The translations under genes were made by a program, and so were the position numbers. Below the pieces are notes generated by a model, which had not been told where the DNA came from, did not search any database, and worked only from the letters and a program-made list of their open reading frames with translations. Of a stretch of DNA of 64,000 bases, positions 1 through 64,000 are shown piece after piece; the stretch's first letter is position 1, and each line of letters starts with the position of its first letter. This DNA is from Erysipelotrichaceae bacterium (GTDB lineage Bacteria > Bacillota_I > Bacilli_A > Erysipelotrichales > Erysipelotrichaceae), in assembly GCA_017454765.1 (NCBI GenBank), contig JAFTCJ010000021.1, forward strand, positions 186,001 through 250,000, given 5' to 3'.

Positions 1-1
1 G

Positions 2-1057
2 ATCCTTCTGGATCTGTATTCCTTATTTGATTTTGATCTTTGTTTCCATACTTTTCTGGTACTGGTATTTTCTTTCTGTTTTCATGAGATCAGTCTACTG
101 AATATCTTATTTTATGAAATCTGTATCAGATACAGGATATTTCTTTTTCTGTTTTCTGTGCTGATACTGCTTTTTCCTTTTCTGGGACCCTTGTTCCGCA
201 GATTCACCGATCTGTTTTCCTTTCTGTTTGTCAGAAACATACATCTCAGAGTCTCTGTTTCAGCGTTCTCTCTTCTTATATTCCTTCTGATCAGGAAAAG
301 AATACAGATCAGAAAAACTTATATCGAAATGTTCTTGATGATCATCCTGCTGGCTCTGCCTTTTAAAGATCTGTTTTTTCAGGTCACTTTCATCGATGTG
401 GGGCAGGGCGATGCGATCATGATACACTATCCGTTTTCTTTTACCTGCGTGCTGATCGATACCGGTTCCTCCTATCAGTATCAGAAACTGAAAAACGAAT
501 TATACAGTCATCATATCTACCGCATCAGTGATCTGATCATTACACATGATGATGAAGATCATAACGGAAATCTGGAAAAACTGAAAGAAGATTTCATTAT
601 AGAAAGGATTATCGATGAAGGCTGTGATTTTGATTACCGGAACATCACTTTGAAATATCTGAAATTGGGTGTCCATGACAATGACAACGATAATTCACTG
701 GTGTATTCGCTGAATGTGAACGGTATTGATTTCCTGTTTACTGGAGATATCTCCAAAGATGCGGAATGTGATCTCATCAGGATGTACGGACCTTTGGATA
801 TCGATGTGCTTAAAGTATCGCATCACGGGTCCAGAAGCGGCAGCAGCCGGTTTTTCATTTCATCAATCCTGCCTGAGATCGCTGTGATTTCAACATCAGG
901 CAACTACAATCATCCTCATCAGGAAGTGCTTGATATACTGAACTCCTATAATGTCAGGATACTCAGCACAAAGCAGTCAGGTTCCGTTTCCGTTTTCATC
1001 ACGCGCTTCTTCTCATTTGTGAAAACCGCTCATAACGAATTTGTTATAATGGGATAG
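2..1057 (+). CDS. comEC: ComEC, C-terminal part (DNA uptake channel, competence), 5' end outside window
   Basis: The frame is open from base 2, so the gene begins outside the window. A GTG at 158 is internal and not the real start. The visible part holds hydrophobic membrane segments followed by the metallo-beta-lactamase-like domain typical of the ComEC C-terminus. Recognisable motifs are DVGQGDA (about 394-414), a metal-site-like THDDEDHNG, FTGD and VSHHGS. In the family, the channel moves single-stranded DNA across the membrane during transformation, and the C-terminal domain is a proposed nuclease. It is followed immediately by holA, a common neighbour in Firmicutes. Its last codons contain a putative -10 box for holA. 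Confidence 0.9.
   Translation: MLLDLYSLFDFDLCFHTFLVLVFSFCFHEISLLNILFYEICIRYRIFLFLFSVLILLFPFLGPLFRRFTDLFSFLFVRNIHLRVSVSAFSLLIFLLIRKRIQIRKTYIEMFLMIILLALPFKDLFFQVTFIDVGQGDAIMIHYPFSFTCVLIDTGSSYQYQKLKNELYSHHIYRISDLIITHDDEDHNGNLEKLKEDFIIERIIDEGCDFDYRNITLKYLKLGVHDNDNDNSLVYSLNVNGIDFLFTGDISKDAECDLIRMYGPLDIDVLKVSHHGSRSGSSRFFISSILPEIAVISTSGNYNHPHQEVLDILNSYNVRILSTKQSGSVSVFITRFFSFVKTAHNEFVIMG
1045..1050 (+). promoter_or_regulatory. -10 box (TATAAT) of holA, predicted leaderless start
   Basis: TATAAT ends 7 nt before the holA ATG at 1058, inside the last codons of comEC. The intervening bases GGGATAG are not a convincing SD. Transcription from this box would begin at or next to the start codon. No good -35 is seen at 16-18 bp. 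It belongs to a pattern repeated elsewhere in the window. Confidence 0.45.
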
Positions 1058-2020
1058 ATGATATATATCATACACGGTCAGGAAGAGTGTTTTATACGCG
1101 ATAAGATCGCCGAGATCTGCAGTCAGTTTCCAGGCGAAATTTTTCGTTTTGACGGATCCGACAGGGATTTCACGATGGATAAAATGCTGGAAGCCTGTGA
1201 AGGCAATTCACTGTTTTCCGATACTTCTGTCGTGCTTGTCAATGAGCCTTATTTCCTCATACGAAAATGCGATGACAGGGAAACGGAAAACCTGCTCAGA
1301 TATGTTTCACAGCCTTTATATGAGACACTGCTGATTTTTTATACCTATCAGAATAATTTCAATTCAAAACTGAAACTGTTCAAGGATATCAGCGCAAATG
1401 CGCAGGTGATCACTTTGAACAGCCTAGATTACCGCAATTTCAACAGCTACGTGAAGACAAGAGTCAATGAAGAAAAACTGGATATCAGTAACGATGCGGC
1501 TTTTCTTTTAAATAACATGTGCAAGCGGAATGCGACCCTGCTCAACAGAAATCTGCAGATCCTGAAACTCTATCCCGACAAGATCGATCAGAAAGCTGTC
1601 AGCAGACTCTGCAGCTCTCTGGATGAAAACGATACTTTTGAACTTGTTAATGCACTTACCGCAAGAGATGTATCCAAAGCACTGGCAGTGGAGAGAAGAC
1701 TCTTAAGTGAAAATGATTCGGCTTTAAGCGTCATCGGTCTGCTGGCGAATCAGTTACGTTTTCTTTACTATATTTCCTATCTGGTTTCACAGGGAAAAAA
1801 GAGAAACGAGATCCTGGAGATCGCCGGTATCAATGAATACCGTCTGAACAAAGCGATGGAATCGCTGAAAGACTTAAGGATGCATCAGATCATCGAACTG
1901 CTTTCTCTGCTGAATGAACTTGATATCAGCTGCAAATCCGATACATCGGTTCCTGATCAGATGCGTTTTGAATTATTCATCCTCAATTTCATGAAGAAAG
2001 GTTCTTATGCAGGCAATTAA
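1058..2020 (+). CDS. holA: DNA polymerase III subunit delta
   Basis: 320 aa, close to the usual family length. The N-terminus (MIYIIHGQEECFIRDKI) is the typical start of HolA, the clamp-loader subunit that opens the beta clamp. The weakly conserved body and the helical C-terminal third (NALTARDVSKAL, then the LLANQLRFLYY region) fit the family, including the collar domain. It begins directly after the comEC stop codon and overlaps the serine dehydratase gene by 14 nt, so the three are probably co-transcribed. No SD precedes the ATG, but a -10 box lies 7 nt upstream. Confidence 0.9.
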   Translation: MIYIIHGQEECFIRDKIAEICSQFPGEIFRFDGSDRDFTMDKMLEACEGNSLFSDTSVVLVNEPYFLIRKCDDRETENLLRYVSQPLYETLLIFYTYQNNFNSKLKLFKDISANAQVITLNSLDYRNFNSYVKTRVNEEKLDISNDAAFLLNNMCKRNATLLNRNLQILKLYPDKIDQKAVSRLCSSLDENDTFELVNALTARDVSKALAVERRLLSENDSALSVIGLLANQLRFLYYISYLVSQGKKRNEILEIAGINEYRLNKAMESLKDLRMHQIIELLSLLNELDISCKSDTSVPDQMRFELFILNFMKKGSYAGN

Positions 2021-3185
2021 ACAGTTATACAGAATCGGTCACGGACCCTCCAGTTCCCATACGATCGCTCCATACCGTATTGCAGTCGCTTACAGACAGC
2101 AGTATCCGGAATGTGAACGTTACCGGATCGTTTTAGGTTCTTCTTTGGCCATGACTGCCAAAGGACACGGCACGCTTTCGATCATCGAAGAAGCTTTGGA
2201 ATGCCACGACATCGAGTATGTCTTTCAGCCTGAACACAAGGACAATATCATGAATATCTGCGGTTTTCACGGTGATAAAAAAGAAAATACCTGGCATGCG
2301 GTTTCTCTTGGAGGAGGGGCCGTACGCATCCGTGAATATGATATCGGTGACGATGACAATGTCTATGAAGAAGAGAATTTCGAAGAGATCAAGGCGTATC
2401 TGAAAAAAGAAGACAAATCGCTGCTGGAATATATCTATACATTCGAGCCTGATCTGAAAGAGTATCTGAAACAGTGCCTTGAAGTGATGTTTGCAACGGT
2501 TCGAAAGGGGCTTTCGAGTGAAGGTTTGCTCAATAAAGATTTGAATTATTACCGTATTGCGAAGAAATTATATGAAAAAGCAGAAAACAGAAAAGATTAT
2601 CTTGTCGCTTATTCCTATGCGGCATGTGAAGAAAATGCTGCCGGCGGGCTGATGTGCACGGCTCCGACATTGGGATCCTGCGGTGTGCTGACATCGCTGA
2701 TGTATTATCTGAGATTCAATGAAAACAAGGATATCGATACTTTATGTGACATGCTGGCGATCGGCGGTGTTTTCGGCAACTGCATCAAAAACAATGCTTC
2801 GATCGCCGGATCAGTCGGCGGATGTCAGGCGGAGATCGGTACGGCTACAGCAATGGCTGCGGCAGCGATCTCTTATCTGGAAGGATATGATCTGCCTTCG
2901 ATCGAATACGCTGCGGAGATGGGCGTTGAACACTTTTTAGGCCTGACCTGCGATCCGGTCATGGGTTATGTCATCATTCCCTGTATCGAACGCAACGCGA
3001 TCAGCATCATGAGAGCCTATGACTGTGCCTATCTGACAGGACAGTTTAAAAACATCAAAAGCAATGCGATCAGCTTTGATTCCGTTGTCAAGGCGATGAA
3101 TTATACCGGCCAGAAACTGGCGACCGAACTGAAAGAAACTTCTTTAGGCGGTCTTTCCCTGGAGTATCGTTATGCGAAACATTGA
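2007..3185 (+). CDS. sdaA: L-serine ammonia-lyase, iron-sulfur-dependent, single chain
   Basis: 392 aa. It converts L-serine to pyruvate and ammonia using a [4Fe-4S] cluster. The N-terminal beta-type domain starts with the hallmark GPSSSHT (about residues 12-18) and has the TAKGHGT segment. The alpha-type catalytic domain shows AAGGLMCTAPTLGSCG (about 209-224), NNASIAGSVGGCQAE (about 260-274) and LTCDPVMG with IPCIERNA (about 309-328). These contain the cysteines expected to bind the cluster. Beta and alpha parts are fused in one chain and it is shorter than the E. coli enzyme. It overlaps holA upstream and the U32 gene downstream, each by 14 nt. Confidence 0.9.
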   Translation: MQAIKQLYRIGHGPSSSHTIAPYRIAVAYRQQYPECERYRIVLGSSLAMTAKGHGTLSIIEEALECHDIEYVFQPEHKDNIMNICGFHGDKKENTWHAVSLGGGAVRIREYDIGDDDNVYEEENFEEIKAYLKKEDKSLLEYIYTFEPDLKEYLKQCLEVMFATVRKGLSSEGLLNKDLNYYRIAKKLYEKAENRKDYLVAYSYAACEENAAGGLMCTAPTLGSCGVLTSLMYYLRFNENKDIDTLCDMLAIGGVFGNCIKNNASIAGSVGGCQAEIGTATAMAAAAISYLEGYDLPSIEYAAEMGVEHFLGLTCDPVMGYVIIPCIERNAISIMRAYDCAYLTGQFKNIKSNAISFDSVVKAMNYTGQKLATELKETSLGGLSLEYRYAKH

Positions 3186-5235
3186 ACTGCTTTCTCCGGC
3201 CGGAAACTTCGACTGTCTGAAAGCTGCAGTCAGCAACGGAGCAGATGCAGTGTATCTGGGCGGGAAGAATTTTTCTGCCCGTGCTTTTGCGAATAATTTC
3301 GATGAACAGCAGCTGATTGAAGCGGTACGTTATGCCCATCTGCATGATGTCCGTGTTTTTGTCACGCTCAATACCTTGCTGACAGAAAAGGAATTCGACA
3401 ATGCCGTGAAAATGGCTGATTTCTATTACCGGAATAACGTCGATGCCTTGCTGATACAGGACCTGGGCTTATACGATTTCCTGAAACAGAAATATCCTGA
3501 TTTTGAACTTCATTGTTCTACCCAGATGCATGTGCACAATCTGGAAGGTGTGAAAACAGCAAAACAGCTGGGTTTCAAAAGAGTCGTCGTAGCCAGAGAA
3601 TCGGATCTTGATTTCATCAGACAGGCATGCATGCAGGGGATCGAGATCGAAACATTCGTACACGGAGCGATCTGTGTATCATATTCCGGTGAATGTCTGA
3701 TGTCTTCGGCAACCAAGAACCGTTCCGCCAACAAAGGAATGTGCGCACAATGCTGCCGTCTGAGATATGAGCTGTATGAAGAGAAAGGAAATAAGATCAA
3801 GACCGATACCGATTATCTTCTTTCTCCGAAAGATATGTTTCTGCTGAATGATATACCGGATCTGATCGATGCGGGCGTTTCCTCGTTCAAGATCGAAGGA
3901 CGGATGAAATCGGCAGCCTATGTCGGCTATGTCACCAGAATGTACCGGAAAGCGATCGATTCTTATCTGAACTCTCAGGAATATAAAATATCCGATCAGG
4001 AACTGCGTGATCTGAAAGTTCTTTTCAACCGCAATTTCACCGACGATCTTCTGCACGGCAGAAAAGGACTTTTCGGTCAGATGACTCCGAATCATCAGGG
4101 TATTGAAATCGGAGAAGTACTATATTGCCGCAAAGGGAAGGCGTATCTTTCCCTGAAAGAAGGTCTTTCCCAGTTTGACGGGATCAGGATCGGTGATTTC
4201 GGATGCATCGTCAACAGACTGTATCAGGATGGGATGCTGGTATCTTCCGTCAGAGCAGGGCAGACTGCTGCCATTGACTGCGATGATAATCTGAAAGGAA
4301 AAGTATATAAGACACTGGATCATGTTCTGGAAGAAAGCATCCTCAAGACAGAAGAAAAGAAGATTCCTTTGGATATGGAGATCTCTGTCTGTGCTTCGCA
4401 AAACGTATCTGTAAAGCTTCATTCCGGAGAATACTCTTATTCCTACAGATCGGATATCATCGCTCAGGATGCCTTAAAAGCGCCTTTAAGCCGGGATTCG
4501 ATCATCAGACAGTTCTCCAAATTATCAGATTCGGTTTATGAGCTCAGAAATATTACAGTGGATACCGATCAGGCGTTTCTGCCCATCAGAGATCTCAATC
4601 AGATCCGCAGAGATGCTGTTGATGCTTTCAACGAATTCCGTCTGAATTCTTTTCACAGGGAAACGATAAAAGCTGAATATCCTGTATCATCGATCAGGGA
4701 TATCGATTATCCTGTAGAAGCCGTTCAGATCAATGATGTGATGAAAATCAACGATGAGGAATATCCCATCAATTACGTCATCAACAAGGATTCAGTCTAT
4801 TCACAGAGTGAGAATGCCGTAATCTGTGAATTCGGCGGATTGTTGAAGAACTACAGTAAGATGATCGCATATTATACGCTCAACTGCTGTAATTCTCACA
4901 CATATGAATTCTTTCGGAAACTGGGATTCAGCTATGTCGTCTTATCCAGTGAACTGCATGATAACGAGATAAAAGATCTTATCAGCGCTTATGAATCCAG
5001 AAACAAAGAGAGAATCAGACCGTTTGTGCTGACAAACGGAGACAGGGTACTGATGTATCTCAACGCCGATCCCTTTGATTCTTATACCGAAAAAGGAAAA
5101 ACGTATTATCTGAAAGACAGGGATAACAGATACGATATCAGAAAACACAAGGGGATCACTGAACTGATTCAGAGAGATTTTGCCAATGAAATCGATACGG
5201 AAGATATCGTTCCACTGACTGTCACACTAGATTAG
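3172..5235 (+). CDS. Peptidase U32 family protein (RlhA-like)
   Basis: 687 aa. The N-terminal TIM-barrel-like domain begins ELLSPAGNFDCLKAAV and continues with GADAVYLGG. The cysteine-rich U32 signature follows (VHGAICVSYSGECLMS, then CAQCCRLRYEL, about residues 164-202). Family members once called collagenases include RlhA/TrhP-type enzymes that hydroxylate 23S rRNA or tRNA, so an RNA-modification role with an Fe-S site is more likely than proteolysis. The long C-terminal half matches the larger RlhA-type architecture. Its start overlaps the serine dehydratase gene by 14 nt. A terminator follows. Confidence 0.85.
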   Translation: MRNIELLSPAGNFDCLKAAVSNGADAVYLGGKNFSARAFANNFDEQQLIEAVRYAHLHDVRVFVTLNTLLTEKEFDNAVKMADFYYRNNVDALLIQDLGLYDFLKQKYPDFELHCSTQMHVHNLEGVKTAKQLGFKRVVVARESDLDFIRQACMQGIEIETFVHGAICVSYSGECLMSSATKNRSANKGMCAQCCRLRYELYEEKGNKIKTDTDYLLSPKDMFLLNDIPDLIDAGVSSFKIEGRMKSAAYVGYVTRMYRKAIDSYLNSQEYKISDQELRDLKVLFNRNFTDDLLHGRKGLFGQMTPNHQGIEIGEVLYCRKGKAYLSLKEGLSQFDGIRIGDFGCIVNRLYQDGMLVSSVRAGQTAAIDCDDNLKGKVYKTLDHVLEESILKTEEKKIPLDMEISVCASQNVSVKLHSGEYSYSYRSDIIAQDALKAPLSRDSIIRQFSKLSDSVYELRNITVDTDQAFLPIRDLNQIRRDAVDAFNEFRLNSFHRETIKAEYPVSSIRDIDYPVEAVQINDVMKINDEEYPINYVINKDSVYSQSENAVICEFGGLLKNYSKMIAYYTLNCCNSHTYEFFRKLGFSYVVLSSELHDNEIKDLISAYESRNKERIRPFVLTNGDRVLMYLNADPFDSYTEKGKTYYLKDRDNRYDIRKHKGITELIQRDFANEIDTEDIVPLTVTLD

Positions 5236-5273
5236 ACTGATGTTTTCTCACTGTGATTTTTTGTTTGAAAATT

Positions 5274-5293
5274 AAAGGCTTTATGCCTTTTTT
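5274..5293 (+). terminator. Intrinsic terminator after the U32 gene
   Basis: Six-base-pair stem AAAGGC/GCCTTT with a 5-nt loop, running into a T tract. It lies between the U32 stop and the smc promoter and closes the comEC-to-U32 unit. Confidence 0.6.
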
Positions 5294-5310
5294 CAGTATA
5301 TGAAATTTGA

Positions 5311-5316
5311 TATAAT
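5311..5316 (+). promoter_or_regulatory. -10 box of the smc operon
   Basis: A perfect TATAAT lies 23 nt before the smc ATG. An AGGAG SD (5330-5334) is placed 5 nt before the start codon. No clear -35 hexamer is visible at 17 bp because that region is the terminator T tract. This is a conventional leadered promoter, unlike many others here. Confidence 0.6.
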
Positions 5317-5339
5317 AGACAAGTATTAAAGGAGATGCG

Positions 5340-8279
5340 ATGTTTTTAAAACGGATTGAAATGCAGGGATTCAAATCCTTCGCTGATCATATAACAATAA
5401 ACTTCGAAGATCCGATTACCGGCATCGTCGGTCCCAACGGCTGCGGCAAATCGAATATTTCGGATGCGATCCGCTGGGTCCTGGGTGAACAGTCGGTCAA
5501 ATCACTGCGCGGTGAGAAGATGACCGATATTATTTTTGCCGGAACAGAGGAAAGAAAAGCCATGAACATGGCTGAAGTGACACTTGTTTTTGATAATTCA
5601 TCGCATATGCTCAATTCTGATCTGGATGAGATCGAACTCACCAGAAGGATATACAGCAACGACCAGGATGCCGAATATCTGATCAACCGGAAAAATGTCC
5701 GTTACAAGGATATCCTTGATCTGATTATGGATACCGGTATGGGCAAGAATTCACTGTCCATGATCTCACAGGGCAATGTCATGAGCTTTGCCGAAGCAAA
5801 ACCTTATGACCGCCGTGAGATCCTGGAAGATGCTGCCGGCGTTTCCAAATACAAGAAGAGAAAAATCGAATCCTTGAATAAACTGGAACGTACAAAAGAG
5901 AACCTTGACCGTACCTATGACATCCTTTCCGAACTGGAAAGACAGGTCGCTCCTTTGAAACGGCAGGCCATGAAGGCTGAGATCTACCGGGAGAAGAAAA
6001 ACAGGCTGGAACAGATAGAAGTTGCAGTTCTGGTCAATGATATCAGGAATCTGAATCTGCAGAAAAGCGAACTGGAAAAGTCGCTCTTTGATCTTGAAAC
6101 GGCTCAGGCCATGCATGAGACGACGATACAGGTCCATGAAAACTCCAACTTTGAGAACAAAAACCGTCTGAAGGAATACGATAAAGAGATCAACAGCATT
6201 CAGGAAAGACTGATGATGGTGATGAATGAGATCCAGACTCTGGAAGCCAGAAAGATTGAGATCGATGAAAAACGTAAATATGCCATTGAGATGGGCTCTT
6301 CGGAAGAAAAGATCAGGGAAATGGAATCCTATATCGCTGATGCCAAATATGAATATGACGACAGACTCGACCGTCTCAACAAATTGAGATCAGAGATCGA
6401 TCTGCTGAATACGAATCTAGAGAATACCGCCATGGATCTCTCGGAAGCATCCATGAAGAAAGAGGAGACTTCCAATATCCTCAACCGTATGAACAACCGT
6501 ATGGAAGTTCTGAAAAATGTCATTTCCGATCCGTTCTCATCGGCCAACCAGACCGGCGTCAAAGCGATCATGACGAATAAGAATTCCTTCTACGGGGTCA
6601 TGGGCGTCATCGGTCAGGAGATCAGACCGGATGAAGGTTATGAGGAAGCCATTGCGACTGCATTGGCAGGCAGTGTCTATCATATCGTCACAAAAGACGA
6701 GGAAGCCGCCAGAAAAGCGATCTCTTTCCTGAAGAAGAACAGATCCGGAAGAGCAACTTTCCTTCCTCTGACTGTCTGCAAGCCTCATACGGTACGCTAT
6801 GAAGATGAGATCGTATGCAACAACACAAAAGGATATCTGGGCACAGCTTATGATTTCTGCAGCTGCAGCGAAGAATACGAAGCAGTCAAAGAATCGCTTT
6901 TAGGTAATGTGCTGGTCACGGATAATCTGGAAAATGCCAACAATCTTTCTTATCTGCTGAATTACGGATACAAGATCGTCACACTGGAAGGGGAGGTCGT
7001 TCATAAAGGCGGCTCCATGACCGGCGGCAAAGTCAAGAATGAAGTATCTCTGATCACAGCGCAGTCTGAATTCAACAGGATCGAGAGCGATATGGTCTCC
7101 TACAAAGCGGAAAATGAGCTTGCTTTGAAGAAGTATAATTCACTGCTTGCCCAGAAAGAAAGCTTTGATTCCCAGATCACAGAAAAAAGGATCGCGATCG
7201 CCCAGCTCGAGCAGATCGTCGATTCAAAACGTGCAAAATACGAAAAACTGCGTGCCGATTATGAAAATATCGTACCTGTCAAGGGGCAGGAAACGATCAC
7301 AGACAGTGTCATCGCCAAGCTGTCGGAAAACTACGCAAAGAAAGATGAACTGTCCACTTCCCTGAAACTGCGAAGAGACGATCGGATGAAGCTTTCTGCC
7401 GAGATCGACCGCAAGGATCAGCAGATCAGACTGACCAGAAGACAGCTCGATGAGACAAGAAACGGCATCTCTAACATCAATACCAACAAGGCTGTCATGG
7501 AGACGAAACTGGAAAACGATCTCAACAGACTGGCATCCGAATATCAGATGACTTTTGAATATGCTTCAGAGAACTATGATATGTCTATCGATGATACCGC
7601 CAAGGAAGAAGTCATGATGTTACGAAGGGACATTCAGGAGCTCGGCAACATCAACATGGCTGCTCCGGAAGAGTTCACGGAAGTCAATGAACGTTATGAA
7701 TTCCTGAAGAAGAATTACGATGATCTGATCGCATCCAGAGACAAGATCCTTTCGGCGATTGATGAAATGGATGAGATCATGAAGAAACAGTTCTCTGAAA
7801 CATTCGATGCGATCAATGCCGAACTGCCAAATGTTTTCGGTAAGCTCTTCGGAGGCGGCAAGGCAAGACTTGTTCTGGAAGATCCCGATGACATTCTCAA
7901 TACTGGTATCGATATCGATGTCCAGCCTCCCGGAAAAGCCGTCAAATCGATCAGGCTTTTCTCCGGCGGCGAAAAATCACTGATCGCCATCAGTGTCCTG
8001 TTTACGATCCTGAAAGTCAGACCGGAACCGCTGATCGTATTTGATGAGGTGGAATCGGCTCTCGACGTCGCAAATGTCGAACGTTTTGCGAAATATGTCA
8101 AGGAATTCGCAGACAAATCACAGTTCATCGTCATCACTCACAGACCGGGCACCATGGAACAGTGTGATTCGCTCTTCGGTGTGACAATGCAGAAGCGGGG
8201 AATCTCCCAGATGCTGAAGGTGAAACTGGTCGATGCGATCGAAATGGCTGAGCCAGAAGAGAAAGGAAATGTGTCCTGA
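5340..8279 (+). CDS. smc: Chromosome segregation protein SMC (short-arm form)
   Basis: 979 aa, clearly shorter than the roughly 1190 aa of Bacillus SMC. The Walker A motif GPNGCGKSN is at residues 31-39. An N-terminal coiled coil runs to about 395 and the hinge covers about 403-560 (GVKAIM, then GVMGVIGQ and LAGSVYHIV). A second coiled coil follows, then the ABC signature LFSGGEKS near 872 and Walker B LIVFDEVESALD near 898. The ATPase heads and hinge are intact, so the missing length is in the coiled-coil arms, as in Mollicutes. SMC works with ScpA/ScpB to compact and segregate the chromosome. It shares one base with ftsY. Confidence 0.97.
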   Translation: MFLKRIEMQGFKSFADHITINFEDPITGIVGPNGCGKSNISDAIRWVLGEQSVKSLRGEKMTDIIFAGTEERKAMNMAEVTLVFDNSSHMLNSDLDEIELTRRIYSNDQDAEYLINRKNVRYKDILDLIMDTGMGKNSLSMISQGNVMSFAEAKPYDRREILEDAAGVSKYKKRKIESLNKLERTKENLDRTYDILSELERQVAPLKRQAMKAEIYREKKNRLEQIEVAVLVNDIRNLNLQKSELEKSLFDLETAQAMHETTIQVHENSNFENKNRLKEYDKEINSIQERLMMVMNEIQTLEARKIEIDEKRKYAIEMGSSEEKIREMESYIADAKYEYDDRLDRLNKLRSEIDLLNTNLENTAMDLSEASMKKEETSNILNRMNNRMEVLKNVISDPFSSANQTGVKAIMTNKNSFYGVMGVIGQEIRPDEGYEEAIATALAGSVYHIVTKDEEAARKAISFLKKNRSGRATFLPLTVCKPHTVRYEDEIVCNNTKGYLGTAYDFCSCSEEYEAVKESLLGNVLVTDNLENANNLSYLLNYGYKIVTLEGEVVHKGGSMTGGKVKNEVSLITAQSEFNRIESDMVSYKAENELALKKYNSLLAQKESFDSQITEKRIAIAQLEQIVDSKRAKYEKLRADYENIVPVKGQETITDSVIAKLSENYAKKDELSTSLKLRRDDRMKLSAEIDRKDQQIRLTRRQLDETRNGISNINTNKAVMETKLENDLNRLASEYQMTFEYASENYDMSIDDTAKEEVMMLRRDIQELGNINMAAPEEFTEVNERYEFLKKNYDDLIASRDKILSAIDEMDEIMKKQFSETFDAINAELPNVFGKLFGGGKARLVLEDPDDILNTGIDIDVQPPGKAVKSIRLFSGGEKSLIAISVLFTILKVRPEPLIVFDEVESALDVANVERFAKYVKEFADKSQFIVITHRPGTMEQCDSLFGVTMQKRGISQMLKVKLVDAIEMAEPEEKGNVS

Positions 8280-9223
8280 TGGGCTTTTTTTCCAAAGATA
8301 AAAACAAATATCTGCACGGCTTTGCGAAAACAAATGATTCTTTAGGCAGAAAACTTCGTTTCGTCACCGAAAACAAGAAACAGAACAAAGATGACTTCAT
8401 GGAACAGCTGATGGTCACACTGATTGAAGCCGATATCGGTTATCAGACATCGGAGCTGATCTGTGACAGATTCTTTGAGACCTGTCAGAATTATTATTAT
8501 CTTTTCGCAAAAGATATCATGAACTTTCTGGGACAGACGTTCAGGGAAGTTTATTATGAAAAAGAAGATGAGGAGATCGTATTCAACGAAAACGGTCCGA
8601 CAGTCATCCTGATGGTCGGCGTCAACGGTTCGGGAAAAACATCGACCTGTGCCAAACTGGCAAACCGCTATCTGGCAGAAGACAGGAAAGTTGCTCTGGT
8701 CGCTGCCGATACGTTCCGTGCAGGAGCGATGCAGCAGCTGCAGATGTGGGCGGACAGACTGGATGTGCCCTGCATCTGCGGAAAAGAGAACGAAGATCCC
8801 AGTTCCGTTCTGGTCAAAGGCTGCCGTTATGCTAAGGAAAATGATATTGACATACTGATCTGCGATACAGCCGGAAGGCTGCAGACGAAAGTCAATCTGA
8901 TGGCAGAGCTTGAAAAAATGACCCGTGTCGTCGGCAAGGAAATACCCGGCGCACCGCATGATACCTGGCTGGTGCTGGATGCCAATACCGGACAGAACGG
9001 TCTGTCGCAGGCTGAACTGTTCAATGAGATCACCGATCTCAACGGAATCATTCTGACCAAGATGGACGGTACTTCCAAGGGAGGTATCATCATTGCCATC
9101 AAACACATGACCGGCCTGCCTGTCAGATTCATCACGGTAGGAGAGGGGATGGAGGATATACAGGATTTCGATTTCGATCTGTATCTCGATTCCATCATAG
9201 GAGATCTGGCACATGCAAAATGA
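8279..9223 (+). CDS. ftsY: Signal recognition particle receptor FtsY
   Basis: 314 aa SRP-type GTPase that docks ribosome-SRP complexes at the membrane. The NG domain fills nearly the whole protein. The P-loop GVNGSGKTST is near residue 113, then DTFRAGAMQQL, DTAGRLQTK near 195, TKMDGTSKGG and the closing GEGMEDIQDFD. The acidic N-terminal A domain is essentially absent, so membrane binding probably relies on the basic N-terminal helix. The ATG overlaps the smc stop (TGATG) and the gene's end overlaps ylxM, implying translational coupling. Confidence 0.97.
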   Translation: MGFFSKDKNKYLHGFAKTNDSLGRKLRFVTENKKQNKDDFMEQLMVTLIEADIGYQTSELICDRFFETCQNYYYLFAKDIMNFLGQTFREVYYEKEDEEIVFNENGPTVILMVGVNGSGKTSTCAKLANRYLAEDRKVALVAADTFRAGAMQQLQMWADRLDVPCICGKENEDPSSVLVKGCRYAKENDIDILICDTAGRLQTKVNLMAELEKMTRVVGKEIPGAPHDTWLVLDANTGQNGLSQAELFNEITDLNGIILTKMDGTSKGGIIIAIKHMTGLPVRFITVGEGMEDIQDFDFDLYLDSIIGDLAHAK

Positions 9224-9527
9224 CCGCGAATACAACTCAATGTTACTGGATTATTACGGTGAACTTCTGACAAGACATCAGCAGGATATTCTGGATGAAT
9301 ACTTCAATGAAGATCTTTCCATGAATGAGATCGCTGAGAATCTGATGATATCCAAAAGTGCCGTACAGGATCTGATCAAACGATCGCTCGTTCAGCTCAA
9401 TGATTATGAAAAAACGCTGAAACTGATCAAAAAAGACCGGAAAATGAATGAGATCCTTGAGCAGATGAAACAGGAAAGCAATGAATTACTGGATGCTTAT
9501 ATTCAGAAAATAGAAAACATAAAGTAG
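9213..9527 (+). CDS. ylxM: YlxM/p13-like DNA-binding protein (UPF0122)
   Basis: 104 aa. It has a sigma-70 region-4-like helix-turn-helix (LTRHQQDILDEYF, then SMNEIAENLMISKSAVQDLIKR, about residues 18-58) followed by a charged helix. Members are found with ftsY and ffh and are implicated in SRP pathway function in streptococci. Here it overlaps ftsY by 11 nt, but the next gene is ackA rather than the usual ffh. Confidence 0.88.
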   Translation: MQNDREYNSMLLDYYGELLTRHQQDILDEYFNEDLSMNEIAENLMISKSAVQDLIKRSLVQLNDYEKTLKLIKKDRKMNEILEQMKQESNELLDAYIQKIENIK

Positions 9528-9542
9528 GGGAGAGACAAATTT

Positions 9543-10736
9543 ATGACAAAAATCATGGCAGTAAACTCAGGCAGTTCATCACTGAAATTCCAGCTTTTTG
9601 AAATGCCGGAGGGGAAAGTTCTGACTAGCGGCAATGTTGAAAGAATCGGTTTGCCTATGGGCATTTTCGGCATCAACGTCAACGGAGAAAGGATCTCCAA
9701 AGAAGTTCCGGTTCCCAATCATCAGGTCGCTGTCGATCTGCTTCTGGATGCGCTGATCGCTTTCGGTATCGTACATTCTCTTGATGAGATCAAGGCAGCC
9801 GGACACAGAATCGTCCAGGGCGGTCCTTACTTCAAGGATTCCGTAAAAGTAGATGAATATGTCGTTGACAAAGTCCGTGAGCTGATCGACATCGCTCCGC
9901 TTCACAACGCAGCTCATCTGACCTGTTACGAAGCATTCAGGAATGCGCTTCCGAATATCGAACATGTTTTCGTATTCGATACAGCTTTCCATCAGACGAT
10001 GGAACCGGATTCCTATCTGTTTCCGGTACCTTACGAGTGGTATACGGACTGCAAGGTAAGAAGATACGGTGCTCACGGTACATCCCATAAATTCGTTGCC
10101 AACAGGACGGCAGAAATCATGGGCAGAGACATCAAAGATCTCAATTTGATCACGCTGCATCTTGGTTCCGGTGCATCCATTACAGCCATCAAGGGCGGCA
10201 AATGTATCAATACATCCATGGGCCTTTCTCCTTTAGGAGGCATCATGATGGGCACCAGATGCGGTGATATTGACCCGACTGTCGTCTATTTCATGCTGAA
10301 GAAACTCAACTGCACTCCGGAAGAAATGGAGACTTACCTGAACAAGAAATCAGGCATGGCCGGTGTTTCCGGCATCTCATCCGATTCAAGAGACGTTGAA
10401 AATGCGATCAAAGAAGGCAATGAAAGAGCACAGCTGACATACGATCTTTATGTCAACAGAGTCATCAATATGGTCGGCGGCTATGTCATGCAGCTTGGCC
10501 ATGTAGATGCACTGACTTTCACAGCCGGTCTTGGTGAACATGCGACGCTGGTCAGAGAGATGATCTGCAAGAAACTGGAAGAAGGTCTCGGGCTCAAGAT
10601 CAACTATGAACTCAATGCAAAATGCCATTCCGAAGCAGAACTGTCATTGCCTGATTCCAAAGTCAAGGTCTATGTCGTTCCTACCAATGAGGAACTGGCT
10701 ATCGTCAATGATACTGTCAGGATTTTAGGTCTCTAG
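9543..10736 (+). CDS. ackA: Acetate kinase
   Basis: 397 aa, full length. It interconverts acetyl phosphate plus ADP with acetate plus ATP, the ATP-yielding step of acetate fermentation. Family motifs present are the N-terminal NSGSSSLKFQLF, the mid region HRIVQGG, the catalytic-arginine and substrate region FDTAFHQTM, RRYGAHGTSHKFV, HLGSGASITAI, and the C-terminal TAGLGEHA. A GGGGAGA SD (about 9528-9534) precedes the ATG. No pta is adjacent. It sits in the smc-ftsY-ylxM operon and is followed one base later by nrnA. Confidence 0.97.
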   Translation: MTKIMAVNSGSSSLKFQLFEMPEGKVLTSGNVERIGLPMGIFGINVNGERISKEVPVPNHQVAVDLLLDALIAFGIVHSLDEIKAAGHRIVQGGPYFKDSVKVDEYVVDKVRELIDIAPLHNAAHLTCYEAFRNALPNIEHVFVFDTAFHQTMEPDSYLFPVPYEWYTDCKVRRYGAHGTSHKFVANRTAEIMGRDIKDLNLITLHLGSGASITAIKGGKCINTSMGLSPLGGIMMGTRCGDIDPTVVYFMLKKLNCTPEEMETYLNKKSGMAGVSGISSDSRDVENAIKEGNERAQLTYDLYVNRVINMVGGYVMQLGHVDALTFTAGLGEHATLVREMICKKLEEGLGLKINYELNAKCHSEAELSLPDSKVKVYVVPTNEELAIVNDTVRILGL

Positions 10737-10737
10737 A

Positions 10738-11688
10738 ATGTATTGCGAAATCCTGGAAAAGATCAGAGAATATGATTCAATAACTATTTTCAGACATCAG
10801 AGACCCGATGGAGATGCCATGTTTTCAGCATTGGCTCTCCATCGTTTTCTTTCTGACAATTTTCCTCAGAAAAAGATCAAAGTAGCCGGAAAAGATGTCT
10901 ATAATATCATTTCCAGGAATGACCGAATCTCCGATCATTTCATCATCAATTCACTTGCTATCATTCTAGATACGTCAATTCTTAACAGGATCGATGACGA
11001 AAGAGCCTCGCTGGCATCATATATGATCAAAATCGATCATCATCCTTCCGATGACAACTACGGAGATATCAATCAGGTCGAAGTCAGGGCATCTGCCTGT
11101 GCAGAGATCCTTGCAAGGATGTTTTTATCCAGAGCTTTCAAGGATCTGATCCTTTCTCCGGAAACATGCAGATATCTGTATTGCGGTCTGATTTCCGATA
11201 CAATTAATTTCCGTACGACGAATGTAACGGCCGAAACGATGTCAATTGCATCCAAACTGATCGCAAAAGGTGATCTTGATGTTTCAAAACTGGTGGAATA
11301 TGTCATCGATACTGATCTTGATTCCTTCAGAAAATCAACAAAAATACGCACAATGACACAGATCCGTGATAAATTTGCCTATGTCATCTTAAAAGAATCA
11401 GATCTGAAAAAGATGAATATGTCATTAATGGAAGCAAAAAACAATATCGATGAGCTTGGACGGATCAAAGAAATCAATATCTGGGCTTTAGCAATTGAAA
11501 ATGAGAAGAAATACGACTGTTCTGTCAGATCAAAGAGGGGATATGTCATCAATTCTATATGCAAAGAGTATGGCGGAGGCGGGCACATCAACGCTGCAGC
11601 AGTCAAGAAACTTGACAGAAAGTCTTTGGATCAGTTCTTTGAAAGATTTATCGCATTGTCAAAGAAAAAACCGGTCAAACAGAATTGA
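10738..11688 (+). CDS. nrnA: DHH/DHHA1 phosphoesterase, NrnA-like nanoRNase / pAp phosphatase
   Basis: 316 aa. The DHH domain carries the metal-binding motifs RPDGDAMFSA (about residues 22-31), LDTS, IDHHPSDD (DHH-type motif, about 100-107) and LISDTINFRT. The DHHA1 domain ends with GGGGHINAAA near 281. NrnA degrades short oligoribonucleotides and dephosphorylates pAp in Firmicutes lacking Orn. c-di-NMP phosphodiesterase activity is an alternative within the superfamily, but no PAS/GGDEF part is present. It starts one base after the ackA stop and is followed by a strong terminator. Confidence 0.88.
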   Translation: MYCEILEKIREYDSITIFRHQRPDGDAMFSALALHRFLSDNFPQKKIKVAGKDVYNIISRNDRISDHFIINSLAIILDTSILNRIDDERASLASYMIKIDHHPSDDNYGDINQVEVRASACAEILARMFLSRAFKDLILSPETCRYLYCGLISDTINFRTTNVTAETMSIASKLIAKGDLDVSKLVEYVIDTDLDSFRKSTKIRTMTQIRDKFAYVILKESDLKKMNMSLMEAKNNIDELGRIKEINIWALAIENEKKYDCSVRSKRGYVINSICKEYGGGGHINAAAVKKLDRKSLDQFFERFIALSKKKPVKQN

Positions 11689-11720
11689 TTGAATATTCAA
11701 CTATTTTATCAAAAACATTA

Positions 11721-11750
11721 AAAAAGCCTTTAAAATAAGGCTTTTTCATT
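11721..11750 (+). terminator. Strong intrinsic terminator of the smc-nrnA operon
   Basis: A perfect 10-bp stem (11721-11730 with 11737-11746), 6-nt loop and T tract, between nrnA and HU. Confidence 0.85.
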
Positions 11751-11777
11751 GATAATGAGTCTATAAAGATATATAAT
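11749..11777 (+). promoter_or_regulatory. Sigma-A promoter of the HU gene
   Basis: TTGATA (11749-11754), 17-bp spacer, perfect TATAAT (11772-11777). A GGAGG SD lies at 11784-11788, 10 nt before the ATG. The -35 overlaps the end of the upstream terminator. This near-consensus promoter suits an abundant protein. Confidence 0.85.
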
Positions 11778-11798
11778 AATAACGGAGGTTTTAAACAT

Positions 11799-12083
11799 AT
11801 GGTAAACAAAATTACTAAAAAAGATTTAGCAGAAAAATTAGTTGACAAATATGGTTATACTAAAAAAGAAGCAAATGAAGTTGTAGCGACTGTTTTTGAA
11901 GAGATCGCTGCAAAATTAACTGAAGGAGTTACGACTGATATTTCCGGTTTCGGCAAGTTCGTTGTCAAGACCAGAAAAGAAAGATACGGCATCAATCCTG
12001 CAACAAACGAAAAGATCATTATTGCTTCCAGCAAAGCTCCGGCATTCAGAGCAGCGAAAGCATTAAAAGAAGCTGTTAAATAA
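11799..12083 (+). CDS. hup: HU family DNA-binding protein
   Basis: 94 aa, standard HU length. It starts MVNKITKKDLAEKL and contains the DNA-binding beta-arm signature (GFGKFVVKTRKERYGINPAT, about residues 47-66). It ends with the usual AFRAAKALKEAV helix. HU is a dimeric nucleoid protein that bends and wraps DNA. The gene stands alone between two terminators, behind a near-consensus promoter. Its codon use is visibly richer in A and T than its neighbours, as expected for a highly expressed gene in this background. Confidence 0.96.
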   Translation: MVNKITKKDLAEKLVDKYGYTKKEANEVVATVFEEIAAKLTEGVTTDISGFGKFVVKTRKERYGINPATNEKIIIASSKAPAFRAAKALKEAVK

Positions 12084-12115
12084 TTTAAAAGAGAATTATC
12101 TTTAAAAATCAAAAT

Positions 12116-12150
12116 AAAACGCCATCAGGAGTGAATAAAATGGCGTTTTT
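12116..12150. terminator. Bidirectional terminator between HU and the deoxyribosyltransferase gene
   Basis: AAAACGCCAT (12116-12125) pairs with ATGGCGTTTT (12140-12149). It has T-rich sequence on its 3' side on both strands, so it can end HU transcripts on the plus strand and the nusB-to-deoxyribosyltransferase transcripts on the minus strand. Confidence 0.75.
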
Positions 12151-12185
12151 AATATAGCTTTATAACTGCTATTTTATATACTATT

Positions 12186-12213
12186 TCGCATAATGTATGT
12201 TATGCGATTTTTT
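12186..12213 (+). terminator. Second plus-strand terminator-like hairpin
   Basis: TCGCATAA (12186-12193) pairs with TTATGCGA (12200-12207), followed by six T. On the plus strand it acts as a second-line terminator 36 nt after the bidirectional one. The A/T-rich bases between the two show no gene. Confidence 0.55.
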
Positions 12214-12242
12214 AAAATGGATAATTGGACGATAAGACAAGG

Positions 12243-12851
12243 CTATTCAAGCCCTTCTATTTCTCTGATGATATCTTCAATATTTGAATAAGTTTTGTTA
12301 TTAACAAGACCGCCGACAAAGTTATTCAGTTTATAATTTTCGTTATAATAATTCCTAACATCAGATTTATAGGCGAATATGATCTTATTCAGTGCATAGC
12401 ACATCCCTATTTCGGCAGCTGTGCCCGAATCAACTTCAATCCCATTACAGTTGGCTACAACGATCTGACACAGATTAATCGCTTTAAAATCCATATAAAA
12501 ACATGCATCTTTGACTAATTTGCTGCTGTCTTTGTCAATTACGACTTCCTGAGGCAGAAAAGTTGCATAGCCTGCTTTTCTTAACGCATCAGAATTGATC
12601 TGATTGCTGTAGCGATCTCCTTCATTGAACAAAGGACCGGCCATATAGATGTTCTTTTTTCCCTTTCCATATGGATTCATATACTTATCAAGAGCTTCTG
12701 CTTCCTTTTTTCCCTCAACTTCTTTCATATTTTCATTGCAAATAACAGGTTCTGTGCCGTATTTTTCAGCAAAAACAGGAAAATACGCTCCGTTTTCATC
12801 TTGATACACAACAAAAGATTCATCTTTTTCATCTGCATAATAGTACTTCAT
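12243..12851 (-). CDS. Nucleoside 2-deoxyribosyltransferase family protein
   Basis: 202 aa. The C-terminal part from about residue 67 matches the deoxyribosyltransferase fold: IYMAGPLFNEGDRYSNQ (substrate loop), ANCNGIEVDSGTAAEIG (about 133-149, containing the expected nucleophilic Glu) and CYALNK. Such enzymes exchange bases between deoxynucleosides in purine/pyrimidine salvage. The first 60 or so residues are acidic, tyrosine-rich and not recognised. It starts with a GGAGG SD, 35 nt after xerD, as the last gene of the nusB operon or in its own unit. The exact substrate is unknown. Confidence 0.8.
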   Translation of the reverse strand: MKYYYADEKDESFVVYQDENGAYFPVFAEKYGTEPVICNENMKEVEGKKEAEALDKYMNPYGKGKKNIYMAGPLFNEGDRYSNQINSDALRKAGYATFLPQEVVIDKDSSKLVKDACFYMDFKAINLCQIVVANCNGIEVDSGTAAEIGMCYALNKIIFAYKSDVRNYYNENYKLNNFVGGLVNNKTYSNIEDIIREIEGLE

Positions 12852-12886
12852 ACAGTTTTCCTCCCTATTTATTGTTTATTTATTGT

Positions 12887-13795
12887 TTATTTATTTTTTA
12901 AACTGTCTGTTTTTGCCAAAGGATGCGCCTTCAGATAAGATTCTTTCAGTCTTTCTGATTCAACGTGTGTATATATTTCTGTTGTGGATATATCAGAATG
13001 GCCTAATAATTCCTGAATGACTCTGAGATCTGCTCCCCCTTCCAGAAGATGTGTTGCATAGGAATGCCTTAGTTTATGAGGTGTCAGATGCTTCTTGATT
13101 CCGGCTTTGATATTTGTATTTCTGAGCATTTTTTCGACATATTCCGAATAGATCGGCTTCCCCAGATGATTGATGAAGAAGCGGTTTGTGCTCTTTTTCA
13201 GCCATAATCCTCTTAAATTCGAAGCATACTGCTGCATCAGTCTTCTTGTCGTATCAGGGATCGGAATCACCCTTTCTTTATTCCCTTTTCCAAGAATTTT
13301 GACAAAACCGTCTGTCAGATTGATCTGATTTGTTTTAAGATTGCAGCATTCACTGACTCTGAGACCCAGTCCGTAAATCGTTTCCAGTATCGTATGGTCA
13401 AGCAGATCCTGGGATATTTCATCGTCAAAAACCGACATCAGTCTGTCGATTTCGCTTTTTGTAGCGTAGATCGGGAGCCTTTTCTCCCCTTTTGATACCG
13501 TTATATTTAATGAAGGATCTTTAAAATCATATTTGAAATTCAGAAAACGATGAAAATTACGGATCGATGTCTTGATCCTGCTGACAGTCGCTTGTGCATA
13601 TTTCTTATTCAAAAGATCAATAAAAGAGAAGATATCATCTTCTCTGATATTGTTTGTATCTTCAATTTCTTTTTCTTTCAGATAATCTCTGTATTTGTTC
13701 AGATCACGGGCATAATTGGATATCGTATTGTCCGACATGCCTTGAGATGAGGACAGAGAGATCATATATTCCTTGATTGCAGTATCAAGTTTCAT
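12887..13795 (-). CDS. xerD: Site-specific tyrosine recombinase XerD-type
   Basis: 302 aa, usual Xer length. The SAM-like N-terminal domain is followed by a catalytic domain with GLGLRVSECCNLK (first Arg), a Lys in KGNKERVIPIP, LTPHKLRHSYATHLLEGGADLRVIQELLGH (His-x-x-Arg and His) and the Tyr in IYTHVESERLK. XerC/XerD resolve chromosome dimers at dif near the terminus. The ATG overlaps the recN stop (ATGA). XerC versus XerD cannot be separated by eye; position after recN favours the XerD-like member. Confidence 0.9.
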   Translation of the reverse strand: MKLDTAIKEYMISLSSSQGMSDNTISNYARDLNKYRDYLKEKEIEDTNNIREDDIFSFIDLLNKKYAQATVSRIKTSIRNFHRFLNFKYDFKDPSLNITVSKGEKRLPIYATKSEIDRLMSVFDDEISQDLLDHTILETIYGLGLRVSECCNLKTNQINLTDGFVKILGKGNKERVIPIPDTTRRLMQQYASNLRGLWLKKSTNRFFINHLGKPIYSEYVEKMLRNTNIKAGIKKHLTPHKLRHSYATHLLEGGADLRVIQELLGHSDISTTEIYTHVESERLKESYLKAHPLAKTDSLKNK

Positions 13796-15441
13796 TTCCG
13801 GATGCTGTCCTGGGCGCTCTGATACAGTTCTTCTGCCGCTTTGATTGCTGAATCTGATGTATCTGAGGAAGAGATCATTGCCAGTTCACGGATGATATCC
13901 TCATGATCGAGTTTCTTTACTGAAGTATTGGAATAAGCATCGGAATCAGTCTTGTAGATAAAGAAATGCTGTTTTGCACAAGCAGCAACGGCTGCAAGAT
14001 GCGTGATACATAATACCTGCGTGCTTTTTGCGATCTCATTGATCTTCTGTCCGATCGCCAGTGCGACTTTGCCGGATACACCGCTGTCGATCTCATCGAA
14101 AATAGCCAGTGAAGTGTCACTTAATTCAGTAAATACAGATTTTAATGCCAGCATCAGCCTGCTGATCTCACCGCCGGAAGCTGCATTTTTCAAAGGTTTG
14201 AGATCTTCTCCTTTGTTCATTGAGACATAGAACTCAACATCATCGATTCCGTTACGGTTCATATCTGTCTCATCGATATTGATCTTGAAAGATACATTCG
14301 GAAGCATCAGGTCTCTGGCATTCGTCATGATCTGATCCTCTAGAACAAGTGCCTTGTTCTTTCTGATGGAACTCAGTTTCTGCGCAAGTTCATAAGCCTT
14401 GCCATGAAGCAGATTGAGTTCTTTTTTCTTTTCTGCCAGGACAAAATCGCGGTCTTCAAAGAAACTGATCTTATCTTTCAGTTCCTTCTGTTTTCTGATC
14501 AGACCGTCTGTATCTGTATTGTGTTTTCTTTTCAGTCTTGAATAGCTGTAAAGTCGTTCCTCGATATATTCTATATTGATATCTTCATCCGTGAATTGAG
14601 AAAGGATCTTCTTTAACCCTTCCATTTCTTCAACAAGCGAATAGAACAGATTCACAGTATTCTCTTTGATGGAAGATATCGCGCTGTCATCCAGATTCAG
14701 TAATTTAATCAAAGCTGAAAGCTTCTCTGAGATCCCTTCTTCACCGTCAAACAGATCGATGGCTCCTGTCAGTACATTGATGTATTTTTCAGCTGACTTA
14801 TATCTTTTCTCCTTATCGAGAAGCTCGTTTTCTTCATCCGGATCGATTTTTGCTTCTTCCAGTTCATTCAGATCATATTTATAGAAGTCCAGTTCACTCT
14901 GGTTATAAGTGTTGTTTTCCAGTTCTTCATATTCTTTTAGTGCATTCGTATACAAATCATAGGCATCTCTGTATGCTTCGATCAGCTCCCCCTGCTGAAT
15001 ATATTTATCCAGTAGTTTCAGATGATTGTTTTTTGAAAGCAGATACTGGGAATCTTTCTGTGAATGAATATCGATATGTTCATCAAACAGATCAGTGAGA
15101 AAAGACAGTGTGACGGAACACTGATTGATCCGGATCGAATTATGATTATCTCTTGATATCACTCTGCGGATGATCAGTTCATCATCATAATCGATTTCTG
15201 CTTCATCAAGACTGTTTTTCATATAGTCTTCTACGGAAAAGACACCTTCAATGATCGCTTTGTCACTTCCGTTTCTGATCACGGAAGGATCTGCCTTCCC
15301 TTTGATCAGATATGAAAGCGCTCCGACAATAATGGATTTTCCGGCGCCGGTCTCGCCTGTAAATACAGTAAAACCGTCACTGAAATCCAGTGTCAGTTCA
15401 TCGATAATCGCATAGTTTCTGATATAAAGACTTTTAAGCAT
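13792..15441 (-). CDS. recN: DNA repair protein RecN
   Basis: 549 aa SMC-like ATPase that acts early in double-strand break repair. It begins MLKSLYIRNYAIIDELTLDF, has Walker A FTGETGAGKS (about 28-37), two long coiled-coil stretches around a central region, the ABC signature AASGGEISRLMLALK and Walker B IFDEIDSGVSG, and ends with the LCITHLAAVAACA segment. Its start overlaps the Dxs-like gene by 8 nt and its stop overlaps xerD. The Bacillus order would place tlyA and argR/ahrC between dxs and recN; both are missing here. Confidence 0.95.
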   Translation of the reverse strand: MLKSLYIRNYAIIDELTLDFSDGFTVFTGETGAGKSIIVGALSYLIKGKADPSVIRNGSDKAIIEGVFSVEDYMKNSLDEAEIDYDDELIIRRVISRDNHNSIRINQCSVTLSFLTDLFDEHIDIHSQKDSQYLLSKNNHLKLLDKYIQQGELIEAYRDAYDLYTNALKEYEELENNTYNQSELDFYKYDLNELEEAKIDPDEENELLDKEKRYKSAEKYINVLTGAIDLFDGEEGISEKLSALIKLLNLDDSAISSIKENTVNLFYSLVEEMEGLKKILSQFTDEDINIEYIEERLYSYSRLKRKHNTDTDGLIRKQKELKDKISFFEDRDFVLAEKKKELNLLHGKAYELAQKLSSIRKNKALVLEDQIMTNARDLMLPNVSFKINIDETDMNRNGIDDVEFYVSMNKGEDLKPLKNAASGGEISRLMLALKSVFTELSDTSLAIFDEIDSGVSGKVALAIGQKINEIAKSTQVLCITHLAAVAACAKQHFFIYKTDSDAYSNTSVKKLDHEDIIRELAMISSSDTSDSAIKAAEELYQSAQDSIRK

Positions 15442-17125
15442 TGCTCTTTTCTTTTACTGTATCCAGGAATTTCCTTGCTGAAGATTCATCAATGAATGAA
15501 ACAGTACAGTTCTTTCCGCTTTCATTGATGTATTTCAATATTGCTTCTTCTGCTTTATGACCATAAATAAACAATTGTTTATGATTATCCAGAACTTCAT
15601 CGACAGTTTTCCTGTCGATCGGCAGCAGACAGTCAATATTGATCAGTTCATATTGCAGATCATTGGATACGATCATATCACGGATCGTCCTGAAATCGGG
15701 ACCGCAGGAAGCGACTGTGATATTCCCTACTACATTATTCGCATATTTCTGCCAAATTCCTAACTTTTTCTCACAAAAATCACTTTTTTCTTTGAATTCG
15801 ATGCATTTATCCGGGTAAATGATGATCAAAGGACGTTCAGTTTTCAATCCGGTATAGACGAAATCCTGCAGTTCATCAGCATCACAGGGTTCGCAGACAT
15901 AGACGTTGTCCAGTTTTGACAGCAGATCATAATCCAGTTTTCCGTCATTGATCAGGCCTATGATCATCGGCCTATACAGCTTGTTGACCTGGTTTTTAAG
16001 GATCTTATAGGCATTTGGCAGTTCAAAACTGCGCAATGTGATATACGGTATCTGTCCGTCCAAAGCAAGTCCCGAAGCGAAACTGAGCGAATTCTCGGCA
16101 CTGGATGCCGCATCGAAACAGCGGTCCGGATACTTCGCAAAGACATTGGCGACACCGTAGTCATTGATGTTCCTGGTCGTGACACAGACCAGATTCCTGT
16201 TTTCCGCCATCAGTTTTTCGATCGTCATACCGGCAATGTTTTTAGGATACATGAGATCCTGTGTTTCATCATGGACCAGTTTTCCGCTTTTTACATCGAA
16301 ACTGCCGACTCTGTTCCATGCATCATTTGTTGAAGCTTCCGCATAGCCATAACCCTTCCCTTTTGTCGTCAGACAGTGCACGACACAGGGATAGGCTTTG
16401 TCTTTTGCGATCTCAAACGCTCTCTGCAGGTCATTCAGATTATGTCCGTCGATCGGACCGATATAATCAATATCGAATCCGGAGAAGACACCTTCATCGA
16501 TGACGTTCTTCTTGATGCTGGTCTTGAGATTATGAATGTTTTCGATGATCTTATCGCCCTTCTTTGCCGGACGGATCAGATCTTTGACATTGTCCTTCAG
16601 GTTCGTATAGGATTTTGTACTTCTTAATCCCGAGATCAGTTTATCGATCAGTCCTATGCCTCTGTCGATCGTCGTATCATCATTGAAGACGATGATCAGT
16701 TTCTTTCCCAAAGCAGAGATCAGATTCAATGCTTCGATATTTCTTCCCGAAAGAAGATCGTTTGAATTGATTACCACGACGATATTGTTTTCTCTGTGTT
16801 CAAGATCTCTGGAAGCAGCCAGACCGATGGCGTTACCCAAAGAATAGGCACCGTTGGAATTCATGTTCAGTTCATCGGCTTTTCCGTTGAGGATCTTATT
16901 CGTGTAATTCAGATCGTTTCCGTCAAACAGCAGCGAATCTTCATCGGAAAAGACCTTGTTCAGCATGACACTGAGTTCGACGGATGAAAGGTTGCCGGAT
17001 AGATAGCCGCCGTTTCTGCTGACATAAGTGATGATATAATCCCTGATTTCACTGCAGACGTTTTTAAGTTCTTCCTGATCCAGTTCTTTCAGAAACAGAG
17101 GATTTCTGATTTCGGAAATATTCAT
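15434..17125 (-). CDS. Dxs-like protein lacking catalytic motifs (probable pseudoenzyme)
   Basis: 563 aa, intact frame, shorter than the roughly 620-640 aa of 1-deoxyxylulose-5-phosphate synthase. Family relation is clear from the overall order, e.g. IGPIDGHNLNDL, KGKGYGYAE, AKYPDRCFD and SAENSLSFASGLAL. Key features are lost. The histidine in the family's GHxxSxL segment is Tyr (about residue 41). The TPP motif GDGA is INSND (119-123), though an FNDD remains (147-150). The GHSS segment is deleted. The GADGxTHQG loop carrying a catalytic His is absent. Only the Glu equivalent to E. coli E370 appears kept. Thiamine chemistry is unlikely; a structural or regulatory role is an inference. It lies in the classical dxs position after ispA. 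Confidence 0.8.
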   Translation of the reverse strand: MNISEIRNPLFLKELDQEELKNVCSEIRDYIITYVSRNGGYLSGNLSSVELSVMLNKVFSDEDSLLFDGNDLNYTNKILNGKADELNMNSNGAYSLGNAIGLAASRDLEHRENNIVVVINSNDLLSGRNIEALNLISALGKKLIIVFNDDTTIDRGIGLIDKLISGLRSTKSYTNLKDNVKDLIRPAKKGDKIIENIHNLKTSIKKNVIDEGVFSGFDIDYIGPIDGHNLNDLQRAFEIAKDKAYPCVVHCLTTKGKGYGYAEASTNDAWNRVGSFDVKSGKLVHDETQDLMYPKNIAGMTIEKLMAENRNLVCVTTRNINDYGVANVFAKYPDRCFDAASSAENSLSFASGLALDGQIPYITLRSFELPNAYKILKNQVNKLYRPMIIGLINDGKLDYDLLSKLDNVYVCEPCDADELQDFVYTGLKTERPLIIIYPDKCIEFKEKSDFCEKKLGIWQKYANNVVGNITVASCGPDFRTIRDMIVSNDLQYELINIDCLLPIDRKTVDEVLDNHKQLFIYGHKAEEAILKYINESGKNCTVSFIDESSARKFLDTVKEKSNA

Positions 17126-17126
17126 T

Positions 17127-17963
17127 CTAACGCTCCTTCAGTTTTTTCAATATGTCTTTCAGATACGATGTATCAAAAGTAGCTTCTTCAAGATATCTGT
17201 CGAGTCGGGCAAACTCTTCATCAATGAGATCTTTCAGTTCCTGCAGGGAATAGACAGAAAGCGCCGTTCCCTTATTGTTTTTGGCATCGGAAAGATTCTT
17301 GCCCATTTCCTGTTCGGTCTTGATCTGATCAAAAAGATCATCCTGGTTCTGGAAGATGCGGCCGATCAGAGAACCGAGTTTTGTATAATATGCTTCATTT
17401 TTTTCCTTGCGGATATACATCGGGATCAGACAGGAGATCTTGAACAGACCGCCGGTCTTGTTGTCCTGAATCTCTTCCAGTTTTTTCTTGTCGATATGTT
17501 CATCATCGGCTGTGACATCCAGCAGCTGGCCATAGATCATGCCGTCACTTCCGGCATAGGTGCTTAATGCCCTGATGATGTTGATTTTGACACTGTCGTC
17601 ATAATCTTTACTTTCGCTGATGACTCGAAAGGCATCGGTCAGAAGCTGGTCACCTGTCAGTATGGCGATATCTTCCCTGAACGCCTTATGCAGCGAGGGT
17701 TTTCCCCTTCTCATGTCATCATTGTCCATTGCCGGCAGATCATCATGGATCAGCGAATAAGTCTGTATCATCTCCAGCGCCAGAGCGGCATCGTAAGCGA
17801 TGTTTTCATCAAAACCCATGCCTTTTGTGATCGCAAAAATGATACGCGGACGGAAGCGCTTGCCTCCCTCCATTGCGTAGGCCATGGCATCGGATATCAG
17901 ACAGGGCCTCTGTCTTTTCAGATAATTGCTGATATGAGTCTCAAAATCATTCATTTTCATCAT
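17127..17963 (-). CDS. ispA: Polyprenyl (geranyl/farnesyl) diphosphate synthase
   Basis: 278 aa. The catalytic motifs are intact: first aspartate-rich motif DDLPAMDNDDMRRG (about 93-106) and the second, QDDLFD, near 208, preceded by GGLFKISC. It condenses isopentenyl diphosphate with allylic diphosphates, and the size fits a farnesyl or geranylgeranyl product. The presumed start overlaps xseB by 17 nt. ATG codons at residues 1, 2 and 4 are all possible and no strong SD decides. The Dxs-like gene begins one base after its stop. Confidence 0.92.
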   Translation of the reverse strand: MMKMNDFETHISNYLKRQRPCLISDAMAYAMEGGKRFRPRIIFAITKGMGFDENIAYDAALALEMIQTYSLIHDDLPAMDNDDMRRGKPSLHKAFREDIAILTGDQLLTDAFRVISESKDYDDSVKINIIRALSTYAGSDGMIYGQLLDVTADDEHIDKKKLEEIQDNKTGGLFKISCLIPMYIRKEKNEAYYTKLGSLIGRIFQNQDDLFDQIKTEQEMGKNLSDAKNNKGTALSVYSLQELKDLIDEEFARLDRYLEEATFDTSYLKDILKKLKER

Positions 17964-18147
17964 CTCTGCTTAACTCTTCGATCTTTTTTTCAAACTGATC
18001 CAGCTGTTCTTTCAGTATTCTTGAAAGTCTGAGTCCTTCTTCATAAAGGGCGATCGATTCATCCAGTTCAACATCGTTTTTTTCCAGTTTTTCGACGATA
18101 TCCTGCAGTTTCTTCATCTGCTGTTCAAAAGATAACTCTTTTTCCAT
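17947..18147 (-). CDS. xseB: Exodeoxyribonuclease VII small subunit
   Basis: 66 aa with start MEKELSFEQQMKKLQDIVEKLE, a typical XseB helical hairpin ending in an acidic tail. It pairs with XseA to degrade single-stranded DNA. The frame continues upstream to 18171, but the ATG at 18147 is preferred. It follows the xseA stop after one base, has an AAGGAA SD at the right distance, and matches the family N-terminus. Confidence 0.92.
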   Translation of the reverse strand: MEKELSFEQQMKKLQDIVEKLEKNDVELDESIALYEEGLRLSRILKEQLDQFEKKIEELSRDDENE

Positions 18148-18148
18148 A

Positions 18149-19390
18149 TCAGTTCCTTTCCACGGCGTCAATCATTCCGTCCGCAAATCTGACCTGAAAT
18201 ACATCTTTTTTCAGATCTGCCTTCCTTTTCACCACTCTGTCTTCCTGCACGATCAGGCTGTAGCCCCTTTTTAGGACGTTTTCAGCGTTGTAAGCTTCCA
18301 GAAGTGTATTTAATCGTTTGTACAATAAACGTGCATTATTGAGCTTTAAATCAAGGTTTAAGGACATGGAATCATCATAATGATCCACGCGTTCCTCATA
18401 TCTTGCGATTTTATGCTGAATCGATGTCCTGATCAGTGTTACAGCGGCATCGATACGCTCATTTATCGATGAGAGTCTTTCCTGATAATGGAAGAGTCTG
18501 GCTGTCAGATAGTCGAATTCCATCCTCTTTTTCGCACACAGATCGTACATGATCTGTTTCAGATCGGATTCATATTCATCGATCAGCTTGCTTACTTCCG
18601 TGATATCCGGCGTGATCAGTTCTACAGCTGCAGTCGGTGTCGCTGCACGCAAGTCAGCGACAAAATCACATAAGGTAAAATCCTGTTCGTGTCCGATACC
18701 GGTCACGATGAATGTCCTGAGCCCGTAGATGCAGTTTACAAGGGCTTCATCATTGAAACAGAAGAGATCTTCAAACGATCCTCCGCCTCTTGCCAGGATG
18801 ATCGCATCATAATCTTTTTCATCTGCGTCTTTCAGTTTTTCAATGATGTCTTTTGCGGCATCGTTTCCCTGAACCAGTACCGGATAATAATCCGTCTGAC
18901 ACAAGGGCCATCTTCTCTCAAACGATCTTCTGATATCCGACATGGCTGCCGAATGATCACCCACCAGTATCGCTATCCTTTCGGGATAAGTGATCGTATA
19001 TTCCTTCTTGTGCCCAAGATCGAATTTGCCCTCTTCACTCAGTTTTTTCTTCAGAGCTTCATATCTGGCATAAAGATCACCATATCCCTGGGGTGTGATC
19101 TTCAGTACATACAGCTGCAGCTGTCCGCTGCTTTCAAAGATCGAGACATTGGCATAGACGATGACCTTGTCTCCGGTCTTGGGTTCAAAACCCAAAGTAG
19201 AAGCCGCTGACTTGAACATGACGCAGCTGATGGCGGCATATTCATCTTTCAGTGTGAAATAAAGATGACCTGAAAAATGTCTGTGGTAATTGGAAATTTC
19301 CCCAGACACGTAGATTTTCTGCAGATTATGATCCTGATCGAGAGAATTCTTCAGATATCTGACCAGAGAGCTTACTGTGACCTGCTGCAT
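18149..19390 (-). CDS. xseA: Exodeoxyribonuclease VII large subunit
   Basis: 413 aa. An N-terminal OB-fold (VSSLVRYLKNSLDQDHNLQKIYVSGEISN, later GHLYFTLKDE) is followed by the catalytic domain with the family motifs ARGGGS near residue 200, FNDEALV, GIGHEQDFTLCDFVADLRAATPTAAVEL, then a long C-terminal coiled coil and the LKRGYSLI segment. It forms the large subunit of ExoVII. Its start overlaps nusB by 19 nt, so translation is probably coupled. Confidence 0.96.
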   Translation of the reverse strand: MQQVTVSSLVRYLKNSLDQDHNLQKIYVSGEISNYHRHFSGHLYFTLKDEYAAISCVMFKSAASTLGFEPKTGDKVIVYANVSIFESSGQLQLYVLKITPQGYGDLYARYEALKKKLSEEGKFDLGHKKEYTITYPERIAILVGDHSAAMSDIRRSFERRWPLCQTDYYPVLVQGNDAAKDIIEKLKDADEKDYDAIILARGGGSFEDLFCFNDEALVNCIYGLRTFIVTGIGHEQDFTLCDFVADLRAATPTAAVELITPDITEVSKLIDEYESDLKQIMYDLCAKKRMEFDYLTARLFHYQERLSSINERIDAAVTLIRTSIQHKIARYEERVDHYDDSMSLNLDLKLNNARLLYKRLNTLLEAYNAENVLKRGYSLIVQEDRVVKRKADLKKDVFQVRFADGMIDAVERN

Positions 19391-19758
19391 ATATGATCCA
19401 GAACTCCGTTGATATACTTATAAGCATCTTCATCACAATATTCCTTTGCCATGATTACTGCTTCATCGATCACAACTGCCCGGTCATTGATCCCCTGGCT
19501 GATTTCGGAAACTGTCTCCAGCAGGATCGCCTGTTCCACAAGATTCAGTCTGTCAAACGACCATTTGTTCAGATGTTTTGCGATCTCACTGATGTAAGAA
19601 TCTTTGTTGGCAAGAAGATCTTCCTTCATGGAAGATACGAATTCATCTTCATCATTTTCGAGATTATCATCAAAACAGCTGTTCAGATCCTTGTGAAGCA
19701 GAAGATGCTGATACAGTGAAAATACGATTTTTTCGCGATATTCATGGCGATTTGGCAT
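19372..19758 (-). CDS. nusB: Transcription antitermination factor NusB
   Basis: 128 aa from the chosen start MPNRHEYREKIVFSLYQH; the typical R-x-x-x-x-x-x-L-Y-Q start of NusB is visible. The C-terminal half contains LNLVEQAILLETVSEI and VVIDEAVIMAKEYCDEDAYKYINGVLDHI, characteristic of the family. It binds boxA RNA with S10 in rRNA antitermination. An in-frame upstream ATG at 19776 would be split by the -10 box, so the start at 19758 is preferred. That start lies 6 nt after TATAAT with no SD, which predicts a leaderless mRNA. It is the first gene of the operon. Confidence 0.92.
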   Translation of the reverse strand: MPNRHEYREKIVFSLYQHLLLHKDLNSCFDDNLENDEDEFVSSMKEDLLANKDSYISEIAKHLNKWSFDRLNLVEQAILLETVSEISQGINDRAVVIDEAVIMAKEYCDEDAYKYINGVLDHICSRSQ

Positions 19759-19764
19759 ATATGT

Positions 19765-19793
19765 ATTATATAACATTTTTCATATGCTGACCA
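19765..19793 (-). promoter_or_regulatory. nusB promoter, predicted leaderless
   Basis: On the minus strand TGGTCA (19788-19793), 17-bp spacer and TATAAT (19765-19770) are followed after 6 nt by the ATG at 19758, where transcription should begin. It diverges from the DUF5662 promoter. Confidence 0.7.
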
Positions 19794-19836
19794 CCCGGCA
19801 GAGTGAATCGGAAATCATTTCTTCAAGTCTTTGATG

Positions 19837-19842
19837 TATAAT
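19837..19842 (+). promoter_or_regulatory. -10 box of the DUF5662 gene
   Basis: TATAAT lies 7 nt before a GTG at 19850 that is in frame with the DUF5662 protein. A TTG at 19844 lies between the box and the expected transcription start and cannot be used. Confidence 0.5.
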
Positions 19843-19849
19843 TTTGATC

Positions 19850-20428
19850 GTGGAAAACATGAGTTTTGCGAAACGCTTTTTCGGTCATCTGCATACGATC
19901 AATACGCACCGTTTTCTGGTCATGAAGACCTGTTTTAAATGCGGAATGTATGCCCAGGGACTCCTGCATGACCTTTCGAAATATTCTTTCAGCGAGTTCT
20001 GGCCTTCCGTCACCTATTTTCAGGGTGACCGCTCTCCCATCAGCAAGGAAAAACAGGTCAAAGGCTATTCACAGTGCTGGCTGCATCACAAAGGCAGAAA
20101 CAAACATCACTGGGAATACTGGACCGACAGGCTCGGCAGCGATACGAAGCTTTCCTGCATAGAGATGCCCTTCAGATACATGCTTGAATCGGTGATCGAC
20201 CGCATCAGTGCTTCCAAGGTATACAAAAAAGAGAAATATACACAGGCGGAACCCTATGATTTCTTTGTGAATTCAAAAGAGATCCATGTCATGAATCCAA
20301 AAACAGTTGAACAGATCTCCTATCTTCTTAAGTATCTCAAGGAAAACGGCGAAGAAAAAGCTCTTACTTACTATAAGAGCCTTTATAAAGAACATAAATA
20401 CGATCAGACGATCACTTTTCACTCTTAA
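19850..20428 (+). CDS. DUF5662 family protein
   Basis: 192 aa from GTG at 19850; an ATG at 19859 is a close alternative. The sequence shows TINTHRFLVMKTCFKCGMYAQGLLHDLSKYS (HD-like His-Asp pair), FWPSVTYFQG, WLHHKGRNKHHWEYW and later MPFRYMLESVIDRISASKVYK. These histidines suggest a metal-binding HD-related fold; members are widespread in gut Firmicutes and have no established function. The gene is monocistronic between divergent nusB and convergent comEB, overlapping comEB by 17 nt at the 3' ends. It also contains the comEB-side terminator. Confidence 0.8.
   Translation: MENMSFAKRFFGHLHTINTHRFLVMKTCFKCGMYAQGLLHDLSKYSFSEFWPSVTYFQGDRSPISKEKQVKGYSQCWLHHKGRNKHHWEYWTDRLGSDTKLSCIEMPFRYMLESVIDRISASKVYKKEKYTQAEPYDFFVNSKEIHVMNPKTVEQISYLLKYLKENGEEKALTYYKSLYKEHKYDQTITFHS
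20355..20380 (-). terminator. Terminator of the lspA-comEB operon, inside the opposing gene
   Basis: On the minus strand GCTCTTA (20374-20380) pairs with TAAGAGC (20360-20366) across a 7-nt loop, followed by five T. It lies about 30 nt past the comEB stop and entirely within the DUF5662 coding region. Confidence 0.6.
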
Positions 20429-20879
20429 GGATAACGTTTACCTCGTAAGGAAGCTGCTGCAGCTCGACACCTGCCTCCTGCAGCATCTTTTTTGATGCGA
20501 TGTTTCCTTCGGTACCGTCATATTTGTCTGATTCATAGATGATCTTTTTAATGCCAGACTGGATGATCGCCTTGGCACATTCGTTGCAGGGAAACAGCGA
20601 TACATACAGGGTACAGCCGTTGACCGGTCTTGGCGAATTCAGAATGGCATTGAGTTCCGCATGTACGACAAAGGCATATTTCGTATCCAGAAAACCGCCT
20701 TCCCTCTCCCAGGGGAAATCCGCATCGTTGCAGCCTCTGGGCATGCCGTTATAGCCGATCGAAACGACTTTGTTGTCCTGATCGACGATGCAGGCTCCGA
20801 CCTGCGTATTGGGGTCCTTGGACCGCAATGCCGACAGATGTGCCAGCCCCATGAAATATTCTTCCCAAGAAATGACCAT
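20412..20879 (-). CDS. comEB: Deoxycytidylate deaminase / ComEB
   Basis: 155 aa. Zinc-dependent cytidine/dCMP deaminase fold: VVHAELNAIL (His ligand and catalytic Glu) and SLFPCNECAKAI (PCxxC). NTQVGACIVD and NGMPRGCND are typical of dCMP deaminases, which make dUMP for thymidylate synthesis. The ATG at 20879 is preferred over the upstream TTG because GGAGG lies 9 nt before it, within the end of the rhomboid gene. It is the last gene of the operon. Confidence 0.93.
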   Translation of the reverse strand: MVISWEEYFMGLAHLSALRSKDPNTQVGACIVDQDNKVVSIGYNGMPRGCNDADFPWEREGGFLDTKYAFVVHAELNAILNSPRPVNGCTLYVSLFPCNECAKAIIQSGIKKIIYESDKYDGTEGNIASKKMLQEAGVELQQLPYEVNVILKSEK

Positions 20880-20884
20880 ATCAA

Positions 20885-22111
20885 TCAACCTCCGTAAACC
20901 TTGTATACATCATATAGCCTTGCGGCCAGTTTTTCCGCATAATCCCTGAAACCCAGATCGCCCCATAATCTCACTACCTGCATATCCGTGCCGGGATAGA
21001 TCGGAGAGATCGTCTTCATTGTCACATATTTGACAAACAGACACAACAGCATCACAGCGATCAGCACAGACGGTCCCCTCTTATCTTTTTCCGTATAGAA
21101 GAAATACATTACAAACCCCCCTACCAGTCCGCCGATATGGGCGATCCAGGCCGTCTGGTCCAGCATATTGATCATCAGGTTTACGATGATCAGCGGCAGA
21201 AAGGCACTGACAGTCGTGATTTTCCGTTTCAGCATGTCAGTAATCAGTATCACCAGCAGACCGTAGATGCCTCCCGAGATGCCAAGAGTGATCGTATTGT
21301 CTGATAGAATATCCTGGGTCAGCGACGCAGTCAGGATGCAGACAAACAGTGAAAGCAGATAGTATTTCTTTCCCATCATCCTTTCCAGATAGGCACCGAT
21401 CATGTACAGCGAATACATGTTGCTGGCAAGATGAATGATGCCCCCGTGCAGAAAAGCGCAGGTAAACAGACGCCAGTACTGATGCAGTCCTCTCGTAAAC
21501 GTTCCGTAGTCAGCGCCTAAAAAGACATAGACAGCTGATTCGGGATGATCTTTCATCAGATAAGCCGATATCAGATACATGATCACGCATATGACGATGA
21601 TCACGGTATTCACCGGTGATGTCCTTCTTCTGAAAACAGATTTATTCTTTTCTGTCTGATGAACGGCAGATGTGATCATGGAGATGAAACGGCTGACTTC
21701 ATTATCAGGATCGGCACTGTCATCGACAGCATGATAGATCTCGGGATAGATCTGGCTGACATCTGTTCCGGCAGAATAATTGTGTTCAAGGATCAGATAA
21801 TCATGATCTTCCAGAGACTTAATATATGTTTCATCCGATACATGGATATCCAGAAAAGTCAGCTGTTTCCGGTAGATCGATGAAAATGCCTTGATGATCG
21901 TTTCGACACGCGAAGCATCTTGACTGTAGTCTTCTGCCTTGTTTGTCGTGATACGGATGATCTGGTATTTGGGATCATTGAGATTCAGAAGCCACAGTTC
22001 AACATTGATGAACTGGGCATACTGCTTGATCATCTGCGTTGAAAAGCCGTATCCGGAGACCAGAACATACGCAATCTGGTACATCTTTGCGTAATTCTTG
22101 TCGTCTTTCAT
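20885..22111 (-). CDS. Rhomboid family intramembrane serine protease with N-terminal domain
   Basis: 408 aa. The first roughly 165 residues are a soluble domain with sequence resembling the DUF-type N-terminus of GluP/YqgP. Six to seven membrane segments follow from about 172. Rhomboid motifs are HGGIIHLASNMYSLY (His and Asn), the catalytic Ser in GISGGIYG near 278, and the catalytic His in AHIGGLVGG near 323. It cleaves membrane proteins within the bilayer; in Bacillus, YqgP works in quality control of a Mg transporter. Its ATG overlaps the stop of the pseudouridine synthase gene by 4 nt. Confidence 0.9.
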   Translation of the reverse strand: MKDDKNYAKMYQIAYVLVSGYGFSTQMIKQYAQFINVELWLLNLNDPKYQIIRITTNKAEDYSQDASRVETIIKAFSSIYRKQLTFLDIHVSDETYIKSLEDHDYLILEHNYSAGTDVSQIYPEIYHAVDDSADPDNEVSRFISMITSAVHQTEKNKSVFRRRTSPVNTVIIVICVIMYLISAYLMKDHPESAVYVFLGADYGTFTRGLHQYWRLFTCAFLHGGIIHLASNMYSLYMIGAYLERMMGKKYYLLSLFVCILTASLTQDILSDNTITLGISGGIYGLLVILITDMLKRKITTVSAFLPLIIVNLMINMLDQTAWIAHIGGLVGGFVMYFFYTEKDKRGPSVLIAVMLLCLFVKYVTMKTISPIYPGTDMQVVRLWGDLGFRDYAEKLAARLYDVYKVYGG

Positions 22112-23016
22112 GCTTTACCGCCCTTGTTCTTGATATATTCCTTCATATACTCAGGCATATCTGTCTGAAATTCCATCCGTTCCATCGTTTTCGGATGGAT
22201 AAAAGAAAGATAATACGCATGCAGGTACTGACCGCTTTCATCGATGATCTTTCTTCCGTATCTCTGGTCGTTGACGACCGGATGGCCGATATACTGCATG
22301 TGCACTCTGATCTGATGTGTCCTGCCTGTCTTGAGTTCGACATCCAGAAGACAGGAATCATCATAGCGTTCCAGGACACGGAACAGCGTCAGAGCCGGCC
22401 GGGAATTCTTCGGTGTCACACACATGTTCTGCCTGTTTTTCTCGCTCCTGCCGATCGGCGCATCGATCTCCCCTTCATTGTTTTCGATCACACCGGATAC
22501 GATCGCATAATACTTTCTGAAACAGGTCTTGTCTTTCAGCTGTTCAGACAGATTGGAATGTGTCTCATTGTTTTTGGCGCATACCAACAGTCCGGATGTA
22601 TCCTTGTCGATCCTGTGTACGATGCCCGGACGGTAGTAGCCGTTGACATCGGAAAGTTCCTTGCAATGATAAAGCAAGGCATTTACGATCGTACCGTCGG
22701 GATTGCCGACAGCAGGATGGACAACGATGCCCTTGGGCTTGTTGATGACGATCAGATCTTCATCTTCATAGACGATATTGAGAGGGATATCCTGCGGCAG
22801 TATATCCGTCAGTGTTTTCTCTTCATAGCAGAAAGAAACATGGTCGTTCAGCTGGGTCTTCGTCTTTTTGTTTGGCACTTCACCGTTGAGAAAAAGCTGA
22901 CCGTTTTCAATCAGCTTCTGTATCGCTGTCCTGGACAAAGGCGTATTCTCCGCCAGATAGACATCCAGTCTGACATCGGTGTTTTCTTCATCGACGATCA
23001 GTTCAATCTGCGGCAT
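22108..23016 (-). CDS. rluD: RluD-family pseudouridine synthase
   Basis: 302 aa. An N-terminal S4 RNA-binding domain (TPLSRTAIQKLIENGQLFLNGE, about 25-46) is followed by the catalytic domain with RPGIVHRIDKDTSGLLV; the Asp of HRIDxxTSG is the catalytic residue. KTGRTHQIRVHMQYIGHP near 236 is the second conserved block. It isomerises uridine in 23S rRNA; specific sites cannot be read from sequence. GGGAGG SD. It lies in the common lspA-rluD order, with its start overlapping lspA by 14 nt. Confidence 0.92.
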   Translation of the reverse strand: MPQIELIVDEENTDVRLDVYLAENTPLSRTAIQKLIENGQLFLNGEVPNKKTKTQLNDHVSFCYEEKTLTDILPQDIPLNIVYEDEDLIVINKPKGIVVHPAVGNPDGTIVNALLYHCKELSDVNGYYRPGIVHRIDKDTSGLLVCAKNNETHSNLSEQLKDKTCFRKYYAIVSGVIENNEGEIDAPIGRSEKNRQNMCVTPKNSRPALTLFRVLERYDDSCLLDVELKTGRTHQIRVHMQYIGHPVVNDQRYGRKIIDESGQYLHAYYLSFIHPKTMERMEFQTDMPEYMKEYIKNKGGKA

Positions 23017-23470
23017 GTCTGGCCTCCCACAATGTTTTGATGATCAGTATGAAACAGCCGACTGTGATAAAAGAATCGGCGACATTGAATACCGGAAAAT
23101 CATATCCGAATATCTTGAAATCAAGAAAGTCCACGACATATCCGAAGCGGATCCTGTCGATGAGATTGCCGATGGCTCCCGATATGATCAGCAGATATGA
23201 CATTTTTGAGATCAGATCGTCCTTCTCGCTTTTCAAAAGATAGTAAAAAAGCACAATGCTGGCGATCACGGACAGAACAATCAGAAACAATGTCGCATTC
23301 TGTAAGATCGAAAAACCGGCACCGTAATTGCGCACATAGGTCAGATAAAAAAAGTTCCTGATTATTTCGACAGCCGAACCGAGCGCCAGATGATTCAGGA
23401 CAGCTTTTTTCACGATCTGGTCAATCAGTACGAAAATACTGATACAAACAAGATAAAGAATGACAGTCAT
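23003..23470 (-). CDS. lspA: Lipoprotein signal peptidase (signal peptidase II)
   Basis: 155 aa with four hydrophobic segments. The catalytic aspartates are in GAIGNLIDRIRFGYVVDFLDF and FNVADSFITVG, matching the family blocks. The N-terminal block DQIVKKAVLNHL is also present. It removes signal peptides from prolipoproteins such as the one encoded at 56540-57412. An AAGGAG SD precedes the ATG, right after the hairpin that separates it from the TSCPD gene. Confidence 0.96.
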   Translation of the reverse strand: MTVILYLVCISIFVLIDQIVKKAVLNHLALGSAVEIIRNFFYLTYVRNYGAGFSILQNATLFLIVLSVIASIVLFYYLLKSEKDDLISKMSYLLIISGAIGNLIDRIRFGYVVDFLDFKIFGYDFPVFNVADSFITVGCFILIIKTLWEARHAAD

Positions 23471-23487
23471 AGGCTCCTTAAAAGAAG

Positions 23488-23508
23488 AAACACGATCCGA
23501 TCGTGTTT
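23488..23508 (-). terminator. Hairpin between the TSCPD gene and lspA
   Basis: A perfect 9-bp stem AAACACGAT/ATCGTGTTT with a 3-nt loop, followed on the minus strand by a T-rich tract. It touches the TSCPD stop codon and leaves only the SD before lspA. It may be a partial terminator lowering lspA expression. Confidence 0.55.
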
Positions 23509-23758
23509 ATAAAGACAGTTTGTATTCCTTGAGCGCTCTGGCGATCTGATCCGGACAGCTCGTGCCTTTGAAATTGCAGTCAATGCCTTCAAATGCACGG
23601 ATGACATCATCGACCTTCATGCCGACGACGATCCTGGAGATTCCGGCCAGATTTCCCATACATCCGCCTTCAACGACGAGCGATCTGATCGTATCTCCGT
23701 CGATATCGAAGGTATAATGTCTGGAACAGACTCCTTTTGGCACATATTCAAATTTCAT
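23507..23758 (-). CDS. TSCPD domain-containing protein (TIGR03905-like)
   Basis: 83 aa. It ends with the family-defining CPDQIARAL segment (TSCPD within FKGTSCPDQ, about 64-72) and carries EGGCMGNLAGISRIVVGM. Cysteines at GVCSRH, GGC, DCNF and TSC may bind a metal. Similar C-terminal domains occur in adenosylcobalamin-dependent ribonucleotide reductases and as small stand-alone proteins of unknown function. An AGGTGA SD precedes the ATG. It is the first gene of the lspA operon, divergent from gltX. Confidence 0.8.
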   Translation of the reverse strand: MKFEYVPKGVCSRHYTFDIDGDTIRSLVVEGGCMGNLAGISRIVVGMKVDDVIRAFEGIDCNFKGTSCPDQIARALKEYKLSL

Positions 23759-23853
23759 ATCGTCACCTACCGCACTTTATTTTATCTTAATTTAGGTATA
23801 TTTGCTAGTTTAATGCGCAGTGTTCTGCTAAAATGAACAAAGGGAGAAATACT

Positions 23854-25293
23854 ATGAATAAAGTCAGAACAAGATTCGCACCGTCGCCTACCGGCTATAT
23901 GCATATCGGCAATCTCAGAACAGCTCTCTATGCCTATCTGATCGCCAAAAAAGATGACGGTGATTTCATACTCAGGATCGAGGACACCGACCAGGGAAGA
24001 CTGGTCGAAGGTGCCGTCGATATCATCTACGAGACACTGAAACAGTGTTCCCTTTCTCATGATGAAGGACCGGATGTCGGCGGAGATTACGGACCCTATG
24101 TGCAGTCCGACCGTATGAGATCGGGCATCTACAGTGAATATGCGCATAAACTGATCGATCTGGGTAAGGCCCACTACTGTTTCTGCAGCGAAGAAGAGAT
24201 CGAAAAGCAGCGTCAGGAACAGGGAGATTCCTTCTATTTCGTCGATCCCTGCAAGCTTTTAAGCAAGGAAGAGATTAAAGAAAAACTGGAATCAGGTGCA
24301 CCCTACACCATCCGTCTGAATGTCGATCCAGAGGGAACCACTTCCTTTGATGATGAAGTCTACGGCCGCATCACGGTTGAAAACAAGACGCTTGATGAGA
24401 TGGTCCTGTTAAAGTCTGACGGCTTCCCTACCTACAACTTCGCAAATGTCATCGACGATCATCTCATGGAGATCAGCGATGTCGTCAGAGGCAATGAATA
24501 TCTCTCCTCTGCACCCAAATACAACCTCATCTACGAAGCATTCGGTTGGGACATCCCCAGATACATCCACTGCCCTCCTGTCATGAAGGATGAACATCAG
24601 AAGCTCTCCAAGCGCAACGGCGATGCTTCCTTCCAGGATCTGGTGGCCAAAGGATATCTTCCGGAAGCGATCCTCAACTATATCGCTTTATTAGGCTGGG
24701 CACCCAGTGAGGACAGAGAGATCTATTCGCTTCAAGAACTGACAAAAGCCTTCGATGTGAAACGTATCGGTACGACAGGTGCGATCTTCGATATCGACAA
24801 GCTGACCTGGATGAACGGCGTCTATCTGCGCAATATGGACAGAGAGAAATACTATGAACTGGTAAAGCCCTACATCGAAGATACAGTCGGTACAGGCTTT
24901 GATCATAAACTGATCGCCGATGCGATACACGACCGTGTCAATATCCTTTCCGAGATTCATGATATGATCTTATTTCTGAACAAAGAAGATAAGTATGAAA
25001 ACGAAGTCTTCTTCAACAAGAAAGCCAAGACCGATCCCGAAATTGCCAAAGCGATCCTTCCTGAAGTCTACGCGACATTAAAAGATCTTGATGAATGGAA
25101 CAATGATACGATCTTTACGGCTCTTGCCGCAAAAGCACAGGATCTCTCCTACAAAAACATCACGATGATGTATCCGATGCAGGTAGCACTCTCCGGCAGA
25201 AGCGTGGCACCGGGCGGTGCAACGATGATTGCAGCGATCTTGGGCAAGCAAGAAACACTAAACAGGATACAGAACGCTATCAACAGACTCTGA
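23854..25293 (+). CDS. gltX: Glutamate--tRNA ligase
   Basis: 479 aa class I synthetase. HIGH-type signature in PSPTGYMHIGNLRTALY (HIG at 17-19), the zinc-region-like CFCSEEEIEKQR, DDHLMEISDVVRGNEYLSS, and the KMSKS-type KLSKRNG near 250. The ATG at 23854 is chosen over the in-frame ATG at 23833 because AGGGAG sits 7 nt before it and family proteins start MxKVRTRFAPSPTG. The upstream ATG overlaps a candidate -10 box TAAAAT (23829-23834). Whether it also charges tRNA-Gln cannot be told by eye. Confidence 0.96.
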   Translation: MNKVRTRFAPSPTGYMHIGNLRTALYAYLIAKKDDGDFILRIEDTDQGRLVEGAVDIIYETLKQCSLSHDEGPDVGGDYGPYVQSDRMRSGIYSEYAHKLIDLGKAHYCFCSEEEIEKQRQEQGDSFYFVDPCKLLSKEEIKEKLESGAPYTIRLNVDPEGTTSFDDEVYGRITVENKTLDEMVLLKSDGFPTYNFANVIDDHLMEISDVVRGNEYLSSAPKYNLIYEAFGWDIPRYIHCPPVMKDEHQKLSKRNGDASFQDLVAKGYLPEAILNYIALLGWAPSEDREIYSLQELTKAFDVKRIGTTGAIFDIDKLTWMNGVYLRNMDREKYYELVKPYIEDTVGTGFDHKLIADAIHDRVNILSEIHDMILFLNKEDKYENEVFFNKKAKTDPEIAKAILPEVYATLKDLDEWNNDTIFTALAAKAQDLSYKNITMMYPMQVALSGRSVAPGGATMIAAILGKQETLNRIQNAINRL

Positions 25294-25306
25294 GGAGTCT
25301 GTTTTT
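25282..25306 (+). terminator. gltX terminator overlapping its stop codon
   Basis: AACAGACTC (25282-25290) pairs with GAGTCTGTT (25295-25303) around a loop containing the TGA stop, then a T tract. Only 7 nt separate it from the hypB -10 box. Confidence 0.8.
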
Positions 25307-25309
25307 CTG

Positions 25310-25315
25310 TATAAT
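25310..25315 (+). promoter_or_regulatory. -10 box of the hypB operon, predicted leaderless
   Basis: A perfect TATAAT ends 6 nt (AAAGAT) before the hypB ATG at 25322. No SD exists, because the space is filled by the gltX terminator and this box. Confidence 0.65.
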
Positions 25316-25321
25316 AAAGAT

Positions 25322-25996
25322 ATGAACGAAATCAGAATCATAGAAGTCAAACAGTCGGTATTTGCCTCAAACGACAAACGGGCAAATGAATTACGCGATC
25401 TTCTGAAAGAAAAGAAGACCTTTCTGCTCAATGTCATGTCTTCACCCGGTTCGGGAAAGACCACGACACTTTCCCTCATCATCAACAGACTGAAGGAAAA
25501 ATACCGCATCGGTGTGATGGAAGCGGATATCGATTCCGATGTCGATGCCAGGACGATCTCGAAAAACACCGGTGTCGATGCGATACAGCTGCATACCGGC
25601 GGTATGTGCCATCTGGATGCCGATATGACAAGACAAGGCATCGAATCCTTTGAAAACTGGGCAGATTACGACCTGATCATCCTGGAAAACGTCGGCAATC
25701 TCGTCTGTCCTGCCGAATTTGATACGGGAGCCGTACGCAACATGTGCATTCTTTCGGTTCCTGAAGGCGATGACAAGCCGCTGAAATACCCGCTGATGTT
25801 TGAAGTATCCAATTTCGTGCTCATCAACAAGATCGATGTACTCGACTATTTTGATTTCGACATTGAAAAATGCAGGGAAAACATCCGCTACCGCAATCCC
25901 ATGGCAGATATTTTTGAAATATGTGCCAAAGACGGACGCGGCATCGATGATGTATGTGAATATCTCATAAAACAGATTGAAGAATGGAGAAACTGA
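25322..25996 (+). CDS. hypB: Hydrogenase nickel incorporation GTPase HypB
   Basis: 224 aa SIMIBI-class GTPase. P-loop SSPGSGKTT (40-48), EADIDSDVDA, the metal-binding TGGMCHLDADM, ENVGNLVCPAEFD and INKIDVLDYF are all diagnostic of HypB. The N-terminal CxxCGC nickel site of E. coli and His-rich stretches of other HypBs are absent, leaving only the G-domain metal site. HypB and HypA normally deliver Ni to [NiFe] hydrogenase. No hydrogenase or hypCDEF is in this window, and the gene is coupled to an FAD/Fe-S oxidoreductase. No SD; predicted leaderless start. Confidence 0.93.
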   Translation: MNEIRIIEVKQSVFASNDKRANELRDLLKEKKTFLLNVMSSPGSGKTTTLSLIINRLKEKYRIGVMEADIDSDVDARTISKNTGVDAIQLHTGGMCHLDADMTRQGIESFENWADYDLIILENVGNLVCPAEFDTGAVRNMCILSVPEGDDKPLKYPLMFEVSNFVLINKIDVLDYFDFDIEKCRENIRYRNPMADIFEICAKDGRGIDDVCEYLIKQIEEWRN

Positions 25997-25997
25997 T

Positions 25998-28856
25998 ATG
26001 CCTAAAATGTCAGACCGTTATGTCCCCCGCTACATGGGAGAAGAAAAACCGAACGAAAAGATCCTTGCCTTAGGCAAAAAGATCACCGATGTCGCCAAGC
26101 ACAAGATCTTCGGCATCACATCAGATGACCCCGAATACTGGGGCCTGAGAACGATATGCACAGATGAGATGGCAGATATCGCTCTGAAGATGAAAGTGAG
26201 AGCACACTATACCCTTGAAGAAATGGTGAAACTCACAGGCATCGGAAAAGAGAAACTGGAACCGCTTTTGGAAGAAATGGCGCACAGAGGCCTTCTGGAA
26301 TTTGACTATGGCGATCATTATACCGATGAAGGGCCTGTCAGAGATGCACCGAAGATCAAACGCTATCAGCTGCCGATGTTTGTCCCGGGTTCCGCTGAAT
26401 TCACCAACATGCTGAAGGAACAGATCGATGAGTTCCCGGAGCTGGCACAGTTTTTCGAGCGCATGACGTTCCTTCCGCTTGCGGGCATTACGGAAATGGT
26501 GCCTCCGGGAGGTGCCGGTATCGGCATGCATGTCATACCGGTCGAGAAAGCGATCTCCATGGAAAACAAGACCCTTGATATCGAACACATCTCCCACTGG
26601 CTGAAGAAATATGAAGGTCATCTGGGTGTCGGTATCTGTTCCTGCCGTTACGGCAGAGCGAAGCTCGGCGAAGGCTGCGGCGATTCCTACGAAGACTGGT
26701 GCATCGGTGTCGGGGACATGGCTGATTACTGCCGTGAGACCGGCAAGGGCCATGACATCACCTATGAAGAAGCCATGGAGATCCTTAAAAACGCCGAAGA
26801 CAACGGTTTCGTTCATCAGATCACCAATATCGACGGTGAAGACAAGATCTTCGCCATCTGCAACTGCAATGTCAATATCTGCAATGCTTTAAGAACTTCG
26901 CAGCTGTTCAATACACCGAATCTTTCCCGCAGTGCCTATACGGCCAAAGTCGATCCGAAGAACTGCGTGGCCTGCGGCAAATGTGTCGAATACTGCCCTG
27001 CCGGTGCAGTCAGACTCGGACAGAAGCTGTGTACGAAAAATGGTCCGATGACTTATCCCAAACACGAACTTCCGGATCATCTTTCCTGGGGTGAAGATAA
27101 GTGGGATGAAGACTACAGGGACAATAACCGCATCAACTGCTACGACAGCGGTACGGCTCCCTGCAAGACGGCCTGTCCGGCACATATCGCCATTCAGGGT
27201 TATCTCAAAATGGCTGCCCAGGGCCGGTACAGGGATGCTCTGGCACTAATCAAGAAGGACAACCCCTTCCCTGCCATCTGCGGCCGCGTCTGCAACAAGC
27301 GCTGCGAGGATGCCTGCACCAGAGGCATGATCGATGAAGCGGTCTCGATCGATGCCGTCAAGAAATTCATCGCCCAGCAGGATCTCAACGCTGAAAACAG
27401 ATATGTTCCGCCGGTCGTGATCCCTTCAAATGTCGAAAAACACTGGAAACAGAAGATTGCCATCATCGGTTCCGGTCCCGCCGGTCTATCCTGTGCCTAC
27501 TATCTTGCAGTCAAAGGCTATCTGCCGGTCGTATTTGAAAAGAATGCTTATCCGGGTGGCATGATGCGCTATGGCATTCCTTCCTATAAACTTGAAAAAG
27601 ATGTCATCGATGCCGAGATCGACATCCTGCGTGAACTGGGTGTCGAGATCCGCTGCAACACGGAAGTCGGAAAAGACATCACGCTTGATGATCTGAGAAA
27701 GCAGGGATTTGAAGCTTTCTATATCGCCATCGGCTGTCAGGGCGGCAAACTGCCCGGTATTCCCAACGAGAGCGGCAAAAACCGCTATCTGGCAGTCAAT
27801 TTCCTCAAAGAGGCATATGAAGATCCTTCAAAGGAATTAAGCGGCAAAGTCATCGTAATCGGCGGAGGCAATGTTGCGATCGACTGTGCAAGAACAGCAC
27901 ACCGTCTCAAGGGACGTGATATCGAGATCTACTGTCTGGAATCCAGGGACACCATGCCAGCGACAAAACAGGAGATCGCAGAAGCGGAAGAAGAATTCAT
28001 CACCATCAACAACGGCTGGGGTCCAAAGGAAGTCAGACTCAATTCCGACGGTTCGATCAAGGACATCGTATTCAAGAAGTGTCTTTCCACTGTCGATGAA
28101 AACGGCAAATTCTCCCCTGTCTATGATGAGGATGACATCACCATCGTTCCGGCTGATCATATCATATATGCGATCGGTCAGGCGATCGAGTGGAAACAGC
28201 TTCTGAAAGGAAGCAAAGTCGAATTCTGGCACGGTGATTATCCCGTTGCCGATCAGCTGACATATCAGACGGCACAGGAAGACATCTTCGTCGGCGGCGA
28301 TGTCTATACCGGACCGAAGTTCGTCATCGATGCCATCGAACAGGGCCATCAGGCAGCCGATTCGCTGCACCGCTTTGTACAGCCGGGTACATCCATGACC
28401 ATCGGCAAGAACAGAAGACAGTTTGTCATGCTTGACAAGGACAATATTGAGATCGATGACTACGATCATGCCGGAAGACAATACGAAGGCATGGATGAGT
28501 CGATCGACTATAAGAACTCCTTCAGGGATGCGCACAGGACATTAAGTGAGGAACAGGTCCGCATCGAAACAGCAAGATGTCTCTCCTGCGGTGCATCTGT
28601 CGTCGATGAGAACAAATGTATCGGCTGCGGTATCTGTACGACCAAGTGTGAATTTGATGCCATTCATCTCTTCAGGGATCATCCGGAGCATTCCACGATG
28701 ATCAGATCGGAAGACAAATTCAAGGCGATTATTCCTTATGCCGCAAAACGGGCAGTCAATATCAAATTCGGCAAAAAGAGTGAAGAAGAGAAGCTTTCCG
28801 AAAAGAAGCATAAAGAATGGAAGAAAGCAAAGAAAGAAGCAGCAAAGAATGCATGA
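25998..28856 (+). CDS. Multidomain Fe-S/FAD oxidoreductase (GltD-like core with N- and C-terminal cluster domains)
   Basis: 952 aa from the ATG with GGAGA SD, one base after hypB. Domains: a helical winged-helix-like N-terminus (about 40-110); a cysteine-rich region (GICSCRYGRAKLGEGCG, then CNCNVNICNA, about 205-305); a ferredoxin motif CVACGKCVEYCPAG near 320; GltD-type N-terminal clusters (APCKTACPAHI near 385; CGRVCNKRCEDACTRG near 428); FAD motif IGSGPAG near 489; NAD(P) motif IGGGNVAIDCA near 619; FAD-closing GGDVYTGP near 764; and a C-terminal ferredoxin pattern CLSCG...CIGCGICTTKC near 860. It likely moves electrons between NAD(P)H, FAD and ferredoxin-type clusters. The acceptor is unknown. 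Its end overlaps hypA. Confidence 0.8.
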   Translation: MPKMSDRYVPRYMGEEKPNEKILALGKKITDVAKHKIFGITSDDPEYWGLRTICTDEMADIALKMKVRAHYTLEEMVKLTGIGKEKLEPLLEEMAHRGLLEFDYGDHYTDEGPVRDAPKIKRYQLPMFVPGSAEFTNMLKEQIDEFPELAQFFERMTFLPLAGITEMVPPGGAGIGMHVIPVEKAISMENKTLDIEHISHWLKKYEGHLGVGICSCRYGRAKLGEGCGDSYEDWCIGVGDMADYCRETGKGHDITYEEAMEILKNAEDNGFVHQITNIDGEDKIFAICNCNVNICNALRTSQLFNTPNLSRSAYTAKVDPKNCVACGKCVEYCPAGAVRLGQKLCTKNGPMTYPKHELPDHLSWGEDKWDEDYRDNNRINCYDSGTAPCKTACPAHIAIQGYLKMAAQGRYRDALALIKKDNPFPAICGRVCNKRCEDACTRGMIDEAVSIDAVKKFIAQQDLNAENRYVPPVVIPSNVEKHWKQKIAIIGSGPAGLSCAYYLAVKGYLPVVFEKNAYPGGMMRYGIPSYKLEKDVIDAEIDILRELGVEIRCNTEVGKDITLDDLRKQGFEAFYIAIGCQGGKLPGIPNESGKNRYLAVNFLKEAYEDPSKELSGKVIVIGGGNVAIDCARTAHRLKGRDIEIYCLESRDTMPATKQEIAEAEEEFITINNGWGPKEVRLNSDGSIKDIVFKKCLSTVDENGKFSPVYDEDDITIVPADHIIYAIGQAIEWKQLLKGSKVEFWHGDYPVADQLTYQTAQEDIFVGGDVYTGPKFVIDAIEQGHQAADSLHRFVQPGTSMTIGKNRRQFVMLDKDNIEIDDYDHAGRQYEGMDESIDYKNSFRDAHRTLSEEQVRIETARCLSCGASVVDENKCIGCGICTTKCEFDAIHLFRDHPEHSTMIRSEDKFKAIIPYAAKRAVNIKFGKKSEEEKLSEKKHKEWKKAKKEAAKNA

Positions 28857-29193
28857 ACTTGGCGTCGTCTTCCATGTGATCGATGAAGTCGAAGAACTCG
28901 CAAAGCAGAATGATGTAAAACACATCAACAGCGTCACGCTTCAGATCGGAACCGTCACCGGTATCGTACCTGATTATCTGACTGACTGCTGGAACTGGGC
29001 CGTCAGCAAGCATGAACTCATGATCGACTGCAAACTGAACATCGAAAAGATCGAGGCGATCACCCACTGCTCAGCCTGCGGAAACGACTATAATACGATC
29101 ATCTACGGAAAGACCTGCCCGAACTGTCAGAGCAGCGATACTTATCTGCTTCAGGGCAATGAATTCATGATAAAAGAAATGGAAGTCTACTGA
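28849..29193 (+). CDS. hypA: Hydrogenase maturation nickel metallochaperone HypA
   Basis: 114 aa. It starts with the nickel-binding MHE (His2) and carries the zinc loop CSAC (near 74) and CPNC (near 91), followed by the usual NEFMIKEMEV ending. It partners HypB in nickel delivery. The ATG lies inside the last codons of the oxidoreductase gene (ATGCATGA overlap of 8 nt). Upstream in-frame starts would extend it into lysine-rich sequence not seen in the family. A bidirectional terminator overlaps its stop. Confidence 0.93.
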   Translation: MHELGVVFHVIDEVEELAKQNDVKHINSVTLQIGTVTGIVPDYLTDCWNWAVSKHELMIDCKLNIEKIEAITHCSACGNDYNTIIYGKTCPNCQSSDTYLLQGNEFMIKEMEVY

Positions 29194-29203
29194 CTTCCAT
29201 TTT
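29177..29203. terminator. Bidirectional terminator between hypA and tRNA-Glu
   Basis: A perfect 11-bp stem AAATGGAAGTC/GACTTCCATTT with a 4-nt loop that includes part of the hypA stop. T-rich sequence on both sides lets it end hypA (plus) and tRNA-Glu (minus) transcripts. Confidence 0.8.
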
Positions 29204-29211
29204 GTTTTCTA

Positions 29212-29287
29212 TGGTGATCTGTATGGGATTCGAACCCATGAGTGTCGCCTTGAGAGGGCGATGTGTTAACCGTTTCACCAACAGACC
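29212..29287 (-). tRNA. tRNA-Glu (anticodon CTC)
   Basis: Read on the minus strand, the cloverleaf is complete. The acceptor GGTCTGT pairs with ACAGATC (one G-U), the anticodon stem TCGCC/GGCGA holds the loop CTCTCAA with anticodon CTC at 29252-29254, and the T arm ATGGG/CCCAT has loop TTCGAAT. Discriminator A and an encoded CCA close it. It decodes GAG. It follows rplT by 28 nt with only a small hairpin between them (29291-29308, no T tract), so it may be co-transcribed with the infC operon. Confidence 0.95.
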
Positions 29288-29314
29288 GTGAAGGAGCATA
29301 TCGCTCCTGTAATA

Positions 29315-29779
29315 CTATTCTACTACTGTTTCTGCTGCAGTTTCTACTTTTTCTTCAGCAGTTTCTGCTTTTTTTCTTGTTCTTTTGGGTTTGGGAGCTT
29401 CAGCTTCTGCTTTTTTCGCTTCAGCAACCTTGCCGTTTTTTGCAGTTTCGCAGATCTTTGCGAAATCTTCCGGATTGTGGATGGCAATCTCGGAAAGCAT
29501 CTTTCTGTTGACGGAAACGCCTGCTTCCTTCAGACCGTGCATCAGTCTGGAATAAGACATGCCGTTCATTCTGGCAGCTGCGTTGATTCTGGCGATCCAG
29601 AGCTTACGCATTTCTCTCTTGAGCTCTCTTCTGTGGATGTAAGCATACTTCCAAGAATGCATGACCTGCTCATGTGCAGTCCTGTACAGCAGGTGCTTGG
29701 ATCCGAAATAACCGGAAGCAGCCTTCAGAATTCTTTTTCTTCTGTTTCTTGTAGGAGTCGATCCTTTAATTCTAGCCAT
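29315..29779 (-). CDS. rplT: 50S ribosomal protein L20 with C-terminal extension
   Basis: 154 aa, against about 118 for most L20. Residues 1-118 are canonical ([21 protein letters not shown], then [21 protein letters not shown] and [19 protein letters not shown]). The extra roughly 36 residues are rich in Ala, Glu and Lys and look disordered. L20 is needed for 50S assembly and in Firmicutes represses its own operon by binding the leader RNA. GGAGG SD; last protein gene of infC-rpmI-rplT. Confidence 0.96.
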
Positions 29780-29793
29780 TTTTTTCTATCCTC

Positions 29794-29988
29794 CTATCCC
29801 TGCAGTAAGTCCCTGTCTCTCTTGTAATCGCTCTTGTCGAGAAGAGAGGGCTTGTGTAAATGTTTCAGCTGTTTGTGTGTTTTGTTTGTAGCAAAGTGAG
29901 ATACATAGTTGGAATACTTTCTCAGTTTGCCGGTTCCGGTAACTTTTACTCTTTTGGCAAAAGTCTTCTTTGTCTTCATTTTTGGCAT
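29794..29988 (-). CDS. rpmI: 50S ribosomal protein L35
   Basis: 64 aa, usual length. The sequence MPKMKTKKTFAKRVKVTGTGKLR with the later NKTHKQLKHLHKPSLLDKSD is typical of L35. GGAGG SD (in TAGGAGGAAGATAAA before the ATG). It lies between infC and rplT in the conserved order. Confidence 0.96.
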   Translation of the reverse strand: MPKMKTKKTFAKRVKVTGTGKLRKYSNYVSHFATNKTHKQLKHLHKPSLLDKSDYKRDRDLLQG

Positions 29989-30000
29989 TTTATCTTCCTC

Positions 30001-30498
30001 CTATTTCTTTTTAGGTGTTAAAACACAAGACATGATGTTGCCTTCCAGTTTAGGCGTTTTGTCTACGGAAGAGATATCAGCGACTTTCTCTATGAACTCA
30101 TTCATGATCTTCATGCCGACTTCCTGTCTTGTCATCATACGTCCTCTGAAACGCATGTCGATCTTGACCTTCATGCCCGATTCAAGCCACTTTCTGGCCT
30201 GTTTGAGCTTGGTTTCAAAGTCATGCGTATCAATGACCGGTGACAGGCGCAGCGGCTTGATTTCGGTGTTCTGCTGATTTCTTTTTGCTTCCTTGGCCTT
30301 TTTCTGCGCTTCAAAACGATACTTGCCGTAGTCCAGTATCTTGCATACCGGCGGCTGTGCATTCGGAGCGACACAGAAGAGATCCAGATCCGCGTCGTAA
30401 GCGATTTGTAATGCCTCATTTCTTGACATTACTCCCAGTTGGCTTCCATCTGGGCCGATGACCATTACTTCTTTGAAACGAATGCTTTCGTTTACCAG
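30001..30498 (-). CDS. infC: Translation initiation factor IF-3, probable non-AUG (CTG) start
   Basis: 165 aa if begun at CTG 30498. The first ATG in frame (30465) would remove the conserved N-terminal segment, because codons upstream encode LVNESIRFKEV, matching the family's (V)NExIRxxEV. An AAGGA SD lies 9 nt before the CTG. Other motifs: VAPNAQPPVCKILDYGKYRFE, IKPLRLSPVIDTHDFETKLKQARKWLESG and FRGRMMTRQEVG. IF-3 controls initiation fidelity, and non-AUG starts that IF-3 itself discriminates against are a known autoregulatory device. The exact start is an inference; ATA 30525 is an alternative. Confidence 0.85.
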   Translation of the reverse strand: MVNESIRFKEVMVIGPDGSQLGVMSRNEALQIAYDADLDLFCVAPNAQPPVCKILDYGKYRFEAQKKAKEAKRNQQNTEIKPLRLSPVIDTHDFETKLKQARKWLESGMKVKIDMRFRGRMMTRQEVGMKIMNEFIEKVADISSVDKTPKLEGNIMSCVLTPKKK

Positions 30499-30694
30499 GT
30501 CTTCATTTCCTTTTTTTCTTGTTATAGTTTTATACCCCCATATAGAATAAAAAGTGAGACAAAGCCCACTTTAAATATCGTTACGTTCGTAGCAATATAC
30601 CCAAGTCTTAAGACATCAGGTGAGAAGTGGCCTTCTTCTTTCTACATCCTTTTTATTACTCAATTATTTAAACATAATTGTTTTCAAAAGTCAA
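30499..30694 (-). promoter_or_regulatory. infC-rpmI-rplT leader with attenuator (L20-leader-like) and promoter
   Basis: The minus strand has TTGACT (30689-30694), a 17-bp spacer and a weak TTAAAT -10, giving a leader of about 160 nt before infC. The leader contains a terminator hairpin (30551-30572: AAAGTGGG with TCTCACTTT pairing) followed by T residues, then the infC SD. This matches the attenuated leader found upstream of infC in Firmicutes, where L20 binding promotes termination. The specific L20-binding fold was not verified. Confidence 0.6.
30551..30572 (-). terminator. Attenuator hairpin in the infC leader
   Basis: About 8 bp of stem closing a short loop, followed by TTTTTATT on the minus strand, about 50 nt upstream of infC. 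No gene ends here, so it serves as an attenuator. Confidence 0.65.
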
Positions 30695-30711
30695 AACAAA
30701 AATGCATCATT

Positions 30712-31170
30712 TTAAAGGTCGATCCGTTCGACCCTGACCTTGCCGTCATCCATCAGATATACCCTGGCGTAGGACGGTGATGTCAGATCCCTGTTATACA
30801 GTGTCGATCCGGGGTTGATGAAGCGGATATTGCTGTAGATCTGATCGGTGAAGGAATGCGTATGTCCGAAGAAAACGATATCGGCTTTGACGCTTTTTGC
30901 CTTGTCCAACATCAGATTCTTGGAAAACGTATAGCCTGTTCCGTGGAAGATATAGATGCGGTGGCCGCCGATCTCCAAGAGTCTGTCTTTTGGATAATCA
31001 TAGGACCAGTCATTGTTTCCTTCCACTGAAATAAAAGGCTCCATCTCTTCCGGAGGCATCATTGAATCGCCGCAGTGAAAATAATAATCACAGGCCGGAT
31101 TATCGGAAAGTATCCTGTTGATGGAATTCATGTCACCGTGATTGTCGGAACAAAGGCATATCTTCAGCAT
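30712..31170 (-). CDS. YfcE/MJ0936-type metallophosphoesterase
   Basis: 152 aa. Metallophosphoesterase motifs in order: CSDNHGD near the N-terminus (normally SDxHG), HCGDSM (GDxx), VEGNNDW (GNND/GNCD), FHGTGYT and FFGHTHSF (GHTH). Small bacterial members hydrolyse phosphodiesters or act on unknown nucleotides. The start MLKICLCSDN at 31170 overlaps the trmL stop by 7 nt; the longer frame upstream is an out-of-frame read of trmL. Its real substrate is unknown. Confidence 0.88.
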   Translation of the reverse strand: MLKICLCSDNHGDMNSINRILSDNPACDYYFHCGDSMMPPEEMEPFISVEGNNDWSYDYPKDRLLEIGGHRIYIFHGTGYTFSKNLMLDKAKSVKADIVFFGHTHSFTDQIYSNIRFINPGSTLYNRDLTSPSYARVYLMDDGKVRVERIDL

Positions 31171-31670
31171 CTCAGTAAAAAATCCTCTCCCTTGATCACT
31201 TCCCTGTCGCTCAGATCGCCGAAACCGGTCTGCCGCAGACATTCATAGGCACCGATCGCCACACAGTTGGACAGATTCAGGCTCCTTGCATTCTTTCTCA
31301 TCGGAATGCGGTAGCACTCATCCAGATGATCCTTCAGGATCTGCTTGTCGATACCGGTCGATTCTTTTCCGAATACCATATAAATATCTTTTTCTTTATC
31401 AAAGACACATTCATTGAATGATTTCAGTGCATATCTGCTGAAAAAGACGAACTGTCCCTCTTTGTCTTTGATGAATTCATCCCAGTTTTTATATACCGTA
31501 TAATCCAGTTCGCTGATATAATCCAAGCCGCAGCGTTTCAGATGTTTCTCATCCAGTGAAAAGCCTAAAGGTTCGATCAGATGCAGCTTCATTTCAAATA
31601 CCGAACAGGTACGCATGATATTGCCGGTATTCTGCGGGATCTCCGGTTCATACAGTACGATATTGATCAT
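31164..31670 (-). CDS. trmL: tRNA (cytidine(34)-2'-O)-methyltransferase TrmL
   Basis: 168 aa SPOUT methyltransferase. It begins MINIVLYEPEIPQNTGNIMRTC, has VFGKESTGIDKQIL and the knot-forming RIPMRKNARSLNLSNCVAIGAYE, which are characteristic of the TrmL/CspR group. It 2'-O-methylates the wobble base of tRNA-Leu isoacceptors. Start SD AAGGGAG; start overlaps the upstream membrane protein gene by 4 nt. Confidence 0.93.
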   Translation of the reverse strand: MINIVLYEPEIPQNTGNIMRTCSVFEMKLHLIEPLGFSLDEKHLKRCGLDYISELDYTVYKNWDEFIKDKEGQFVFFSRYALKSFNECVFDKEKDIYMVFGKESTGIDKQILKDHLDECYRIPMRKNARSLNLSNCVAIGAYECLRQTGFGDLSDREVIKGEDFLLRC

Positions 31671-32365
31671 GCATTCTCCCTTTTGGAAAGAAAATGAAAC
31701 AAAGCAAAGAAGCCAAACAGTAATGCTACCGCAGTCACGACGATCCTGATGACCAGATGATTGAAGAATTCCGGCGGTACGATCATGATCAGAACATCTT
31801 TTCTCAGATCAAGAAGCCATAGATCGTTTGACGGGAAAAAGACATGGTGGAACATCGTCCAGAAGGAATCGAAATCGATCAGGATCCATACACCGAGAAC
31901 TGATATGACAGCCATTGCATATAGCAATGCTTTCCGATAGGAAACAGAAAGCGATCTCACCTGTTTTTTCCATACTGCGTACACAATCCCTGCTGCAGAA
32001 ATGACTGTACTGATGATCAGCAGATAATTGGCTCCCAGGTTGAGTCTTCTGACATCCGCCATGTGTGCCTTTTCATCATCGGTGAACACTTCCCTCATCT
32101 CACCGTGTATCTTCATTTTCCTCTCCAGCGAGGCTTTCGGATCATTGAGATAATCCAGTGTGAATGATGTCAGATCTTCCAGATCTTCATCGGAGATGCC
32201 AATATGATCGGCTATGCTTTTGCCGTAAAGCGTCAGCGTGTCGTGCTCGGAAGTATAAAAACGTTCATTGAACGACCAGAAGTGTATTGAAAAAAGCAGA
32301 CTGAACAGTATGCAGAAAATACTTACGATCAGATAGATGTTTTTACTGGAATTTCTCTTTTGCAT
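31667..32365 (-). CDS. lit: TIGR01906/DUF1461 membrane protein, possible lipoprotein intramolecular transacylase (Lit)
   Basis: 232 aa with four hydrophobic segments (about 11-30, 113-133, 146-165, 205-226). Family-type blocks are present: an extracytoplasmic loop with EHDTLTLYG, DDEKAHMADVRRL (conserved His), WTMFHHVFFPSNDLW (conserved His) and IVPPEFF. This layout matches the DUF1461 family that includes Lit, which converts diacylglyceryl lipoproteins to the N-acyl lyso form in some enterococci and bacilli. The assignment to Lit is from family knowledge and is tentative. It starts within the rdgB 3' end. Confidence 0.6.
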   Translation of the reverse strand: MQKRNSSKNIYLIVSIFCILFSLLFSIHFWSFNERFYTSEHDTLTLYGKSIADHIGISDEDLEDLTSFTLDYLNDPKASLERKMKIHGEMREVFTDDEKAHMADVRRLNLGANYLLIISTVISAAGIVYAVWKKQVRSLSVSYRKALLYAMAVISVLGVWILIDFDSFWTMFHHVFFPSNDLWLLDLRKDVLIMIVPPEFFNHLVIRIVVTAVALLFGFFALFHFLSKRENA

Positions 32366-32936
32366 CGATAATCCACTCCTTCAGGGCTTTGGCACGGTGT
32401 GAATAAACATTTTTGTATTCCTCACCGAGCTCTGCTTCCGTTTTTCCGTACTCCGGTATCACAAAGATCGGGTCGTAGCCGAAACCTTTGTCCCCTGCCG
32501 GTTCATATGCGATCGTGCCCTCATTGACGCCCTGATAGTAATGTACTGAGCCCTTTCCGTCGATAAAACAGAGACAGTCGACGAATCTGGCGCTTCTTTC
32601 GCTCACATCTTTCATGATATCGACGATATAGGCACATTTGTGCGGATAATCCATTTCCGGCAGAAAACGGGCCGAATGGATGCCCGGTTTGCCTCCAAGG
32701 TAATCAATACAGATACCTGAATCATCGGCGATCGTCGGCAGATGATACAGATCGTGATAGAATCTGGCTTTGATATAGGCGTTTTCTTCAAAAGACAGAC
32801 CGTCTTCAACAGGTTCTTCTTCACAGCCGAAATCCTTCGGACATACCAGTTCCAGATCGATTCCGTTGTTCAGCAGGATATCTCTGATTTCTTCCAGCTT
32901 ATGCGGATTGGAAGAAGCGATAAACAGTTTATTCAT
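32343..32936 (-). CDS. rdgB: XTP/dITP diphosphatase (RdgB/HAM1)
   Basis: 197 aa. Family motifs: FIASSNPHKLEEI (SxNxxK), ADDSGICIDYLGGKPGIHSARF, CFIDGKG, GDKGFGYDPIF (FGYDP) and SHRAKAL. It hydrolyses non-canonical purine triphosphates such as dITP and XTP to keep them out of DNA and RNA. The ATG has no SD; a TACAAT -10 box lies 8 nt upstream. Its 3' end overlaps the Lit-like gene by 23 nt. Confidence 0.95.
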   Translation of the reverse strand: MNKLFIASSNPHKLEEIRDILLNNGIDLELVCPKDFGCEEEPVEDGLSFEENAYIKARFYHDLYHLPTIADDSGICIDYLGGKPGIHSARFLPEMDYPHKCAYIVDIMKDVSERSARFVDCLCFIDGKGSVHYYQGVNEGTIAYEPAGDKGFGYDPIFVIPEYGKTEAELGEEYKNVYSHRAKALKEWIIDAKEKFQ

Positions 32937-32944
32937 ACTGGAAT

Positions 32945-32950
32945 ATTGTA
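32945..32950 (-). promoter_or_regulatory. -10 box of rdgB, predicted near-leaderless
   Basis: TACAAT on the minus strand is followed by 8 nt (ATTCCAGT) and the rdgB ATG at 32936. The predicted start lies 0-2 nt before the codon, and no SD is seen. Confidence 0.45.
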
Positions 32951-33012
32951 CAATAAAAAATCACCGTAGTGAATCGGTTTTAACTGTATATAAACAATAT
33001 GAATAACATAAA

Positions 33013-33038
33013 AAATCTGAGAATTATTTCTCAGATTT
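33013..33038 (-). terminator. phoH terminator
   Basis: An 11-bp stem AAATCTGAGAA/TTCTCAGATTT with a 4-nt loop; the minus strand continues with a T tract. It touches the phoH stop codon. Confidence 0.8.
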
Positions 33039-33973
33039 CAGTCTATTTTGAATTTTTCGATGATGGTCTGAACCAGAGGATTCCTGACAACATCGGAACT
33101 GGAGAATTCAATGAAACCGATGTTTCTGATATCCCTCAATTTGTCGTAGGCAAGCTTGAGACCGCTTTTCTGGCGGCTGATGTTGAGATCCACCTGAGTG
33201 ATATCGCCGTTGACGACCATTTTCGAGTTGAAACCCAGTCTTGTCAGGAACATCAGCATCTGTTTGTCGGTCGTATTCTGGGCTTCGTCCAGGATGATAA
33301 ACGCCTCATCAAGCGTTCTTCCTCTCATATATGCCAGCGGAATGACTTCGATGACGCCCTTTTCGATCAGCTTGTTTTTCTGTTCATTGCCCAGAATCGC
33401 ATCCAGTGCATCATAGATCGGCATCAGGTAAGGATCGATCTTCTCCTTGAGATCGCCAGGCAGGAAGCCCAAAGATTCACCCGCTTCCACGGCAGGCCTG
33501 GTGATGATGATCTTGGAGATGTCGCCTTTCTTGAGATAGGATACGGCCATCAGCACCGCCAGGAAAGTCTTTCCGGTACCGGCCGGTCCGATACCGAAAG
33601 TCAGATCATTGTTTCTGATCGTCTTGACGAAACGGTACTGATTCGCTGTCTTGCATTTGAACGGCTTGCCGCCGTTGGAATAAGCGATGACTTCACTCTG
33701 AAAGAATTCGCGTTCCGTATCATTGATGTTGATGAATGACTGTTTGATGAAATCATAGTCGATCACTTCATCACGGCATTTCTGCGTCAGGTAGTCCATA
33801 TGGGCGGAAAACTTAGAAAAAAGCTGCTGATCGTCGCTCAGAAGCTTGAAATAATTATCTCTGTATACGATACCGCAGTCGTATAATTCTTCCAGTAATG
33901 TAATGTTGCTGTCGTTGACACCGACGATATTCTTGATACTGTCCTGATCGAGATCTTTAAAGATATATTCCAT
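33038..33973 (-). CDS. phoH: PhoH family ATPase
   Basis: 311 aa from ATG 33973 (MEYIFKDLD). The frame stays open to 34165 but only as an overlap with the kinase gene. Core motifs: GPAGTGKTFLAVLMAV (Walker A), ITRPAVEAGESLGFLPGDLKEKIDPYL, AYMRGRTLDEAFIILDEAQNTT (Walker B) and NGDITQVDL. PhoH proteins are RNA-linked ATPases, often near ybeY; ybeY is not in this window. A TAGAAT box lies 8 nt before the ATG, though GGAAT could serve as a weak SD. Confidence 0.93.
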   Translation of the reverse strand: MEYIFKDLDQDSIKNIVGVNDSNITLLEELYDCGIVYRDNYFKLLSDDQQLFSKFSAHMDYLTQKCRDEVIDYDFIKQSFININDTEREFFQSEVIAYSNGGKPFKCKTANQYRFVKTIRNNDLTFGIGPAGTGKTFLAVLMAVSYLKKGDISKIIITRPAVEAGESLGFLPGDLKEKIDPYLMPIYDALDAILGNEQKNKLIEKGVIEVIPLAYMRGRTLDEAFIILDEAQNTTDKQMLMFLTRLGFNSKMVVNGDITQVDLNISRQKSGLKLAYDKLRDIRNIGFIEFSSSDVVRNPLVQTIIEKFKID

Positions 33974-34007
33974 ACAATTCCATTCTAATTGATTTTTATT
34001 ATGATTT

Positions 34008-34892
34008 CTACAGATGTTCAAGCCATGCAGTCGCTCCGATGTATTCGCATGCTCTTGCACCGCACTCATTGGCAAAGCGGATGCATTCACTGATCTCGTT
34101 TCCCTGGTCCAGAGAGCTGATGAATCCCGCGGCAAAGCTGTCTCCGGCTCCCGTGGAATCAACACATACGACTTTCCGCTCGGGTTTCATGATCTCTCCC
34201 TGATAAAGGCATCCCTGATCGCCGAGTTTGATGATCACATTGCGAATCCCTTTCTGATAAAGAAGCGATTCACATTCAAATATATCGTCACTTCTGCACA
34301 GTTTCATTGCTTCGTTTTCATTGCAGAAGAAATAATCAATATATTTCATATAGTCTGTATTTTCGATCTGTCTGTCATTTTTCGGCGAAGAAGAGTCCGC
34401 ACATAATATGATCCCCTTTTCTTTGATGTTTCTGAATAAGATCTCATACTTCTTTTCATCCATGACTTTGGAGATGAACAGTGACGCAAATGATGCGATC
34501 CTACAGTCTTCATCGATCCTGATATGATCGAGATCCAGCAGTCTGAGACTTCCGTTTTCACTTCCGACAAAGGTATGCTGACCGTCTTTTTCCATCAGAA
34601 TGATCGACAGATAGGTATCGATTCCGTCTTTCAGGATATCCTGATCAAAATCCACGCCATTATTAAACAAATGTTCACGGATCATATGCCCGTAAACATC
34701 GTTTCCGGCTATTGTTTTTAATGAAACATCCCGGCCGAGCTTCTTTAATACGATCGCCTCATTGAATGCATCGCCTCCGAAGGAAGTTTTTATGCTTGGG
34801 GCTTTGAACGTACCGGAAAAGAATTTCTCTCTGTCGACATCACTCACAAGAAGATCGATGCAGGATGCACCTATCACATTGATTGCACTCAT
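34008..34892 (-). CDS. PfkB-family carbohydrate kinase
   Basis: 294 aa from ATG 34892 (MSAINVIGASCIDLLV). It carries the N-terminal glycine-rich FGGDAFNEAIVLKKLG and the C-terminal signature DSTGAGDSFAAGF (about 245-257) with catalytic Asp. IIKLGDQGC precedes it. Members include fructokinase, ribokinase and KDG kinase; the substrate cannot be assigned. The frame reaches ATG 34907, but that codon is interrupted by the -10 box. The start is 6 nt after TACAAT, predicting a leaderless mRNA. Confidence 0.88.
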   Translation of the reverse strand: MSAINVIGASCIDLLVSDVDREKFFSGTFKAPSIKTSFGGDAFNEAIVLKKLGRDVSLKTIAGNDVYGHMIREHLFNNGVDFDQDILKDGIDTYLSIILMEKDGQHTFVGSENGSLRLLDLDHIRIDEDCRIASFASLFISKVMDEKKYEILFRNIKEKGIILCADSSSPKNDRQIENTDYMKYIDYFFCNENEAMKLCRSDDIFECESLLYQKGIRNVIIKLGDQGCLYQGEIMKPERKVVCVDSTGAGDSFAAGFISSLDQGNEISECIRFANECGARACEYIGATAWLEHL

Positions 34893-34898
34893 AACTTT

Positions 34899-34904
34899 AT
34901 TGTA
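34899..34904 (-). promoter_or_regulatory. -10 box of the PfkB kinase gene, predicted leaderless
   Basis: TACAAT on the minus strand, 6 nt (AAAGTT), then ATG at 34892. There is no SD. The rpsU terminator lies just upstream. Confidence 0.6.
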
Positions 34905-34907
34905 CAT

Positions 34908-34929
34908 AAAAAGCCAATTGACTTGGCTT
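34908..34929 (-). terminator. rpsU terminator
   Basis: On the minus strand AAGCCAA/TTGGCTT (7 bp, 5-nt loop) is followed by a T tract. It starts 2 nt after the rpsU stop. Confidence 0.7.
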
Positions 34930-34930
34930 C

Positions 34931-35110
34931 TTATTTGGATCTTCTTAATTTGCGAGCATTCTCACGTTTCAGTCTCTTTTTGATACCGGGTTTAACGTAA
35001 TATTCTCTCTTCCTTGCTTCGAGAAGCGTGCCATTACGGGAAACCTGTCTCTTAAAACGACGTAAAGCATCATCGAGCTGTTCGTTTTCTTTAACGATTA
35101 CCTTTGCCAT
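34931..35110 (-). CDS. rpsU: 30S ribosomal protein S21
   Basis: 59 aa, below common length cut-offs but clear. It starts [21 protein letters not shown], continues with [20 protein letters not shown] and ends in a basic [11 protein letters not shown]21 is a small basic 30S protein. It has the strongest SD in the window (AGGAGGTGAG, 3-4 nt before the ATG), its own promoter and its own terminator. Confidence 0.96.
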
Positions 35111-35142
35111 AATCTCACCTCCTCTTTTTTTCAGGCTTTTTT

Positions 35143-35148
35143 ATTATA
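35143..35148 (-). promoter_or_regulatory. -10 box of rpsU
   Basis: TATAAT on the minus strand about 32 nt before the rpsU ATG, leaving a leader of about 25 nt that contains the strong SD. The -35 is not convincing. Confidence 0.55.
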
Positions 35149-35173
35149 ATCAATTCATTTTGAAAAATAAAGA

Positions 35174-35821
35174 CTATTCTCCTTTATTGATCAATTTTGT
35201 TCCGGAAGAAGTACCGATACGGTTTGCGCCCAGAGATATCATCTTTTCAAAGTCATCTCTGCTTCTGACACCGCCGGCTGCCTTGATGTAGCATCTGTCG
35301 CCGACAGTCTGCTTTAAAAGCGCCACATCTTCGAATGTCGCACCGTTTGTCGAGAAACCGGTCGAAGTCTTTACGAAATCGGCTTTTGCTTCCAGGATGC
35401 ACTCACAGGCTTTCACTTTTTCTTCATCCGTCAGAAGACAGGTCTCGATAATGACTTTCAGTGTTTTTTCACCGCAGGTCTCTTTGATCCTTCTGATCTC
35501 GTCAGTCACATATGCGTAATCCTTATCCTTGAGTCTGCCGATATTGATGACCATATCGACTTCGTCTGCTCCTTTGGCCAGTGCATCGGCTGTTTCGGCG
35601 ATCTTTGCTTCCGTAGACATGGCTCCCAGAGGGAAACCGATGACACAGCAGACCAGAACATCGCTGCCTGCCAGTTTTTCCTTGCAGAAAGGAATGTTGC
35701 AGGTATTGACACAGACTGATTTGAAGTCATATTCGATGGCCTCATCACAGAGTTTTCCGATCGCTTCCAGAGAAGCATCGGCTTTTAAAAGCGTATGGTC
35801 GATATACTTAGACAGTTTCAT
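35174..35821 (-). CDS. deoC: Deoxyribose-phosphate aldolase
   Basis: 215 aa TIM barrel. DHTLLKADAS at the N-terminus, CVNTCNIPF, CCVIGFPLGAMSTEAK, DEVDMVINIG, VIIETCLLTDEEK, FVKTSTGFSTNGAT (Schiff-base Lys in VKTSTGF, near 154) and GGVRSRDDFEKMI are all family blocks. It splits deoxyribose-5-phosphate into acetaldehyde and glyceraldehyde-3-phosphate in deoxynucleoside breakdown, a possible partner of the deoxyribosyltransferase elsewhere in the window. AAGGAGAG SD. It overlaps the MurE-like gene by 14 nt. Confidence 0.95.
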   Translation of the reverse strand: MKLSKYIDHTLLKADASLEAIGKLCDEAIEYDFKSVCVNTCNIPFCKEKLAGSDVLVCCVIGFPLGAMSTEAKIAETADALAKGADEVDMVINIGRLKDKDYAYVTDEIRRIKETCGEKTLKVIIETCLLTDEEKVKACECILEAKADFVKTSTGFSTNGATFEDVALLKQTVGDRCYIKAAGGVRSRDDFEKMISLGANRIGTSSGTKLINKGE

Positions 35822-37244
35822 TTTCTTCTCTCCTTCTCTTTTCGATATATTTTACGGCATAATATCTGTCTCCGTAATAGAACTCTCTGCCCAGTCCCAT
35901 GGAAAGGAACCGTTCATTTCCCTTGCCGATGATCAGCAATGTATCGTTGTGGTTCATCAGTTCGACACCGTATTCGATCGCCTGCGACCTTAACGGCATG
36001 TACAGCGTCCTGCCGTTCTTCTCGTATTTATGACAGCGTTCCAGGATCTCCATGACCTCCGATTCCAGAGATTCATTTTCTGTCAGGATCGTGATATCCA
36101 GATATTTGCCGCACAGATCCATGATCTTTTCCAGACGCTTGTCGCCGTCGGAATAGTTGATACTGACGATGCCGATGGCCTTGTTTCTGTGTTTTACGAA
36201 AGAAGCGTAGCGGAATACTTCTTCGATCGAACTGAGATCATAGGCACTGTCGATGATGATGTTATATTCCTGATCGACTCTTTCCATGACACCGCTGACA
36301 TAAGGGATATCCGACATATGAGCAATCACTTTTTCAATGTCGTTTCCTCTGCAAACCAGTGCCGCAATGGCTGCCGTCAGATTGTAGACATTCACCATTC
36401 CCTGAACGACTGACTTCACACTGTAGGATTTTCCTTCATGGATCAGTTTGTAGGATACACCCGAGGTCGATATCGTAATGTCCCGGATCTGGAAATCGGC
36501 GATCGTCGATGTTCCGTATGTGATATAGTGGTCTACACACTCTTTCAGTTCATTGAACGATTCATCATCGATATTGAAGATGACAGAGGTATTGTTTTCC
36601 AGTGTATAGAGATATCTTCTGACATAAGTATAATAGTCATTGGTCTGGAATTCGCTGGAATTCCTGTTGGTGCAGGTATAAATGACGCATTCCGGAGAGA
36701 CCGAATCCAGTTTCTGCAGGTTCAGAGAAGAAGCGTCCGCTTCAAATGTACAGTGGCGGACCTGATTTTTCTTCATCGTATCCAGCATTTTCAGGTTATC
36801 CAGGATATTGAGCGTCGTAAATGAGGAATTCAGTTCCAGTCCGTTGTAACGGATGCCCAGAATGCCGATATAGCCGCAGGATGAAACGGAATTGAGATAA
36901 TCATTGATGAAAGAAGCGACCGAAGATCTTCCGTAATTGCCCAGCACGACATATTTCTCGATACCCTGATTCGGCTCGTTATAGAAGATATTGGCTACTT
37001 TTGTCAGCGTATTGTTGACATTGGCAACCCTGATATAGACTGCCTTGTGTTTTTCCTGCTGCTCCTTGCTGTAGACGATGACCTTTGCGCCGTTTTCAAT
37101 GGCTTCTTCAATGTAGTTGTGGCCGTCATACTTGATGCCGTCGAGACAGAAAAAGATCGCATTTTTCATCGAATGTCTGCTATCGATCGAAAGCTGTTCG
37201 ATCTCGATATCAGGTGCACCTTTAAACAGTCTGCTTAACAGCAT
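35808..37244 (-). CDS. MurE-like Mur ligase homologue with degenerate P-loop (probable pseudoenzyme)
   Basis: 478 aa, full MurE-like length. The N-terminal domain reads SIDSRHSMKNAIFFCLDGIKYDGHNYI, as in MurE (DSRxVxxGxxFxAxxG). The ATP loop GTNGKTT of Mur ligases is replaced by GNYGRSS (102-108), losing the P-loop Lys and the usual threonines. The segment holding the carbamylated Lys and the NLTxDHLD block is NSSEFQTNDYYTY. SGVMERVD and IIGKGNERF are kept, while the DYAH block is DSAYDLSS and the DNPR amino-acid motif is missing. It is likely not a functional UDP-MurNAc-tripeptide synthetase. A role in binding cell-wall precursors is only a guess. Good SD (GAGGTGAT); overlaps mtaB by 10 nt. 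Confidence 0.75.
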   Translation of the reverse strand: MLLSRLFKGAPDIEIEQLSIDSRHSMKNAIFFCLDGIKYDGHNYIEEAIENGAKVIVYSKEQQEKHKAVYIRVANVNNTLTKVANIFYNEPNQGIEKYVVLGNYGRSSVASFINDYLNSVSSCGYIGILGIRYNGLELNSSFTTLNILDNLKMLDTMKKNQVRHCTFEADASSLNLQKLDSVSPECVIYTCTNRNSSEFQTNDYYTYVRRYLYTLENNTSVIFNIDDESFNELKECVDHYITYGTSTIADFQIRDITISTSGVSYKLIHEGKSYSVKSVVQGMVNVYNLTAAIAALVCRGNDIEKVIAHMSDIPYVSGVMERVDQEYNIIIDSAYDLSSIEEVFRYASFVKHRNKAIGIVSINYSDGDKRLEKIMDLCGKYLDITILTENESLESEVMEILERCHKYEKNGRTLYMPLRSQAIEYGVELMNHNDTLLIIGKGNERFLSMGLGREFYYGDRYYAVKYIEKRRREENETV

Positions 37245-38491
37245 ACGCCGATCACCTCATCTTTTGTACTTTCTACGATCACATCATATATCTCACCGAT
37301 CTTAAGGATCTCAGGAATCTTCACATAGAAATACTGCCTGCTGTAGCCGTAAGAAAAGCCGTCGATATTTCTTTCCACCAGTACTGAAACTTTCTTTCCT
37401 TTGAAACCGGATATGAAATCCATCTTGATCTGTTTTTCAATATCCATTACAGTCTTTACCCTCTGCTTCTTGATCCTGGGATCGATATGCCCCTCCATTC
37501 TGTCGGCAGCAGTACCGCTCTTGCGCGAATACGGGAAGACATGGATGAAGGAGAAAGCGATCCTCTTCAGGTTTTCCAGTGTCCTTTCAAATGATTCTTC
37601 ATCCTCACCCGGGAAACCGACGATCAGATCGGTCGAGATCGAAATATCGGGAATCTCTTTTCTGATATATGTCACTCTTTCCATGAATTGTGAGATTGTG
37701 TAAGGTCTGTTCATAGCCTTGAGGATCTTGTCATCGCAGGACTGTACAGGTATGTGCAGATGATGTGCCAGCTTTCCGTTGTTTTTCATCAACTCAATGA
37801 TATTATCGCTGATCTCAGTGATCTCGATCGAGGAAAGACGTATCGTCTTGAGATCTTTGATCTCACACAGATCCTTCAGCAGCATGTACAGGTCATATTC
37901 CCCGTCATTGTAGCGTCCGGTGTGGATCCCGGTCAGTACGATCTCCCTGTTTGTCTTTGCCAGTGTCTGTGCAACTTCAAGCACTTTCTTATGATCGGCG
38001 CTTCTTTCTCTTCCTCTGGCATAAGGAATGATGCAGTATGAGCAGAACTGGTTGCAGCCGTCCTGGATCTTTAGGAATGATCTGGATTTTTTGGCATATG
38101 ATTCGATATACAGGTCTTCAAAATCAGAAGAGATATTCTCATGTACCAGATTGTCTTTCGTATTCTTCAAGATCAGATCGACGATCTTGTCCTTGTGATC
38201 AGAACCGATGACAAGATCGACATCCTCAAATACCTGGGCATATGATTTCACCTGTGACATACAGCCGATGGCAGCGATATAGGCATCGGGATTGTTTCTT
38301 CTGGCATCGTGGATGAATTTTCTGGTCTTTGCCTCAGCGGTATTTGTCACACAGCACGTAAAAATGAGATAAATATCCGCTTTATCCTTGAAATCCACTT
38401 CTTCAAAATGTCTGTTCATGTTCTCCCGGACATAGGTCGCCTCATAATCGTTGACCTTGCATCCCAGGATCATCATCGCATATGTTTTCAT
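37235..38491 (-). CDS. mtaB: tRNA (N6-L-threonylcarbamoyladenosine(37)-C2)-methylthiotransferase MtaB
   Basis: 418 aa. An N-terminal UPF0004 domain carries cluster cysteines C11 (LGCKVN), C46/C47 (FTCCVTN) and C77 (IGCMSQ). The radical-SAM domain has CNQFCSYC (C146, C150, C153), and a TRAM-like C-terminal domain follows. LGCKVNxYE is typical of MtaB rather than MiaB. It converts t6A37 to ms2t6A37 in tRNAs reading ANN codons. Start at ATG 38491, which overlaps the rsmE stop (ATGA); four extra upstream codons are possible. Confidence 0.92.
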   Translation of the reverse strand: MKTYAMMILGCKVNDYEATYVRENMNRHFEEVDFKDKADIYLIFTCCVTNTAEAKTRKFIHDARRNNPDAYIAAIGCMSQVKSYAQVFEDVDLVIGSDHKDKIVDLILKNTKDNLVHENISSDFEDLYIESYAKKSRSFLKIQDGCNQFCSYCIIPYARGRERSADHKKVLEVAQTLAKTNREIVLTGIHTGRYNDGEYDLYMLLKDLCEIKDLKTIRLSSIEITEISDNIIELMKNNGKLAHHLHIPVQSCDDKILKAMNRPYTISQFMERVTYIRKEIPDISISTDLIVGFPGEDEESFERTLENLKRIAFSFIHVFPYSRKSGTAADRMEGHIDPRIKKQRVKTVMDIEKQIKMDFISGFKGKKVSVLVERNIDGFSYGYSRQYFYVKIPEILKIGEIYDVIVESTKDEVIGVCC

Positions 38492-39174
38492 TGACATTTC
38501 CATACGATCAGACTCGTCATATACAAAGCGGCTGTCTCCGCTCTTAAGATCCTCTTGCCCAGCGATACCGATTCAAAGCCCATGGAAACGATTTTTCCAT
38601 ATTCATCTTCATCAAAACCGCCTTCCGGTCCGATGATATATGTAATCGAATCGGATTTGCCGATATCGGAGATCTTTGTCTCTGATTCATAACAGATATA
38701 ATTGCTGGTGCTCATATATTGCTTCAGATCCTTCAGATCACAGGGTTTTGTGATCTCAGGGATCCTGTTGCGGTGACACTGTTCCGCAGCTTCCAAAGCG
38801 ATCTTGCGCAGTCTCTGCAGCTTCTTTCCATCCCTGATCTTCAGAACACTTCTTCTGGCATTGAACGGGACGATCCTGCTGACACCGAGTTCGGTCATTT
38901 TCTGGATGCATAATTCAAACTTGTCGCTTTTGATCAATGAGAGGATGCAGGTGATCTCACAGTCCAGTTCGTTGTTTTCATCTAAAAAAGCATCGATCCG
39001 ACATCTTTTCTCATCGATCAGATGTGCATGAAAAATCTTTCCATCCCGATCAGCGATCCTGAAGGTGTAGGAACTGTCTTTTCTGAGTACTTTGATCAGA
39101 TGATGAAGCACCTCTTTGTCAAGATCGATGATCTGATCTGTTTCCGCTTTGGAATCGATAAAATACTGCTGCAC
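38488..39174 (-). CDS. rsmE: 16S rRNA (uracil(1498)-N3)-methyltransferase RsmE
   Basis: 228 aa from a GTG start (VQQYFIDSKAETDQI), which matches the RsmE N-terminus. The family blocks HHLIKVLRKDSSYTF, KSDKFELCIQKMTELGVSRIVPF, RRSVLK, RLRKIALEAAEQCHRNRIPEI, IIGPEGGFDEDE and LGKRILRAETAALY are present. It methylates U1498 of 16S rRNA. The open frame runs further upstream into unrelated basic sequence opposite the CNNM terminator. The GTG is 6 nt after TATAAT with no SD, so a leaderless GTG-start mRNA is predicted. Confidence 0.92.
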   Translation of the reverse strand: MQQYFIDSKAETDQIIDLDKEVLHHLIKVLRKDSSYTFRIADRDGKIFHAHLIDEKRCRIDAFLDENNELDCEITCILSLIKSDKFELCIQKMTELGVSRIVPFNARRSVLKIRDGKKLQRLRKIALEAAEQCHRNRIPEITKPCDLKDLKQYMSTSNYICYESETKISDIGKSDSITYIIGPEGGFDEDEYGKIVSMGFESVSLGKRILRAETAALYMTSLIVWKCQ

Positions 39175-39180
39175 AGATTT

Positions 39181-39186
39181 ATTATA
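39181..39186 (-). promoter_or_regulatory. -10 box of rsmE, predicted leaderless (GTG)
   Basis: TATAAT on the minus strand, 6 nt (AAATCT), then GTG at 39174. It directly follows the T tract of the CNNM-gene terminator. Confidence 0.65.
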
Positions 39187-39190
39187 ATCG

Positions 39191-39216
39191 AAAAAGAACA
39201 GGCATTTGCCTGTTCT
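39191..39216 (-). terminator. Terminator of the CNNM/CBS gene
   Basis: AGAACAGGC/GCCTGTTCT, a perfect 9-bp stem with a 4-nt loop and five T on the minus strand, 4 nt after the CNNM stop. Confidence 0.85.
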
Positions 39217-39220
39217 TGAA

Positions 39221-40468
39221 CTATTCCTTGTCTTTTTTGAATGTGATCTTGATCTCGTTGACTTTTTTCGAGTCCGCATCGGTCACTTCGATATGCATAT
39301 TCCGGAAATCGAAGCTGTCTCCGACATCCGGTATCTTGTCCAGCATGTCGATGACCCAGGCGGAAGTCGTGTTGAATTCATATTCCTCATCGAATTCGAT
39401 CCCGAAGTGTTCGAACATGTCTTCATAGTCGACATCGGCCTTGACCAGATAGGTATCATCATCCAGTTTCTTATAGTATTCGATGACTTCATCGTGTTCG
39501 TCGTAGATCTCACCGACCAGTTCTTCCAGGATATCTTCCATCGTGATGATGCCCTGGGTTCCACCGTACTCATCGACGACGACAGCCATATGGGTCTTGG
39601 ATGTCTGGAACTGTTTCAGCAGCGAAGAGATCTTGACCTGCGGTGAAGTGAAGATGACTTCCTTCAGAGACTGTCTGATATCGGTAGATTTCTCATAGAA
39701 AAGATGATAATAGAAGTCCTTCTCGATCAGAACACCGATGATGTTGTCGATATTTCCTTCATAAACCGGCAGTCTGGAGAAGCCGGAATCACGGTATTTC
39801 AGTTCGATCTCTTCGATCGTATAATCATCCACATCGACAGCGATGACATCGATCCTCGGTGTCAGGATCTCACCGACATCCAGATCATTGAATTCCAGTG
39901 CATTGGTGATCAGATCGGCTTCATGATCCTCGATATCGCCGTCTTCATTGGCCTCTTCGACCATGGTGATGAATTCATCCGTCGTATAAGAATCGGGTCT
40001 GTCACCGAAGTGTTTTTCAAAGATCTTCTCGACGAAACGGAAGATGAATGTCAGCGGCGTCAGCAGCCATACCAGCAGGTTCAGGATCGGCGTGCAGCTC
40101 ATCGCAAACTTCTCGGGAACGTATTTCGCAACGTTTTTCGGAATGATCTCACCGATGATCATGATCACCAGCGTCATGATGATCGAGGATACGGTGACAC
40201 CCTTTCCGCCCAGGATATTGGTGAACAGCACGGTCGCCAGTGATGCCGATACGACATTGACGATCGTATTTCCGACCAGTATCGTCGTTAACAGCTTTGA
40301 AAAGTCTTCTGTCAGTCTGTATGTCCTTTCTGCTGCTTTATTTCCGGCATTGGCGAGGGCTTTGATCTTGATCTTATTCAGTGATGAAAAAGCCGTTTCC
40401 GACGCAGAGAAAAAGCTGTAGCACAGCACAAGGATCGATATGATGATAAGAAGATCGGAATTATTCAC
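39221..40468 (-). CDS. CNNM/CBS/CorC-domain membrane protein (hemolysin C family)
   Basis: 415 aa. The N-terminal CNNM transmembrane domain (about 1-190) contains SASETAFSSLNKIKIKAL and GEIIPKNVAKYVPEKFA. A CBS pair (about 205-330; LTPRIDVIAVDVDDYTIEE; THMAVVVDEYGGTQGIITMEDILEELVGEI) and a C-terminal CorC_HlyC domain follow. Relatives such as MpfA and YhdP take part in magnesium efflux or Mg homeostasis. A promoter with a roughly 65-nt leader ends in a hairpin that contains the SD (GAGGTG), so regulated expression is likely. Confidence 0.9.
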   Translation of the reverse strand: MNNSDLLIIISILVLCYSFFSASETAFSSLNKIKIKALANAGNKAAERTYRLTEDFSKLLTTILVGNTIVNVVSASLATVLFTNILGGKGVTVSSIIMTLVIMIIGEIIPKNVAKYVPEKFAMSCTPILNLLVWLLTPLTFIFRFVEKIFEKHFGDRPDSYTTDEFITMVEEANEDGDIEDHEADLITNALEFNDLDVGEILTPRIDVIAVDVDDYTIEEIELKYRDSGFSRLPVYEGNIDNIIGVLIEKDFYYHLFYEKSTDIRQSLKEVIFTSPQVKISSLLKQFQTSKTHMAVVVDEYGGTQGIITMEDILEELVGEIYDEHDEVIEYYKKLDDDTYLVKADVDYEDMFEHFGIEFDEEYEFNTTSAWVIDMLDKIPDVGDSFDFRNMHIEVTDADSKKVNEIKITFKKDKE

Positions 40469-40471
40469 AAA

Positions 40472-40493
40472 AACACCTCATTTCTGAAGTGTT
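40472..40493 (-). promoter_or_regulatory. Leader hairpin sequestering the SD of the CNNM gene
   Basis: On the minus strand AACACTTCA pairs with TGAGGTGTT (9 bp, one T-G) across a GAAA tetraloop, followed by TTTTTG and then the ATG 3 nt later. The right arm contains the SD GAGGTG. It resembles both an intrinsic terminator and an SD-blocking hairpin. Confidence 0.55.
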
Positions 40494-40541
40494 CATACTA
40501 CACGGTAAAGGAACGTCTTCTGATTTATACATAACGAAACT

Positions 40542-40570
40542 ATTTTAACAGAATCATTTTTGATAATCAA
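40542..40570 (-). promoter_or_regulatory. Sigma-A promoter of the CNNM gene
   Basis: TTGATT (40565-40570), exact 17-bp spacer, TAAAAT (40542-40547) on the minus strand. It leaves a leader of about 65 nt before the start codon at 40468. Confidence 0.7.
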
Positions 40571-40588
40571 CTGAATCCCTCTTCACCA

Positions 40589-40611
40589 AAAAAGGCATCC
40601 TGCGATGCCTT
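40589..40611 (-). terminator. ftsZ terminator
   Basis: AAGGCATC/GATGCCTT (8 bp, 4-nt loop) with a T tract on the minus strand, overlapping the ftsZ stop codon. Confidence 0.8.
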
Positions 40612-41716
40612 ATGATCTTGATTTGAAGAATGCCGGTACGTCATCATCGTCATCGTAGTTGCTGACGACTTCATCACGTTTCACCGGTTCCTCCTGCTGC
40701 ACTTCATTGCTGATAGGCCGATCGAAGATCAGTTCGGTCTGAGGCGCATAAGATGTGTGCTTGGTATTGGGCAGATCGAATCCGGTCGCGATGACGGTAA
40801 CGATGATCGCCTCGCCCAAAGATTCGTTGATCGCCACACCGTAGATGATATCGATATCATTGCCGGCAGCTTCCTTGATGAAGTCAACTGCGATGGATGA
40901 ATCCTGCAGAGAGATATTGGGACCGCCGGTGATATTGATGATCGCGGATTTGGCACCTTTGATGTTTGCTTCCAGCAGCGGAGAGCGGATCGCTCTGGCG
41001 GATGCTTCCTTGGCTTTGTTTTCGCCCTGTGCCATACCGATACCGATCAGCGCAGTGCCCTTGCCCTGCATGACGGTTCTGATATCTGCGAAGTCCAGAT
41101 TGATGAACGCCGGGACTGCGATCAGGTCGGTGATCGTCTGAACGCCCTGTCTTAAGACGTTATCTGCTTCCTTGAACGCTTCCTGCATCGGGATCTTGCC
41201 GATGACATTGAGCAGCTGGTTATTGGAAACGATAATCAGGGAGTCGACATATCTTCTGATATTCTCGATACCGACATTTGCCTGGTCCATCCTTCTTCTG
41301 CCTTCGAAATCGAAAGGTTTGGTGACGATACCGACGATCAGGCATCCCATGTCTCTTGCGATCTTGGCGAAGACAGGTGCAGCTCCGGTTCCGGTTCCGC
41401 CGCCCATACCGCAGGTAATGAACACCATATCGGCACCGGAAATGGCTTTTTTGATCTCTTCCTGAGATTCGATCGCCGCTTTCTGTCCTGTCTCGGGATT
41501 GCCGCCGGCACCTAAGCCTTTAGTCAGTTCTCTGCCTAAAACGATTTTATTGGGACATTTTGAAAGGTTCAGTGACTGTATATCCGTATTGCAGACATAG
41601 AAATCCACACCTTTCACTCCGTCATTAACCATTCTGGATACGGCGTTGCATCCGGCACCGCCGATTCCGAACACTTTTATTCTGGCAACTTGGTTGTATT
41701 CAGGTCTGATTGTCAT
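40610..41716 (-). CDS. ftsZ: Cell division protein FtsZ
   Basis: 368 aa tubulin-like GTPase. The GTP-binding [13 protein letters not shown] is near residue 104. [36 protein letters not shown] and FDLP follow in family order. A linker of about 35 residues leads to the C-terminal [13 protein letters not shown], the site for FtsA/SepF binding. It forms the Z ring. The SD GGGAGGTAA lies in the ftsA end; ATG and ftsA stop overlap by 4 nt. Confidence 0.98.
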
Positions 41717-42975
41717 TGATTACCTCCCTTTTCCATATACTGTCTGAACAGATTCTTGATCTTCGTCGTAATTGTCTCACCTTCCGAATCCAGCTTTTTC
41801 TGATCGATCAGCGAATCATATTTGAGCAGATCGATACAGGAAACATCCAGATTATTCATAATTACTTTATCACGATAAACGAAGAATGTGCCATATAAAG
41901 CTGTAAATGCAGGATCCCGGACACCGATGGTATCGGGATAATAAGTCTTTACTTCACACTGTGCCTTCTGTCTGATGACATCGGAGAGAGCCTTCATCTG
42001 TTCGCCTTCGGATGTGATGATGATCGATGCACCGGTCTCGATGATCGGCTTGCACATGGTGACCAGTTTGTCACTGAGCAGATCCAGAGGCTTGGCCACC
42101 GTCTCATTGAGCATCTTTGTCGTGATCGTGTTCGTCGTACCCTGTGATGTCCAGGCATAGATGATATCATCGGGATACTCGCTGTCATAATTGATGGAGT
42201 ACTTGACCAGTTTGGCGATGTCGTTGTAGGGCATATTGTAAGTCCTGTAGACCTTGTTGATCAGGGAATTGAGCCCGTCAAATACGATCTCGGTGGAGAC
42301 CAGTTTCCCTTTTGACAGAAGCGAAAGATATGTGCAGCATCTGTTAATGTCCAGAACGATGATGCTTCTGTTGAGCGATTCCTCAAACAGTGCCGCTTCT
42401 TTTGCCACGGCGTAGGTGTTCAGGACGATGTCCAGTACCTTGATGCCGCTGGCTTCGATGACGGAGACATAATCGTAGCAGACCTCGGTATCCGCGCAAA
42501 GCAGATCGATGTCGACGATCACTTCAGAGCACATCTCGTTCTCCGGCAGTCTTCTGGTAGAAATGCCGTTGATCGTGTATTTGACGATCATCGGTGATAC
42601 GACCATGACATCGGAATCGACCTTGGAACGCAGTGAATTGGAGATCGCTCTGGCGATATCCTGTTTCTTGACGATGCCGCTGTCGATGACTACTTTGGAT
42701 CTGAGCGGAAAACGCTTGAAATTATAGGCCGGCAGTACGAGCAGTACCTGTTCCAGATCGGAACCGATCTTCTCCGAAGTCTTGCCTACTGCGTACCTGA
42801 TATCGGATATCAGCTCTTCTTTGTTGACAATTTTAAAATCGCTGATAGCATTTGTATTGTACTTATCAGCTCTGATGATGTTGAATCGGGTGTTATAGTA
42901 CTCTCCTACCAGGATTCTGATTTCACTTTCACAGAGTTCCATGGCAGCATAAATCTGTTTGATATTCGTACTCAT
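41713..42975 (-). CDS. ftsA: FtsA-like cell division protein (divergent actin fold)
   Basis: 420 aa from ATG 42975 ([14 protein letters not shown]). The assignment rests on its position directly before ftsZ, the length and the actin-like layout. It also has a C-terminal amphipathic segment ([13 protein letters not shown]) like the FtsA membrane anchor. The nucleotide-binding motifs are weak: where FtsA has VVDIGGGTTD, this protein has [11 protein letters not shown], and the C-terminal phosphate loop is not evident. ATP binding is therefore doubtful. A TAAAAT box lies 8 nt before the ATG with no SD. Confidence 0.75.
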
Positions 42976-42983
42976 ACATGATA

Positions 42984-42989
42984 ATTTTA
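42984..42989 (-). promoter_or_regulatory. -10 box of ftsA-ftsZ, predicted near-leaderless
   Basis: TAAAAT on the minus strand, 8 nt (TATCATGT), then ATG at 42975. No SD precedes the start codon. Confidence 0.4.
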
Positions 42990-43030
42990 GCATAATCTTA
43001 AAAAGAGTACACATACAAAACCAAATAGAT

Positions 43031-43059
43031 TTGCATTTATAAAACAGTTATGATAAAGT
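43031..43059 (+). promoter_or_regulatory. rpmB promoter
   Basis: TTGCAT (43031-43036), exact 17-bp spacer, TAAAGT (43054-43059). An AAGGGGG SD lies about 8 nt before the ATG. It diverges from the ftsA promoter. Confidence 0.6.
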
Positions 43060-43094
43060 AATAAAGCGAAAATTGAAGAAAGGGGGCAAGCTGT

Positions 43095-43289
43095 ATGTCA
43101 AGAGTTTGTGCTATCACTGGAAAAAAACCGATGTCTGGTAATAACCGTTCACATTCACTTCGTGCTACACGCCGTAAATGGAATGTAAATCTTCAGACCG
43201 TTACTATGATGGTTGATGGTAAACCGAAGAAGGTTCGCGTTTCTGCCCGTGCACTGAGAACGTTAAAAAATCAGGCTAAAGCCGCATAA
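43095..43289 (+). CDS. rpmB: 50S ribosomal protein L28
   Basis: 64 aa. Canonical blocks: [20 protein letters not shown], then [12 protein letters not shown] and [14 protein letters not shown]. Zinc-type L28 has CxxC pairs; only one Cys remains here, so this is the zinc-free form. The gene is monocistronic with its own promoter and terminator, between divergent ftsA and convergent rpe. Confidence 0.96.
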
Positions 43290-43311
43290 CTTCCCAAAAG
43301 GAAGTTTTTTT
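43288..43311 (+). terminator. rpmB terminator
   Basis: AACTTCC/GGAAGTT with a 5-nt loop and a run of T on the plus strand, overlapping the stop codon by two bases. Confidence 0.8.
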
Positions 43312-43314
43312 ATG

Positions 43315-43337
43315 AAAAAAAGGATCTTTCGATCCTT
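43315..43337 (-). terminator. Terminator of the priA-rpe gene cluster
   Basis: On the minus strand AAGGATC/GATCCTT closes a GAAA tetraloop, followed by six or more T. It overlaps the rpe stop codon. Confidence 0.8.
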
Positions 43338-43986
43338 ATTCGCATTTTCTCAGTTTTTCTACATTGGCTCTGATATCACCGTTGAAGACATAGGAACCGG
43401 CAACCAGTGCATCGGCTCCCCTGCTTAGAAGATCATGTGCGTTCTTGTCGCTCACACCTCCGTCGACTTCAATGATGAAATCAAGGCCGTTTTCTTTTCT
43501 GTAATCAGAGAGTTCCTTTACCCTGTCAAGTGCCTCCGGCATGAAGGACTGTCCGCCGAAACCGGGTTCCACCGACATCAGCAGGAAGATATCCAGATAA
43601 GGAAGCAGCGGTTTGATCGTTTCAATACTGGTACCCGGTTTGATCGAGATACCGGCTTTGAGATACATGCCGCGGATCTTGTTTAAGAGTCTCTTGCATT
43701 CCTCGATATCATTGAACACCTCATAGTGGAAGACGATCGAATCGGCACCGGCTTGTGCAAAGACATCGGCGTAGTGCTCGGGATCATCGACCATCAGATG
43801 GACATCCAGAAACAGTTCCGTGTTTTTCCTGACTGTCTTGCAGATACCTGGACCGAACGTCAGATTGGGAACGAAATGAGCATCCATGACGTCAAAATGG
43901 ATCCATTCCACACAGCTGTTCAGGGCATCCATCTCTTCCTTGAAACGGTCAAAATGCATTGAATATAACGATGGCGATACAATCAT
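43336..43986 (-). CDS. rpe: Ribulose-phosphate 3-epimerase
   Basis: 216 aa TIM barrel. IVSPSLYSMHFD at the N-terminus, WIHFDVMDAHFVPNLTFGP (metal His and Asp), DVHLMVDDPE, SIVFHYEV, GISIKPGTSIE, LLMSVEPGFGGQSFMPEAL and EVDGGVSDKNAHDL form the complete active site. It interconverts ribulose-5- and xylulose-5-phosphate in the pentose phosphate pathway. GGAGG SD; it overlaps prkC by 4 nt. In most Firmicutes rsgA lies between prkC and rpe, but it is absent here. Confidence 0.96.
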   Translation of the reverse strand: MIVSPSLYSMHFDRFKEEMDALNSCVEWIHFDVMDAHFVPNLTFGPGICKTVRKNTELFLDVHLMVDDPEHYADVFAQAGADSIVFHYEVFNDIEECKRLLNKIRGMYLKAGISIKPGTSIETIKPLLPYLDIFLLMSVEPGFGGQSFMPEALDRVKELSDYRKENGLDFIIEVDGGVSDKNAHDLLSRGADALVAGSYVFNGDIRANVEKLRKCE

Positions 43987-45671
43987 GGTTCCTCCTCCCT
44001 GACGGTATAATAATAAATCGTGACTCTGAAATCATCATCGATCTCAAATGTCGTTCCCAGTTCCGGGGAAGTTTTGACGACTTTGTTCACATCCGAATTA
44101 GCCAGTTCCTCCGGAGTAAAGAACGATCTGTCTTCTTCCGAAAGGATATAGCCGACATTGTTTTCATCCAGATACTCCATCGCTCTGGAAAGATCCCAGC
44201 CGATCAGATCGGCAAGGATGACCTGTTTGTTTTCGATGCCGTATTTGATCGTGATCTCGTTGTTGGAAGAAGCATCGAACTTGGTTCCCGGATCTACCGA
44301 CTGTTCGATGACCTTGCCCGGATCCGCTTCTGTTTCAACAGGTACGAGCTTGACATTGAAATTAAGCGATTTCAGCTCGTCTCTGGCGCTTTCATAGTCC
44401 ATGCCTACATAATTCCCCAGAACGGAATAAAGGCCGCTGGAGACCGTCAGTTTGACTTTGGTGCCGATCTCCACTTCCTGGTTGGCTGCCGGATTGGAAG
44501 AGATGATGCGATCTTTCTCGATGGAATCGGAAAGGATCCAGGTGATCCTGGAATCATCAACCTCCAGCTTCTTCTGTGCCAGGATGTCTTTGGCCTCCTG
44601 CACGGTATAATTGCGCAGATCGGGCACAGTGACAAACTTCTCCTTGCCGCCGATGATACCGGTCAGGAATAATATCAGAACGATGATCAGGATCGATAAA
44701 AGCGAAACACAGGCCAGGAAAGCTGCATTGAAGAGTTTTCTCTGTCTGCTGGTCTTCTTTGTCTTCTTCTTGTTGCCGGCCAGTCTAGAAATATGGACAC
44801 TTTCGTTTTCTTCCGTTTTCTTTTCATCGAAACTGACTGCCGGATCGTTGCGGTGTTCCTTCTTGAGACATTCGTTAAGATCCTGCAGCATCAGCGCGAT
44901 ATTCTTGTAGCGGTTTGCGGGATTCTTGGCAGTCGCCTTAACGACGATGTTTTCGACTGACTGGGGAATACCGGGATCGAAAGATCTGACAGAAGGAATC
45001 TCGCCCTTGATATGCATTAATGCGACCTGCACCGGGTTTTCCGCTTTGTAAGGAACATCACCGGTCAACAGTTCATAGAACACGATTCCCAGCGAATAGA
45101 TATCGGACTGCATCGTTGCCTGCTTGCCCTTGGATAATTCAGGCGCCAGGTAATGTACGGAACCTAAGACGGAATCCTTGTGCGTGATCTGCATGGCGTT
45201 GTTTGCCAAAGCAATGCCGAAGTCTGAGAGCTTGATCGTTCCGTCGTCTTTGATCAGAACGTTCTGTGACTTGACATCACGGTGAATGACATTGTTGCGG
45301 TGGGCTTCCATCAGCGCTCCGGCCAGCTGCTTCATCATCCAGACAGCTTCCTTGTAAGGGATCGGTCCCCTCTTGCGGATCAGCTGTTTCAATGTATAGC
45401 CCTTGATATATTCCATGACGATGTAGTGCTTGTCTCCGTCATCGCCAACGTCATAGACATCGACGATATTGGGATGGGAAAGCTGGGTGACCGCACCGGC
45501 TTCCCTCTTGAATCTTTCAAGTGCCGTGTCATCATCCGCCATATCCGATTTCAGTACCTTGACGGCAACTTCTCTTTTGAGGATTGGGTCATAAGCAAGA
45601 TAGACATCTGCCATGCCTCCTCTTCCGATCAGTTTCACGATTCTGTAACGATTTCCTATGTATTCCGACAT
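43983..45671 (-). CDS. prkC: PASTA-domain Ser/Thr protein kinase (PrkC/StkP type)
   Basis: 562 aa. The kinase domain (about 8-270) has the Gly loop GRGGMADVYLAYD, the Lys of VAVKVLKSD, the catalytic HRDVKSQN near 131, and DFGIA. A Lys-rich linker precedes a transmembrane helix at about 313-338. Three extracellular PASTA repeats (about 345-410, 412-478, 480-555) bind muropeptides or lipid II in related kinases. It signals cell-wall state and is opposed by the phosphatase Stp encoded just upstream. GAGGT SD. Confidence 0.96.
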   Translation of the reverse strand: MSEYIGNRYRIVKLIGRGGMADVYLAYDPILKREVAVKVLKSDMADDDTALERFKREAGAVTQLSHPNIVDVYDVGDDGDKHYIVMEYIKGYTLKQLIRKRGPIPYKEAVWMMKQLAGALMEAHRNNVIHRDVKSQNVLIKDDGTIKLSDFGIALANNAMQITHKDSVLGSVHYLAPELSKGKQATMQSDIYSLGIVFYELLTGDVPYKAENPVQVALMHIKGEIPSVRSFDPGIPQSVENIVVKATAKNPANRYKNIALMLQDLNECLKKEHRNDPAVSFDEKKTEENESVHISRLAGNKKKTKKTSRQRKLFNAAFLACVSLLSILIIVLILFLTGIIGGKEKFVTVPDLRNYTVQEAKDILAQKKLEVDDSRITWILSDSIEKDRIISSNPAANQEVEIGTKVKLTVSSGLYSVLGNYVGMDYESARDELKSLNFNVKLVPVETEADPGKVIEQSVDPGTKFDASSNNEITIKYGIENKQVILADLIGWDLSRAMEYLDENNVGYILSEEDRSFFTPEELANSDVNKVVKTSPELGTTFEIDDDFRVTIYYYTVREEEP

Positions 45672-45672
45672 A

Positions 45673-46398
45673 TTACCTCTTTACAAGCACGATTGTGATA
45701 TTGTCAAAACCGCCTTTCAGCAAGGCAAGATCCTTGAGATCTTCTGTTTTCTGAGCGACACTGCGGTCCGGATCGATGACGATCTTCGTGATCTCTTCAT
45801 CGCTGACATAGGCATGCAGACCGTCCGAACAGACAAGATAATAATCCATGTCTTTCACCTTATGCACATCCGGTGTGCAGACCGGGAAAATGCCGATCGC
45901 CTTGACCAGATAATGCTTTTTGGGATGATTGATGGATTCCTCATAGGTGATCTGTCCCTTTTCCAGCATCTGATTGACCAGTGTATGATCAGTCGTCAGT
46001 CTCACTGACATGTCATCAATGAAACCGTAGACCCTGGAATCACCGCAGTTGATGCTGACGTTCCCGTTTTTCGTCATCAGGATACCGGTCAGGGTCGTTC
46101 CCATGCCGTCGTACTCATCATATTTCTCTGAGAGTTCATAGACATGCCTGTTGGCGGCTGCGACATGATACAGCATATAATTGATCACATCTTCACAGCA
46201 GTCAAAAGGACCGGACTCTTTAAAATTGTCCTCAAAATACTTGATGGTCTCGCCGCTGGCGACTTCTCCCGCCTTCCCGCCGCCGATACCGTCGGCTACA
46301 AGTACCAGAAAATCACCGTAGCTGTTGAATACGGCGATATAGGAATCCTGGTTCTTGTCTCGGACAAGACCGATGTCGGTAATGCAGAAGTACTCCAT
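45673..46398 (-). CDS. stp: PP2C-type protein phosphatase Stp
   Basis: 241 aa from ATG 46398 (MEYFCITDIGLVRDKNQDS). PPM motifs: RDKNQDSYI, LVLVADGIGGGKAGEVAS (metal Asp), GMGTTLTGIL, NCGDSRVYGF, TTDHTLV, LVCSDGLHAYVSDEEI and GGFDNITIVLV. It removes phosphates from PrkC and its substrates. The longer open frame upstream overlaps rlmN. The preferred start is 6 nt after TACAAT with no SD, so a leaderless internal transcript is predicted. Confidence 0.95.
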   Translation of the reverse strand: MEYFCITDIGLVRDKNQDSYIAVFNSYGDFLVLVADGIGGGKAGEVASGETIKYFEDNFKESGPFDCCEDVINYMLYHVAAANRHVYELSEKYDEYDGMGTTLTGILMTKNGNVSINCGDSRVYGFIDDMSVRLTTDHTLVNQMLEKGQITYEESINHPKKHYLVKAIGIFPVCTPDVHKVKDMDYYLVCSDGLHAYVSDEEITKIVIDPDRSVAQKTEDLKDLALLKGGFDNITIVLVKR

Positions 46399-46402
46399 AG
46401 TT

Positions 46403-47434
46403 TTATTGTATATGATTCGCCCGCAGTTGGCCACATGCGGCATCGATGTCATCGCCTTTCTTCTGTCTCAGAGTCACGGCGATGTTTCTTTTTTTCAGCA
46501 GATCATAGAAACGCAGTGCATTTTCATCGGACGAGGTCTTGAAATCCTTTTCCGAAACCGGATTGTAAGGGATCAGATTGATATAGGCGTTCATGCCCTT
46601 GAGCAGACGGGCGATCTGATCGGCATGTTCCGGCTGATCGTTGACATCTCTTAACAGCAGATATTCAAAAGTCAGACGTCTGTTATTGAGCTCGCTGTAG
46701 TTCTTCAAAGCTTCCATCAGTTCTTTCAGGGGATATGCCTTGTTGACAGGCATCAGTGAAGACCTCAGTTCATCATTCGGCGCATGCAGAGAGATGGCAA
46801 GATTATACTGCAGGTTTTCTTTCGCAAAACGGTTGATCCCCGGGATCAGTCCGCATGTCGATATGGAGATATGTCTGGCACCGATCTCCAGGCCGTACGG
46901 ATCGTTGATGATATTCATCGCCTTCATGACATTGTCATAGTTGTCGAAAGGTTCACCCGTTCCCATGACGACGATGTTTCCGAGTCTTTTTTCTTCCCTG
47001 TCCAGATCTTTCTGTATCATCAGTGCCTGAGACACGATCTCTCCGGCTGAAAGATCTCTCTGTTTCTTCAGCAGACCCGATGCACAGAAACTGCAGCCCA
47101 TGTTGCAGCCAACCTGCGAAGAAAGACAGGCACTGTAGCCGTATTCGAAAATCATCAGTACGGATTCCACCAGAGCCCCGTCAGTAAGCTCAAAGAGATA
47201 TTTTCTGGTACCGTCCTTTGATATCTGCATATCCCTGATCTTAAGCGCTCTGATCTCAAAATCGTTTTTGAGCTGTTCGATCAGTTTTTTTGACAGATCA
47301 CTCATCATCTCAAAATTGTCGATCCGCTTATGATACAGCCACCTGAAAATCTGCTTTCCGTGAAACGGCTTGATGCCGTTTTCGGAAAGATAATTCTCGA
47401 GATCGCTTAATGACAAATCGTAGATCGGTTTCAT
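46403..47434 (-). CDS. rlmN: Dual-specificity RNA methyltransferase RlmN
   Basis: 343 aa radical-SAM enzyme that makes m2A2503 in 23S rRNA and m2A37 in some tRNAs. FHGKQIFRWLYHK near the N-terminus, CLSSQVGCNMGCSFCASG (cluster CxxxCxxC), MGTGEPFDNYDNVMKA, HISISTCGLIPGI, LAISLHAPND and the C-terminal GDDIDAACGQL with the methyl-carrying Cys are present. AAGGTGAGA SD; ATG overlaps the rsmB stop by 4 nt. Confidence 0.96.
   Translation of the reverse strand: MKPIYDLSLSDLENYLSENGIKPFHGKQIFRWLYHKRIDNFEMMSDLSKKLIEQLKNDFEIRALKIRDMQISKDGTRKYLFELTDGALVESVLMIFEYGYSACLSSQVGCNMGCSFCASGLLKKQRDLSAGEIVSQALMIQKDLDREEKRLGNIVVMGTGEPFDNYDNVMKAMNIINDPYGLEIGARHISISTCGLIPGINRFAKENLQYNLAISLHAPNDELRSSLMPVNKAYPLKELMEALKNYSELNNRRLTFEYLLLRDVNDQPEHADQIARLLKGMNAYINLIPYNPVSEKDFKTSSDENALRFYDLLKKRNIAVTLRQKKGDDIDAACGQLRANHIQ
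46405..46410 (-). promoter_or_regulatory. -10 box of stp inside the rlmN end, predicted leaderless
   Basis: TACAAT on the minus strand, 6 nt (AAAACT), then ATG at 46398. The box overlaps the last codons of rlmN and would give stp-prkC-rpe independent expression. Confidence 0.55.
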
Positions 47435-48627
47435 TCTCTCACCTTTCTCATCTTAGCATAATAGAAACAGTCACCGAGTTCATTGATGATCGTATCTTCT
47501 TCCAGCAGTGTATAATTCTCATGCTGTTTCAGGAATCTTCCTGTCAGTCTCGCGTTCTCTTTTTTATTCAGGGTACAGGTACTGTACAAGAGGATCCCCT
47601 CCTGCTTCAGGAGCGGATCGATACTCTCCAGCAGTTCAAACTGCAGCAGCTGCAGTTCATCCAGACTTTCCGGAGTGATATGGAACTTGAGATCCGGTTT
47701 TCTGCCGATGACACCCAGTCCCGAACACGGTGCGTCCAGAAGGATGCGGTCAAATCTCACATCCAGAATATCTTTCAGTTTCCTGCCGTCTTCATTGAGG
47801 AAATGGATACCGGAGAATCCCAGTTTTTTTGCCATCTTCTTCATCAGTTTCACCCTGTTTTCATGAAGATCGTTGCCATACGCATTCTCGGGACCGATGA
47901 TATCCAGACAGTTGAAGAGCTTGGATCCCGGTGCGCTGCATACATCCAGCAGGACATGATCTTTTTCAAGATCCAGATGCTGATAAAGAGATGCGGAATT
48001 GACATCCTGTACATAGAAACATCCATTCCGATACGCTTCGGTGTTCAGCAGATTGTCTTTGGAAGTAAATATATCCTCATTGATGATCTCGATATCAAGA
48101 TCTTTCAGATCATCATAAGTGCATTTTAGCTTATTGATGCGGTAGTAGACCTTCGGTATCTCATGATAGACCTTCATGACCGCTTCGAATTCCTCTTTTT
48201 CATACTGACTTTTAAGCAGCTTGCAGATCCATTCGGGCAGAGAATAACGGATATGGTCATCTTCGCTGATCTTCAGATCACTGATCTGATGCAGCACAGC
48301 GTTGATGAATGATTTTTCATACTTGTTTTTGCCCAGTTCAACGTATTCATTGTTGACGACGTAATCCTTCTCGTGAAAATAAAAACGTTCATAAAGCGCC
48401 ATGCAAAGGATCAGTTTTGTCCTGAATGATGTTGAAGAAGTGATCTTGTCTTCGAACTGGAAACAGATGAATTCAAAATTCCTTAAGACACCGTTGACCA
48501 GATTCGTGACGAAAGCTCTCTGGATCTGCGGCAGTTTTTCCAATTCTTTCCGCATCAAAAGATTGGAATAAGATTCTTCCCTGATTGTTTGATACAGAAT
48601 ATTCAGAGCCATTTTCCGCTGATTCAT
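47431..48627 (-). CDS. rsmB: 16S rRNA (cytosine(967)-C5)-methyltransferase RsmB
   Basis: 398 aa. The N-terminal NusB-like domain (LLMRKELEKLPQIQRAFVTNLVNGVLRN) is followed by the SAM domain with VLLDVCSAPGSKLF, NEDGRKL, RILLDAPCSGLGVIGRKPDLK (catalytic Cys of PCSG) and LLYSTCTLNKKEN (second Cys). It methylates C967 of 16S rRNA. GGAG SD, 2 nt after priA. It keeps the common priA-rsmB-rlmN-stp-prkC order; fmt and def, often between priA and rsmB, are absent. Confidence 0.95.
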   Translation of the reverse strand: MNQRKMALNILYQTIREESYSNLLMRKELEKLPQIQRAFVTNLVNGVLRNFEFICFQFEDKITSSTSFRTKLILCMALYERFYFHEKDYVVNNEYVELGKNKYEKSFINAVLHQISDLKISEDDHIRYSLPEWICKLLKSQYEKEEFEAVMKVYHEIPKVYYRINKLKCTYDDLKDLDIEIINEDIFTSKDNLLNTEAYRNGCFYVQDVNSASLYQHLDLEKDHVLLDVCSAPGSKLFNCLDIIGPENAYGNDLHENRVKLMKKMAKKLGFSGIHFLNEDGRKLKDILDVRFDRILLDAPCSGLGVIGRKPDLKFHITPESLDELQLLQFELLESIDPLLKQEGILLYSTCTLNKKENARLTGRFLKQHENYTLLEEDTIINELGDCFYYAKMRKVRE

Positions 48628-48629
48628 AA

Positions 48630-50786
48630 TTACTCCAGATACAGAGGATCAACATCAATTTTAACATGGGACATATTGCTTTCCCGGATATAATCATCGA
48701 TGATCTCCTGGGTCTTCTTCAGCATTTCCAGCAGATCCTTGTCCATGATCAGGATGCGGTATCGGTATAGTTTTTTCAGTTTGCCCAGTTCATAGGGCTT
48801 ATAGACCCGCATGTCGAGTTTCTCAAAGCGTTCGTAAAGGAACTTTACCGAACGCTGCATCCTTTCCGGCATATGATCCGAAAGGATGACTTCCACGATA
48901 TGCGCATAAGGCGGATAGGATGTCTTGTTGCGGTAGTTCATTTCAATGTTGTAGAAATAACGGTAATCCTGGTTCAGAACCGCTTTGATGACATAGTGTT
49001 CCGTATTGAAGGCCTGGATGATGACTTTGCCTGTGCTTTTGGCCCTTCCTGATCTGCCTGATGCCTGCATCAGCAGATCAAACGTCACTTTGGCGGAATT
49101 GTAATCCTGTCTCATCAGTCCCGCATCGGCATTGAGGATACCGACTAAAGTGACATCCGGATAATCAAGACCCTTGGCTATCATCTGTGTGCCGATCAGG
49201 ATGTCTGTCTCGTGTTTTTCAAAGCATTTCAGGATCTTTTCGTGTGCCCCTTTTCTGGATACGGAATCCCTGTCCATACGCTGTATCCTGGCCTGCGGGA
49301 AGAGTTTATGGAGTTCTTCCTCCACTTTCATCGTGCCGAAGCCGTAGAATAGAAGGTTTTTGCTGCCGCAGTTGGGGCATCTCTCCGGAAGATTGTAGAC
49401 CCTGCCGCACTGATGACATTTCAGGACGTTCTGGTTTTTATGGTAATTCAAAGGCGTATCGCAGTCCTGACACATCAGAACACCGCCGCAGTCCATACAC
49501 TTGATGATCGGTGAATAGCCTCTTCTGTTGAGCAGGATGATGGCCTGTTTGTGATTATGAAGGCAAAGGCTCAGTTCCTCTTCCAGCTTCTTGGAAATGA
49601 TGTAGGAATGATGTTTTCTGATCTCATCATCCAGATCGACGACTTCGATTTTCGGGAACGAAAGATTGATCCTGTTTTTCAGTTCCAGCAGCTGATAGTC
49701 TCCTTTCAAAGCCCTCGTATAGGATTCCAGAGAAGGCGTAGCGCTTGCCAGAAGGACTTTTCCCTTATGATACATGGCCCTTTTGAAAGCCACGTTTTTG
49801 ACGTGGTAACAGGGAACGTTGTCCTGTTTGTAGGAAGAATCATGTTCCTCATCGATGATGATCAGACCGAGGTCGTGAAACGGCAGGAAGATAGAACTTC
49901 TGGTACCGACAACGATCCTGACTTCCCTGTTTTTCACTCTCTTGTACTGTTCGTAGCGCTCCTGATCGGAAAGCTCCGAATGATAGAATACGACATCGGA
50001 AAAACGCTGTTTGACCCGTTCGATCATCTGCGGCGTCAGCGAGATCTCAGGTACCAGTATCAGCACATCTTTATCCAGAGACAGATAGTGTCTGGCCAGA
50101 TGCAGATAGACTTCTGTCTTTCCGCTGCCAGTAACGCCATACAGCATCGAAACGGTCTTATCCGTTGAAATCAGTCTGTCATAAGCCTCCTGCTGCTCAT
50201 CCGTCAGTTTTTTGAAGGCAGCAGACTCGATCAGCTGATTTTCAAAAACACTTTCTTCCCTGTATTCTTCGATCGCTCCCATATCGATCAGTTTCCTGAT
50301 GATCGAAACAGAGATCTTTCTGGCATCGGCAGCATTTATTCCGTCTATGATCTGATCATATACTTCTTTCTGTTTAACAGTAAACGTATGTTCACCATTT
50401 ATCTTCCTTATTTTTCTGACTGTTTTGGGATCGTTATGTCCGATCGAAGTCTTCAAAGCCTTTGGCAGCATCGCATTCAGACAGGAAATCAGCGGCGAGA
50501 TCGTCGTTCTGGAAAGCCAGAAAGCCAGATCGAACAACTCCTGTGAAATGACAGGACTTTCATCGATGACTTCTGCGATTTCCTCAACCTTGTAGCCGAG
50601 TTCTTTTCCGATCTCTTCAGGCGTTTTTTCCGTATAGACACAGTCAGAAACGATCGCCTGATTCAGAGCTTTGTGAAACATGACCTTCACCCGGCAGAAT
50701 TTCTCTATCTCCTGTTTTGAATAATAGGTAAAAGGCCTGTTGACATTGAGACTGGCATTGGTGACGTAGACTTCAGTTAAATACAT
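48630..50786 (-). CDS. priA: Primosomal replication restart helicase PriA
   Basis: 718 aa from ATG 50786 (MYLTEVYVTNASLNVNRPFTYY). The N-terminal DNA-binding domain is followed by a superfamily 2 helicase: LYGVTGSGKTEVYLHLA (Walker A), LVPEISLTPQM, IIIDEEHDSSYKQ (DEEH), SATPSLESY, zinc-binding cysteines (CMDCGGVLMCQDC, CHQCGRVYNLPERCPNCG) and GTQMIAKGLDYPDV. It restarts stalled forks. An upstream TTG is overlapped by the -10 box. The ATG is 6 nt after TATAAT with no SD, so a leaderless mRNA is predicted. Confidence 0.96.
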   Translation of the reverse strand: MYLTEVYVTNASLNVNRPFTYYSKQEIEKFCRVKVMFHKALNQAIVSDCVYTEKTPEEIGKELGYKVEEIAEVIDESPVISQELFDLAFWLSRTTISPLISCLNAMLPKALKTSIGHNDPKTVRKIRKINGEHTFTVKQKEVYDQIIDGINAADARKISVSIIRKLIDMGAIEEYREESVFENQLIESAAFKKLTDEQQEAYDRLISTDKTVSMLYGVTGSGKTEVYLHLARHYLSLDKDVLILVPEISLTPQMIERVKQRFSDVVFYHSELSDQERYEQYKRVKNREVRIVVGTRSSIFLPFHDLGLIIIDEEHDSSYKQDNVPCYHVKNVAFKRAMYHKGKVLLASATPSLESYTRALKGDYQLLELKNRINLSFPKIEVVDLDDEIRKHHSYIISKKLEEELSLCLHNHKQAIILLNRRGYSPIIKCMDCGGVLMCQDCDTPLNYHKNQNVLKCHQCGRVYNLPERCPNCGSKNLLFYGFGTMKVEEELHKLFPQARIQRMDRDSVSRKGAHEKILKCFEKHETDILIGTQMIAKGLDYPDVTLVGILNADAGLMRQDYNSAKVTFDLLMQASGRSGRAKSTGKVIIQAFNTEHYVIKAVLNQDYRYFYNIEMNYRNKTSYPPYAHIVEVILSDHMPERMQRSVKFLYERFEKLDMRVYKPYELGKLKKLYRYRILIMDKDLLEMLKKTQEIIDDYIRESNMSHVKIDVDPLYLE

Positions 50787-50792
50787 ATCTTC

Positions 50793-50798
50793 ATTATA
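50793..50798 (-). promoter_or_regulatory. -10 box of priA, predicted leaderless
   Basis: TATAAT on the minus strand, 6 nt (GAAGAT), then ATG at 50786. It lies directly after the T tract of the suf terminator; no SD and no clear -35. Confidence 0.65.
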
Positions 50799-50804
50799 AA
50801 ACAA

Positions 50805-50827
50805 AAGGAGCTAACCGATAGCCCCTT
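50805..50827 (-). terminator. suf operon terminator overlapping the sufB stop
   Basis: On the minus strand AAGGGGCTA pairs with TAGCTCCTT (9 bp, one G-T) around a 5-nt loop, followed by TTTTGTTTT. The hairpin includes the last sufB codons and its stop. Confidence 0.75.
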
Positions 50828-52220
50828 CCATGTTGATCTTGAGCAGCTGATTGAGTTCCACCGCATATTCCATCGGCAGTTCTCTTGTGAACGGTTCGAT
50901 GAAACCCAGGATGATCATCTGCGTCGCATCCGCTTCGCTTAAGCCCCTGGACATCAGATAAAACAGCTGTTCCTCCGAGATCTTCGATACGGTCGCCTCA
51001 TGTTCGATCGTCGAAGTATTGTTGGAGATGATATTTGTCGGGATCGTATCCGATGAAGATACATCGTCCAGGATCAGCGTATCGCATTCCACCTTTGCTT
51101 TGGAGAATTTCGCTTTTTCAGACATCGACACTGTTCCCCTGTAATTGACCTTGCCTCCGGCTCTGGCCAGAGACTTGGAAATGATCGTCGATGAAGTGTG
51201 CGGTGCCAGATGGATCATCTTGGCTCCGGCATCCTGTATCTGAGAGTGAGATCCGACGGCGATGGAGATACAGACCCCCTTCGCATTTTCACCCGCAAGG
51301 ATGCAGGCCGGATATTTCATGTTGATATGGGAGCCGATATTGCCGTCGATCCATTCCATGATGCCGTTTTCTTCCACCAGCGTACGCTTTGTGACCAGAT
51401 TCAGGATGTTTGCCGACCAGTTCTGTACTGTCGAATAGCGGCATTTGGCGTTTTTCTTGACGAAGATCTCAACGACAGCCGCATGCAGGGAATCGTTGGA
51501 ATATTTCGGAGCTGTACAGCCCTCTACATAATGCAGATCGGATCCCTCGTCACAGATGATCAGGGTACGCTCAAACTGTCCCATCTGATCGGAATTGATG
51601 CGGAAGTAAGACTGCAGCGGTTTTTCCAGCTTCACACCGGGCGGAACATAGATAAAGGAACCTCCGGACCAGACAGCCGTATTCAGCGCTGCGAATTTGT
51701 TGTCGGCATAGGAAACGACTTTCCCGAAATATTCCCTGAACAGATCGGGACATTTCTTCAGTGCCGTATCGGTATCGTAGAAGATGACACCCTTGCTTTC
51801 GACTTCTTCCAGCATGTTGTGATAGACGACTTCCGATTCATACTGTGTCGATACACCGGCGAGGAATTTCTGTTCCGACTCGGGGATCTTCAGCTTTTCA
51901 AAGGTATTCTTGATGGTCTCGGGAACATCATTCCAGTCTTTCTCCACCCTTTCCGAAGGCTTTTTATAGTAAGTGAAGTCATTGAAATCGATCTCGCTGA
52001 GATCGGGACCCCATTTCGGCAATGGAAATTCCAGGAATTTGTGATAAGCTTTCAGCCTTAATTCCAGCATCCATTCCGGTTCGTTTTTGGCAGCCGAAAT
52101 GGCTCTGATGACATCCTCACTGAGTCCCTTGCCGGTATTGAATATCGTGACATCCTGATCCTTGAAGTCATATTTGTAGTCATCCTGCGACTGCAGGATA
52201 TCTTTATTGTTCGAATTCAT
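50811..52220 (-). CDS. sufB: Fe-S cluster assembly scaffold SufB
   Basis: 469 aa, full length. Conserved blocks: [93 protein letters not shown]-type [15 protein letters not shown] and the ISSKS-like [19 protein letters not shown]. The C-terminal [26 protein letters not shown] is diagnostic. It forms the SufBCD scaffold where clusters are built. It overlaps sufU by 17 nt and is the last gene of sufCDSUB. Confidence 0.97.
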
Positions 52221-52632
52221 TGATCAGTTCCTCTATGGCATGTATGCCGATGGTGCCGCATTTGATGCGGTTGGCCTGCTGATAGAGCGTGTCAAAGGCA
52301 TTCGCCTCTTCCAGCGCGTCCTCATCAAAGGGTTTATCATCTACCATGTTATAGTATTCCTGAATGATCGCCTTTGCTTCCTCAAAACTCTTTCCGGTCA
52401 CCAGATCGCACATGATATCGGTGGAAGCCGTACAGATCGTGCAGCCGACACCGTCAAATTTGACATCTTCTATATGATCTTCACTGGCTTTCATGTATAC
52501 CGTGATGTCATCGATGCAGGATTCGGAAGCATTATGAACGGACCGGTATGAATCGTCCTCTACCGTCTGTTTGTTGTTGGGATGATTGTAATGATCCAGC
52601 ATGATCTCTCTTTTCAGTTCTTTGTCCATCAT
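52204..52632 (-). CDS. sufU: SufU zinc-dependent sulfurtransferase
   Basis: 142 aa from ATG 52632; a start at 52650 would add six residues including two Cys. Zinc ligands are in [22 protein letters not shown] and RIKCGTI, the SufU pattern. The [10 protein letters not shown] start is typical. SufU takes persulfide sulfur from SufS and passes it to SufB. The ATG overlaps the sufS stop. Confidence 0.93.
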
Positions 52633-53855
52633 AGTACACTGTCCACACATTTCTCTATCGTCGTATCTCTGATCACATCCACAAAGCGGTCGATCTCTTC
52701 TTTCGTATTGTAGATATGCATCGAAGCCCTGATCGTTTCATTCACATGGATCACGTGATGCAGCAGCTTGGCACAGTGATTGCCCGTCCTGACGGATATG
52801 CCGAGCCTGTTGAAATAAGAAGCCGCATCCTGGGCAAAGATCCCCTTCAGATTGAACGTGACGATACCGGCTTTGGATCCCCTGTTATAGACTTCGACAT
52901 TGTCCAGCTGTTCCAGTTTTTCAATGAAATAATCCGACAGCTCGATGCCGTACTCCATGACCTCATCCATGCCGATGCTTTCAAGATATTCGATCGCTTT
53001 TCTTAAACCGAGGACACCTTCGATGCAGGGCGTACCTGCTTCAAACTTTTCCGGAGTCTTCTGCAGGATAATCTCTCCGTTTTCGTAGAACCGGGCATTG
53101 CTTCCGCCGCCGTAGAAGATCGGATCCATCTGTTCCAGCAGATCGAATTTTCCATAAAGGATACCAATACCTGCCGGCCCCAGCATCTTATGGGAAGAAA
53201 ATGAAAGGAAATCGACATCCAGATCACTGACATCCACTTTCAGATGCGGAACAGCCTGCGCTCCGTCGATCGAAACCAGTGCACCGTGTTCATGTGCGAT
53301 CTTCACGATCTCTTTCACCGGATAGATATAGCCCATGACATTGGAAACATAAGGCAAGGCAACGATCTTCACCCTATTGTCGGAAAAACACTTTTCATAT
53401 TCATCCAGATTGAACACCGCATGTTCATCAAACGGGATATATCTGATCTCGGCTCCCGATGCTTCCGCCGCCTTGAACCAGGGCAGGATATCGGAGGCAT
53501 GTTCGACCTGAGAGGTCAGGATGACATCCCCTTTTTGCAGGAATTTCTTTCCGGCATTGATGGCAACAGTATTCAAAGAAGAAGTCGCGCCGTAGGTGTA
53601 GACGATACATTCCGGCCTTTCGGCTCCGATAAAATCAGCGACCGTCTTTCTGGTATCATCGTAGATCTTCGATACTCTGAAAGAAATATCATAATCGCCT
53701 CTGTGGATATTGGCATTTTCCCATTCGTAGTATTTCACGACTTCATCGATGACACACTGCGGCTTGAAGGAAGTCGCACCGGAGTCCAGATATATCAGAT
53801 CCGGATGATTGCGGATCATCGGAAAATCGTTTCTGATCTTGTTTACATCGAACAT
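52629..53855 (-). CDS. sufS: Cysteine desulfurase SufS
   Basis: 408 aa PLP enzyme. YLDSGATSFKP near the N-terminus, HRGDYDISFRVSKIYDDTR, QVEHASDILPW, SIDGAQAVPHLKVDVSDLDVDFLSFSSHKMLGPAGIGILYG (PLP Lys in SSHK, near 222), and the sulfur-carrying Cys in RTGNHCAKLLH near 361. It releases sulfur from L-cysteine for Fe-S assembly. It overlaps sufD by 13 nt. Confidence 0.96.
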   Translation of the reverse strand: MFDVNKIRNDFPMIRNHPDLIYLDSGATSFKPQCVIDEVVKYYEWENANIHRGDYDISFRVSKIYDDTRKTVADFIGAERPECIVYTYGATSSLNTVAINAGKKFLQKGDVILTSQVEHASDILPWFKAAEASGAEIRYIPFDEHAVFNLDEYEKCFSDNRVKIVALPYVSNVMGYIYPVKEIVKIAHEHGALVSIDGAQAVPHLKVDVSDLDVDFLSFSSHKMLGPAGIGILYGKFDLLEQMDPIFYGGGSNARFYENGEIILQKTPEKFEAGTPCIEGVLGLRKAIEYLESIGMDEVMEYGIELSDYFIEKLEQLDNVEVYNRGSKAGIVTFNLKGIFAQDAASYFNRLGISVRTGNHCAKLLHHVIHVNETIRASMHIYNTKEEIDRFVDVIRDTTIEKCVDSVL

Positions 53856-54574
53856 ACTTCATCTACCTTTCTGACTGCAGCTTCCTGTATCTTTCTGCCA
53901 TTATCAAAAGATTCATAAAAATCATCCGAAGGCATCAGATAGGATCTTAAGATCAGCTGCAGCGATTCTTTCTTGTTCAGACCGCGGGAATTCATGTAGA
54001 AAAGCACTTCTTCATCAATGGTGCCCATAGCCAGCGAATGTGAGGCCTTGACATCGTTTTCATCGATATTGAGCACCGGCAGCACTCTCGCCTTTTTCGG
54101 ATCGTCGATCGTCAGACAGTGTGAAGACTGGTGACATTTCGAACGTTTTGCCCCTTTGACGATCGTACCGATACAGTCCATTGAAAAAGATGACTGATCC
54201 AGACACACGATATTGTTGCTGATATTGACGGAAGAATCACTTTCCCTGTTGAACAGATCAAAAACGACATCCTTCTTCGCGGTACCCAGATATGTCGTAT
54301 GAACTTCCAGCTGGCTGTCTTTCATGACATCGATCCTGCTGTATTGTTTCAGATCGTATTTCTCAAGCTGCAGATAGCTGATCTGTATATGGGAATGGCT
54401 TATTTTTCCCGATTCATTCAGCGTGACATTTCCATGATGATCATTGAAGATCAGGATCGCATATTCTCCGTCTTTCAGATCATATTCGATATTGATCTTT
54501 TCGCAGTCAAGTATGACCGTCAAAGAACGGTCGATCAGAACAGGCTGAGAGTCCCGGATGATGATCTCAGGCAT
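53843..54574 (-). CDS. sufD: SufD-like Fe-S assembly protein, short form
   Basis: 243 aa from ATG 54574, much shorter than the roughly 350-440 aa of typical SufD. The beta-helix core and C-terminal KASHSLAMGTIDEEVLFYMNSRGLNKKESLQLIL are kept, including the conserved His of SHS. The N-terminal helical domain is missing. Position between sufC and sufS supports SufD. GAGAGGT SD; the start overlaps sufC by 8 nt. Confidence 0.85.
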   Translation of the reverse strand: MPEIIIRDSQPVLIDRSLTVILDCEKINIEYDLKDGEYAILIFNDHHGNVTLNESGKISHSHIQISYLQLEKYDLKQYSRIDVMKDSQLEVHTTYLGTAKKDVVFDLFNRESDSSVNISNNIVCLDQSSFSMDCIGTIVKGAKRSKCHQSSHCLTIDDPKKARVLPVLNIDENDVKASHSLAMGTIDEEVLFYMNSRGLNKKESLQLILRSYLMPSDDFYESFDNGRKIQEAAVRKVDEVCSM

Positions 54575-55391
54575 TTTTACCTCTCGGATTTCTGGCACAG
54601 GTGCCTAACGAATAAACAAGAGGTCTGCTTTCTCTGACCGGCTGTATCTTGAGTTCGTCATAGAGCCAGTCATAGCCGTCTGTATCGATCTTGTATACCA
54701 GTTCATCATCCCCTTCAACAACGATTTTTCCGTCAACGATGACATGGGAATGAGTCGGTCTTACCAGAGTAAAGAATCTTTCATAGTGGGAAACGATCAT
54801 CAGTCCCAGATCGCTTTTTTCCTTGAGTTCCAGGATGGCATCGGATACCAGCTTGATCGCATCGACATCCAGACCGGAGTCGATCTCATCCAGCATCGCG
54901 AATTCCGGTTCCAGCATCAGCATCTGCAGGATCTCATTTCTCTTCTTCTCACCGCCGGAAAAACCGTCATTGACGAAACGGTGGGCCAGGTCTTCCTTCA
55001 TCTTCAGCTTGGAGATATTGCCCTCCATGGCTTTGATGAACTTGAACAGTGAAATATTCTTCTCGAGACGCGAATTGATCGCTGCTCTTAAGAAATCGGA
55101 GTTGGTCACGCCGGCGATCTCCTTGGGATACTGCATCGCCAGAAAGAGGCCTTTTCTGCTTCTTTCATCGACGCTCATGGCCAGTACATCCTCACCGTTG
55201 AGAAGGATCTCTCCTTTTGTCACCGTGTATGCCGGATGGCCCATAATCGTCTGTAAGAGCGTGGATTTGCCGTTGCCGTTGGGGCCCATGATCGCATGGA
55301 TCTCACCTTTTTCAACAGTCAGATCGATGCCCTTTAATATTTCTTTTTCGCCTGCGGAAACATGCAGGTCTTTGATTTCCAGTTTTTGCAT
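54567..55391 (-). CDS. sufC: Fe-S cluster assembly ATPase SufC
   Basis: 274 aa from ATG 55391 (MQKLEIKDLHVSAGEKEILKG); ATGs at 55397 and 55403 and a GTG at 55400 are alternatives. ABC motifs: GPNGNGKSTL (Walker A), LAMQYPKEIAGV, GFSGGEKKRNEIL (signature), FAMLDEIDSGLDVDA (Walker B) and IVSHYERF. It drives SufBCD conformational change. About 20 extra residues at the C-terminus (PLVYSLGTCARNPRG) are unusual. The frame continues upstream of the promoter but without family similarity. Confidence 0.95.
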   Translation of the reverse strand: MQKLEIKDLHVSAGEKEILKGIDLTVEKGEIHAIMGPNGNGKSTLLQTIMGHPAYTVTKGEILLNGEDVLAMSVDERSRKGLFLAMQYPKEIAGVTNSDFLRAAINSRLEKNISLFKFIKAMEGNISKLKMKEDLAHRFVNDGFSGGEKKRNEILQMLMLEPEFAMLDEIDSGLDVDAIKLVSDAILELKEKSDLGLMIVSHYERFFTLVRPTHSHVIVDGKIVVEGDDELVYKIDTDGYDWLYDELKIQPVRESRPLVYSLGTCARNPRGKNA

Positions 55392-55407
55392 ATTCATCAC
55401 CATCAAA

Positions 55408-55413
55408 ATTATA
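55408..55413 (-). promoter_or_regulatory. -10 box of the suf operon
   Basis: TATAAT on the minus strand. The predicted transcript starts near GGTGATGAATATG, giving either a very short leader with a GGTGA SD for the ATG at 55391 or a leaderless GTG at 55400. Confidence 0.5.
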
Positions 55414-55481
55414 GCACCGTATCTTTTTTTGAAATGAAATATTATCCAATCTGAAATTTCTCTGAACTTTGAAAGATTAAA

Positions 55482-55510
55482 TTGTATTAATATAGATGAA
55501 CGTTTATAAT
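55482..55510 (+). promoter_or_regulatory. Sigma-A promoter of the prsA operon
   Basis: TTGTAT (55482-55487), exact 17-bp spacer, TATAAT (55505-55510). A GGAGG SD (55522-55526) is well placed. Two AACGTT palindromes (55499-55504 and 55515-55520) flank the -10 and could be operator half-sites. Confidence 0.75.
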
Positions 55511-55533
55511 ATATAACGTTTGGAGGTTTTTTT

Positions 55534-56538
55534 ATGGACAAAAAAGAACTGTTCAAGAAATACTGGTTCGTAGGCCTCGTAGCGCTTGTCCTGCTGGCTT
55601 TTGTCGGATTCTATGCAGTACAGGCGTATAAAAACAGAGACGTCGTCGTCAGCAACAAACAGACTGACGGCAAGTATGTCGCGTTCGAACTGGACGGTGA
55701 ACCGGTATATGCAGATGAACTTTATGAATCGTTATACGAAGCAGACGGACTTTCTCAGGCTGTCGTCGCCTTTGAAAGAGCGATCTTCAATGAAGCATAT
55801 GAGACGACCGAAGAAATGAAGAACATTGCCGCCAATTCTGCTGCATCCATCCTCTCCCGTTATTCCGAAGAATATGTCCTGCAGTCACTGGCTGCCATGG
55901 GCTATACCGGCGGGATCGATGATCTGACGCAGTACTATATCGACGGTCAGAAACAGGAACTGCTGATCAAGGAATATGTCAGTGCCAACAGCGACAAATA
56001 TCTCAAGGATATGTTGGGAACTGACGGACGCCTGATCTATCACATCCTGGTCAAGACCGATGTCAACGAAGTAACTGATGAAGACGGCAACGTGATCGGC
56101 TATGAAGCTGTTCCGACTGACGAACAGAAAGAAAAGCTGGCTCAGATCCAGGATGCCCTGAATGATGAAAACAACACATTCGAATATGTCGCCTATCTTT
56201 ATTCCGATGACGGATCAAAGGACAAAGGCGGATATATCGGTGTGATCAACGAAGAAAACAGAGAGATGTATGACAAGGCGTTCGCCGATGAGTCCATGAG
56301 ACTTGCTGACGGTGAGGTCTCCGATGTCATCACTTCCCAGTTTGGCTATCACATCATCAGAAATGCCGGTGTGGATGCGGATACGATCCTGAATGATTAC
56401 TACTTCCTTTCCGATCTGGAAAGCAATTTCCCGACGATGATACTGGAAGCCATCTTAAACAAGTCTGATGAACTCGGCTTTGAGATCAAGAACGAGGATC
56501 TCAAGACACAGATCCTGTCACAGCTGGAGGAAAACTGA
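55534..56538 (+). CDS. prsA: PrsA-like membrane-anchored peptidyl-prolyl isomerase (parvulin)
   Basis: 334 aa. An N-terminal transmembrane anchor (about residues 10-30) without a lipobox Cys, a helical chaperone domain and a parvulin domain at about 165-285 (IYHILVKTD, later KGGYIGVI, GEVSDVITSQFGYHIIR). It would help secreted proteins fold outside the membrane. Unlike Bacillus PrsA it seems to be an uncleaved membrane protein rather than a lipoprotein. It is followed one base later by a related lipoprotein gene. Confidence 0.88.
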   Translation: MDKKELFKKYWFVGLVALVLLAFVGFYAVQAYKNRDVVVSNKQTDGKYVAFELDGEPVYADELYESLYEADGLSQAVVAFERAIFNEAYETTEEMKNIAANSAASILSRYSEEYVLQSLAAMGYTGGIDDLTQYYIDGQKQELLIKEYVSANSDKYLKDMLGTDGRLIYHILVKTDVNEVTDEDGNVIGYEAVPTDEQKEKLAQIQDALNDENNTFEYVAYLYSDDGSKDKGGYIGVINEENREMYDKAFADESMRLADGEVSDVITSQFGYHIIRNAGVDADTILNDYYFLSDLESNFPTMILEAILNKSDELGFEIKNEDLKTQILSQLEEN

Positions 56539-56539
56539 T

Positions 56540-57412
56540 ATGAAAAAGATATTATGCATCCTGTTTGTACTCCTGCTCGCTGCAGGCTGTTCTTCCAAAA
56601 ATCATTATTCCTACGTCAGTGAGGGCGATGAAGTCCTCATCAGCGGACCGAACAAGTATTCCTATACCAAGAACGATCTGTACGCCTCTTTGAAGAAAGC
56701 ATCTGAAGGTGCGATCACCAATGAGATACTCACGCGTATCGCCAGGAATATCGAAGGTATCGATCTTGACAGCATCTATGCCGATGCCGGCAACCTGATC
56801 GAAACATACGTGTCCATGGGCTATGAATCCTACATCGTTGCTTCCTACGGTTCCCTTGAAGCATACAGACAGTCTTATATCTCGTCGCTGATCCTGTCGG
56901 AACTGTCAAAGCAGTATGCCAGGGAAAACTATGATACGCTTGTCGCCGACAAGAAGCCGGTCAAGATGCAGATCGCAACGTTTGAAAACCTGGAAGATGC
57001 CGAAAAGTGTATCGAAGATGTCAAAAACGGTTCCACATTCGATATGGCTGCCGTCAACAACAATGCCGCCAATGCGCCGCAGAGTGCTGTCTATACCGAT
57101 GACGATGCCAGCCTGGCTTATGAGATCAAGGAATATCTCAATTCGACTGAAAACACCGGTCTTTCCACGATCCTTGTCAGCACCGCTTCCTCAACCGATG
57201 AAAACGGAAATGCAGTCGATGTCAATACCTACTATCTTCTGAATGTCGAAAGCAGAAATACCGAAGACTTTACGGAAGAACTGATCGAACTGCTGGCTTC
57301 ATCTGTCTCCACGGATACAGTCAAGGAATACTTCCTGTCGACACATGACATCAAGTTCTATGATCAGGACCTTTATGAAATGATGTCTGCTGCCTACGAG
57401 GTACTCAAATAA
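56540..57412 (+). CDS. Lipoprotein with SurA/PrsA-like N-terminal region, no clear parvulin domain
   Basis: 290 aa from ATG 56540 with GGAGG SD. The signal peptide MKKILCILFVLLLAAGCSS has a lipobox LAAGC, so it should be diacylated and cut by LspA. The body is helical and acidic with a PrsA-like order: substrate-binding helices, then KPVKMQIATFENLEDAEKCIEDV, which resembles the first part of a parvulin fold. The conserved parvulin GGxxG block is missing. A catalytically inactive foldase partner of the upstream PrsA is likely. Confidence 0.75.
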   Translation: MKKILCILFVLLLAAGCSSKNHYSYVSEGDEVLISGPNKYSYTKNDLYASLKKASEGAITNEILTRIARNIEGIDLDSIYADAGNLIETYVSMGYESYIVASYGSLEAYRQSYISSLILSELSKQYARENYDTLVADKKPVKMQIATFENLEDAEKCIEDVKNGSTFDMAAVNNNAANAPQSAVYTDDDASLAYEIKEYLNSTENTGLSTILVSTASSTDENGNAVDVNTYYLLNVESRNTEDFTEELIELLASSVSTDTVKEYFLSTHDIKFYDQDLYEMMSAAYEVLK

Positions 57413-57807
57413 TGTGCGTCTTCTGCGAAATCATCAAGGGAAACATCCCTTCCAGAAAAGTATATGAGGACGAAAATTTCCTCGCGATCCTGGATATCTC
57501 GCAGACGACCAGGGGCCATACCCTGGTCATGCCGAAAAAGCATTATGACAATTTCCTTGAAATGCCTGCTGCCGAATTTGAAGCACTGATGTCCAAGACA
57601 CAGCAGATCGCAAAACAGGTCATCGCTTCATTGAATGCCAAAGGATGCAACATCCTGATCAACACCAATGAAGTTGCCGGCCAGAGTGTCATGCATACAC
57701 ATATTCATATCATTCCCAGATATGATGAAAATGATACGGTCACATTGAAATTCGAAGAAAACAGCTTCGATCTCGATGAGATCCTCAATCAGATATTAAA
57801 AGGGTAA
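57412..57807 (+). CDS. hit: HIT family nucleotide hydrolase
   Basis: 131 aa. Histidine triad HTHIHIIPR near residue 98 (HxHxHxx), with CVFCEIIKGNIPSRKVYED at the N-terminus and the RGHTLVMPKKHYDNF block. The two N-terminal Cys (VFCEI and its neighbour) are a partial version of the zinc site. It hydrolyses phosphoramidate or dinucleotide substrates such as AMP-lysine; the true one is unknown. The ATG overlaps the upstream stop (TAATG). Confidence 0.93.
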   Translation: MCVFCEIIKGNIPSRKVYEDENFLAILDISQTTRGHTLVMPKKHYDNFLEMPAAEFEALMSKTQQIAKQVIASLNAKGCNILINTNEVAGQSVMHTHIHIIPRYDENDTVTLKFEENSFDLDEILNQILKG

Positions 57808-57830
57808 ATCATCTCGATTTACCCTTTCTT
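57800..57830. terminator. Bidirectional terminator between hit and the UroD-family gene
   Basis: AAGGGTAAAT pairs with ATTTACCCTT (10 bp, 7-nt loop, including the hit stop). T-rich sequence follows on both strands, so it serves hit (plus) and the liv-uroD operon (minus). Confidence 0.7.
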
Positions 57831-57831
57831 C

Positions 57832-58830
57832 TTATATCCGGTCCTTGGAAAGTTCCAAGGCTTTTTCTTTGATGTATTTCAGTGTCTGTTCATCCAGCGG
57901 ATAGCGGATGACGCAGCCCGGAGCCAGGATATGTTTCACTCCTTTGAATGATTCAAGACAGGCTTCGATCTGTTCATCAATCTTTTCCAGGTTCCTGTCG
58001 GTGATATCCCTTCTGTCAAGACCGCCCATGATGCATTTGCCGCAGGTCTTGACTTCCTCAAGATCGGGAAGTGATTCCCAGGCATGCCAGTTGAAGATAT
58101 CCACCGGATAATCCTTCAGGATACTGAACATGATGTTGGTGCCGTGACAATGTACTGTATCGCAGAAGCCCGATGAGGCTTCCAGGACCTGCCTGTCATA
58201 GAAAGCACCGAACTCTTCAAATGTCTTTTCATCCGTCACGTCGCAGGAAGACATCTGGGAAGCAAAGAAAATACCGTCGGCGCCGATCCTGTTGACTTCT
58301 TTTACCAGCTGAACGGTCAGATCCGTGATGTTCTGCAGTGCTTCATGGATAAGTTCTGTATTTCCTTCGGCGATATCTTTCAGTATCCTGTTTCCGCACA
58401 GCTTGTTGGCTGTCGTAAACGGAGAAAACACCGTGAATATGACCGGAACATCCTCATCCTTCACCTTTTCCAGCAGCAGTTTCAGGGAATAGATCTCTCT
58501 CTGGATCGCCTTGCACTCACTGAGATCCTTCTTCTGGATCAGTTTCCAGTCTTCTACGGAATTGACCGGCGTGGAGATTAATTTAGCGACACCGCCCTTT
58601 TCGATCTGCGAATAATCGATCTCACAGCCGAAATCCTCGATCGCATACATTCCGTTGTTCATGGTCTTGATCAGATCGGTGTCATATTTTCTGTAAAACC
58701 GGTACGTTTCTTCTGCCAGTCTTTCAGGATCCATATCGATCCCGGGAAGATGAGTCCAGATCGCATAAGGAAGCTGATCGACTTTCTTTCCCTCTACCGC
58801 ATTGCGTATTCTCTCTTTCTTGCTTAACAT
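57832..58830 (-). CDS. UroD/MtaA-family protein (uroporphyrinogen decarboxylase-like), copy 1
   Basis: 332 aa TIM-barrel protein. It starts KKERIRNAVEGKKVDQLPYAIW, as in the UroD/MtaA/CmuA methyltransferase branch. Putative zinc residues are in TVHCHGTN (near 220) and LAPGCVI (near 307), giving an HxH...C set rather than the HxC...C of MtaA. Members transfer methyl groups between corrinoid proteins and thiols. No other haem gene is near, so true UroD activity is improbable. The ATG shares a base with the preceding lyase stop (TGATG). Confidence 0.8.
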   Translation of the reverse strand: MLSKKERIRNAVEGKKVDQLPYAIWTHLPGIDMDPERLAEETYRFYRKYDTDLIKTMNNGMYAIEDFGCEIDYSQIEKGGVAKLISTPVNSVEDWKLIQKKDLSECKAIQREIYSLKLLLEKVKDEDVPVIFTVFSPFTTANKLCGNRILKDIAEGNTELIHEALQNITDLTVQLVKEVNRIGADGIFFASQMSSCDVTDEKTFEEFGAFYDRQVLEASSGFCDTVHCHGTNIMFSILKDYPVDIFNWHAWESLPDLEEVKTCGKCIMGGLDRRDITDRNLEKIDEQIEACLESFKGVKHILAPGCVIRYPLDEQTLKYIKEKALELSKDRI

Positions 58831-60104
58831 CAGTCCTCCAGCATGATATTGAGTATTTCAATATCCGTTTCTTTCATACCTTCGGCAGCCATTCGGCCGT
58901 AGGCTTCAATGGTACGTTCGACATCTTTTTTGACCATACCTTCGCCATTGCGGAATACATTGTGATTTAAGGCCATATCGACGCTCATGAGCGCTGTTTC
59001 CACTGCAATCGATATTTTGCCTGCACAGCTGCTTTTCGCTCCGTCACAGACCATTCCGCCGATCACAGCGATACAGTTGGTGATGACATCGCAGATCTCT
59101 TCATAGCCTCCGCCTTTCAGCCAGCAGATGCCGCATCCGGCACCGGCTGCTGCCGATACGGCACCGCAGTAGGCACTCAGATAGCCGATATAGCGCTTCT
59201 GATGCAGAGCGATCAGATTGGCAAGTACGAGAGCCCTGATCAGCTTTTCATGCGATACCTTCAGTTCTTCCGCATATTCGATCACGGGAAGCGACACCGT
59301 CATTCCCTGGTTTCCGCTTCCGGAATTGATGACGACCGCCATCGGACAGCCGTTCATCCTGGCATCGGATCCGGCTGCCGCTTTGGCTCTCGCCCGGAAA
59401 CGGACATCCGGACATTCACGGCACGACAGCATCGTCTGACCGACCTGTTCGCCCCACTTGTCCTTCAAACCTCTTTCGGAGATCGCCGTATTGTCCTTGA
59501 TCTGCAGTTCAATGAGATCTTTCACTTCATCAAGATCCACCGTTTCCGCATATTCCAGGATATCGGCAACGTTCAGAAGCGATTTATCGGCGCCGACATC
59601 TTCATCGGAACAGCATTCCCTGTCCAGCAGGATTTCATCGTTCCTGATGATCTTCGTGAAGTTGGAATGCGTCTGCCGGATCTCAACCAGTGCTTTTTCA
59701 TTCCCTTTGAACGCTTCAATGCGGATATAAAGTGTCGGTACATCCTTTTCCAGATGACATGTCACCTTTATCTGCTTTAGATGTTCCTTTAGTTTCTCTC
59801 TTTCCTCATCGGAAACTCTGGATATGACCTGCAGTCCGGCATCCGGATCACCGGCACACATACCTAAAACAACGGCTGTATCAATGCCCTTGATCCCGCC
59901 GGAATTGGGTACGACGACTGCTTTGACGTTTTTGATGATGTTTCCGGAACAGTAGACTTCCACCCTTTCCGGAAGATCGCCTAATACCGCCTTCACTTTG
60001 GCGCCGGCAAGCGCCAGAGCGATCGGCTCGGTACAGCCGGTAGCTTCCTGAAGTTCTTCCTTCAGGATCTGTCCGTAAACTTTTGAAATCTCAGAGTTCA
60101 TCAT
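58830..60104 (-). CDS. CyuA/YhaM (UPF0597)-like Fe-S lyase, possible L-cysteine desulfidase or serine deaminase
   Basis: 424 aa from ATG 60104 (GGAGGG SD). The family pattern is clear: EATGCTEPIALALAGA with cluster Cys24, VPNSGGIKGIDTAVVLG, MNGCPMAVVINSGSGNQGMTVSLPVIEYAEEL, SAYCGAVSAAAGAGCGICWLKGG and GGMVCDGAKSSCAGKIS with further cluster cysteines. Members such as CyuA/CdsB break down L-cysteine to pyruvate, ammonia and sulfide, and the fold is related to L-serine dehydratase. The substrate here is not known. It sits between the two UroD-family genes and overlaps both. Confidence 0.82.
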   Translation of the reverse strand: MMNSEISKVYGQILKEELQEATGCTEPIALALAGAKVKAVLGDLPERVEVYCSGNIIKNVKAVVVPNSGGIKGIDTAVVLGMCAGDPDAGLQVISRVSDEEREKLKEHLKQIKVTCHLEKDVPTLYIRIEAFKGNEKALVEIRQTHSNFTKIIRNDEILLDRECCSDEDVGADKSLLNVADILEYAETVDLDEVKDLIELQIKDNTAISERGLKDKWGEQVGQTMLSCRECPDVRFRARAKAAAGSDARMNGCPMAVVINSGSGNQGMTVSLPVIEYAEELKVSHEKLIRALVLANLIALHQKRYIGYLSAYCGAVSAAAGAGCGICWLKGGGYEEICDVITNCIAVIGGMVCDGAKSSCAGKISIAVETALMSVDMALNHNVFRNGEGMVKKDVERTIEAYGRMAAEGMKETDIEILNIMLED

Positions 60105-61149
60105 TGACGATACCCTCCTCCATGACGACTTCATGCATCAGCGTGAAGACATAGCGGTCCACATCCATCGGCAAGGCACAGCCCGGTGCAAATACGACAC
60201 GTCTGTCCTTGCTTTCGTTGATCACCGTCAGCAGTCTTTTCCTGAAGAATTCCTTGAGTTCATCTCGGTTATTGTCTTCGTTGTAGTAATCATAATGTCT
60301 GGCCAGACCGGTAATCAGGATCTTATCCGTCATTTCCCTGACTTCGGCAACTGAAGAGATCGTATCGGAATCCAGTCCGGGAACACAGTTTTCCCAGCTG
60401 AAGGCCTGTACATCATAATCGATGCACTTGTCAAACATCAGATTGTTTTCACCGTGTACATGTAAGACATTGAACCAGGTCCTGTCTGTGATATAGGAAA
60501 GGATCTCCTTATCGTAAGGTGAACAGAACTCATCATATAATTCATCTGTGATCACGTTTCTTGATGCATACTGATTGGCGAAGAAGATACCATCGATTTG
60601 GGCTTCCTCGATCAGCATGTCCAGATATACTTTTGTGCTTTCAACGATCTTTCTCAGCGCTTCATGAACTTCAGCCTTGTGTTCCTTCATCAGAGGAAGC
60701 GTCTTATCATTGGTCCCCCTGCTCATCAGTTCCTGAAGGGTTGTCAGAGGCGTGAAGATTGTTGAGATGACCGGTTTTTTGTCTTTATAATAATCAGTCA
60801 GATTCTTTGCGATCGCTGTTTCCCTCAGAAAAACAGGATTGTTTCTGTCCAGTATTTCCAGATTCTTCAGTGTTTCCAGATCCCTGATCGGGTAGCGGTT
60901 GATCGTACCGTACCAGTGAGTCAGATCTTTCGACAGAGTGATGTCTCCGCCCCATGCTTCCGGAGGATAGTGTCCGGTTGACATGATTTTGATGAAATCC
61001 CATTTGCAGTACTCTGTGACACTGATCGTAGCCTTTGTCATGTCATGGACATTGTGATCCACCATCGGCATATGTACCCAGCCGCTGACACCGATCCTGT
61101 CAAAAGGCTCATGATTGATCATGGCTCTGATACGCTGTGTGCCGTTCAT
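60091..61149 (-). CDS. UroD/MtaA-family protein, copy 2
   Basis: 352 aa, distant paralog of the copy 250 residues downstream in the operon. MNGTQRIRAMINHEPFDRIGVSGWVHMP is the family N-terminus; LHVHGENNLMF (near 227) and VFAPGCALPMD (near 322) again give an HxH...C set. IDGIFFANQYASRN is shared with copy 1 (IFFASQMSS). It begins 3 nt after livF and overlaps the lyase gene by 14 nt, so it should be made together with the transporter. Corrinoid-linked demethylation is the best guess. Confidence 0.8.
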   Translation of the reverse strand: MNGTQRIRAMINHEPFDRIGVSGWVHMPMVDHNVHDMTKATISVTEYCKWDFIKIMSTGHYPPEAWGGDITLSKDLTHWYGTINRYPIRDLETLKNLEILDRNNPVFLRETAIAKNLTDYYKDKKPVISTIFTPLTTLQELMSRGTNDKTLPLMKEHKAEVHEALRKIVESTKVYLDMLIEEAQIDGIFFANQYASRNVITDELYDEFCSPYDKEILSYITDRTWFNVLHVHGENNLMFDKCIDYDVQAFSWENCVPGLDSDTISSVAEVREMTDKILITGLARHYDYYNEDNNRDELKEFFRKRLLTVINESKDRRVVFAPGCALPMDVDRYVFTLMHEVVMEEGIVNDEL

Positions 61150-61152
61150 TTC

Positions 61153-61857
61153 CTAACCTCCGAGATAACTCTTCTTGATCATGTCGTTGCGAAGCAGTTC
61201 TTCACCGCTTCCTTCGATCGTGATCTCGCCTGTCTCCAGGGCATAGGCACGATCGGAGATCTCCAGAGCAGCCATGGCGTTCTGTTCGACCAGCAGGATC
61301 GTCGTGCCCTGTCTGTTGATCTCATTGATCAGATCGAAGATCTGTTCGACCAGGATCGGGCTTAAGCCCAGAGACGGTTCATCCAGCATCAGGATCTTGG
61401 GATCGGACATCAGAGCCCTGCCGATCGCCAGCATCTGCTGTTCACCGCCGGAAAGCGTACCGGCGATCTGTTTCTGTCTGTCCTTGATCTGCGGGAAGAG
61501 TTCGAATACTTTCTCGTAGTGGCGCTGATTCAGTTCCTTGTCAGTGACAGTATAGGCACCCATCAAGAGGTTCTCCTCTACCGTGAATTTCGGGAAGATC
61601 TGTCTGCCTTCCGGAGCCAGGATGATACCCTTCCTGACACGGTCACGGGGAGAAAGTTTTGTGATATCTTCGCCTTCGAAGATGATCTCGCCCATCTTGG
61701 GTTTTAATACACCGCTCAATGTATTCATCAGTGTCGACTTGCCTGCACCGTTGGCACCGATAAAGGAGAGGATCTCTCCTTTTTCGACATGGAAAGAGAC
61801 ACCGCGCAAGGCTTTGATATTGCCGTAATAAGTATGCAGATTATTTACTTGCAGCAT
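61153..61857 (-). CDS. livF: Branched-chain amino acid-type ABC transporter ATPase LivF
   Basis: 234 aa from ATG 61857 (MLQVNNLHTYYGNIKALRGVSF). ABC motifs: GANGAGKST (Walker A), ILAPEGRQIFPKFTVEENL, GTLSGGEQQMLAIGRAL (signature), ILMLDEPSLGLSPI (Walker B) and LLVEQNAMAALEISDRAYALETG. The EGRxxFxxLTVxENL block is typical of LivF. AAGGAG SD inside livG, overlap 17 nt. Confidence 0.95.
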   Translation of the reverse strand: MLQVNNLHTYYGNIKALRGVSFHVEKGEILSFIGANGAGKSTLMNTLSGVLKPKMGEIIFEGEDITKLSPRDRVRKGIILAPEGRQIFPKFTVEENLLMGAYTVTDKELNQRHYEKVFELFPQIKDRQKQIAGTLSGGEQQMLAIGRALMSDPKILMLDEPSLGLSPILVEQIFDLINEINRQGTTILLVEQNAMAALEISDRAYALETGEITIEGSGEELLRNDMIKKSYLGG

Positions 61858-62626
61858 TGTTGTGTGCTCCTTTCCTGCCCAGATATGCTTCAATGACTTC
61901 CTGATTGTTCTGGACCTCTTCCGGTTTGCCTTCACAGATCTTTGCACCGTGGTTGAGTACGACGATCTTGTCGGAAATATCCATGACCAGTTTCATGTCA
62001 TGTTCGATCAGAAGAATGCCCTTCACATCTTTCAGAAGCGATCTGATGAATAATGACAGTTCTTTCTTTTCCACCGGATTCATGCCGGCAGCCGGCTCAT
62101 CCAGCAGCAATATCTTCGGTTTGGCGACCAGCGCTCTGCCGATCTCCAGTTTTCTCTGCTTGCCATACGGCAGGCTCGTTGATTTTTCATAGCGATACTT
62201 GCTCAGATCGACTCTTTCCAGGATGGCTGTAGTCTCCTCCTTGGCTCTTTTTTCCCATTCGATCTTCTTCGGATTTGGGAACAATGACAGAAAAGAACCG
62301 TAGCCGATACGATGCTGCATGCCGATCAGGATATTGTCCTCTACCGTCATGTTGGAGAACAGACGGATGTTCTGGAATGTCCTGCTCAAGCCCTTGGAAA
62401 CGACGATATCGGTCGATGCACCGGTGATGTCTTCGCCGTCCAGTATCACTTTTCCTTCATTCGGTGTATAGAAACCGGTCAGCAGGTTGATGACTGTCGT
62501 CTTGCCGGCACCGTTGGGTCCTATCAGAGAAGTGATCTGCCCCTCTTCCATCGTGAAGCTGAGATCATCGACAGCGACCAGTCCGCCGAAACGGATCGTC
62601 AGATTTTTAACTTCCAGTAATGACAT
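61841..62626 (-). CDS. livG: Branched-chain amino acid-type ABC transporter ATPase LivG
   Basis: 261 aa. FGGLVAVDDLSF, GPNGAGKTTVINLLTGF (Walker A), GLSRTFQNIRLFSNMTVEDNILIG (LivG-type block), LPYGKQRKLEIGRAL (signature variant), ILLLDEPAAGMNPVE (Walker B) and LIEHDMKLVMDISDKIVVLNHG. It pairs with LivF to power the permease. It starts 2 nt after livM. Confidence 0.95.
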   Translation of the reverse strand: MSLLEVKNLTIRFGGLVAVDDLSFTMEEGQITSLIGPNGAGKTTVINLLTGFYTPNEGKVILDGEDITGASTDIVVSKGLSRTFQNIRLFSNMTVEDNILIGMQHRIGYGSFLSLFPNPKKIEWEKRAKEETTAILERVDLSKYRYEKSTSLPYGKQRKLEIGRALVAKPKILLLDEPAAGMNPVEKKELSLFIRSLLKDVKGILLIEHDMKLVMDISDKIVVLNHGAKICEGKPEEVQNNQEVIEAYLGRKGAHNNAASK

Positions 62627-62628
62627 GT

Positions 62629-63618
62629 CTATACCTCCTCCTCAGCTGCTTTGCGATGCAGCAGTTTTCTGAAGAAAGCTGCGAAACCCTGTTTCAGTTT
62701 CAGACCGGGGATGGAGTGGTTCAGCCACATGACGATGACCAGCACAAGACCATAGGCGATCATACGGTATTTGAACAGGAAATCAAAACGTCTCAGATAT
62801 TCCGGCAGTATCGTCAGGAAAAGTGCTCCGATCAGCGTTCCGGTGAAATTGCCCAAACCGCCGACGACGACGATACTGATACAGGTGAAACTCAGGTTGG
62901 CGTTGAAAGTCGCCGGTTCGACATAGGTCATCAGATGCGCATACAGACTTCCGGCAATGCCTGCGAAAATGGCCGAGATCGTAAAGACGATGACCTTGTT
63001 GGGGAAAAGCCTGATGCCCATTGCTTCGGCAGCAATCGAGTCATCTCTCATCGCCTGCAGGTTGCGTCCGAGCTTGGAATCGACCAGCCACTTCATCAGG
63101 ATATAGGTGATGAAGACAAAGATCAGCGCAAAATAAAAGAACTGTATCTTGGTCTTGAAACGATAGCCGAATAATGTGATGTTGGGGATACCGACGATGC
63201 CCATCTGTCCCAGAGTCACCGGATCCCAGTTTCTGATGATCAGGTTGACGATTTCCGCAAAGGACAGCGTGATGATCGTGACGTAACGGCCCGTGATCCT
63301 TGACATCGGTAATGCCAGCAATAAACCGGCCAGACCGGTGATCAGGACGACTAATAAGAAGTTTGTGGAATAATCCCAGCCGAAATGATACCAGAGGCAG
63401 GCAGTCGTGTAGGCACCGATGCTGTAGAAAGCCGCGTGACCGAAAGAAACAGTACCGCCGATGCCCATCAGCAGGTTCAGCGACATTGCAAAGATCATGT
63501 TCAGCTCACAGCTGATCAGGATCCTGAGCTGATAAGGGTTGGTCAGAAACGGTGCAACGGCCATTCCGGCCATGATGATCAGAAAGATGATCGTTCTAGT
63601 GTCTAAATACTTTTTCAT
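62629..63618 (-). CDS. livM: Branched-chain amino acid-type ABC permease LivM
   Basis: 329 aa with eight or nine hydrophobic segments. Family motifs LNLLMGIGGTVSFGHAAFYSIGAY, RITGRYVTIITLSFAEI, AEAMGIRLFPNKVIVFTISAIFAGIAGSLYAH and GGLGNFTGTLIGALFL are present. The substrate-specificity of such systems extends beyond Leu/Ile/Val. It lies 3 nt after livH. Confidence 0.95.
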   Translation of the reverse strand: MKKYLDTRTIIFLIIMAGMAVAPFLTNPYQLRILISCELNMIFAMSLNLLMGIGGTVSFGHAAFYSIGAYTTACLWYHFGWDYSTNFLLVVLITGLAGLLLALPMSRITGRYVTIITLSFAEIVNLIIRNWDPVTLGQMGIVGIPNITLFGYRFKTKIQFFYFALIFVFITYILMKWLVDSKLGRNLQAMRDDSIAAEAMGIRLFPNKVIVFTISAIFAGIAGSLYAHLMTYVEPATFNANLSFTCISIVVVGGLGNFTGTLIGALFLTILPEYLRRFDFLFKYRMIAYGLVLVIVMWLNHSIPGLKLKQGFAAFFRKLLHRKAAEEEV

Positions 63619-63621
63619 CGT

Positions 63622-64000
63622 TTACACCTTCTTCTGTTCCTTTCTGCCGAAGATTCCGGTCGGCCTGATGATCAGCACCAGGATCAGAATGCCGAAGCTG
63701 ATGAAGTTGGAAGCCGACATGGACCAGTAACCGGAAACAAGGTTTTCAGCGATCGCCAGGATATAGCCGCCGACGACCGCACCTTTCAGTTCACCGATAC
63801 CGCCTAAAACGGTCGCAGCGAAGGCTTTGTTGCCGATCGCCGAACCGACGGAAATAGAAATGGATTTCAAATACATGCAGTAAGCGACACCGCTGACTGC
63901 CGCCAGCATCGAACCGACCGCAAAAGATACGCCGATCAGCGTATTGACCGGCATGCCCATCAGGTGACAGGCATTCAGGTTCTGGGACAGAGCTCTCAAA
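63622..64000 (-). CDS. livH: Branched-chain amino acid-type ABC permease LivH, partial (5' end outside window)
   Basis: The last 126 or so codons of LivH. The frame is open to the window end, and the apparent TTG at 63999 is internal (RALSQNLNACHLMGMPVNTLIGVSF aligns to the middle of LivH). TVLGGIGELKGAVVGGYILAIAEN and ILILVLIIRPTGIFG mark the C-terminal third. A substrate-binding protein gene (livK-like) is expected just beyond the window. Confidence 0.9.
   Translation of the reverse strand, partial: LRALSQNLNACHLMGMPVNTLIGVSFAVGSMLAAVSGVAYCMYLKSISISVGSAIGNKAFAATVLGGIGELKGAVVGGYILAIAENLVSGYWSMSASNFISFGILILVLIIRPTGIFGRKEQKKV

Follow-up and report, generated by a model that had tools for sequence, protein, structure and literature searches.

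The gene cluster described here lies at the end of a 64,000-nucleotide stretch of an Erysipelotrichaceae genome (the window; C15:186001-250000), where seven ORFs are found on the minus strand at the positions and with the Pfam families given to them in an earlier sequence-only reading. In the direction of transcription, these are livH (63622..64000), a permease gene cut by the window end (full gene L003:6123-7004, in the coordinates of the locus on the parent contig), the permease gene livM (62629..63618; Pfam BPD_transp_2), two ABC transporter ATPase genes, livG (61841..62626) and livF (61153..61860), whose best NCBIfam matches are LivG and LivF, uroD_B (60091..61149; 352 aa), a cyuA-like gene for a putative [4Fe-4S] L-cysteine desulfidase (58830..60104; Pfam SDH_alpha) and uroD_A (57832..58830; 332 aa). 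Both UroD products belong to the UroD superfamily (Pfam URO-D, PF01208), with 106.3 bits for UroD_A and 88.6 bits for UroD_B against a gathering cut-off of 23.9. Comparison with the starts of relatives led to shortening of two genes: cyuA probably starts near 60104, the listed ORF start (60134) being about 10 codons too long, and livF probably near 61860, the listed start at 61947 again being too long. With these refined starts, the gaps from livH to uroD_A are +3, +2, -20, +3, -14 and -1 nt, in agreement with the tightly packed single-strand operon that had been proposed.

The contig runs on past the window end, and the full cluster is composed of a histidine kinase-response regulator pair, an ATC_hydrolase-like gene, a binding protein gene, livHMGF, uroD_B, cyuA and uroD_A. 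The periplasmic binding protein expected upstream of livH is present (L003:7081-8331); farther upstream come the ATC_hydrolase-like gene (L003:8375-8881; PF14196), just outside the window, an AraC-type response regulator (L003:8973-10004) and a YesM-type histidine kinase (L003:10001-11680); a divergent MFS gene is also found in this region. At the other end, a terminator-like inverted repeat with a 12-pair stem, which matches the consensus only and is not assigned to a strand (57799..57827, L003:300-328), sits between uroD_A and a convergent HIT-family gene and probably marks the end of the operon. The analysis supports a single transcription unit from the ATC_hydrolase-like gene through uroD_A. 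A promoter scan gave matches no more frequent than in shuffled sequence, and no riboswitch or T-box that could name the ligand was found above the Rfam threshold upstream of five loci.

The transporter genes code for a complete Liv-type (HAAT) importer, with a Peripla_BP_6 binding protein, two BPD_transp_2 permeases and two ATPases, which supports the amino-acid-type uptake suggested earlier. When the pocket of the binding protein was aligned to solved relatives, its amino-acid-binding Ser/Thr region matched loosely. The core of the cluster is kept in six genomes of Erysipelotrichaceae, with 57-97% protein identity and different flanking genes, and the metabolic core is also present in further named ruminant-gut Erysipelotrichaceae MAGs, so the arrangement is more than chance and the families do co-occur in other gut genomes, on which the original proposal depended. 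Outside the family, no HxH cluster was found in the GTDB phylum sample, other phyla being reached only via plasmid records, and no viral relatives of UroD_B were found.

The final lyase had been proposed to produce pyruvate, ammonia and either sulfide or water. The nearest solved structure is the Methanococcus maripaludis CyuA, whose functional residues comprise three [4Fe-4S] cysteines, a catalytic C23/E25 pair, R223, N239 and K339, and all eight are kept in the lyases of the six genomes (C323, C363, C370, C34, E36, R259, N275 and K373). C34 and E36 are the counterparts of C23 and E25, a pair reported not to be conserved in serine dehydratases (PMC12647591). Because these CyuA-specific residues are kept, the choice between sulfide and water narrows to sulfide, and the protein is better defined as a CyuA-type L-cysteine desulfidase than as a serine dehydratase, its predicted activity being the cleavage to pyruvate, ammonia and sulfide. 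It is quite unlikely that the lyase has as its substrate serine or a different beta-substituted alanine, released by the UroD proteins in place of cysteine: fold and Fe-S cluster are indeed common to CyuA and serine dehydratases (PMC12647591), but C34 and E36, missing in the latter, are invariant here, and a cysteine desulfhydrase-type enzyme is found beside the proteobacterial UroD relatives described below.

Both UroD proteins carry an HxH...C pattern in place of the HxC...C zinc site of MtaA, as the sequence-only reading had noticed, and these residues (in UroD_A, a WxH motif with H27, an HxHG motif with H227 and H229, and C306; in UroD_B, W24xH26, H230xH232 and C324) are invariant in the six genomes; the two proteins are 26-29% identical to each other. 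The AlphaFold model of UroD_A (pLDDT 92.7) has as its nearest solved structure 4ay7, a methylcobalamin:CoM methyltransferase (Z 35.6), in whose alignment the second His falls on the position of the first zinc Cys; Z is 33-36 to HemE and 4ay7 and about 22 to MetE. Against a HemE uroporphyrinogen decarboxylase cut-off (TIGR01464) of 302.95 bits, UroD_B reaches 23.9 bits and UroD_A has no match; the best scores against the curated MtaA/CmuA/MtbA models are 93.3 of 244 and 77.1 of 235.4 bits, and the His-Cys-Cys zinc ligands of the MtaA/MtbA S-methyltransferases are absent, with the invariant H-x-H...C instead. A type 1 mlp gene cluster comprises at least two Mlps, a corrinoid protein and Ram, of which only the two UroD proteins are present here. 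In a tree, these UroD proteins separate from corrinoid-linked ones with 99/99 support, and all HxH proteins are grouped with only 84/84 support.

In the six cluster genomes (the genome of the window is only 72% complete, and three cluster-bearing relatives are 94-97% complete), there is no corrinoid-binding PF02310 domain above the cut-off, no corrinoid-protein cap domain (PF02607), no corrinoid reactivase (PF14574) and no MTHFR (PF02219), while the first three are all present in G038, a positive control whose UroD system is of the classical kind. A single weak PF02310 match in the genome of the window (27.9 bits, cut-off 32.1), from a frame of 450 aa, was discounted as a corrinoid carrier of methyl groups. 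A methyl group would thus find no corrinoid carrier in these genomes and could not take the usual route of oxidation on folate, which weakens the methyl-group handling formerly ascribed to the UroD proteins. A corrinoid-dependent S-demethylation is very improbable and close to refuted. In this reading, one UroD protein would take the methyl group from S-methylcysteine (or Se-methylselenocysteine) and hand it to a corrinoid protein from another locus, the other UroD protein would pass it on and CyuA would then split cysteine. MtaA/CmuA methyltransferases are indeed the closest curated models, 4ay7 is nearest in fold and the two paralogues are reminiscent of the Mlps that occur in type 1 mlp gene clusters (Kountz and Balskus, PMC10418091), but no cluster genome has PF02607, PF14574 or a PF02310 match above the cut-off, the zinc ligands are H-H-C rather than H-C-C and the scores lie far under the curated cut-offs. 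Unlikely, too, although less so, is a corrinoid-independent zinc methyl transfer similar to that of MetE or betaine-homocysteine methyltransferase, from a sulfonium or quaternary nitrogen directly to a thiol. MetE has the same fold, uses zinc and does not need a corrinoid, and H-H-C could still bind zinc; however, the structure is much less like MetE than like MtbA-type and HemE proteins, the cluster contains no acceptor or methionine-cycle gene and MTHFR was not found. A fixed link to MetE is itself unlikely, the MetE-like PF01717 occurring in only two of the six cluster genomes.

Relatives of UroD_A with the HxHG...C pattern are found in plasmid records of three proteobacteria. The Gemmobacter protein (38% identical) is encoded in the order LysR, then UroD-TctCBA-RidA-Cds1; that of Microvirga (41%) lies in a cassette of the same type with damaged RidA and Cds1; and in Polaromonas (30%) a Cds1-like gene, whose alignment falls in two frames, is divergent beside LysR-UroD-TctC-like genes. 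Cds1 is a PLP-type L-cysteine desulfhydrase unrelated to CyuA, and the scores against NF052478 are 562 (Gemmobacter), 259 (Microvirga, a fragment) and 511 bits (Polaromonas). Since the Gemmobacter and Microvirga cassettes are related (UroD 61.9%, TctA 85.8%), the link to Cds1 rests on about two lineages. The exchange of unrelated cysteine-degrading enzymes, CyuA and Cds1, beside HxH...C UroD proteins suggests that the latter deliver L-cysteine.

The ATC_hydrolase-like protein matches PF14196 with 70.4 bits (gathering cut-off 28.1). Structure prediction gives it a fold similar to that of Bet3/V4R ligand-binding domains (best Z 10.4), and its role could therefore be that of a sensor or carrier. 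Genes of this family are also solitary and distant from any UroD gene, which makes the family name weak evidence for function. An independent operon on a Lentilactobacillus kefiri plasmid combines UroD, an amino-acid ABC transporter and an ATC_hydrolase-family gene, its UroD being only about 21% identical and carrying HxC, not HxH.

Taken together, we favour, at a probability of roughly 50%, a catabolic module with corrinoid-free UroD proteins that acts on a cysteine derivative imported in blocked form, which may be a thiazoline or thiazolidine. The neighbouring two-component system would probably turn the cluster on and the Liv-type transporter, with its own binding protein, would import the compound. 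The ATC_hydrolase-like protein and the two UroD proteins, with their zinc-type HxH...C site and without a corrinoid, would then strip the blocking group and free L-cysteine, which CyuA would convert to pyruvate, ammonia and sulfide. In the favoured, speculative chemistry, the zinc of the UroD barrel might hold the cysteine sulfur and assist the cleavage of a C-S bond in a compound of the thiazoline, thiazolidine or S-acyl/S-carbamoyl type, with no methyl group passing to cobalt.

A sharpened form of this explanation is possible, though doubtful: the substrate would be 2-aminothiazoline-4-carboxylate (ATC, the cyanide-cystine adduct) or thiazolidine-4-carboxylate, the ATC_hydrolase-like protein opening the ring, UroD removing a C1 or carbamoyl unit and cysteine going to CyuA. 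Besides the PF14196 match, genes of this family accompany UroD and amino-acid ABC genes in two groups that are far apart, and ruminants, the named hosts, can receive cyanogenic feed. Also in favour, ATC is known to be formed from cyanide in metabolism (PMC9291117), and Pseudomonas converts it to carbamoyl-cysteine and then to cysteine by means of L-ATC hydrolase and carbamoylcysteine amidohydrolase (PMC10821248). Against this, family members without UroD are common, the Bet3/V4R-like fold could point to a sensor or carrier and decarbamoylation by a UroD protein would, to our knowledge, be without precedent.

More generally, and with less confidence than in the module itself, the W-x-H...H-x-H...C proteins may form a corrinoid-free group wired to transporters (Liv ABC, Tct, MetQNI) in distant bacteria, with a new zinc-type release of L-cysteine and CyuA and Cds1 as interchangeable last steps. 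No description of such a branch was found in the searchable literature, and an open-access search found no work linking UroD with cysteine desulfidase, cysteine desulfhydrase or ATC hydrolase. As a rule, UroD-family genes are labelled as coding for heme enzymes or presumed to encode corrinoid methyltransferases; if the branch is corrinoid-free and delivers cysteine, many transporter-adjacent 'uroporphyrinogen decarboxylase family' genes have been misread, and there would be a testable gut route to hydrogen sulfide from a sulfur compound of the diet or the host, tied to detoxification in ruminants if the substrate is a cyanide-derived thiazoline.

Among known systems, MtaA/MtbA and the type 1 mlp clusters (PMC10418091) share with this cluster the UroD fold, two of the zinc ligands (the first His and the last Cys), a pair of UroD paralogues in one operon and a link to sulfur compounds; here, in contrast, the second zinc ligand is His, there is an extra W-x-H motif and no corrinoid protein or reactivase, the scores fall far under the curated cut-offs and the genes are coupled to a transporter and CyuA. 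MetE, the cobalamin-independent methionine synthase, also has a UroD-like barrel with zinc and no corrinoid, but the structural likeness is much lower than to 4ay7, and the proteins described here are single barrels of about 330 aa with no homocysteine context. The Pseudomonas ATC-to-cysteine pathway (PMC10821248) likewise contains a PF14196-family protein and yields cysteine, the inferred product here, whereas this cluster has UroD proteins in place of the amidohydrolase gene and would degrade cysteine further. Finally, the CyuA systems, including cysteine fermentation by E. coli cyuPA (PMC9040844) and the M. maripaludis enzyme (PMC12647591), have the eight functional residues and the coupling of import to desulfidation in common with the present one, which differs in using a Liv-type ABC importer and in placing two UroD proteins and an ATC_hydrolase-like protein between import and CyuA.

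The seven minus-strand genes that begin with livH and end with the second UroD gene, including uroD_B (60091..61149 of the window), cyuA (58830..60104) and uroD_A (57832..58830), overlap or are separated by no more than 3 nt, as the sequence-only reading had claimed, and the gene families that it assigned are borne out by profile matches. The window ends within livH, and the parent contig continues with a Peripla_BP_6 binding protein (which that reading had proposed to look for there) and a PF14196 'ATC_hydrolase' gene, followed by genes for an AraC-type response regulator and a YesM-type kinase and, in divergent orientation, an MFS gene. A terminator-like repeat lies between the operon end and a convergent HIT gene, and a hairpin read from the sequence 3' of the regulator gene in three relatives suggests that the kinase-regulator and metabolic genes probably form two separate units. 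A strong inverted repeat with a T tract is located immediately 5' of the ATG of the ATC_hydrolase-like gene (8881-8980 in L003, the locus that extends the cluster beyond the window), and a TTTTACAAGAAAAGTGTAGGA block, found again in close relatives, lies farther upstream; either could be a terminator, an attenuator or a regulator site. The cluster is adjoined by a complete-looking SUF iron-sulfur assembly operon (window 50811-55556; sufB, sufU, sufS, sufD and sufC by appearance), and L003:17214-17536 corresponds to a bacterial RNase P class B RNA.

Strong UroD_B matches were found in six of 196 genomes of the family, and all six contain UroD_A and the whole core (ATC_hydrolase-like protein, binding protein, LivHMGF, UroD_B, CyuA and UroD_A). 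Five of them have intact kinase and regulator genes; in the sixth the contig stops a short way 5' of the ATC_hydrolase-like gene. One genome has uroD_A relocated to the 5' side of the kinase gene, and at L031:1079-3392 azlC and a small AzlD-sized frame directly follow cyuA, the usual position of uroD_A elsewhere. Named records with the cluster are Erysipelotrichaceae MAGs, several labelled goat and water-buffalo gut, that partly overlap the six genomes (some are identical contigs); the co-occurrence in other gut genomes that the sequence-only reading proposed to check is observed. Flanking genes vary between the genomes, and UroD_B is absent from most of the listed congeners, a patchy distribution such as a transferred cassette would have. 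No earlier description of such a cluster was found in the open literature searched.

The lyase aligns across 410 residues with the solved L-cysteine desulfidase of M. maripaludis. For that enzyme three conserved cysteines at the cluster are reported, together with an essential Cys23/Glu25 pair that serine dehydratases do not conserve and with Arg223, Asn239 and Lys339 near the cluster (PMC12647591). Each of these eight residues is invariant among the six cluster proteins, so the predicted last step is read as cleavage of cysteine that yields pyruvate, ammonia and sulfide; the water alternative initially left open is not retained.

Relatives of UroD_A with HxHG...C are found on plasmids of Microvirga (41% identity), Gemmobacter (38%), Aerococcus (35%, after MetQNI-type genes), Thermomicrobium (31%) and Polaromonas (30%). 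The Gemmobacter order is LysR/UroD-TctC-TctB-TctA-RidA-PLP enzyme-octopine-dehydrogenase-like, and this PLP enzyme reaches 562 bits with the model for the L-cysteine desulfhydrase Cds1, whose cut-off is 600 (next family, 153). In Polaromonas a Cds1-like gene is divergent from LysR-UroD. Microvirga sp. VF16 carries the Gemmobacter-type cassette with damaged RidA and Cds1: at L085:16081-17329 the RidA alignment is split in two and the Cds1-like frame continues into an IS6-type transposase, indicating a broken copy. By gene content, the position next to an HxH UroD and a transporter is taken by an Fe-S enzyme in anaerobes and by a PLP enzyme in the proteobacteria, and it is mainly this interchange of cysteine enzymes that suggests that the UroD proteins would release cysteine; a thiazoline or thiazolidine is a first guess for the imported substrate. 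The ATC_hydrolase-like protein (L003:8375-8881), clearly of PF14196 and with homologues of about 35% identity that stand alone in relatives, has a predicted fold like the ligand-binding domains of Bet3/V4R type (best Z 10.4), so that a role as enzyme, carrier or sensor is possible; this is also the fold of the phenol sensors MopR and DmpR.

The cluster genomes lack a detectable corrinoid route. G038, which belongs to the family and has a UroD-corrinoid operon of the classical kind, contains PF02310, PF02607 and PF14574; none of the three exceeded the cut-off in the six cluster genomes, drafts in which absence is not proof (three are 94-97% complete). MTHFR was not found in any of the seven, and therefore does not set G038 apart. 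In the UroD tree, HxH and Lactobacillales proteins, with two others from loci where no corrinoid gene was seen, separate from corrinoid-linked ones (99/99); the HxH set has 84/84, and fine placement is unsure because several rows have odd composition or long branches. A looser second link is provided by an L. kefiri plasmid (UroD with HxC, amino-acid ABC transporter and PF14196 in series) and Nicoliella (two UroD genes preceding an amino-acid ABC transporter). Another UroD-superfamily gene (L106:8558-9538) lies amid mannose-family PTS genes, near amidohydrolase and BtpA-family genes, with no corrinoid gene seen around it at that locus.

The confident UroD_A model (pLDDT 92.7) is closest to the methylcobalamin:CoM methyltransferase structure 4ay7 (Z 35.6, 317 residues, 2.2 A), followed by HemE (about 33) and MetE (about 22). 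A W-x-H motif close to the N-terminus, an H-x-H-G motif and a Cys late in the sequence are invariant in both paralogues, confirming the HxH...C pattern noticed in place of the HxC...C of MtaA, and the middle ligand aligns as His where 4ay7 has Cys. S-methyltransferases are reported to use His-Cys-Cys ligands and O-methyltransferases carboxylates (Kountz and Balskus, PMC10418091); the His-His-Cys of the cluster proteins matches neither set.
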